Assembly (NCBI GenBank): GCA_012800355.1
Contig: JAAZJL010000067.1
Location: forward strand, 1 to 37,731
DNA: 37,731 nucleotides
Reading direction: 5' to 3'
DNA from: Erysipelotrichia bacterium
GTDB lineage: Bacteria > Bacillota_I > Bacilli_A > Erysipelotrichales > Erysipelotrichaceae
Shown: positions 1 through 37,731 of the stretch, piece after piece
Numbering within the stretch: position 1 is the first letter of the stretch
How the letters are laid out: every line of letters starts with the position of its first letter
The notes under the pieces: model-generated
What the model saw: the letters and a program-made list of their open reading frames with translations, nothing else
Told to the model about the DNA's origin: nothing
Databases searched by the model: none
Made by a program: the position numbers and the translations under genes

Positions 1-1693
1 AAACATATTCTCCTGAAGCAGTAAAAGCCATTAAAGTATCAATTGAATCTGCTTCTGTATAACCAATTAATTCATCCGTTTCCTTTAAACCAGGTAAACT
101 ACTTTCAGTAGAATTATATGATCTTAAAGAAACCTTTTTGACATATCCATCTTTAGTAAATGAAACCATTACTCTTTCATTTGCAATCATATCAATTTTA
201 TCAATTACAATTTCATCTATTTCATCTTCAATAACTGTATATCTTTCATGAGCAAATTTATCTTTTAATTCAGTAAGTTCTGTGCATAAAACTTTGTTTA
301 ATGAAGCTGGATTATTAATTATTTCATTTAGGTGTTTCATCTCATCAACTAACTGTTTATATTCATCCTTTAAAGCAAATATATCTGTATTGGTTAGTCG
401 ATATAATCTCAATTGAACAATCGCTTCTGCTTGAGCATCTGTAAACTGAAATCTATCAATCAAATTCTTCTTTGCATCAGCTTTATCTTTACTTCCACGA
501 ATGATTTTTATTACTTCATCTAAAACACTTACTGCTTTTATCAAACCTTCTAAAACATGACATCTATTTAAACGTTTATCAAATTCATATTTTGTCCTTC
601 TTAAAACAAAATCTTTATAAAATTCGATATAAGCATCTAGCATATCTAACAGGCCTAAATACATTGGTCTATTATTAACAATAGCTACCATATTGTAGTT
701 GTAATAAACTTGTAAATCTGTATTTTTATATAAATAATTTAGTATTAAATTTGCATCACTATCTTTTTTTACATCTATAACAATTCTTAAACCAGTTCTA
801 TCTGACTCGTCTCTGACATCTAAAATCCCTTCAAGTTCTTTGTTATAACGAATATCATCTATTTTTTTAACGATATTAGTTTTGACAACTTCATAAGGAA
901 TTTCACTTACAACTATCTGTTGGATACCACCTTTTCCTTTTTCAATATTAACTTTACTTCTAATAACAATTCTTCCTTTACCAGTAGTAAAAGCTTCCTT
1001 TATTCCATCAATTCCTTGAGCAATTCCTTTAGTTGGAAAATCTGGACCTTTAATAATTTTCATCAAGTCATTTACAGTACTTTTAGGATTGTTGATACGA
1101 TATATGGTTCCTTCAATAACTTCTTTTAAGTTATGTGGAGGAATATTTGTGGCATAACCAGCTGCAATGCCAGTTGATCCATTAACTATTAAGTTAGGAA
1201 ATCTAGCTGGTAATACAGTTGGTTCATTTTCTGTATCATCGAAGTTAGGGGTCCAAACAACTGTATCTTTATCGATATCTTCTAATAAAGTTGAAGAAAT
1301 TTCAGCAAGTCTTGCTTCTGTATAACGCATTGCTGCTGCTGGATCATCATCAATTGAACCGTTATTACCATGCATTTCAATCAACGTATGATTTACTTTC
1401 CAATCCTGTGAAAGTCTTACCATCGCATCATAAATAGAACTATCACCATGTGGATGATAATTACCAATAACTAAACCAACCGTTTTAGCACTTTTTCTAT
1501 AAGCTTTTTCATGAGTATTGCCATCTTTATACATAGCATAAAGAATTCTTCTTTGAACAGGCTTTAAACCATCTCTAGCATCAGGCAATGCTCTTTCCTG
1601 AATAATTGTTTTAGCATATTCACCATATCTATCACTTATTAAATCTTTTAAAGGAAGCTCTAATATTTTTTCTTCATTAACTTTCTTTTTCAT
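1..1693 (-). CDS. parC: DNA topoisomerase IV subunit A, N-terminal part (gene runs off the left edge)
   Basis: Reverse-complement translation from ATG at 1693 gives MKKKVNEEKILELPLKDLISDRYGEYAKTIIQERALPDARDGLKPVQRRILYAMYKDG...NYHPHGDSSIYDAMVRLSQDW..., a GyrA/ParC signature including the active-site AAMRYTEARL; adjacent to parE; absent from the ORF track because it has no stop inside the window. Confidence 0.96.
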   Translation of the reverse strand, partial: MKKKVNEEKILELPLKDLISDRYGEYAKTIIQERALPDARDGLKPVQRRILYAMYKDGNTHEKAYRKSAKTVGLVIGNYHPHGDSSIYDAMVRLSQDWKVNHTLIEMHGNNGSIDDDPAAAMRYTEARLAEISSTLLEDIDKDTVVWTPNFDDTENEPTVLPARFPNLIVNGSTGIAAGYATNIPPHNLKEVIEGTIYRINNPKSTVNDLMKIIKGPDFPTKGIAQGIDGIKEAFTTGKGRIVIRSKVNIEKGKGGIQQIVVSEIPYEVVKTNIVKKIDDIRYNKELEGILDVRDESDRTGLRIVIDVKKDSDANLILNYLYKNTDLQVYYNYNMVAIVNNRPMYLGLLDMLDAYIEFYKDFVLRRTKYEFDKRLNRCHVLEGLIKAVSVLDEVIKIIRGSKDKADAKKNLIDRFQFTDAQAEAIVQLRLYRLTNTDIFALKDEYKQLVDEMKHLNEIINNPASLNKVLCTELTELKDKFAHERYTVIEDEIDEIVIDKIDMIANERVMVSFTKDGYVKKVSLRSYNSTESSLPGLKETDELIGYTEADSIDTLMAFTASGEYV

Positions 1694-1694
1694 A

Positions 1695-3620
1695 TTAGTT
1701 ATCCTCCAATAAGTAACCATCTTCTAAAGTAAATGTAACATATGATTCAATCCACTCTCGTCTAATGGCAGCATTATCGCCCATTAAAGTCGTAAATCTT
1801 TTATCAGTAGAATGATTATCATCAATTCCAACCTGGATTAATGTTCTAGTTTCAGGATTCATTGTCGTTTCCCATAACTGATCTGCATTCATTTCACCTA
1901 AACCTTTATAACGTTGAATCTCCACTTTTCCATATTTTTCTTTTAAAGCAATTAATTCATCCTCATTATAAGCATAAAAGAATTCTTTGCCTTTTGTAAC
2001 TTTATAAAGTGGTGGTAAAGCTATATAAACCATTCCAGCATCAATTAAAGGACGCATATAACGATAAAAGAAAGTAAGAAGTAAAACTTGGATATGAGAA
2101 CCATCAACATCAGCATCAGTCATAATAATAACTTTACTATAGTTAGAATCTTCAACATCAAATGAATCACCGATTCCTGCACCAATAGTCTGAGTTAAAG
2201 TGTACAACTCTTCATTTTTATTAATATCAGAAAGCGTTGCTTTTTCAGTATTTAAAACCTTTCCTCTTAAAGGTAGAATTGCTTGATATTTAGAATCCCT
2301 TCCTTGTTTAGCGCTACCACCAGCTGAATCTCCTTCTACTAAAAATAATTCTTTTATATTAGCATCTTTTGACTGGGCAACAGCTAATTTTCCTGATAGA
2401 GTTCTTTCATCTTTTTTATTCCTTTTGTTTTTTCTGGCTTCTTCTTTTGCTTTACGTGCTGCTTCTCTGGCAGCAGCAGCTTTTATCATCTTTTTAATTA
2501 AATCATTAGAAAGTTCTTTATTTTCATCTAAAAAATATGTTAATTGTTCCGAGATTAAATTATCTACTACAACTCTTGCTTCTGGTGTGCCTAATTTTGA
2601 TTTAGTTTGACCCTCAAACTGTAGTAAATCTTCAGAAATATTTACTGAAATAATACTTGTTAGCCCTTCTCTAATATCACTACCTTCTAAGTTTTTATCT
2701 TTTTCCTTTAATAAACCATTTTTTCTGGCATATTCATTAAAACACTTCGTAAAAGCTGTCTTATAACCAATTTCATGAGAACCACCAAAAGGAGTTCTTA
2801 CATGATTAACAAATGAATATGAGTTTTCTTCAAATGAATCGGTATACTGAAATGCAATATCAACAGTTATTTTTTCAGTTCCACCGTTAAATTTTATTAC
2901 TGGTGAAATTGTTGTTTTATCTTCATGAAGATATTGCATAAAAGCTTCTAAGCCATTTTCGTAATAGAATTCTTCTTGTTGATTACTTCTCTCATCTTTT
3001 AAAACTATTTTTAAACCACCCATTAAAAAGGCGCTTTCTCTTAATCTTTGTTTGATGGTAGCATAATTAAAATCAATACGATTAAAAATCTTTTTGTCAG
3101 GTAAAAATCTTACCTTACTACCTGTCTTATTAGTGTTTCCTAAAACTTCAAGTTTTCCAATTTTTGAACCACCTTTTTCAAACATCATACGATAAGTTTT
3201 TCCTTGATAATTAGTAGTTACTTCCAGCCATTCACTTAAAGCATTAACAACAGAAGCACCTACACCATGCAGTCCTCCAGCAACCTTATAGCCTTGTTGA
3301 CTTGAGAATTTACCACCTGCATGAAGCTCGGTAAATATTACTTGCAAAGTCGATACACCACTGGCATGTTTTCCAGTAGGCATCCCTCTTCCTTCATCCT
3401 CTATACAAATTACATTGTTTTTTTCAATTGTTAATTTAATACAATCACCATATCCGTTTAAAGACTCATCGATAGCATTATCCATGATTTCCCAAACTAA
3501 ATGATGAAGACCATATTGATCGGTAGAACCAATATACATACCTGGTCTTTTTCTAACGGCTTCCAATCCTTTTAAGATTTGAATGCTGCTTTCATCGTAA
3601 GATTTAACATTTTTGGCCAT
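1695..3620 (-). CDS. parE: DNA topoisomerase IV subunit B (start trimmed to MAKNVK; listed ORF extends to 3641)
   Basis: GHKL ATPase and TOPRIM motifs (RKRPGMYIGS, LVEGDSAGGSAKQGRD, ILPLRGKVLNTEKA, MTDADVDGSHI); GAGGTG Shine-Dalgarno just upstream of ATG at 3620; next to parC and plsY. Confidence 0.96.
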   Translation of the reverse strand: MAKNVKSYDESSIQILKGLEAVRKRPGMYIGSTDQYGLHHLVWEIMDNAIDESLNGYGDCIKLTIEKNNVICIEDEGRGMPTGKHASGVSTLQVIFTELHAGGKFSSQQGYKVAGGLHGVGASVVNALSEWLEVTTNYQGKTYRMMFEKGGSKIGKLEVLGNTNKTGSKVRFLPDKKIFNRIDFNYATIKQRLRESAFLMGGLKIVLKDERSNQQEEFYYENGLEAFMQYLHEDKTTISPVIKFNGGTEKITVDIAFQYTDSFEENSYSFVNHVRTPFGGSHEIGYKTAFTKCFNEYARKNGLLKEKDKNLEGSDIREGLTSIISVNISEDLLQFEGQTKSKLGTPEARVVVDNLISEQLTYFLDENKELSNDLIKKMIKAAAAREAARKAKEEARKNKRNKKDERTLSGKLAVAQSKDANIKELFLVEGDSAGGSAKQGRDSKYQAILPLRGKVLNTEKATLSDINKNEELYTLTQTIGAGIGDSFDVEDSNYSKVIIMTDADVDGSHIQVLLLTFFYRYMRPLIDAGMVYIALPPLYKVTKGKEFFYAYNEDELIALKEKYGKVEIQRYKGLGEMNADQLWETTMNPETRTLIQVGIDDNHSTDKRFTTLMGDNAAIRREWIESYVTFTLEDGYLLEDN

Positions 3621-3706
3621 AAATAAAACACCTCTATACATAAATATTATATCATAAAAATTGCATCCTTTATTTAACTAATATATAATTTAAAAAAGGT
3701 GATATT

Positions 3707-4303
3707 ATGAAAGTTATTATTTTTTCAGTATTAAATTATATTGTTGGATCGATTCCATGGGCACTTGTTATTGGTAAAGTATTTTACAATACTGATGTTA
3801 GAGAACATGGTTCAGGAAATTTAGGAGCAACTAATGCTGGAAGGGTTTTAGGAAAAAAAGTAGCTTATATAGTAACAGTTTTAGATGCTCTAAAAGGTTT
3901 TATCATGTTTATGATATTATCAAAATTTGATTATAAAATAGCTTGTTTCACAATTATCTTTGTCACTATTGGACATTGTTATCCTTTATTTGCCAACTTT
4001 AAGGGTGGAAAAGCAGTAGCAACTAGTTTTGGTATTATATTAGCTATTTCACTTTCAAGTTTTAAATCTTTCCTTGTAGTTTTCTTAGTACCAGTATTAA
4101 TATGGTTTCTAATTAGCAATATAACTGAATATATTTCTCTTGCCTCTTTAGTCGCGACTTTTTTATCGGTTATTCTCTCTACTTTTGTCTGTAGAAGATA
4201 TGTTACTGTTTCTTTATTAATGATTTGGTTATTAATAGTTTATAAGCATAAAGAAAACATAAACAGACTATTAAAAGGCACTGAAAACAAAAAGAATTAT
4301 TAA
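3707..4303 (+). CDS. plsY: acyl-phosphate:glycerol-3-phosphate acyltransferase PlsY
   Basis: Multi-TM protein with GSIPWALVIGK, REHGSGNLGATNAGRVLG and FKGGKAVATSFG motifs; plsY-parE neighbourhood; AGGTGAT Shine-Dalgarno. Confidence 0.95.
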   Translation: MKVIIFSVLNYIVGSIPWALVIGKVFYNTDVREHGSGNLGATNAGRVLGKKVAYIVTVLDALKGFIMFMILSKFDYKIACFTIIFVTIGHCYPLFANFKGGKAVATSFGIILAISLSSFKSFLVVFLVPVLIWFLISNITEYISLASLVATFLSVILSTFVCRRYVTVSLLMIWLLIVYKHKENINRLLKGTENKKNY

Positions 4304-4324
4304 AAAAATGGATGTTCCATTTTT
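4304..4324. terminator. bidirectional rho-independent terminator between plsY and the toxin gene
   Basis: AAAAATGGA-TGT-TCCATTTTT perfect hairpin between convergent genes. Confidence 0.8.
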
Positions 4325-4571
4325 ATTTAGTTCGATTAATTTTTAAAACGATTAAAAATTTATCTTCTATTAGAATCAACAATCTAAACTTTCCAACCAC
4401 AAATTTATAATGACCAAATAGAATGTTTTTCAGTGGTTGTCCTAATAATCTAGGAGCATTAGTGCCTTCTAGATTTTTATTAAGCCAACCCAAAAGAATC
4501 ACTTTACTGGAATCATCTAAGTGATTTAATTGTTGATAAGCAAACTCTGAAAAATAAACACGAAAATTCAT
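4323..4571 (-). CDS. RelE/ParE-superfamily type II toxin
   Basis: 82-aa small protein MNFRVYFSEFAYQQLNHLDDSSKVILLGWL...LFGHYKFVVGKFRLLILIEDKFLIVLKINRTK; RelE-like pattern; immediately downstream of a ribbon-helix-helix antitoxin-like ORF. Confidence 0.8.
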   Translation of the reverse strand: MNFRVYFSEFAYQQLNHLDDSSKVILLGWLNKNLEGTNAPRLLGQPLKNILFGHYKFVVGKFRLLILIEDKFLIVLKINRTK

Positions 4572-4787
4572 TTATTTGTTTCCCTTAGTAATTTCACTTA
4601 AACTGTAAATTTTCTTATTTTCTTGATAAATTTTTAAACTCTCATCAAAATCATTAATATCAATTTCATTTTCAATTTTCTCTAGTACAGCTGTTCTAAT
4701 TAACTCAGAAACAGTAATACCGTGAAATTTTGCATAATCTCTAAATAATTTTTCTTCTTCTTTGGTAACTCTTAATGAAATAGCCAT
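4572..4787 (-). CDS. RelB-like/ribbon-helix-helix antitoxin
   Basis: 71 aa, MAISLRVTKEEEKLFRDYAKFHGITVSELIRTAVLEKIENEID...; RHH N-terminus; abuts the toxin ORF; GGAGAG Shine-Dalgarno. Confidence 0.8.
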   Translation of the reverse strand: MAISLRVTKEEEKLFRDYAKFHGITVSELIRTAVLEKIENEIDINDFDESLKIYQENKKIYSLSEITKGNK

Positions 4788-4804
4788 ATTCTCTCCTGTC
4801 TAAC

Positions 4805-4831
4805 ATTGTATTACAAACTGTATCATACAAT
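4805..4831. promoter_or_regulatory. candidate toxin-antitoxin autoregulatory operator
   Basis: Perfect 7-bp inverted repeat ATTGTAT-N13-ATACAAT directly upstream of the antitoxin gene, overlapping a TACAAT -10-like hexamer (minus strand). Confidence 0.45.
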
Positions 4832-4839
4832 ATTTCCGT

Positions 4840-7233
4840 TTAATATCCGTTTAAATGGGCATCTTTTATTATTGAAGGATAATCAACAAAACAAATATCT
4901 ATATCGACATTAGTACTTGTAACTCCATTGACTTTTCCTTTTGATGTAAATTGCCAAATAGTATAGTTGTCATTATAAACATAAGGAGTTAAAGTACCCC
5001 AATGTGCTACCCATACATCATATTTAAAATTATACTTTCTTAACATAGATGAATAACTATAAACAGCTGGATAATAACCTGCTTCGCTTAAAATATCGCA
5101 ATAAGTATTAACTAGAGCGTTGAAAGTATACGTATCTAAATATTTCTGTGAACTTGTTTCAATGTCAATAACAATTGGATATTCAAATTTTTTGCCTTCA
5201 ATACATTTTAGCATCCACTTTGCTTCTACTATTGCATCTTGAACATTGGTAGAAATAACATAATGATAAGCGCCTACATCTATACCTGCTTCTTTTGCAG
5301 CTTTATAATTCCTTTCAAAAATCGGATCTTTGTAATCGTTGCTGTAAGCAGCTCTTAATAAAACAAAGTCAACTCCTTCTTCTTTCATTCTTCTAAAGTT
5401 ATCAACAGTCATATATCTGCCATTCCACTCTGATAAATCTAGTCCGTAACTAAATGCATCATAGACTTTTATTGGAATTGTAATAGATGAAGTATAATTT
5501 TCATTAGAAATGCTAATATAGCATTCACCACTCTTTTTAGGATAAATAACTCCAGAATTGTCAACAGTTGCAATCGTTTCATCTGAAGAAGAATAAATTA
5601 ACAATGAATTATCATCAACACTAGTTCTTAATCTAAAGTGTTTATTAACCATTAAACCTAATCGATAAAATTGACATTTAATATTAGTTCTACTGACATT
5701 TATTGCTACTTTTTTTACTATATCTGAACCATCATTAGTTTTTACAGTAATTATTGCTGTACCATTTTTATTAGCGATTATCCTACCATTTGATGTAACT
5801 TGAGCAATACTTGAATCACTTGAATAATATGTTAATGTTTTATTAGCTGCATCATAAGGATACACTAAAACATTCAAATCATAAGTATTTCCTTTTTTTA
5901 GATTAATAACTGATTTGTTAATTTTAATATCTTTTATTAGTTTTGAAATACTCATATAGTAAATAACATTTGTTCCACTATTAGAAACAGTTATTTTAGC
6001 TGAACCACCTTTTACGATATCTACATTGCCAAATTCATCGACTTTAACAATTTCTTCATCACTACTTTCAAAGGTGAAATTTTTAGTTCCAATAAAGCAG
6101 TCATGATCTTGTGGCGATATTACAACTTTATCTTTTAAATCTACTATTAAATATCTTACTTCTGAAGCATTTTCATCATTTACTGTTATATCAATAATTG
6201 CATTATTTTCTCCACTATTTGTTTTAACGGTAATTTTTACAGCACCTATACTATTGGCTGTAAGTAATCCTTCTTCGGTAATAGTAGCAATTTTGGGATC
6301 TGAACTATAATATTTAATCTCATCAGATAAAACATTACTGTCAACCACATTTAATTGAATTGTCTCTCCAACTTTTAAAATATTAGTTAAATTTTTAAAT
6401 GATAAATCTACTAAACTGTAATATAAATTATAATTTCTAGCATATTTTACTGCTTCACTATTTTCATAAACAATATATTTATGATTTTTATTTAAACAGT
6501 TTTCAGCCAAATAAGTTACTGATTGAGGAATTAAAATTATTAATTCAGTTTCTTGTTTTTTTTCAACATTAAAAGCTTCTTTTTTTATTGACTTTAAAGA
6601 TAATGGAAATAAATAGGATTTTAAATTGTAATCATTATAAAAACAGTATTCACCGATTGATTCAATTGTTTCAGGAAACTCGACAATTTCTAAATTAATT
6701 AAATCTCTAAATGCATTGTTTGATAAATATTTAATATCATCACTAATCACTAGCTTAACGATTGAATCTCTACTATCATTCCAAATTCTTTCCTCATTAG
6801 AATTAAAATCAACCATAAAACCATTTTGCCCATAAGTAATCACCAATACTTTAACATTATTTAAATTAGAAAAGCCTTCTAAATCAACCAAATGACTCGG
6901 AACACTTATGGTATTTACTTGTTGACAGTTTTTAAAAGCATTTTTCTGGATAGAAATTATTGAATCTGCAATTTCAATCTCTTCACTATTAGTACAATCT
7001 ACCGCATTTGAAGCAATAGTAGTAACTGTATGACCATCAATAGAAAAAGGTATACTAATACATTCAGAATCTAAAATTTTATTGTATTTGATTAAAGTGG
7101 CTGTATCATCATCATTAATCTTATACTCATACTGACCTGAAGTAATATACTTAGTTCCTATATGTTTAATACTAAAGAAAGCTATTACAACGCATAGTAT
7201 TAAAATAATTAATAATTTAAATACCTTTTTCAT
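4840..7233 (-). CDS. membrane-anchored/secreted multidomain GH25 lysozyme with BspA-type LRR and BIg2 repeats
   Basis: N-terminal hydrophobic signal/anchor; BspA-like LRR segments (KNAFKNCQQVNTISVPSHL, NNAFRDLINLEIVEFPETIESIGEYCFYNDYNLKSYLFP); about four BIg2-like repeats (SSDPKIATITEEGLLTANSIGAVKITVKT, SSDSSIAQVTSNGRIIANKNGTAIITVKT and others); C-terminal GH25 (GLDLSEWNGRY, GVDFVLLRAAY, GAYHYV, PIVIDIET). Confidence 0.88.
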   Translation of the reverse strand: MKKVFKLLIILILCVVIAFFSIKHIGTKYITSGQYEYKINDDDTATLIKYNKILDSECISIPFSIDGHTVTTIASNAVDCTNSEEIEIADSIISIQKNAFKNCQQVNTISVPSHLVDLEGFSNLNNVKVLVITYGQNGFMVDFNSNEERIWNDSRDSIVKLVISDDIKYLSNNAFRDLINLEIVEFPETIESIGEYCFYNDYNLKSYLFPLSLKSIKKEAFNVEKKQETELIILIPQSVTYLAENCLNKNHKYIVYENSEAVKYARNYNLYYSLVDLSFKNLTNILKVGETIQLNVVDSNVLSDEIKYYSSDPKIATITEEGLLTANSIGAVKITVKTNSGENNAIIDITVNDENASEVRYLIVDLKDKVVISPQDHDCFIGTKNFTFESSDEEIVKVDEFGNVDIVKGGSAKITVSNSGTNVIYYMSISKLIKDIKINKSVINLKKGNTYDLNVLVYPYDAANKTLTYYSSDSSIAQVTSNGRIIANKNGTAIITVKTNDGSDIVKKVAINVSRTNIKCQFYRLGLMVNKHFRLRTSVDDNSLLIYSSSDETIATVDNSGVIYPKKSGECYISISNENYTSSITIPIKVYDAFSYGLDLSEWNGRYMTVDNFRRMKEEGVDFVLLRAAYSNDYKDPIFERNYKAAKEAGIDVGAYHYVISTNVQDAIVEAKWMLKCIEGKKFEYPIVIDIETSSQKYLDTYTFNALVNTYCDILSEAGYYPAVYSYSSMLRKYNFKYDVWVAHWGTLTPYVYNDNYTIWQFTSKGKVNGVTSTNVDIDICFVDYPSIIKDAHLNGY

Positions 7234-7251
7234 ACTATTTTTTTTACAGTC

Positions 7252-9855
<2,604 letters not shown>

Positions 9856-9870
9856 ATAAATCTCCTTTTA

Positions 9871-9898
9871 AAATAAAAAGCGCCACCAAAGGACGCTT
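9871..9898 (-). terminator. T-box intrinsic terminator upstream of valS
   Basis: Minus strand AAGCGTCC-TTTGG-TGGCGCTT followed by TTTATTTT. Confidence 0.75.
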
Positions 9899-10074
9899 AA
9901 CGTGGTACCACCTTATTTACTTCTCAAATACTTTAACGCAGTAATACGGAATTAACTACTTAATTTCATCAATTCAGCTCAAAGTCGACCTTCATTTGTA
10001 AACCTTATACTTTTCCACCAAACAAGTATTCTCTATAAATAGTAATACAAACTACTCCTACTTATCTTCGCTAT
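9871..10074 (-). ncRNA. T-box leader riboswitch of valS (tRNA-Val, probable GUC specifier at 9987..9989)
   Basis: T-box sequence AAGGTGGTACCACG (minus strand, 9901..9914), Stem I distal element GTTTGGTGGAAA, specifier region AAGGTCGACTTTGAGCTG, and the terminator above. Confidence 0.93.
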
Positions 10075-10076
10075 CT

Positions 10077-10105
10077 TTGATTATAAAAGAAAGATAGAAT
10101 AAAAT
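10077..10105 (+). promoter_or_regulatory. sigma-A type promoter of the CPBP protease gene
   Basis: TTGATT (10077..10082) - 17 nt - TAAAAT (10100..10105). Confidence 0.5.
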
Positions 10106-10108
10106 CAA
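10080..10108 (-). promoter_or_regulatory. sigma-A type promoter of the valS T-box transcript
   Basis: Minus strand TTGATT (10108..10103) - 17 nt - TATAAT (10085..10080). Confidence 0.7.
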
Positions 10109-10143
10109 GGTTATGTTAAAATTACTATGGAAAGGCTTTATTC

Positions 10144-10806
10144 ATGAAAAAAGAAAGTTTTATATATTTATCAGTTATTGTAGCTGTTAGTCTAATGAGT
10201 TATATTGATGCAATAATCCAGCTAGAATATTTCTCTAGAAGTATCTTCAAAATCATTCTGTTTGCTGGAACAATAATTCTATATAGTTTTATTTTTAAAG
10301 AAACCATTATTAATGACATTAAATTTAATATTTCAGCATTTAAAAAGATTTTACCTTTTTCAATAGGAGTTTATATCTTAATTATTTCTGCTTATTTTAT
10401 TTTTAGAAACATTTTTGATTTTTCTCATGTTAAAGATTCGCTGTTATCCTCTGTTGGTATTGGAAAGGATAATTTCATTGCTATATCTTTATATGTTTCC
10501 CTATGTAATTCCTTTTTAGAAGAAATTTTTTTTCGTGGATATTGTTTTCTACATTTAAAAACTTTAACTGGCAGAAAAATCGCTTATATATTTTCAAGTT
10601 TATTATTTGCTTTATATCATTGCAGTATGATGATTGGTTGGTTTAACATATTTCTTTATTTACTGTTGATTATTTCTTTGTTTATAGCTGGTTTTATCTT
10701 TAATTATCTTAATGAAAAATTTGATTCACTCTTTGCTAGTTGGTTTTTCCATATGTTTGCTAACTTTGCGATCAATACAGTTGGTATAATTTTGTTATTC
10801 AATTAA
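10144..10806 (+). CDS. CPBP family intramembrane metalloprotease (Abi/CAAX-like)
   Basis: Multi-TM; EEIFFRGY, a following FALYH segment and C-terminal HMFANFAIN match CPBP motifs 1-3. Confidence 0.88.
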   Translation: MKKESFIYLSVIVAVSLMSYIDAIIQLEYFSRSIFKIILFAGTIILYSFIFKETIINDIKFNISAFKKILPFSIGVYILIISAYFIFRNIFDFSHVKDSLLSSVGIGKDNFIAISLYVSLCNSFLEEIFFRGYCFLHLKTLTGRKIAYIFSSLLFALYHCSMMIGWFNIFLYLLLIISLFIAGFIFNYLNEKFDSLFASWFFHMFANFAINTVGIILLFN

Positions 10807-10893
10807 AATTTAAAAGTTCTTTATACAATAAAGAATACTTTTAAAAATACTAATAAAATTAATTGAAAATTTAAATTTTAAATATTTAAAGTT

Positions 10894-10919
10894 AAAAAAA
10901 GTAGCCTAAGCTACTTTTT
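10894..10919. terminator. bidirectional terminator between the CPBP gene and lon
   Basis: AAAAAGTAGC-CTAA-GCTACTTTTT hairpin. Confidence 0.8.
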
Positions 10920-13245
10920 ATGCGTTTATTGTATGTTTTAAGACATCTTCCATTGTTTTAACTGGAATGAAATTAATATTCTCTTTTACTTCATCATCAA
11001 TCTCATCTAAATCCTTCAAGTTATTTTCTGGAAGAATAATATTATGGATATTACTTCTATAAGCAGCCATTGTTTTTTCTCTTAGACCACCAATTGGTAA
11101 TATATTGCCTCTTAATGTCATCTCACCAGTCATTGCAACATCGTTACTGATAGGTTTATTTGTCAATGATGAAATTATAGCTGTAGTTAAAGTTATACCA
11201 GCAGAAGGACCATCTTTTGGTACTGCTCCTTCAGGAACGTGAATTTGCATATCATTTTTTTCGAAGAAATCTTTTTCTATACCAAGTTTATCAGCATTAG
11301 CTTTAACATAACCATATGCTATGGTGGCACTTTCCTTCATTACATCACCAAGATTACCAGTAACAACTAAATTACCCTTACCATGATATGAAGTAACTTC
11401 TATTGGAAGAATATCACCACCAAATTGTGTATATGCTAAACCTGTAGCAATACCAACTTGTGATTTACTTTCTTTTTTACCAAAATCATAAATCTCTTTA
11501 CCTAGCCAAGTGTTGATAATTTTCTTAGAAACCTTAACAGACTTTCTTTCACCCTTGGAGATTGATAGAACTGTTTTTCTACATAATGAAGCAATAGTTC
11601 TTTCCAACTGTCTTACTCCAGCTTCTCTAGTATAAAATCTAATTAAATAAATAATTTCTTCTTTTCCTAATTTAAATTGAGCTTTAGTTAAACTGTTAGC
11701 TTCAAGCTGTTTAGGTATTAAATGATTTCTTGCAATATGGTATTTTTCCTCTTCTGTGTAAGAAGACATTTCAATAACCTCTAATCTATCCCTTAATGCA
11801 GCTGGAATAGTTGTAATATTATTGGCAGTAGCAATAAACATTACTTTGCTTAAGTCATATGGTTCTTCCAAATAGTTATCAGAGAACATTGTATTTTGTT
11901 CAGGGTCTAAAACTTCAAGCATGGCACTTGCTGGATCACCTTTATAATCCATTCCCATCTTATCTAATTCGTCAATTAAGAAAACTGGGTTGATTGTGCC
12001 TGCTCTTTTCATTCCTTGGATAATTCTTCCTGGCATAGAACCTAAATATGTCCTTCTATGTCCTCTAATTTCTGCTTCATCTCTAATACCACCTAAGGAA
12101 ATTTTGACAAATCTTCTATTAAGAGCTCGAGCAATTGATTTACCAAGTGAAGTCTTACCAACTCCTGGTGGACCATATAAACATAATATTGGAGCTTTTA
12201 AACTGCCAGTCATATTTTTAACTGCAATATATTCTAAAATTCTTTCCTTAACTTTCTTTATACCATAATGGTCTTCATCTAAAATTCTAGCGATATCGTT
12301 AATATCTTCGTTATCTTCACTCTCTTGCCAGAAAGGTACTTTTTGTAACCAATCTAAATAGTTTCTAATAACACTTGCTTCTGATGAGATTGCAGGCATC
12401 ATTTCATAACGAGCAATTTCCTCAGCAGCTTTTTCTTTGATGTTTTCTGGATAAGGATTATTGTTGAAATAATCTATTAATGAATCACCATCAGATCCTT
12501 TAACAATTCCTTCACCTAATTCTTCTTTAATTGCTTTTAATCTTTCTCGTAAGTAATATTCTCTTTGATTTTCGTCAATGGAATCTTTAATTTTTTCAGA
12601 AATTTTGTCATCAATCTCTTTAATTTGTTTATTATATTCAAACTGTTTAAGTAATAGTAATAATCTCTCATTGACATCTATTGTTTCTAACATTTCTTGC
12701 CTTGTTGCTAAAGGCATAGGTAAATACTGACCAAATTGATCAGCTACAGCTGATGCTGGGATACCCGAAGCAAATTGTGCCATCATTTCTTTTGGTAAAG
12801 ACTTGATATTTGATGCGAAACTTTCAAATTCAGCCATTACTTTTTGAATTAAAACCAATTGTTGTTGGGCATCAGAATTAATATCATCTTCAACACTAAT
12901 ATTAGCTATAAAGACATTACCATTAAAAGTAATCGTATTAGCTCTAGCTCTTGCTAAGCCTTTAAACTTAATCTTATAAGCTCCTCTATCTTTCCTTATA
13001 TTCTCAATATGACATAAAGTTCCATATCTATACATATCTTCACTGGTAGGATTGTCAATCAAAATATCTTTTTGACTAACAAGCCATAGCAAAGAATCTG
13101 AATTTGTTTGAGCTAATTTAAAAGCTTTAATACTTATTTCTCTTCCCACATCAATAACAACTTCTTGATTAGGAAAAATTACGACACCTCTAGTACATAT
13201 AACTGGATAATCTACGTTTTGGTAGATATCTGCATAAATACTCAT
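10918..13245 (-). CDS. lon: ATP-dependent Lon protease
   Basis: N-terminal LON domain, GPPGVGKTSLGKSIARAL Walker A, catalytic PKDGPSAGITLTTA with downstream Lys (GGLREK). Confidence 0.98.
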   Translation of the reverse strand: MSIYADIYQNVDYPVICTRGVVIFPNQEVVIDVGREISIKAFKLAQTNSDSLLWLVSQKDILIDNPTSEDMYRYGTLCHIENIRKDRGAYKIKFKGLARARANTITFNGNVFIANISVEDDINSDAQQQLVLIQKVMAEFESFASNIKSLPKEMMAQFASGIPASAVADQFGQYLPMPLATRQEMLETIDVNERLLLLLKQFEYNKQIKEIDDKISEKIKDSIDENQREYYLRERLKAIKEELGEGIVKGSDGDSLIDYFNNNPYPENIKEKAAEEIARYEMMPAISSEASVIRNYLDWLQKVPFWQESEDNEDINDIARILDEDHYGIKKVKERILEYIAVKNMTGSLKAPILCLYGPPGVGKTSLGKSIARALNRRFVKISLGGIRDEAEIRGHRRTYLGSMPGRIIQGMKRAGTINPVFLIDELDKMGMDYKGDPASAMLEVLDPEQNTMFSDNYLEEPYDLSKVMFIATANNITTIPAALRDRLEVIEMSSYTEEEKYHIARNHLIPKQLEANSLTKAQFKLGKEEIIYLIRFYTREAGVRQLERTIASLCRKTVLSISKGERKSVKVSKKIINTWLGKEIYDFGKKESKSQVGIATGLAYTQFGGDILPIEVTSYHGKGNLVVTGNLGDVMKESATIAYGYVKANADKLGIEKDFFEKNDMQIHVPEGAVPKDGPSAGITLTTAIISSLTNKPISNDVAMTGEMTLRGNILPIGGLREKTMAAYRSNIHNIILPENNLKDLDEIDDEVKENINFIPVKTMEDVLKHTINA

Positions 13246-13277
13246 AATACACTCCTTTCTGATGGAATGTTTATTAA

Positions 13278-14555
13278 TTATTCAGCTTTATTACCTTTTA
13301 ATGCTTCTAATGTCTTTTTCATCTTTACATCTTCAGCTAAATATTCAGCAGGAATATACTGTTTAATTTGTTCAACTTCCATCTGATATTGTTCAGACAT
13401 AGTCTTGTATTCTTCTTCTAATTCTTCTTGAGATACTGAAATACCTAAATCAGTTCCGATCGCTTCTAATACTAATCTAACTTTAACTTTCTTTTCAGCT
13501 TCATCTCTTAAGTTTAGTTTAAAATCTTCTTGATTTGTTCCAGTAATTTGGAAATACATATCAATTGAAATTCCTTGTGCTTGTAATCTTTGAACATATT
13601 GATTGTAAGTATCTTCAACTTCTGAATCAATCATCGCTGTTGGAATTTCAACTTCACAAGCCTCACAAATATCATCCAATAAAGTATTGGTTGCTTCTTC
13701 TTGAGCTTCTTTAAGTTTTCTTTCTCTAATATCATTTCTGATATGTTTTTCTAATTCATCAATAGTTTTTACATTTTCAATTTCTAATTCTTCAACAAAT
13801 TCATCATCAAGTTTTGGTAACTTTTTAACTTTAATACCTTCTACTTTTACTTTGAATATTGCTGGTTTTCCAGCTACATCAGCTGCATATTCTTTAGGAA
13901 AAGTAACTTCGATATCTTTTTCTTCTCCCGTTACCATTCCAATTATTTGTTCTTCAAAACCTGGAATAAAAGAGCCCGAACCAATTTCTAATGGATATTC
14001 TGTTCCTTTTCCACCTTCAAATGCTTCACCGTCAATAAATCCTTCAAAATCAATTACTGCGATATCGCCATTTTCAACTTTCCCTTCTTCTTTTAAAACT
14101 TCAATAGAATTGCTTTGTTGTAATTTAGCGATTTCTTCTTCAACCATTTTTTTAGTAACTGTTACTTTAGCAGGTTTGTATTCAACAGCTTTATAATCTT
14201 TAAGTTTAACTTCAGGATATACTGTTAATAAAAACTTTAGTGTTACTTCATCAGAAGTCATTGATTGAACATCTAATGCTGGTCTAGCTACTAATTTAAT
14301 ATCTTTATATTCATTTAATCCAAACTCTAGAGCTTCTTGGGCAATTAAATCAACTGCATCATACCAAATAGATTGTTCATTAACTACCTGTCTAACTTTA
14401 GCTTCGGGAGCTTTACCTTTTCTAAAGCCTGGAATTTCAATATCATTTTTAATTTTGTTATAGGCTTTCTTTTGCGCTTGTTGCCACTTTTCTCCTGTTA
14501 CTGTAACTAATAACTCAGCGCTACTATTTTCTTTTAATTCATATACTGCTTTCAT
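13278..14555 (-). CDS. tig: trigger factor chaperone
   Basis: Ribosome-binding motif GFRKGKAPEAKVRQV, FKBP-like PPIase middle domain, 425 aa. Confidence 0.97.
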   Translation of the reverse strand: MKAVYELKENSSAELLVTVTGEKWQQAQKKAYNKIKNDIEIPGFRKGKAPEAKVRQVVNEQSIWYDAVDLIAQEALEFGLNEYKDIKLVARPALDVQSMTSDEVTLKFLLTVYPEVKLKDYKAVEYKPAKVTVTKKMVEEEIAKLQQSNSIEVLKEEGKVENGDIAVIDFEGFIDGEAFEGGKGTEYPLEIGSGSFIPGFEEQIIGMVTGEEKDIEVTFPKEYAADVAGKPAIFKVKVEGIKVKKLPKLDDEFVEELEIENVKTIDELEKHIRNDIRERKLKEAQEEATNTLLDDICEACEVEIPTAMIDSEVEDTYNQYVQRLQAQGISIDMYFQITGTNQEDFKLNLRDEAEKKVKVRLVLEAIGTDLGISVSQEELEEEYKTMSEQYQMEVEQIKQYIPAEYLAEDVKMKKTLEALKGNKAE

Positions 14556-14581
14556 ACTTTTCTCCTTTTGACACAGAGTTA

Positions 14582-14610
14582 ATTATATAAATTTTACCAA
14601 CTTATTTCAA
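14582..14610 (-). promoter_or_regulatory. internal promoter for tig
   Basis: Minus strand TTGAAA (14610..14605) - 17 nt - TATAAT (14587..14582), ending 27 nt upstream of the tig ATG. Confidence 0.6.
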
Positions 14611-15327
14611 CTAAAAGGTAAAATCCTTCAACATTTTTTCATCTATTTGATGTTTTTCAAAAAATAATTCTAAACCTTCTTCATCTTGATACGCTTTATA
14701 TACGTAAGCAACTATACTATAAGTAATTTGATTTATTTCTTCATCTTTAATCAAAAATGGGTAAGAATCATAAATAACGTTAATTAATACCATTTGACAT
14801 TGTTGCAAAAAAGAAGGATTACTTTCAATAATCTGCTCTAGTTTTTTACTAATCACACCAAAGTTTTTTTGTGCTAATGGTGAAGGTATTTGAGAAGGAA
14901 TAATTGAATATACTTGATTATCAATTGTAAAATTAATAATATTACTTATTTGTTGAATTTGTAATTGTTCTATTAATAATGATTTAAGTACTCTATTAAC
15001 AGAATTATCAACTAATAAATCTTTTATCACCTCTAGATAGTTTCTAATATTGGCCATTGATAATGTTTCTAAAGCTTTATAAGCTTTCTTATTACCAAGT
15101 TTTAAACATTGATAAACTTCTTCTGGTGAAAGTAATTCACTTTTCTTTTCATCAGATAAGTTAAATTTACATATATCATGTAATTGTTGCAACTTCATCA
15201 GTACATCTTGTGGTACATAAGGCATCGATAGTTCTTCTTCAATTAGCTTATTTGCACTAACAAAATCATTACTTTCAATTAACTTTTCAATGTGATTCAC
15301 AATAGTCTGATAATAATTGATAGTCAT
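14611..15327 (-). CDS. hypothetical cytoplasmic protein (listed ORF extends to 15360; start trimmed to MTINYY)
   Basis: Long helical ORF; GAGAGGTAAG Shine-Dalgarno upstream of ATG at 15327; possibly DUF3196-like but not verified. Confidence 0.75.
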   Translation of the reverse strand: MTINYYQTIVNHIEKLIESNDFVSANKLIEEELSMPYVPQDVLMKLQQLHDICKFNLSDEKKSELLSPEEVYQCLKLGNKKAYKALETLSMANIRNYLEVIKDLLVDNSVNRVLKSLLIEQLQIQQISNIINFTIDNQVYSIIPSQIPSPLAQKNFGVISKKLEQIIESNPSFLQQCQMVLINVIYDSYPFLIKDEEINQITYSIVAYVYKAYQDEEGLELFFEKHQIDEKMLKDFTF

Positions 15328-15346
15328 AAACTTACCTCTCATATAT

Positions 15347-15374
15347 ATTATACACTGCAAATTAGCACTGTCAA
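15347..15374 (-). promoter_or_regulatory. sigma-A promoter upstream of the hypothetical-tig-lon cluster
   Basis: Minus strand TTGACA (15374..15369) - 16 nt - TATAAT (15352..15347). Confidence 0.75.
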
Positions 15375-15388
15375 GGTCTGTCTGCTAA
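15362..15388. promoter_or_regulatory. CIRCE-like HrcA operator candidate
   Basis: TTAGCACTG-N9-GTCTGCTAA compared with CIRCE consensus TTAGCACTC-N9-GAGTGCTAA: 15 of 18 positions match with exact 9-N9-9 spacing; overlaps the -35 above. Confidence 0.6.
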
Positions 15389-15394
15389 TTGTGG

Positions 15395-15422
15395 TTGACT
15401 TATTTAAAAAATACTTTATATT
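15395..15422 (+). promoter_or_regulatory. promoter of the DUF4230 gene
   Basis: TTGACT (15395..15400) - 16 nt - TATATT (15417..15422). Confidence 0.5.
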
Positions 15423-15436
15423 TATATTAGGTGATG

Positions 15437-16027
15437 AATATGAAAAAAGTAATTATTGGTTTAGTTTTAGCGCTATTATTTGTTTCATTAGGAGTTTTCT
15501 CAACTGTTACATATATAAATAACAAAGAAGGAAACACCAGTATTGATATAGCTGTTATTGAGGAAAAAGTTAATTCGATTGCTGAACTTTCAACAGTCGA
15601 ATATTATTACACTACTCTAGCTAAATATGAAAATTATAAAGATTTCTATGGCTGGAAAATTCCGTTAACAACAACAAAGTTTTTCATTACTTATGATGGA
15701 ATAATTAAAGCAGGAATTGATTTATCTAAAGTAAAAATCTCAGTAGTTGGTAAAACTGTACTAATTGAAATACCTAAAGCCACAGTTTTATCTCATGAAG
15801 TAAAATACGATACAATGCAAATTATTGATGAAACTTATTCGATCTTTAATCGCATTACAATTACTGACTATAATAATTTCATGTTAAATGAAGCTAAAAC
15901 AATGGTAACTAAAGCTGCTAATGATGGTTTATTTCAAAAAGCACAACAAAATGCAATCAGGATTATTCAAGATTTAGTTGAACCATTAATACCAGAAAAT
16001 TATGATTACTCAATTAGATTTAGATAA
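15437..16027 (+). CDS. DUF4230-like membrane-anchored protein (listed ORF starts at 15431; ATG at 15437 has better spacing to AGGTGAT)
   Basis: N-terminal TM anchor, VNSIAELSTVEYYYTTLAKYEN...IEIPKATVLSHEV...AQQNAIRIIQDLVEP pattern typical of DUF4230. Confidence 0.75.
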   Translation, partial: NMKKVIIGLVLALLFVSLGVFSTVTYINNKEGNTSIDIAVIEEKVNSIAELSTVEYYYTTLAKYENYKDFYGWKIPLTTTKFFITYDGIIKAGIDLSKVKISVVGKTVLIEIPKATVLSHEVKYDTMQIIDETYSIFNRITITDYNNFMLNEAKTMVTKAANDGLFQKAQQNAIRIIQDLVEPLIPENYDYSIRFR

Positions 16028-16046
16028 AACTTTTTAATTTTCAACT

Positions 16047-16110
16047 AAAAAGAAGCGATTTTACAATATAAATTTTGATATGATTCATGTAAAATTTCGC
16101 TTCTTTTTTT
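16047..16110. terminator. long bidirectional terminator between the DUF4230 gene and typA
   Basis: AAAAAGAAGCGATTTTACA ... TGTAAAATTTCGCTTCTTTTTTT inverted repeat (2-nt bulge) between convergent genes. Confidence 0.8.
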
Positions 16111-16129
16111 GTTGTCTCAATTGATAGAG

Positions 16130-17956
16130 TTATTCTTCTAATCTTTTTTGTTGACGATATGCTTCTTTCCTTTCAGATTCCGTTAAATACTTCTTTCTTA
16201 AACGAATAGCATCAGGTGTAACTTCAACAAGTTCATCATCACCAATAAACTCTAAAGCATATTCTAAGGTTAACTGAATTGGTGGAGTTAATATCATAGC
16301 GTCATCATGACCTGTGCTTCTGACAGCGGTCATTGTTTTATTTTTGGTTGGATTTACTGGCATATCCATATCTCTCGAGCAAAAACCAACTATCATACCT
16401 TCATAAACCTCGGTAGCAGGTCCGATAAAGAATGATCCTCTTTCTTGTAAGTTATAAATAGAATATTTCATTGCCACACCAGTGGCATTAGAAATCATAA
16501 CTCCATTATTTCGGGTATTTATTTCTCCTTGATATGGTTCATAGGCTTCAAATGATCTAATTAATATTCCTTCACCTCTGGTAAAGTTAATAAAATCGCT
16601 TCTAAATCCAATTAGTGCTCTAGTGGAAACTTTAAAAGTAATAGTTACATAATTGTTTCTTTCAACTAAATCTATCATTTTGCCATTTCTTAAACTTAAT
16701 TTTGAAATACAAACTCCTTGGTATTCTATTGGAACTTCACAGATTACTTTTTCAACTGGTTCATATCTTTTACCATCAATATATTTGTATATTACTTGTG
16801 GTTTAGAAATAGCTAATTCATAACCTTCTCTTCTCATGTTTTCAATTAAAATCGTTAAACCTAACTCTCCTCGACCACTAACTTTAAAAGTATCAGTAGA
16901 GTCAGTTTCTTCAACTTTTAGACCCACATTGACTTCAAGTTCTCTTTCTAGTCTTTCCTTTATATTTCTACTAGTAACATACTTTCCACTTCTTCCAGCA
17001 AATGGAGAGGTATTAACAATAAAGTTCATACTCAAAGTAGGTTCATCAATATGAATCGGAGGTAATGGATTGATATAATCTTTATCACATATCGTTTCAC
17101 CAATACTTAAATCAGAAATTCCAGCAATTATAACAATATCGCCAGAATATGCTTCGGATATATTTTTTCTTTTAATTCCCTCATAATTGTATAATTTTGA
17201 AATTGTACATCTATGTTGTGAACCATCATTTTTACATAAAACAACTTGTTCGCCAACTTTTATTGTTCCTTTATAAACTCGACCAATACCAAGTCGTCCA
17301 ATATATTCATCATAATTCAAATTTGAAATTTGCATTTGAAGAGGTTTTTCATCTAAATCTGGATAACATTCAGTATGTTTAATAATCGTTTCAAACAAAG
17401 GAATTATATCTTCATTTTCATCATTTATGTTATATCTAACAATTCCTTCTTTAGCTATTCCATAAAGAATCGGAAATTCAATTTGTTCTTCATTAGCCTC
17501 TAAATCAAAGAATAAATCATAAACTAAGGATACTACTTCTTCAATTCTGGCGTCTTTTTTATCAATTTTATTAATTAATAAAATAGGTTTTAAACCTAAT
17601 TCTAAAGATTTTTGTAAAACAAAACGAGTTTGTGGCATTGGTCCTTCTGATGAATCTACAAGCAAAATAACAGTATCAACTGTTTTAATGATACGTTCAA
17701 CTTCGCTTGAAAAATCAGCATGACCTGGTGTATCAACAATATTGATTTTATAGTCTTTATAAAATACTGAACAGTTTTTAGAATAAATAGTTATTCCTCT
17801 TTCTTTTTCCAGATCATCAGAATCCATCACTCGATTTACAATATCTTCATTTTTGCCAAAAGCTCCAGACTGTTTTAAAAATGCATCAACTAAAGTTGAT
17901 TTTCCAGCATCAACATGAGCTATGACTGCTATATTTATAATCTTTTGTTTTTTCAT
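16130..17956 (-). CDS. typA: translational GTPase TypA/BipA
   Basis: NIAVIAHVDAGKSTLVDAFLKQSG, DTPGHADFSSEVERI, NKIDKKDARI, full-length 608 aa. Confidence 0.97.
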   Translation of the reverse strand: MKKQKIINIAVIAHVDAGKSTLVDAFLKQSGAFGKNEDIVNRVMDSDDLEKERGITIYSKNCSVFYKDYKINIVDTPGHADFSSEVERIIKTVDTVILLVDSSEGPMPQTRFVLQKSLELGLKPILLINKIDKKDARIEEVVSLVYDLFFDLEANEEQIEFPILYGIAKEGIVRYNINDENEDIIPLFETIIKHTECYPDLDEKPLQMQISNLNYDEYIGRLGIGRVYKGTIKVGEQVVLCKNDGSQHRCTISKLYNYEGIKRKNISEAYSGDIVIIAGISDLSIGETICDKDYINPLPPIHIDEPTLSMNFIVNTSPFAGRSGKYVTSRNIKERLERELEVNVGLKVEETDSTDTFKVSGRGELGLTILIENMRREGYELAISKPQVIYKYIDGKRYEPVEKVICEVPIEYQGVCISKLSLRNGKMIDLVERNNYVTITFKVSTRALIGFRSDFINFTRGEGILIRSFEAYEPYQGEINTRNNGVMISNATGVAMKYSIYNLQERGSFFIGPATEVYEGMIVGFCSRDMDMPVNPTKNKTMTAVRSTGHDDAMILTPPIQLTLEYALEFIGDDELVEVTPDAIRLRKKYLTESERKEAYRQQKRLEE

Positions 17957-17993
17957 AGGATTTACTTCCTTTCAAATTAACAATTTAACATAA

Positions 17994-18464
17994 TTAAAGA
18001 AACTTTCTTATTACTTCATATTCTTTGTTTTCATAAATCTTTATTATCATATAACCAATATCACTGCGATCACGGTTATAATATAAAGATCCTGGATTTA
18101 ACAACCTTATACCATCAACATAATCATCATCATACATATGAGTGTGACCATACAAAACGATATCACAATCATTTTCTTTAGCCAAATTAGCCAATCTATT
18201 TTTTAGGTTAAATCCAGATTGGCGATGAGAATGAATCAAAAAAAATCTCAAACCACCAATTTCTGTAACAAGTTTATCAGGCAAATCAAAATAATCATTA
18301 TTTCCCTTTATAATTACTAAACCATCAAAAATATCTGGCCAATCACAAACATCACCCAGATGGAACATATAGTGAGCATCGCTTTCTTTTTGCATGACAA
18401 AGTAGACATTTCCACTATAACCATGTGAATCGCTCATTACAACAACCTTGATATAATTCACCAT
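17994..18464 (-). CDS. YfcE/MJ0936-family metallophosphoesterase
   Basis: VVVMSDSHG, HLGDVCDW, IKGNNDY, LYGHTHMYDDD, LLNPGS motifs. Confidence 0.93.
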   Translation of the reverse strand: MVNYIKVVVMSDSHGYSGNVYFVMQKESDAHYMFHLGDVCDWPDIFDGLVIIKGNNDYFDLPDKLVTEIGGLRFFLIHSHRQSGFNLKNRLANLAKENDCDIVLYGHTHMYDDDYVDGIRLLNPGSLYYNRDRSDIGYMIIKIYENKEYEVIRKFL

Positions 18465-18467
18465 AAA

Positions 18468-18496
18468 AGTATATAACTATCTTTTTATATTTTCAA
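18468..18496 (-). promoter_or_regulatory. promoter directly abutting the metallophosphoesterase start codon
   Basis: Minus strand TTGAAA (18496..18491) - 17 nt - TATACT (18473..18468), then TTTATGGTG. Confidence 0.65.
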
Positions 18497-18545
18497 CATA
18501 AACTGTATTGCAAGAAAAGTTTTCAGCATTTTTTATTTTACTCTT

Positions 18546-19040
18546 TTAACCAGCATATGATAAGCAATCATTTAATGTCATTTCAATAGCTTCATAAGTA
18601 ATAATATAATCACCATTGTCTAATTGTACTTTACTTATAGATATTGTTATTGGAACATTATCGTTGTATAAAAGCGTTGATATTCCATAAACGTCTTGCT
18701 GTAAATCGCTATAACTAGAATGAGCAAGATTTATAGCATAATCAAATACTTTGCTCATGTTTTCATTGCTTACAATTACCGCAAATCCTGAAGTATCACC
18801 ATTTTCATAAGCTCCAGTGAATACTATATAATCATCTGCAACATCATAAATTTCATCTGGCAAGTAATCTCTAGTCGCACTTGTTATTTCTTTAATCTTT
18901 TGATAATTTTCAATTAAAACATCTCCTAATTCCGTAGTTTTTAATTCTTTTTGTTTAACTTCTGGCTTATTTTTATCCCCACAGCCAGTAAATCCGAAAA
19001 TTAACGCAACAACTAATAATACTTTTAATACTTTTTTCAT
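18546..19040 (-). CDS. DUF4358-type lipoprotein
   Basis: Signal peptide with lipobox (LIFGFTGC); SATRDYLPDEIYDVADDYIVFTGAYENGDTSGFAVIV resembles DUF4358. Confidence 0.75.
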   Translation of the reverse strand: MKKVLKVLLVVALIFGFTGCGDKNKPEVKQKELKTTELGDVLIENYQKIKEITSATRDYLPDEIYDVADDYIVFTGAYENGDTSGFAVIVSNENMSKVFDYAINLAHSSYSDLQQDVYGISTLLYNDNVPITISISKVQLDNGDYIITYEAIEMTLNDCLSYAG

Positions 19041-19061
19041 TTAATAAGTTCTCCTTAATTT

Positions 19062-19448
19062 TTATTTTACTGTCATAACAATATAAGATATCCAGATGAT
19101 TAACATTACCATCTCCAACCATACACTATTTTTTATTCTTTTATCAATTGATTTGCTTAATATAAAATAAAAACCTAATGGTATAAAACAGGCAATACTG
19201 ACATAAATATATAAATTTTCAAGAATAAATCTTTTTCTTTTTTCTTCATTACTTACTTTTGTTTTATCATATTTAAAAGAAGATATCCAAAACTTTGAAG
19301 CTGCTACCGCAAGAAGTAAACTTATGGCAAATCCAGAAATAATTATCCAAAACTTATGTGGAATATCAGCTCTAACTAAAGAAAGAGATAATGTCTCAAT
19401 AAATAAAGCAATCATCCATATAATTATACTTAAAACCTTTTTAAACAT
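19062..19448 (-). CDS. small multi-TM membrane protein of unknown function
   Basis: 128 aa with about four hydrophobic segments; ATG overlaps the uvrC stop (TAATG). Confidence 0.65.
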   Translation of the reverse strand: MFKKVLSIIIWMIALFIETLSLSLVRADIPHKFWIIISGFAISLLLAVAASKFWISSFKYDKTKVSNEEKRKRFILENLYIYVSIACFIPLGFYFILSKSIDKRIKNSVWLEMVMLIIWISYIVMTVK

Positions 19449-21202
19449 TATCTTTCCTTTTTAAAAAATTCATACACTGCTTGACCACTCTTTCTTCCAA
19501 TAACTTCAGATAATTGATCAAGACTTGCTTCCTTAATCTTATTGACTGTTTTAAAGTGAGACAATAATTTCTGTTTTCTTTTAAGACCAATATTTTCAAT
19601 TTCATCTAGTATTGATTCCTTAAATTTCTTCTCTCTTAAACGTTTATGATAAGAAATCGCAAAACGGTGAACTTCATCTTGCATATTAATCAATAAATAG
19701 AATAATTCACTTTCCCTGTCGATATCATATGCTTCAAATCTATCATTAATTAATGTAGATGTTTGATGTTTTTCGTTTTTCGCTAAACCAAGTAAACAAA
19801 TTGAAGAAATCTCTAATGCTTCTAATATTTCTTTGGCAGCAGTAATTTGATTTTTACCTCCATCAACAATAATAATATCAGGAAAAATTGTTTTATTCTT
19901 TTTAGCATTAAATAAACGACGATAAATAATTTCTTGCATATTCGCAAAATCATTGTTTTTATTAGATACTTTATATAATCTATAATCTTTCTTTGAAGCA
20001 ATACCATCAACAAAAACTACTTGTGCTCCTACCGCTGACTTACCAGCAGTATGAGAAATATCAAATAACTCGATTCTATTTGTATTACATTGTATTAAAG
20101 CGCTTAATTGTTCTAAAGCTATTTCATTTAATGCTTCTTGTTTGTTAACAACTTCAAAGTTTTGATCTAAATTAATTTTAGCGTTTTCAATAGCTAACTC
20201 AATCAATTTTTTCTTTTCTCCTCTTTGAGGTTGAATTATCTTTGTTTCTAAAACTTCATTTAAAGCATTTAAATTCAGTCCATAAGGCAATATAAGCTCT
20301 TTTGGTACACGATTTAATTGATAGTATTGAACTATATATGATATAAAAGTCTCTTCTACATCGTCGTATATTGGCTTCAAAATTTGATGTTTATGTAATA
20401 ATTTGCCTTTATTATATAATAATCCAATAATTGAAACATACCCTTTATCAATATAATAGGCAAATACATCAGTGCTTTTTTCTAAATCTATTTGCATATA
20501 GTTTTCAGCAGTAACATGTTCAATTGATTCTAAAAGAGTTTGCATCTCATCAGCTTTTTCAAATAATAATTTTTCAGCAAATGCATCTCTTTTTTTTATT
20601 AACTCTTTAACTACCTTTTTGGTATTTCCATTTAAAAAAGAAGTAATTTCAGCAGTCATTTCTTCATATATTTTAGAATCTATTTCAAATTCACAAGGAC
20701 CTAGACACAATCCAATATGATAATACAAGCATACTTTACTGCCCATATTTTTACATTTTCTTAATGGATAAATCTTTTCAATTAAACTTAGTAATTCTCT
20801 AGCATAACCTACATTAGGATAAGGACCAAAATACTTAGCGTTTTTCATTCTTTTAGTATCTCTAACTAGTTTAAATGTTGGATATTTTTCGTTAGTTAAT
20901 CTTAAGTATGGATATGAACTATCATCCATAAACATTACATTGAAACGAGGTTTATGATGTTTGATTAGATTGTATTCCAAGATTAAAGCTTCTTTTTCAG
21001 AGTTAGTAACTATATAATCAAAATCAACAATGTTGTTTATTAATTTTGTTGTTTTATTATCGTGAGAACTTCCCCTAAAATAAGAATTTACTCTATTTTT
21101 AAGTTTTTTAGCTTTACCTACATATATTACTTGACCATTTTTATCTTTCATTAAATAACAACCTGGTTCCATAGGTAAAGTAAGTAATTTTTCTTTAATC
21201 AT
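19448..21202 (-). CDS. uvrC: excinuclease ABC subunit C
   Basis: GIY-YIG domain (PMEPGCYLMKDKNGQVIYVGKAKKLKNRVNSYF), UVR region, RNase H-like IELFDISHTAGKSAVGAQVVF, HhH C-terminus. Confidence 0.97.
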   Translation of the reverse strand: MIKEKLLTLPMEPGCYLMKDKNGQVIYVGKAKKLKNRVNSYFRGSSHDNKTTKLINNIVDFDYIVTNSEKEALILEYNLIKHHKPRFNVMFMDDSSYPYLRLTNEKYPTFKLVRDTKRMKNAKYFGPYPNVGYARELLSLIEKIYPLRKCKNMGSKVCLYYHIGLCLGPCEFEIDSKIYEEMTAEITSFLNGNTKKVVKELIKKRDAFAEKLLFEKADEMQTLLESIEHVTAENYMQIDLEKSTDVFAYYIDKGYVSIIGLLYNKGKLLHKHQILKPIYDDVEETFISYIVQYYQLNRVPKELILPYGLNLNALNEVLETKIIQPQRGEKKKLIELAIENAKINLDQNFEVVNKQEALNEIALEQLSALIQCNTNRIELFDISHTAGKSAVGAQVVFVDGIASKKDYRLYKVSNKNNDFANMQEIIYRRLFNAKKNKTIFPDIIIVDGGKNQITAAKEILEALEISSICLLGLAKNEKHQTSTLINDRFEAYDIDRESELFYLLINMQDEVHRFAISYHKRLREKKFKESILDEIENIGLKRKQKLLSHFKTVNKIKEASLDQLSEVIGRKSGQAVYEFFKKER

Positions 21203-21205
21203 AAA

Positions 21206-23506
21206 CTATTCCTTAAAATAAACTATTGTAGCCCCGCTTGAACCTTCCAAAGCACTACCGTGTTCATAACGTTTTATAAATTTATTTTTCTTTAATTTTT
21301 CCCAAACTGCATTACGCAATGCCCCAGTGCCATAACCATGAATAATTCTAACAAAAGGTACATTAGCTATTAATGCTTCATCTAAATATTTATCTAATGA
21401 ATCAATTGCTTCATCTACTCTAAGACCTATCAGATTCAACTCCATTGAAAACTGTCTTGATGATTTAACACTAGTTTTAACTTCTTTAAGTTTCTTCTGT
21501 TTAGGAGCATTAGTTTTAACTACCCCAGCTAAACTGGCTCTAATTTTAATGCCTGATGAATCTATTAAGACATTTTTCCTATCCATAGAAATAACTTGAC
21601 CTTTTTGATTGGTTAATTTGACCTTAACATAATCTCCGATTTCAATTTCTCCATCCAATATTTCTTCTTCCTCTTCAATTTCAACAATTTGATTTAATTG
21701 ATGTTTTAATTTAGCTACCTCATTTATCTGATAATTTTTTTGTTGTTTAAGTTGTTTGATAATTTCTTCAGATTGAACTTTAGCATCTGTAACAATATTT
21801 AAAGCCTCGTTTTTGGCATTTTCAAGGATTTTTTCTTTTTCTAACTCTAAATTTTCTTTTACATCATTTATTAATTCTTTTTGCTGTTTAAGCGATTGTT
21901 CTTTAACTTGTAATTGTTCTTGTTTTTGTCTTACAACTTCTAATTGACTTTGCAATTTTTCAATTAGTGTATCATCAATATTAGATTGTTGTTTTTTATA
22001 TTCATAGGCTAAATTAATTATTTCATCATTGATACCAAATCTTTTGGCTGTTTCAATAGCGTTTGAAGAGCCAATTGAGTTTTCAATATACCTAAATGTT
22101 GGTTTTAAATTTTCTTGGTCAAATTCAACAGATGAAAGCATTATATTTTCATGACTTTTTGCATATGCTTTTAATTTAGAAAAATGAGTAGTCGCTACTA
22201 CATAAATATTTTTTCTTCTAAAATATTCTAGTACTGCACTAGCGAAAGCTTGGCCTTCATTTGGGTCGGTTGAACCACCTAATTCATCTAATATTACTAA
22301 ACTCTTTGGCGTAGCCTTTTCGCAAATTTTAGAAATATTACTTATATGTGATGAAAATGTTGATAAATCAGCATTAATTGATTGACCATCTCCAATATCA
22401 TAAAAAATATTGTCAAAAATAGGAATCTTAGCTTCTTTTGCTGGAAGGGGAAGTGCTGATAAAAACAACAATGAAAATAATCCTATTACTTTTAATGACA
22501 CAGTTTTTCCACCAGTATTAGGTCCAGTGATTAATACTGTTTTTACTGGACTTATTATTCTATAATCATTAGCAACTACCTTTTTTGGGTCAATTAATGG
22601 GTGTCTGGCTTTTATTAAAATTAAATCTTTTGCTGAAATTTCACCAACTGTGCCATCTACCTCTTTTGCCCATTGCGCTTTAGCAAATAAAGCATCTAGC
22701 AAACCTAAAGTATTTACATTTGCTAAATAACCATCTCCATCATTTTTTATTAATTGAGAAAGTTCAAATAATATTCTAGCTATTTCTTGTTTTTCTTCTT
22801 CAATCAATTGCAATAGCTGATTATTTAGCCCTATAAAAGCATTCGGCTCAATATAAGTTGCTCCACCAGATGAAGATGATCCATACTGTAAACCTTCAAT
22901 AGTATTTTTATATGAATTTTTTACCAATATTACACTTCTACCATTTCTATAAGCAACTATATTGTCTTGTAACATCGATTGATTCTTACTGATATATTCA
23001 TTCAATTTACTAGCAATAGTCTTCTGCAAACTCTTAGTTTTTCTTCTAATAGATGATAGATTACTAGAAGCATTATCATATATATCTCCTGAATATGAAA
23101 TACATTTATTAATCGTTGTTGCAGTAGTTTCAAAAGCAGTTAAAGAATCTACAAGTTCCTTAACTAAATCTTTTTGACAATCACAACCAGAAATATACTT
23201 GCTTATTTGATTAATTCCATAAGCTTGTGAAGCTATTCTGGTTAAATCTAGTGGACTTAAAGTAACATCTTTCATCGCTAAAGAAACTTCATGAGATACA
23301 TCATATATCCCAGCAAAAGGCATAGTACCATAAGAAATTACCATGCCTATTGCTTGTTTTAGTCTTCCATTTTCTCTTTCAACCACTAACTTATTAAAAC
23401 TTGGTTGTGTATTTTCAATAATCTGATGGCCTAAAGAGAAAGAAGTATATTTTGTTATTAATTGTTTTACTTCATCAAACTGTAAACCATCATATTTTTC
23501 GTTCAT
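21206..23506 (-). CDS. mutS2: endonuclease MutS2
   Basis: Walker A TGPNTGGKTVSLKVIGL, DELGGSTDPNEGQAFA, C-terminal Smr domain (NLIGLRVDEAIDSLDKYLDEA...IIHGYGTGALR). Confidence 0.97.
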   Translation of the reverse strand: MNEKYDGLQFDEVKQLITKYTSFSLGHQIIENTQPSFNKLVVERENGRLKQAIGMVISYGTMPFAGIYDVSHEVSLAMKDVTLSPLDLTRIASQAYGINQISKYISGCDCQKDLVKELVDSLTAFETTATTINKCISYSGDIYDNASSNLSSIRRKTKSLQKTIASKLNEYISKNQSMLQDNIVAYRNGRSVILVKNSYKNTIEGLQYGSSSSGGATYIEPNAFIGLNNQLLQLIEEEKQEIARILFELSQLIKNDGDGYLANVNTLGLLDALFAKAQWAKEVDGTVGEISAKDLILIKARHPLIDPKKVVANDYRIISPVKTVLITGPNTGGKTVSLKVIGLFSLLFLSALPLPAKEAKIPIFDNIFYDIGDGQSINADLSTFSSHISNISKICEKATPKSLVILDELGGSTDPNEGQAFASAVLEYFRRKNIYVVATTHFSKLKAYAKSHENIMLSSVEFDQENLKPTFRYIENSIGSSNAIETAKRFGINDEIINLAYEYKKQQSNIDDTLIEKLQSQLEVVRQKQEQLQVKEQSLKQQKELINDVKENLELEKEKILENAKNEALNIVTDAKVQSEEIIKQLKQQKNYQINEVAKLKHQLNQIVEIEEEEEILDGEIEIGDYVKVKLTNQKGQVISMDRKNVLIDSSGIKIRASLAGVVKTNAPKQKKLKEVKTSVKSSRQFSMELNLIGLRVDEAIDSLDKYLDEALIANVPFVRIIHGYGTGALRNAVWEKLKKNKFIKRYEHGSALEGSSGATIVYFKE

Positions 23507-23507
23507 T

Positions 23508-24221
23508 TTACTCTCCTGGATTGATTATTTTATTTAATTTTTCGACATCGATGCCATAATTAATTAAAAATTCATAAATATCTTCACTTGAAATCGAAGA
23601 ACTTTCTAACCATTCAATAATACTTTTAATGTCTTCTACATCCAAAGATAATGGATCAGAAATCATTTTTTGAATTGCGACATTTTCTTTAAATGATTTA
23701 GATAAGATATTTGTCACTTTTTCGGTTATTTTATTTGTGTATTTTAAAACAGATTTGTCAATTATGTCTTTTCCATTTGTAAAAATTGCTGTATTAAGTA
23801 GAAATGTTATTAAAATTACTACAATAAAAGATGGTATTAAGGCAAATAAAGCGCCTAATATACTATTGAATTGTTTTATTATTGGAAATTCTAAAACTAC
23901 CTTAAATAACGGTTTAATAATAGCGATTAACACCACACCAACTAAGAAAATAATTAGAAACCAAACTAAAATATTTATTTTTTCATAAAATACATCAGCT
24001 AATTGCGTGTCTTGAAATGGTGCAAATTTTTTTGGAAATACTTTAATTAAATCCGAAAAACCTGGGGCTAAAATCCAACTTAATAAGATGACAGCTAAAA
24101 TTCCAATAGTTTTAATAATTTGCCATAAAAAACCTCTTATATATCCAATAATCATTGATATAACTAAGAATGCAATTACACCAATATTTATAAATAATAC
24201 ACTGTTACTTGATAATGTCAT
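23508..24221 (-). CDS. CvpA family membrane protein (listed ORF starts at 24230; ATG at 24221 has GGAGTGAT Shine-Dalgarno)
   Basis: Four hydrophobic helices, GYIRGFLWQIIKTIGILAVILLSW; between mutS2 and rnhC as in other Firmicutes. Confidence 0.85.
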   Translation of the reverse strand: MTLSSNSVLFINIGVIAFLVISMIIGYIRGFLWQIIKTIGILAVILLSWILAPGFSDLIKVFPKKFAPFQDTQLADVFYEKINILVWFLIIFLVGVVLIAIIKPLFKVVLEFPIIKQFNSILGALFALIPSFIVVILITFLLNTAIFTNGKDIIDKSVLKYTNKITEKVTNILSKSFKENVAIQKMISDPLSLDVEDIKSIIEWLESSSISSEDIYEFLINYGIDVEKLNKIINPGE

Positions 24222-24265
24222 AAATATCACTCCTTGTTGTTAAATTATAACACAGTAGTAATAAT

Positions 24266-24294
24266 TTGAAAATTGAACTTTTTCATATTATTAT
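24266..24294 (+). promoter_or_regulatory. promoter abutting the rnhC start codon
   Basis: TTGAAA (24266..24271) - 17 nt - TATTAT (24289..24294), six nt before ATG. Confidence 0.65.
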
Positions 24295-24300
24295 ATTGCT

Positions 24301-25143
24301 ATGAAGACTTATACTTTTAATGCTGATGAAAAACTTATTAATGAAATAACTTCTTACTTCCATAAAGAAGATTTTTGTGAAGTTGGAGATTATATGCTTT
24401 ATAAAATCAGCAGAAAAAACCTCTCGATAATAATTTACACATCAAATAAAGTGGTCATTCAAGGTAAAGATGCTGACATTTATTTTGAAATGTTCAAACC
24501 TATCGATAATATAATTCTACCTCAAGCTGGAAGTGATGAGGTTGGTACTGGTGATTTTTTCGGTCCTATTTGTGTTTGTGCAGCTTTTATTGATGAGCAA
24601 ACTTTTGATAAAATTTATGACTTAAATCTAACTGATTCAAAGCAACTAAATGATGAATATATTCTTAAAGTTGCTCCAACACTTATTAAAAAAGTTAAGC
24701 ATTCTCTTTTAATCTTAGATAATGAAAAATACAATCAAGTGATTAAAGAAAATAATATGAATGTAATAAAAGCTAAACTACATAATCAAGCTTATATCAA
24801 CTTACAAAAAAAGATAAAAAAACTACCAGAATTAATAATTATCGATGATTTTTGTGGTGAAGATAAATACTATCAATACTTAAAAGGTGAAAAATCAATA
24901 AAAAATATTACTTTTGAAACTAAAGCGGAAAGTAAATACCTATCGGTTGCTATTGCCTCTATGATTTCTAGATATGCTTTTTTAACTAAAATGAGTGAAT
25001 TATCAAGTAAATATAGGATGACTTTTCCTAAAGGGGCAAGTAACTTAGTAGATGAGTTTACCAAAACTTTTGTTGAAAAATATGGTACTGATGAATTGAA
25101 AAAAGTCGCTAAAATAAACTTTAAAAATGCTAAAAGAATTTAA
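24301..25143 (+). CDS. rnhC: ribonuclease HIII
   Basis: N-terminal TBP-like domain and RNase HII/HIII core (AGSDEVGTGDFFGPICVCAAFI, LNLTDSKQLND, KAESKYLSVAIASMISR). Confidence 0.95.
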   Translation: MKTYTFNADEKLINEITSYFHKEDFCEVGDYMLYKISRKNLSIIIYTSNKVVIQGKDADIYFEMFKPIDNIILPQAGSDEVGTGDFFGPICVCAAFIDEQTFDKIYDLNLTDSKQLNDEYILKVAPTLIKKVKHSLLILDNEKYNQVIKENNMNVIKAKLHNQAYINLQKKIKKLPELIIIDDFCGEDKYYQYLKGEKSIKNITFETKAESKYLSVAIASMISRYAFLTKMSELSSKYRMTFPKGASNLVDEFTKTFVEKYGTDELKKVAKINFKNAKRI

Positions 25144-25790
25144 TCTTCAAGCATTTTTTTCATTTTTAACACTTTCTTTTCTATTTTTAACCTGTCAGGA
25201 TGTTCATTGTTTAAGTCATTTAAAATTTTGTTTAACTTATTAATTTGTTTTTTATAACAATCGATAAATGTTTCAGACTTTTCTTTTAACAGATATGGTC
25301 CAAACATTATTTGTTCTTCATTAAGCTTCATCTTACCGTTTTCAATAACTAATATTTCATAATATTTATATTCATAAATCATTCTTTCAGCAACTATTTT
25401 GAAATCATTATCAGATAACCATTTTCTTAATAAAGAAACATTTTGATTTACTTGAATTATAATCTGTTTGCAGTTTTTAAAATAATCCAATGAGTCTAAA
25501 ATAATATTTTTAACTGTTAAATATCCCATCCCCGCTAAAACAGCAACATCAGTCTGAATATTGACTTCTTTTAGTCCATCAGATAAAACAAAAAGGATAT
25601 TATTATAATTTTCCAAATTTTTTCTAGCATTGTTTAATGGACCTTCTTTATTATCACTACAAATTATTAAATTTTTATTACCGTTTTCTCTAGCTAAAAG
25701 AGCTAAATATCCATGATCACAACCAATATCAACAAAGGAGTATTCTTTTTTTATTAATTTAGCAATTTCTCTAATTCTCTTACTTATCAT
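25140..25790 (-). CDS. trmK: tRNA (adenine(22)-N(1))-methyltransferase TrmK
   Basis: KRIREIAKLIKKEYSFVDIGCDHGYLALLARENG, VAVLAGMGYLTVKNII; located downstream of the rpoD region. Confidence 0.93.
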   Translation of the reverse strand: MISKRIREIAKLIKKEYSFVDIGCDHGYLALLARENGNKNLIICSDNKEGPLNNARKNLENYNNILFVLSDGLKEVNIQTDVAVLAGMGYLTVKNIILDSLDYFKNCKQIIIQVNQNVSLLRKWLSDNDFKIVAERMIYEYKYYEILVIENGKMKLNEEQIMFGPYLLKEKSETFIDCYKKQINKLNKILNDLNNEHPDRLKIEKKVLKMKKMLED

Positions 25791-26649
25791 AATCTTCCTT
25801 TAACATTTCTCTAATTTCCTTTAGTGATTTGTCATACCTTTTCTTTACTGCTTGTTTACTAATACCTAGCATCTTACCTATTTGCTCAAAAGTATGTTCA
25901 ACACCATCTTCTATTCCTAAATATTTTTTTAATATAAATTGATTTCTTTCATCTTTCAATTCTTTAATAATATCATTGGCTATATTGATATGAATTGATT
26001 TATATCTACTATCGTAGTAATAATCAATAACACTGAGTTTTTCTTCTTCACTGCCATATTGTTCAAGAGGAATAAAAGTTAAATCTCTTTTTTTAATTTC
26101 TCTTATTTTATCCAAAGAATAACCTGTATGTTTTGATAGCTCTTGATCTGATATAGCTCTTTGATATTTATTTTCTAATTTGGATATTTTTTTATTTAAT
26201 TTATTAAGTTCTTTGTAATCATCTCTAGATAATTTAATCAATTTATAATTCTGGAAAAATTCAACAATATACTTTTTAATACTATAAGAAGCATAGGTCG
26301 AAAACCTAAATCCTTTTTTATAATCAAAGGTTTTTAAGGCTTTCATTAATCCATAACTTCCCTGCTGAAATAATTCTTCTAGTAAAAATGGATCATTGGT
26401 ATAATTTCTGGCAATAAAGTAAACATATTTTAAGTTATGTAATACAATTTTTTCAACAACTGATTTATCGCCATTATTTAGTTTTTCAAATAATTTTTGT
26501 TCTTCTTTTTTTTCTAAACTAACGACATTTGTAAAGAACTTGCAATTATAATAATTATTTTCTTCAATAGTAAAATTATCATCTAAATCATTTTTAAGAT
26601 AATCATTTGTGTTTATAGTATTTAATGACTTTGTTTTTAAATTGCTCAT
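25780..26649 (-). CDS. alternative sigma-70 family RNA polymerase sigma factor
   Basis: Sigma region 2 (LLEELFQQGSYGLMKALKTFDYKKGFRFSTYASYSIKKYI), region 3-like (DQELSKHTGYSLDKIREI), region 4 HTH (HTFEQIGKMLGISKQAVKKRYDKSLKEIREML); no region 1.1. Confidence 0.9.
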   Translation of the reverse strand: MSNLKTKSLNTINTNDYLKNDLDDNFTIEENNYYNCKFFTNVVSLEKKEEQKLFEKLNNGDKSVVEKIVLHNLKYVYFIARNYTNDPFLLEELFQQGSYGLMKALKTFDYKKGFRFSTYASYSIKKYIVEFFQNYKLIKLSRDDYKELNKLNKKISKLENKYQRAISDQELSKHTGYSLDKIREIKKRDLTFIPLEQYGSEEEKLSVIDYYYDSRYKSIHINIANDIIKELKDERNQFILKKYLGIEDGVEHTFEQIGKMLGISKQAVKKRYDKSLKEIREMLKEDYDK

Positions 26650-26665
26650 AGTGATATTTTAACAT

Positions 26666-26702
26666 AAAAAGTATACTGAATATCTTCAATATACTTTTTT
26701 CT
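26666..26702 (-). terminator. intrinsic terminator downstream of rpoD
   Basis: AAAAAGTATAtTGAA-GATA-TTCAgTATACTTTTT imperfect hairpin followed by TTTT on the minus strand. Confidence 0.65.
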
Positions 26703-26715
26703 ATAATTAATTATT

Positions 26716-27876
26716 CTATATTTTATCAACAAAATCTTTTAAACGATTACTTTTAGATCTAGATCTTAGTTTTCGAATAGCCTTAGCTTCAATTTGTCTA
26801 ATTCTTTCACGAGTAACATTAAATTCTTTTCCTACTTCTTCTAACGTTCTTGTTTTACCATCAATTAATCCAAATCTTAATTCTAAAACATTTTTTTCTC
26901 TATCAGTTAAGGTTGATAAAACTGCATTAATCTCATCTTTTAGTAGTTCTCTACTTGCAAACTCTTCTGGTGAAATTGCTTGCTTATCTTCGATAAAGTC
27001 ACCTAGATGGGAATCATCTTCTTCACCAATAGGTGATTCTAGTGAAACAGGTTCTAGAGCAATTCTTTGAATCTCTCTAACTCTATCAGCAGTCATATTA
27101 TTTCCCATCTTTTCAGCGATTTCCTCAGCAGTAGCTTCTCTACCCAATTCCTGAACTAACTGTCTAGAAATTCTTGTTAATTTGTTGATTGTTTCAACCA
27201 TATGAACTGGGATTCTAATTGTTCTAGCTTGATCAGCAATAGCTCTTGTAATTGCTTGTCTTATCCACCAAGTAGCATAAGTAGAAAACTTAAATCCTTT
27301 AGTATGATCAAATTTTTCAACTGCTTTAACTAATCCTAAGTTTCCTTCTTGAATTAAATCTAAAAACAATAGTCCTCTACCAACATATTTTTTGGCAATT
27401 GCTACAACTAAGCGTAAATTTGCAGTAATGAGCTCATCTTTTGCGACTTCATCACCTTCCTTAATTCTGGCAGCAATCTCTCTTTCTTCATGAGCTTTTA
27501 AAAGAGGAACTACTCCTATTTCCTTTAAATACATCTTTACAGGATCATTAGTTTTAATAGACGAAATATCTGCATAAACACGATAAAGTTCTTTTTCATT
27601 ATCTTCATCATCCTCTTCATCTTCGTCCAAATCAAGATTTTCAATATCTTCTTCATCAATATCTTCTTCATCAGATAAAAGAATATCATCATCGTCAAGC
27701 TCATCATCTAAAATTACACCATTATCTTTAGTCCATTGTAAAAAATCATCGATTTCATCTTCTGTTAAATTAAGGTGCTCAATTTCTTTTAAAACCTCAT
27801 CTTGAGTAATATCTTCTTCATCACTAGTCTTTTTTAGTAACTCATTTTTAATTGTTTCTAAATCTTTTTTCGCCAT
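26716..27876 (-). CDS. rpoD: primary sigma factor RpoD/SigA
   Basis: [95 protein letters not shown], region 4.2 [18 protein letters not shown]. Confidence 0.98.
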
Positions 27877-27880
27877 AAAA

Positions 27881-29644
27881 CTACCTCCTATTTTTTCTTA
27901 ATTCATTTAGTCTTCTTTGAAGTTCTACTACTTCAGTAGCAACTTTCATTTGCATATTTTCATCTGAATAATTATCCATTCTAGCTTGTAATTTTTCTAA
28001 TTGTAACTCTATTTCATATTCTTTAACTTTGTCAATTGAATCTAATAAAAGTATTTCATCTTCATCTTCACAATGAGTTTTATCTGATTCTATTTCACAA
28101 AGTAAACTGATTAATTGAGAATCATCAATTTCAGCTAACAGTTCTCCTAATTTTATATATTGATTTTGATCATAAAAATTTATTATCGATTTAGCAATAT
28201 CATCAAACTGTTTGTTAGGTAAATATCCTAATTGATTTTTATAAATATTAATGTTGTTAGCTGAGAATAATAATTGTTTTAAAATTATTTTTTGGGCAAT
28301 TTCAATTCCACTTTGTAAACTAGAAGTTGGTCTTGATATTCGTTGTGTTTCTTTTTTTGTTTCATTACCAATAATACCTGAAGCTAACTGAGCAACATTA
28401 AAACCAGTTAGTTCAGCCAATTTATTTATATAACTCTGTTTGTCAAAATTATTCTTAACTTTTTTTATTTCTTCCAAAACTTTAAAAGTGTATTCTCTTT
28501 TAGCAGTATAATTATCTAAATCATAAGATAACTTATAATGTTCAATAATAAACTCTACCCAAGTTTTAGGTTTTAAAATCATTTCAGAAAGACGTTTAGT
28601 TCCATATTTGTTGATAATCTCGTCTGGATCATACTTTGTGTCATTATTTAATACCAATACATCAAAACCTTCTTGTAAACAATCTTTTCCAGTCTTTAAG
28701 ATTGCTGATTGGCCAGCATTATCTCCATCAAAAGCTAATAGAATATTATTAGTAAACCTTTTAATCGCTAATAGTTGATTTTTAGTTGTGTTAGTTCCCA
28801 TTGAACAAACTGTATTTTGAAATCCTATTTTATCAAAGGCTATTACATCCATAGGTCCTTCAGCTAAAATTACAAATTTAGTTTCTCTAATTTTTTCTTT
28901 TGCTCGATGCAAATTAAACACGACATTGCTCTTTCTAAAAATAGGAGTATCAGTAGAATTGATGTATTTTATATCGACTTTAGGGTCAATGCTTCGAGCT
29001 GTAAAACCTATTGGATTACCATTAACATCACTGATTGGAATCATAATACGATTAAAAAAGACATCTCTAACGCCATTATTAGTTAATCTAGCAAGGCTAG
29101 CAGCTATTATATCGTTATCCTTATAGCCTTTTTTTGATAAAAATGAATACAATTTATCTTCTTTTGGATTATAACCAATTTGAAATCTTTCTATTATTGT
29201 GTTATCTATATTTCTTTTATTTAAATATTCTTTGTATAATAGACCTTCTTTTGAGTTTAGTTCATACTGGCAATAATTAACAGCTTCCCTCATTATTTTA
29301 TGAGTAATAGTTTCTTCAAATGTATCAATTTTAGTATCACCAAAATCATATTGATAGCCAACCATATCAGCTACTAGTTTTACTGCTTCAACATAACTTA
29401 AGTGTTTATATTTCATTACAAAACTAAAAACATCTCCTGAACTTTTATTTTCTGGTGGACAAGAAAAGCATTTGAAAATTTGTTTATCTACAGAAATATG
29501 TAATGAAGGATTATTATCATCATGAAAAGGACAATATGCTACATAATTGTTTCCTTTTTTGATAACTTGAATAAAGTTGCCAATAATATCTTGTATTGGT
29601 GCTTTATTTTTTATTTCACTAATTATTTCTTTAGGTATTCTCAT
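27881..29644 (-). CDS. dnaG: DNA primase
   Basis: CHC2 zinc finger ([15 protein letters not shown]...FKCFSC), TOPRIM ([29 protein letters not shown]). Confidence 0.97.
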
Positions 29645-29652
29645 CTATTCTC

Positions 29653-31038
29653 CTAATACTTTATATATTCAGCAATATATTTTTCTAAATCTTCAATCTT
29701 AACAATTTCTTGTTTCATTGTATCTCTATTTCTGACGGTAACTGTTCCATTAGGTTCAGTATCAAAGTCAATTGTAATGCATAAAGGCGTACCAATAGCA
29801 TCTTGTCTTCGATAACGTTTACCGATAGAGCCAGTTTCATCATACTGCACATCAAAAGACTTAGCCAAATTCTTGTAAATTTCAAACGCTTGGTCTGATA
29901 ACTTTTTACTCAGCGGTAAAACTGCTGCTTTAATTGGGGCAAGCGCTGGATGAAAATGCATTACTATTCTAATATCTTCTTTTTCGTCAGTGCCAATATT
30001 TTCTTCTTCATAAGAATTGCAAACAAAGGCTAAAAACAGTCTTTCTACACCTACAGATGGTTCAACACAATATGGGACAAATTTTTCATTTGTAAATGGA
30101 TCAAAATAGCTTAAATCAGCTTTCGAATGGTCCATATGTTGTTTTAAATCATAATCAGTTCTATTAGCGATACCCCAGACTTCCCCCCAACCAAATGGGA
30201 AATTAAACTCAATATCACAAGTTCCTTTGGAATAAAATGCTAATTCTTCAGGAGTATGATCTCTAAAACGCATATTCTCTTCTTTTAAACCCAAATCTTT
30301 TAACCAATCTAAGCAAAATTGCTTCCAATATATATACCACTGGTCATCATCACCAGGAGCACAGAAAAATTCCAATTCCATTTGTTCAAATTCTCTTGTT
30401 CTAAAGATAAAGTTACCTGGGGTTATTTCATTTCTAAAGGCTTTTCCAATTTGGCCAATACCAAATGGTAATTTCTTTCTCATTGATCTTTGGACATTTC
30501 TAAAGTTTACAAACATACCTTGAGCTGTTTCTGGACGTAAATATATTGTACTTTGATTGTCTTCAACAACTCCCTGAAAAGTTTTAAACATTAAATTAAA
30601 TTTTCTAATATCTGTCCAGTCCAATTGTCCACAATTTGGACAAACAATCTTATGTTCATTTATATAATTAACCATGTCATCATTTTTCATTGATTCAACA
30701 GCAACTTTTTCTTTTGCTTGGTTTTCTATAAGTTGGTCTGCTCTATATCTAGTTTTACATTTTTTACAGTCAATTAAAGGATCTGAAAAGTTTGCTACAT
30801 GTCCTGTAGCAACCCAAACTTCTGGATTCATTAAAATTGCTGCTTGAATACCTTCGTTATTAGTATCCTCTTGAATGAACTTTTTCCACCAGGCATTCTT
30901 AATATTCTTCTTTAAATTCATGCCTAATGGACCATAATCCCAAGTATTTGATAACCCCCCATAAATTTCAGAACCCTGATAAACAAATCCTGATATTCTT
31001 AAGTGATTAACAATTTGTTCAAATGTATATTTTGACAT
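29653..31038 (-). CDS. glyS: glycyl-tRNA synthetase (single-chain, class II)
   Basis: [83 protein letters not shown]. Confidence 0.97.
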
Positions 31039-31101
31039 TAATATTACCTCTTTTCTATGCCTTCACTATAATATATACGTTTATCTAAAATAAAAGTAAA
31101 C

Positions 31102-31848
31102 CTAGTTATTTAAATTTATTAAACTTTGATAGCTTTTTAAATAAATACCTGAGTAATTAATTAAAATCTGCATTAACATATCAGTTAATTTAAAATCATT
31201 TAAGTTCAAAGTTAATAGTGTATCATAAACATCAAATGATGCTTTATTAATGATTCTGAAGTTTTTTAAAAAATCTACATCAAATATTTCATCGTTAAAT
31301 TCTCTATTACAATAACTACAGATAAATCCACCTTCCTTAATAGATATTGATTCAATATTATTGGTTCTTCCACAGTTAACACACCCATCAACATAAGGTG
31401 AAATGCCTAATAAAGTTAATATTGAGACTAAATAAACATTTAATACTAAATATATTTGGTCAGTATCATTTAGCTTAGTTAATGTCTTAAATAATAAATC
31501 GTATATATTATCTTCAACAGCATTGGCAATTTCGCAAATTACTGAAGCAACAGCTATTTTTTCATAGTCAATCATAATATCACTAAACTGTTTTATCAAA
31601 TTTGCACTTTTTAGTATTTGAATTGATTTACTTGGATTGTAGTCAAATAAAAAATTACTATGATTAAAAAGTTGTGTAGCATAGACATTTTTACTGGTTA
31701 TCTTTTTATATCCCTTAACATACAACGCAATTTTTCCATATTCATTAGTTAATATAGTTATTATTGCATCATTTTCTTTGTACTCTATTGAGTTAATAAC
31801 AATTCCTTTTATTAAATCATTCATTTCCTTATTTATCCCAATAACCAA
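31102..31848 (-). CDS. recO: DNA repair protein RecO (start may be MNDLIKG at 31824)
   Basis: RecO OB-fold N-terminus (KGIVINSIEYKENDAIITILTNEYGKIALYVKG), zinc site CVNCGRT...GGFICSYCN; overlaps era by 20 nt. Confidence 0.93.
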   Translation of the reverse strand: MVIGINKEMNDLIKGIVINSIEYKENDAIITILTNEYGKIALYVKGYKKITSKNVYATQLFNHSNFLFDYNPSKSIQILKSANLIKQFSDIMIDYEKIAVASVICEIANAVEDNIYDLLFKTLTKLNDTDQIYLVLNVYLVSILTLLGISPYVDGCVNCGRTNNIESISIKEGGFICSYCNREFNDEIFDVDFLKNFRIINKASFDVYDTLLTLNLNDFKLTDMLMQILINYSGIYLKSYQSLINLNN

Positions 31849-32713
31849 ATTCTTTTAGTTGGTGATTTTTATTGCGCCAATTTTCTTCAACTGACACAAA
31901 TAACTCTAAAAATACTTTTGCTTGTAATCTTAGTTCTAATTCTTCCCTAGCAAAAGAACCGATTTTTTTAATCATTGCGCCTTGTTTTCCAACAATTATC
32001 TTTTTCTGACTATCTCTTTCGCATACTATTTTAGCGTTAATAACAACTAAATCCTTTTTTGTTTCCATTTTTTCAATCACCACAGCAATTGAATGAGGAA
32101 TTTCTTCAGAAGTATTTATTAATACTTTTTCTCTTATAATTTCAGCTATCATAAACTGTTCTGGATAATCTGAAATCATATCTGTAGGATAATATTGAAT
32201 TTTATCAGGCAAATATGACTTGATAGTGTTAATTAATTCATCAATATTTTTATTTCTTAAAGCACTTAAAGGTATTATTTCATCATAATCATCTGTATTT
32301 ATTTCTTTTAAAAATTCAATTAATTCTCTAGTAGTTAATTTGTCAATTTTATTAATAATTAATAGTTTTGGTTTTTCAATATTTTTGATATTTTCAGCAA
32401 TTATCTGATCACTTTTACCATAACCTTTAGTTGCGTCAATTAAAAATAAAATAATATCTGCTTCTTTAGCTGCAGTATAGGCACTTTGGACCATCATTTT
32501 ATTTAGTTTTGATTTTGCTTTATGAATTCCAGGCGTATCAATAAAAATAATTTGAGTATCTTTAGTTGTCAAGATCCCTCTGATATTATCTCTAGTTGTT
32601 TGAGGTTTAGGTGTAGCTATTGCTACCTTTTTAGCTAAAATCGTATTTAATAAAGTGCTTTTCCCAACATTTGGTTTTCCTATCAAAGCAACAAATCCAC
32701 TTTTAAAACCCAT
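31829..32713 (-). CDS. era: GTPase Era
   Basis: GKPNVGKSTLLNTIL, DTPGIHKAKSKLNKMMVQSA, NKIDKL, KH domain IIVGKQGAMIKKIGSFAREEL. Confidence 0.97.
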   Translation of the reverse strand: MGFKSGFVALIGKPNVGKSTLLNTILAKKVAIATPKPQTTRDNIRGILTTKDTQIIFIDTPGIHKAKSKLNKMMVQSAYTAAKEADIILFLIDATKGYGKSDQIIAENIKNIEKPKLLIINKIDKLTTRELIEFLKEINTDDYDEIIPLSALRNKNIDELINTIKSYLPDKIQYYPTDMISDYPEQFMIAEIIREKVLINTSEEIPHSIAVVIEKMETKKDLVVINAKIVCERDSQKKIIVGKQGAMIKKIGSFAREELELRLQAKVFLELFVSVEENWRNKNHQLKEFGYWDK

Positions 32714-32714
32714 A

Positions 32715-33113
32715 TTATTCTAAATCCTCCTTGGAAAATTGCATTGGTAATAATTCAGAAATATTAGTAATTAACACTTCTTCTTTATTAGCAAGAATAA
32801 TTGGTGTATCTTGATTTATTAACTCCGCCAAAACTTGACGACAAATACCACAAGGAGAACCTATCCTTTTGCCATAAGTTACTATACATAATGCTTCAAT
32901 ATCATTTTTTCTATAACCATTACTATAGGCAGCAAATATAGCACTTCTTTCAGCGCAATTTGTTGCTCCATATGAGGCATTTTCAATATTGGCACCTAAA
33001 AAGTAGTTGCCATCCTTACATAAGCAACATGCTCCTACTTTATAGTTTGAATATTGACAATAAGCATTATCAGCTGCTTTAAATGCTAATTCTATTAATT
33101 TTTCTTGCTTCAT
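32715..33113 (-). CDS. cdd: cytidine deaminase
   Basis: YSNYKVGACCLCKDGNYFLGANIENASYGATNCAERSAIFAA, SPCGICRQVLAEL. Confidence 0.95.
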   Translation of the reverse strand: MKQEKLIELAFKAADNAYCQYSNYKVGACCLCKDGNYFLGANIENASYGATNCAERSAIFAAYSNGYRKNDIEALCIVTYGKRIGSPCGICRQVLAELINQDTPIILANKEEVLITNISELLPMQFSKEDLE

Positions 33114-33130
33114 TAATTAATTCTCCTTCA

Positions 33131-33586
33131 TTAATCATTTCTTGAAATTATGTCATCTAAAATTAGTTTTTGATATTTAATCATCTCTTTTTCTTCTTTT
33201 TCATTTAAATGGTCAAAACCACATAGGTGTAATAAACCGTGAGTAAATAAGAAACATATTTCTCTTCTTTCTGAATGGTTATACTTTTCTGCTTGTCTAA
33301 TTGCAGCATCTACATTAATAAATATATCCCCCAATTCTTCTTCAAAGAAAACATTTTCATCTTGATTATCATTTAATGCAAATGAAATTACATCGGTTGT
33401 TTTATCAATGTTACGATACTTTTTGTTAATCTGTTGCATCTTTTTATCTAAAGTAAATATCACACTTAAACAAATATGATCATTTAAATTTAATAATTCA
33501 ATTGCTTTAGAAGTTATTTTCTTAAAATCAGTGCGATATTTAACATAATCTTTTCTTTTTGTTCTATTTATAACATTTATTTCCAT
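33131..33586 (-). CDS. ybeY: endoribonuclease YbeY
   Basis: KTTDVISFALND, LGDIFINVDAAIRQAEKYNHSERREICFLFTHGLLHLCGFDH. Confidence 0.95.
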   Translation of the reverse strand: MEINVINRTKRKDYVKYRTDFKKITSKAIELLNLNDHICLSVIFTLDKKMQQINKKYRNIDKTTDVISFALNDNQDENVFFEEELGDIFINVDAAIRQAEKYNHSERREICFLFTHGLLHLCGFDHLNEKEEKEMIKYQKLILDDIISRND

Positions 33587-33589
33587 AAT

Positions 33590-34513
33590 TTATTCTTCTA
33601 CTTTTTCATAAGCTTCAATTATCTTTTGAACAACTGGATGTCTTACCACATCTTTACTAGACATATATACAACTTTAATCTCATCAATATCTTTGATTAT
33701 TTTAATAGCTTCAATCAAACCACTTTGTTTTGATCTAGGTAAATCTATTTGCGTAATGTCACCATTTATAATCATTTTAGAATTAAAACCTAAACGAGTC
33801 ATGAACATCTTTATTTGACTTGGAACGGTATTTTGTGCTTCATCTAATATGATACAAGCATCATTTAATGTTCTTCCCCTCATATATGCTAGAGGAGCTA
33901 TTTCTAAAATTCCTTTTTCTATCAATTTAGCAGTGTTTTCAGAAGAAATTAGAGCATCAAAAGAATCATAAATCGGTCTTAAATATGGATCAACTTTTTC
34001 TTTTAAATCCCCAGGTAAAAAACCTAGTGATTCGCCAGATTCAACAACTGGTCTAGTAATAATAATCTTGTTAATCAAACCTTTTTTCAACAAACTATAA
34101 GCATAAACTACCGCAAGAAAAGTCTTTCCAGTTCCTGCTGGTCCCACTGCAACAGTAATTACATTGTTTTCAAAAGCTTCGTATAAGTCTTTTTGTCCTT
34201 TAGTTCTTAAATAAAACTTTTTTAGACCCACACCATTAGCTACAAACTTTTTATAATAATTATCATTTAAGATACTATTTATATCTTGACTTTCAATATG
34301 GCCATTTTCTTCACATTCATAAACAATCGCTTCAAACACCTTTTTTAATGTCTTCACTTTTGTTTTGTCATCACAATAAACAATTGAACCATCTACTTCA
34401 ATTTTTACATTATAAAAATTTTCTATTAATTGAATGTTTTTATCTTCGTTTCCTAAAACCATTAATAAGGTTTCGTGATTAAGATGATTTAAATCGCATA
34501 CAATATTATTCAA
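33590..34513 (-). CDS. phoH: PhoH-family ATPase
   Basis: GPAGTGKTFLAVVYAYSLL, IIITRPVVESGESLGFLPGDLKEKVDPYLRPIYD, ILDEAQNTVPSQIKMFMTRLG. Confidence 0.96.
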   Translation of the reverse strand: MNNIVCDLNHLNHETLLMVLGNEDKNIQLIENFYNVKIEVDGSIVYCDDKTKVKTLKKVFEAIVYECEENGHIESQDINSILNDNYYKKFVANGVGLKKFYLRTKGQKDLYEAFENNVITVAVGPAGTGKTFLAVVYAYSLLKKGLINKIIITRPVVESGESLGFLPGDLKEKVDPYLRPIYDSFDALISSENTAKLIEKGILEIAPLAYMRGRTLNDACIILDEAQNTVPSQIKMFMTRLGFNSKMIINGDITQIDLPRSKQSGLIEAIKIIKDIDEIKVVYMSSKDVVRHPVVQKIIEAYEKVEE

Positions 34514-34546
34514 TAAACATAACCTCCACTATCATAATTATATTAC

Positions 34547-34569
34547 AAAAAAAGTGGTTTTGAACCACT
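34547..34569 (-). terminator. intrinsic terminator between rpsU and phoH, overlapping the rpsU stop codon
   Basis: Minus strand AGTGGTT-CAA-AACCACT followed by TTTTTT. Confidence 0.8.
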
Positions 34570-34744
34570 ATTTCTTTCTAGCCTTTCTTGCAGCTTCTTG
34601 TTTTAACTTACGTTTAACGCCTGGTTTAACATAGTATTCTCTCTTACGAGCTTCAGCAAGGGTACCATTACGAGATACTTGTCTTTTAAAACGACGTAAA
34701 GCATCATCAAGCTGTTCGTTATCTTTAACTACTACTTTTGCCAT
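34568..34744 (-). CDS. rpsU: 30S ribosomal protein S21 (58 aa; missing from the ORF track)
   Basis: Translation [65 protein letters not shown] Shine-Dalgarno. Confidence 0.98.
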
Positions 34745-34782
34745 GTTCTACCCTCCCTTCTGAATAAGTATAAACCTTAACT

Positions 34783-34811
34783 ATTATAATCTATTTATTT
34801 TTACTTTGCAA
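34783..34811 (-). promoter_or_regulatory. rpsU promoter
   Basis: Minus strand TTGCAA (34811..34806) - 17 nt - TATAAT (34788..34783). Confidence 0.75.
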
Positions 34812-34813
34812 CG

Positions 34814-34831
34814 GCAAATGTGAATTTGTGT
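34814..34831. repeat. palindromic 18-mer, copy 1 (GCAAATGTGAATTTGTGT)
   Basis: 17/18 identical to 37431..37448; CAAAT/ATTTG core palindrome. Confidence 0.7.
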
Positions 34832-34943
34832 GATTAATATATGATAATTTCATAAGTAATAGTATTGGAAAATGTCCTCAATTATACTTGATAGCTATTG
34901 TGTAATTTGGAGGTGTTTACAAGATGTTTCCTACTTTAAAAGT

Positions 34944-34975
34944 GTAGCATATTTTGTCTTGAAACAATATGCTAC
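34944..34975. terminator. hairpin, probable terminator of the lipoprotein gene
   Basis: GTAGCATATT...AATATGCTAC perfect 10-bp stem; T-rich on the plus side, weaker T-tract on the minus side. Confidence 0.55.
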
Positions 34976-35056
34976 TTCTTGTTTTTAACTATTTAATTTT
35001 AGGGTATCCCATTTAGATGGTTTACATTAAAACTTAAGATAGATTACCTCACCTTA

Positions 35057-36310
35057 TTACCAATGATTTCCATATAAATTTTCAGGAGCAACTTGTTTAA
35101 CTTTTGTTTCGCCAGTTAAAATATTTAAATCATACTTAGCATAAGTGTGAATTCCATATTCTTTTACTATAATTTCTTTTAAATCTTTAACTCCTGAACT
35201 ATCAATAGGATTTTCCAAGCATTCTAGCAAACTTTTTTTAGTTTCTTCATCTAAATTTTGGTTAATGTGTTTCTTATACAAATTTAAATACAAGTCTTGG
35301 TGTAGTTTTAAATATTCAACCTTTTCTAAATATGCCTGATTAATACCAATGTATAGAATGTGATTTGAACATGTTTGTTGATCTAAACCAGATTCTTTAC
35401 AAGCAATACCTGATAACATAGTTTTAAAAGTGTCAATCTTCTTTTCAGGAAGATATATTCTGTGGATATACAAAACATCATCTTTTATTTCATTAAATAA
35501 GGCAACATCATAATCAATTAATTTAAAATCAAAATAAACACCACTTGGAAATTCTTTTCCAAAAGTAAATAGTTCTTCTATTTCTCCATTAATATTTATT
35601 CTAAACAATTCATTTTTTTGTTTTATGTAGGTCCAATAGCCATCTGATGTTAATGGCTGAATGTTGGGATAATCAATTTCTTTAAATAGAACATACTGTT
35701 TAATACTATTATCCACATCAAACAAGATATTTACATACATACCAAATTCATCAAAAACCATTGCTGTTTTCCAAGAAGCTTCTTTACTAACAATTTTTGG
35801 CATTGTTTCTTCTGAGTAAAGATGTTCTTTTGAATAATATTCTTCATAGGAAATGCTTTCTCTTTCTTTTACCACCCATATTTTTTCGTCATTAGAATAA
35901 TCATCTAATGCTTTCAATATTTTCTTAGTAGTTGGGTTTTTGGTTTTTATATCTTTAACTCCGTCAAATAGTGAATTAATTAGTTCAAGTTGTTGATTAT
36001 TTGGCGTTTGCTTTTCATATAGGTACTTTAAAATATTATTAGCAAAAGTATACATGTTTTCGTTATCGTAAATATTTAAATCAACAAAATTTTCATCAAT
36101 TGTGTCATTTTCTAAAATTGCTTGTTGCCATTGTAATACGATTTTATCAACTAACTCTTCTTCTATTGTCGTCATCTCTAAAGCCAATTGATAAGCTTCA
36201 AAATACTCTTTTTTATTTAGATGCTCATCAATTTTTTGATTGGTGTTTTTACAACCAAATAAAGTTATTATCATAAATAACGAAATTAGAGAAATTAAAA
36301 ATTTTTTCAT
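35057..36310 (-). CDS. orphan lipoprotein of unknown function
   Basis: Signal peptide with lipobox LFGC, 417 aa, AAGGAGATAT Shine-Dalgarno; no recognised domain. Confidence 0.75.
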   Translation of the reverse strand: MKKFLISLISLFMIITLFGCKNTNQKIDEHLNKKEYFEAYQLALEMTTIEEELVDKIVLQWQQAILENDTIDENFVDLNIYDNENMYTFANNILKYLYEKQTPNNQQLELINSLFDGVKDIKTKNPTTKKILKALDDYSNDEKIWVVKERESISYEEYYSKEHLYSEETMPKIVSKEASWKTAMVFDEFGMYVNILFDVDNSIKQYVLFKEIDYPNIQPLTSDGYWTYIKQKNELFRININGEIEELFTFGKEFPSGVYFDFKLIDYDVALFNEIKDDVLYIHRIYLPEKKIDTFKTMLSGIACKESGLDQQTCSNHILYIGINQAYLEKVEYLKLHQDLYLNLYKKHINQNLDEETKKSLLECLENPIDSSGVKDLKEIIVKEYGIHTYAKYDLNILTGETKVKQVAPENLYGNHW

Positions 36311-36447
36311 ACTTCATATCTCCTTACACAAAAAAGAAATAAATATAGTCATTTAATTACAAACACCCTGTTTCCGTATACTTTAAAAAAGAACTTAAAT
36401 CAATATGCGTTTATTATAACCACTACCTTCTTTTCTAACTAAATTAT

Positions 36448-36478
36448 AAAATGTATATTCATTAAAAACATACATTTT
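36448..36478. promoter_or_regulatory. candidate operator over the lipoprotein promoter
   Basis: AAAATGTAT-N13-ATACATTTT perfect inverted repeat adjoining a minus-strand TATAAT (36443..36448). Confidence 0.45.
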
Positions 36479-36495
36479 TGCAAATTATTTTATAA

Positions 36496-36527
36496 TAGTA
36501 TACAATTTGTATATTAATTGTATACTA
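36496..36527. promoter_or_regulatory. candidate TetR-type operator in the divergent intergenic region
   Basis: TAGTATACAATT-N8-AATTGTATACTA perfect 12-bp inverted repeat between the lipoprotein and TetR genes. Confidence 0.55.
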
Positions 36528-36679
36528 ATTTTAGCACAAGGTATTTTATGATTTTTACTTACAAGTTTCTTTACATTATTAAATAGTATAGTAATTTTAT
36601 GCTATTTTCTATATGGTAATTTATTAAAATTAATAATTACTTTATTATAATATTTCTATCTTAAGGGGAGATTTAAATT

Positions 36680-37231
36680 ATGTACCATTTAAAAAATGAT
36701 AAAAGATGTATTAAATCAGCGAGAAAATTGTCTAATGCATTATTTCTATTAATTGATCAAATGCCTTATACAAGTATCTCTATCAACAAACTATGTGCTG
36801 AAAGCCAAGTTTCTAGAAAAACTTTTTATAATCTCTTTGATACAGTTGATGATATATTTTACTACTTATTAGAAAAACTTTTTTTAGATGTTGAAGATGA
36901 TTTATATAAAGTTCCTAGAAAAAAGGTATTAAAGTTTGTTTTGGAAATGTGTTTTGTTAATATTGATTTATTTATAAAAATTGTTCATGCTGGAAAACAA
37001 AATATCGTTACAGATTGTTTTCGCAAACATCAAAATAGATATATTGAATCCCAAAAAACATTAGACAATAAGCAAAGAGAAAAACTTAGATATAAATTAA
37101 AAATAGCAGGTTTCATAATTCAAGGAGCTTTAACTGATTGGTATAATACAGGACAAAAAGAGGATGTTGATCAAATATATGAAAAAATGATTGAAGCTAC
37201 AAGCAACATTTACAGAACATATACTTTCTAA
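36680..37231 (+). CDS. TetR/AcrR family transcriptional regulator
   Basis: N-terminal HTH TSISINKLCAESQVSRKTFYNLFDTVDDIFYYLL; variable helical C-terminus; GGGGAG Shine-Dalgarno. Confidence 0.88.
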   Translation: MYHLKNDKRCIKSARKLSNALFLLIDQMPYTSISINKLCAESQVSRKTFYNLFDTVDDIFYYLLEKLFLDVEDDLYKVPRKKVLKFVLEMCFVNIDLFIKIVHAGKQNIVTDCFRKHQNRYIESQKTLDNKQREKLRYKLKIAGFIIQGALTDWYNTGQKEDVDQIYEKMIEATSNIYRTYTF

Positions 37232-37251
37232 GACAATTTTAAAATATTTAT

Positions 37252-37287
37252 AAAAAAAGACTTATATTTCTTATAAATCTTTTTTTA
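37252..37287 (+). terminator. terminator of the TetR gene
   Basis: AAAAAAAGACTTATA...TATAAATCTTTTTTT hairpin (one mismatch). Confidence 0.75.
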
Positions 37288-37430
37288 TCGTATCTTTTTA
37301 TTTAACTATATTACCGTTATATAAAACGGTACAGTATATTCAATTTTTTTATTAATAAATGATATTTTTCTTTAAATTATATCGCTGATGTTTAGTTTAT
37401 TTTGGGACATTTTCCCGTATTATTGACACA

Positions 37431-37448
37431 GCAAATGTGGATTTGTGT
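37431..37448. repeat. palindromic 18-mer, copy 2 (GCAAATGTGGATTTGTGT)
   Basis: 17/18 identical to 34814..34831. Confidence 0.7.
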
Positions 37449-37481
37449 CTGTCTGACAAACCGGGATTTGTTTTTCTATAC

Positions 37482-37730
37482 TTAATTCTTTTTCTCTCTT
37501 ATGTTATTTAATATTGGAACTGAAATTGGCCTAAACAATAAATAGATCCCGTATCCAATCAATCCCCCAATTGTATTTGTGATAATATCTGTTACATCAT
37601 TGGAGCGCCAATCATTTATTATTGGTTGTAGTAATTCTATACTTAAGGTAAGCAATAGAGTAAATAAGAGCGTTCTTGAAAAAGTTCTCTTTTCTTCTTT
37701 TTGTGTAAGTGGGAATAAGAAACCAAATGG
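37482..37730 (-). CDS. VanZ-like family protein, C-terminal part (runs off the right edge; missing from the ORF track)
   Basis: Reverse-complement frame ...PFGFLFPLTQKEEKRTFSRTLLFTLLLTLSIELLQPIINDWRSNDVTDIITNTIGGLIGYGIYLLFRPISVPILNNIREKKN*; SIELLQ...DVTDIITNTIGGLIGY is the VanZ hallmark. Confidence 0.88.
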   Translation of the reverse strand, partial: PFGFLFPLTQKEEKRTFSRTLLFTLLLTLSIELLQPIINDWRSNDVTDIITNTIGGLIGYGIYLLFRPISVPILNNIREKKN

Positions 37731-37731
37731 A

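Follow-up and report, generated by a model that had tools for sequence, protein, structure and literature searches.

HrcA and its operator CIRCE control the chaperone genes of Firmicutes, namely hrcA-grpE-dnaK-dnaJ and groE. In mollicutes the operator is also found at a protease gene. M. pneumoniae has a CIRCE before lon (MPN332), which is served by the tig promoter as well (PMC7737663), and a CIRCE also precedes lon in M. gallisepticum and S. melliferum (PMC4245973, PMC5138195), as an earlier note on the present DNA had stated for some mollicutes. The DUF3196 gene has another placement in this group: in M. genitalium, MG_237 shares its transcript with the fur operon (PMC6968530), and the M. 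gallisepticum DUF3196 gene belongs to the fur operon (PMC9229473).

The DNA analysed here, called the window, is a stretch of 37,731 nt that forms contig C18 of a genome assembly of 99 contigs and 80.7% completeness. Under the standard bacterial code, the genes of this genome are open. Its minus strand carries an array of three genes: DUF3196 (14611..15327, 238 aa), tig, encoding trigger factor (13278..14555; Trigger_N, FKBP_C and Trigger_C above cut-off), and lon, encoding the ATP-dependent protease (10918..13245; LON_substr_bdg, AAA and Lon_C above cut-off). The gaps are 55 nt between DUF3196 and tig and 32 nt between tig and lon. No terminator was found between the three genes on their strand; the sole terminator-like hairpin, with a 10-bp stem and a T tail, lies at the end of lon (10896..10919, minus strand). 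The first gene had been described as unknown, but it belongs to a known family, being a homologue of M. genitalium MG237 and M. pneumoniae MPN330 (PF11428, 50.7 bits; cut-off 28.2). Its ATG at 15327 is preceded by an SD-like GAGAGG, which counts against a longer frame with a TTG start.

Upstream of this array, positions 15362-15388 hold the 27-mer TTAGCACTGTCAAGGTCTGTCTGCTAA, laid out 9-N9-9 as TTAGCACTG-N9-GTCTGCTAA. With its spacer the plus strand reads TTAGCACTG-TCAAGGTCT-GTCTGCTAA and the minus strand TTAGCAGACAGACCTTGACAGTGCTAA, then tttgcagtgTATAAT; toward DUF3196, the inverted repeat is TTAGCAGAC-N9-CAGTGCTAA. Against the CIRCE consensus applied (TTAGCACTC-N9-GAGTGCTAA, an inverted repeat with a spacing of exactly 9), it matches at 15/18 positions, the mismatches being positions 9, 20 and 21. 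In the arms, the outer six bp are paired and the inner three are not, so that the layout, score and pairing given in the earlier note are all exact. No other match with ≤3 mismatches occurs in the window, and none appeared in 100 dinucleotide shuffles of it. Taken with the evidence below, this sequence is very likely an HrcA operator. According to a study of Mollicutes, functional CIRCEs carry at most two mutations (PMC5138195), and with three mismatches the operator falls outside the ≤2-mismatch rule for M. gallisepticum (PMC4245973, PMC5138195); a reduced affinity is thus possible. The mismatch at position 9 is common to the hsp20 and hrcA sites of the same genome.

The operator overlaps a sigma-A consensus promoter, P1 (TTGACA-N16-TATAAT, 15347..15374, minus strand, 12/12), whose −35 (15374-15369), already noted as overlapped, sits within the CIRCE, and whose −10 (15352-15347) follows after a 16-nt spacer. 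Transcription from P1 would run toward DUF3196, tig and lon, so that the operator contains the −35 of a promoter ahead of protein-quality-control genes. Promoter-consensus matches are weak evidence by themselves, 25 being found versus 29.9 in shuffles, and the promoter argument therefore rests on conservation. The GTGCTAA part of the operator lies in the P1 spacer and the TTAGCA part upstream of the −35; since both are outside the promoter hexamers, neither is explained by sigma-factor constraint.

The earlier note had proposed looking for hrcA in the genome, comparing the site with the organism's own heat-shock operators and following it in relatives. The repressor gene is present (C24:7396-8046; 159.8 bits against a cut-off of 22.2, E 6e-47) and has a CIRCE ahead of it; a further weak HrcA-like match on C80 scores 21.2 bits, below the cut-off. 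Scanning the genome at ≤3 mismatches gave six CIRCE sites, versus 0 for a reversed control. Five of the six precede heat-shock or protease genes: two lie before hsp20, one before hrcA-grpE and one between dnaJ and clpB, and the fifth is the window site. The remaining match (C75:76312), inside a YebC-like coding sequence, was treated as probable chance. A second, more degenerate copy stands at hrcA-grpE. The window site resembles the hsp20 and hrcA operators down to the embedded TTGACAGTGCTAA, in which the hrcA site and one of the hsp20 sites also end; the operator/−35 composite is thus the local style. In this genome CIRCEs occur as tandem pairs 44-47 nt apart at hrcA (C24:7007, 7051) and hsp20 (C21:4674, 4721), one member containing the −35 and the other lying downstream of the −10, whereas the window has a single site.

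Congeners extend this regulon. A CIRCE of the form TTAGCACTC-N9-GACTGCTAA stands immediately ahead of an htpG-like (Hsp90) gene in G001 (C12:13615), G002 (C31:17956), G003 (C30:35672), G004 (C78:27477) and G005 (C51:8756) (L173, L175, L178, L183). The gene was read in four of the five loci; for G002 it was deduced from the motif match. Within the window's genus, HrcA seems to have Hsp90 among its targets; in the window's own genome, a contig end truncates htpG. One congener, G005, also has a CIRCE before groES-groEL (L184), whereas the window genome's groEL (C33:218-1717, L172) has none in the ~1.4 kb upstream and no adjoining groES. All CIRCE targets in the genome and its congeners, chance matches aside, serve protein quality control. 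The locus thus resembles the Firmicutes HrcA/CIRCE regulon in repressor family and operator, with classical targets in the same genome; it differs in that DUF3196-tig-lon is added here, and htpG in congeners, and in that one arm of the window site is degenerate.

To follow the site in relatives, 60 genomes including the window's own were searched, of which 55 have a DUF3196 protein; the close relatives are, by name, Erysipelotrichia or Erysipelotrichaceae MAGs. Among 40 relatives fetched, DUF3196 is almost invariably followed by tig and lon, the exceptions being a 1.1-kb gap in G008 and a DUF3196 match too weak for the local search in G035. A CIRCE with embedded TTGACA stands ahead of DUF3196 in all six congeners and, in the sister lineage and beyond the genus, in G029 and L167/L168. 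Its distance from the DUF3196 start is −57 to −67 in the congeners and sister lineage. P1 is 12/12 in the congeners, with TATAAT at a 16-nt spacer from the embedded −35; G029 is the same, and L167/L168 have a spacer of 17 nt. DUF3196 identity falls to 34% within the genus, yet the position of the operator and its embedded −35 are kept, and in distant congeners no upstream likeness is visible beyond operator and promoter. With hrcA present and the site conserved, two of the three conditions that the earlier note had named as fatal to its reading do not apply.

Conservation is less even within the operator itself, and this bears on the best-surviving alternative, that the site is a decaying relic in which ancestral control of P1 through CIRCE is on its way out in this species, the left arm having eroded and the right arm being kept mainly for the −35. 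Relative to the genus form, the left arm is altered at positions 7-9 in the window genome (G000) and in G004, and in part in G006, and has CTT there in G001 and G005; this arm reads TTAGCAGAC, the weaker form, in the first two, TTAGCACAC in G006 and TTAGCACTT in G001 and G005. A relic would also fit the alternative supply of tig and lon from a second promoter, described below, and the 23 of 55 related arrays that lack a site. However, no congener has a change in GTGCTAA or in the left arm's outer TTAGCA, which is outside the promoter hexamers, and G000 and G004 share the whole 27-mer unchanged amid variable flanks. TTAGCA is invariant across the 12 before-DUF3196 and 16 before-tig sites counted. 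Other sites, those of G010, G025 and two genomes of family f2, also have arms in which only TTAGCA is intact, so such arms may be tolerated. We therefore regard decay as unlikely.

Far less probable is that a regulator other than HrcA binds the inverted repeat, or that the repeat acts on the divergent DUF4230 gene (15437..16027, plus strand; PF14014, 96.3 bits). The intergenic region is indeed divergent and has a promoter-like sequence facing that gene (15395-15422, 10/12), which lies beside the CIRCE and not inside it. The motif, however, is that of the genome's own hrcA, hsp20 and clpB sites. CtsR was not detected, by a search that also missed B. subtilis and is weak evidence for that reason. 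DUF4230 diverges from DUF3196 in most congeners but not all: it was not found at the locus in G002, G003 and G029, and in G005 it lies far from the CIRCE, while the spacing between CIRCE and DUF3196 is kept. Because its presence and spacing vary, DUF4230 was rejected as the main target of the operator and is probably not part of the unit. Chance resemblance to CIRCE is negligible, since all congeners keep the position, the arms and the embedded −35, even though a first-order Markov simulation predicts ~0.45 matches (≤3 mismatches) per 1.48-Mb genome and one match (L008) does fall in coding sequence.

We thus consider it highly probable that 15362-15388 is a genuine CIRCE of the organism's own HrcA, with P1 blocked when the operator is bound, the array raised under folding stress, and tig and lon supplied basally by a second promoter, P2. 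The sequence itself shows the operator, the embedded promoter, their conservation, hrcA, the rest of the regulon, P2 and the array; that HrcA binds and represses, that heat induces and that transcription from P1 extends into tig-lon is inferred. Bound HrcA would cover the P1 −35 and block transcription into DUF3196-tig-lon; protein-folding stress would inactivate HrcA, P1 would fire and the whole array would rise. P2 (TTGAAA-N17-TATAAT, 14582..14610, minus strand, 11/12) lies at the end of DUF3196, from 14610 to 14582, ahead of tig and without a CIRCE, and may act independently of HrcA. The result would be dual control, P1 providing DUF3196 and extra trigger factor and Lon under stress and P2 their basal supply.

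P2 is likewise 11/12 in G001, G004, G005 and G006, four of the six congeners, and 10/12 in G029 and L167/L168; G002 and G003 lack it or have a weak version. Retention of this CIRCE-free promoter suggests that tig and lon are probably under partial HrcA control. The proposal in the earlier note of one HrcA unit for all three genes therefore stands as to the adjacent array and its single terminator-like hairpin after lon, but is qualified by P2. HrcA control of DUF3196 is likely, as is partial control of tig and lon. With P2 supplying the latter two without HrcA, DUF3196 would be the gene most tightly tied to the repressor; it is probably the one most directly controlled, tig and lon only in part.

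The position of the operator differs across relatives. Of 163 upstream regions at the 55 related loci, 31 have a CIRCE with ≤3 mismatches, against 0 for a reversed-pattern control, and the best matches are bimodally distributed, with ≥6 mismatches in all other regions. The site lies before DUF3196 in 13 of the 55 loci (12 plus G025, placed there manually since the script had set its start codon wrongly). It precedes tig in 16 and lon in three, and the array has none in the other 23. CIRCE-free arrays include G007, G012, G018 and G027, and a whole subclade of family f1 lacks the site. As hrcA was found in 58/60 genomes, a missing site in the array does not equal a missing regulator. On a Lon+Tig tree made by a quick method with SH-aLRT support only, the before-DUF3196 state requires three changes in all, gains or losses, at least two of them by starred branches. 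The groups with this state are a clade of ten that includes the window's genus, G010 with G025, and G023.

The before-tig relatives (part of f1 and most of f2) have the same array, and those of f1 carry the composite TTAGCACTC-N9-CAGTGCTAA with embedded TTGACA. Their operator, in contrast, lies downstream of DUF3196, which is thus excluded, and CIRCE control of DUF3196 would therefore be lineage-specific. The before-lon class includes a Mycoplasmoides-like genome, G304, in which the DUF3196-tig-lon order is kept as in the window. M. pneumoniae is similar in having an HrcA operator in the array, with lon supplied by a CIRCE element and another promoter (PMC7737663), but the CIRCE lies between tig and lon there and upstream of DUF3196 here. 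M. genitalium differs further, MG_237 going with the fur operon and having no CIRCE ahead of it (PMC6968530); together with the fur operon membership in M. gallisepticum (PMC9229473), this again indicates that placement under HrcA is lineage-specific. With the operator of a single repressor at three places along a conserved row of genes, the system offers a compact case for studying regulon rewiring. Searches of an open-access library gave no previous description of a CIRCE ahead of DUF3196-tig-lon. The site is a new addition to a known type of regulon, with an informative relocation of the operator.

What HrcA control would mean for DUF3196 depends on the protein. A structure has been solved for the family, for which we know of no function, and the open-access library searched has almost nothing on DUF3196, MPN330 or MG237. 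Membership is given both by the PF11428 profile, above its curated cut-off, and by the predicted fold. The AlphaFold model, built on nine aligned sequences, has a mean pLDDT of 88.6, and its only significant match in the PDB is 1td6, the MG237 homologue (E 4e-5, TM 0.49/0.42), to which phmmer similarity is weak (E 0.012). Matches of the model to TPR and 14-3-3 folds all had E > 0.3 and were rejected as not significant and no evidence of function. The operator places DUF3196 in the heat-shock regulon of a lineage whose other clearly placed CIRCEs all stand ahead of a chaperone gene or the chaperone-repressor operon. From this company and from synteny, a role as proteostasis factor is plausible. 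More tentatively, DUF3196 could be an unrecognised, mainly helical protein-quality-control partner of trigger factor and/or Lon (for example an adaptor or co-chaperone), kept beside tig-lon across the order and in some Mollicutes and brought under HrcA in several lineages by CIRCE relocation. The gene, which also occurs in near-minimal mycoplasma genomes, thereby gains a testable function. Elsewhere on the minus strand of the window, a T-box leader (RF00230, 116 bits) lies ahead of valS at 9886-10077.
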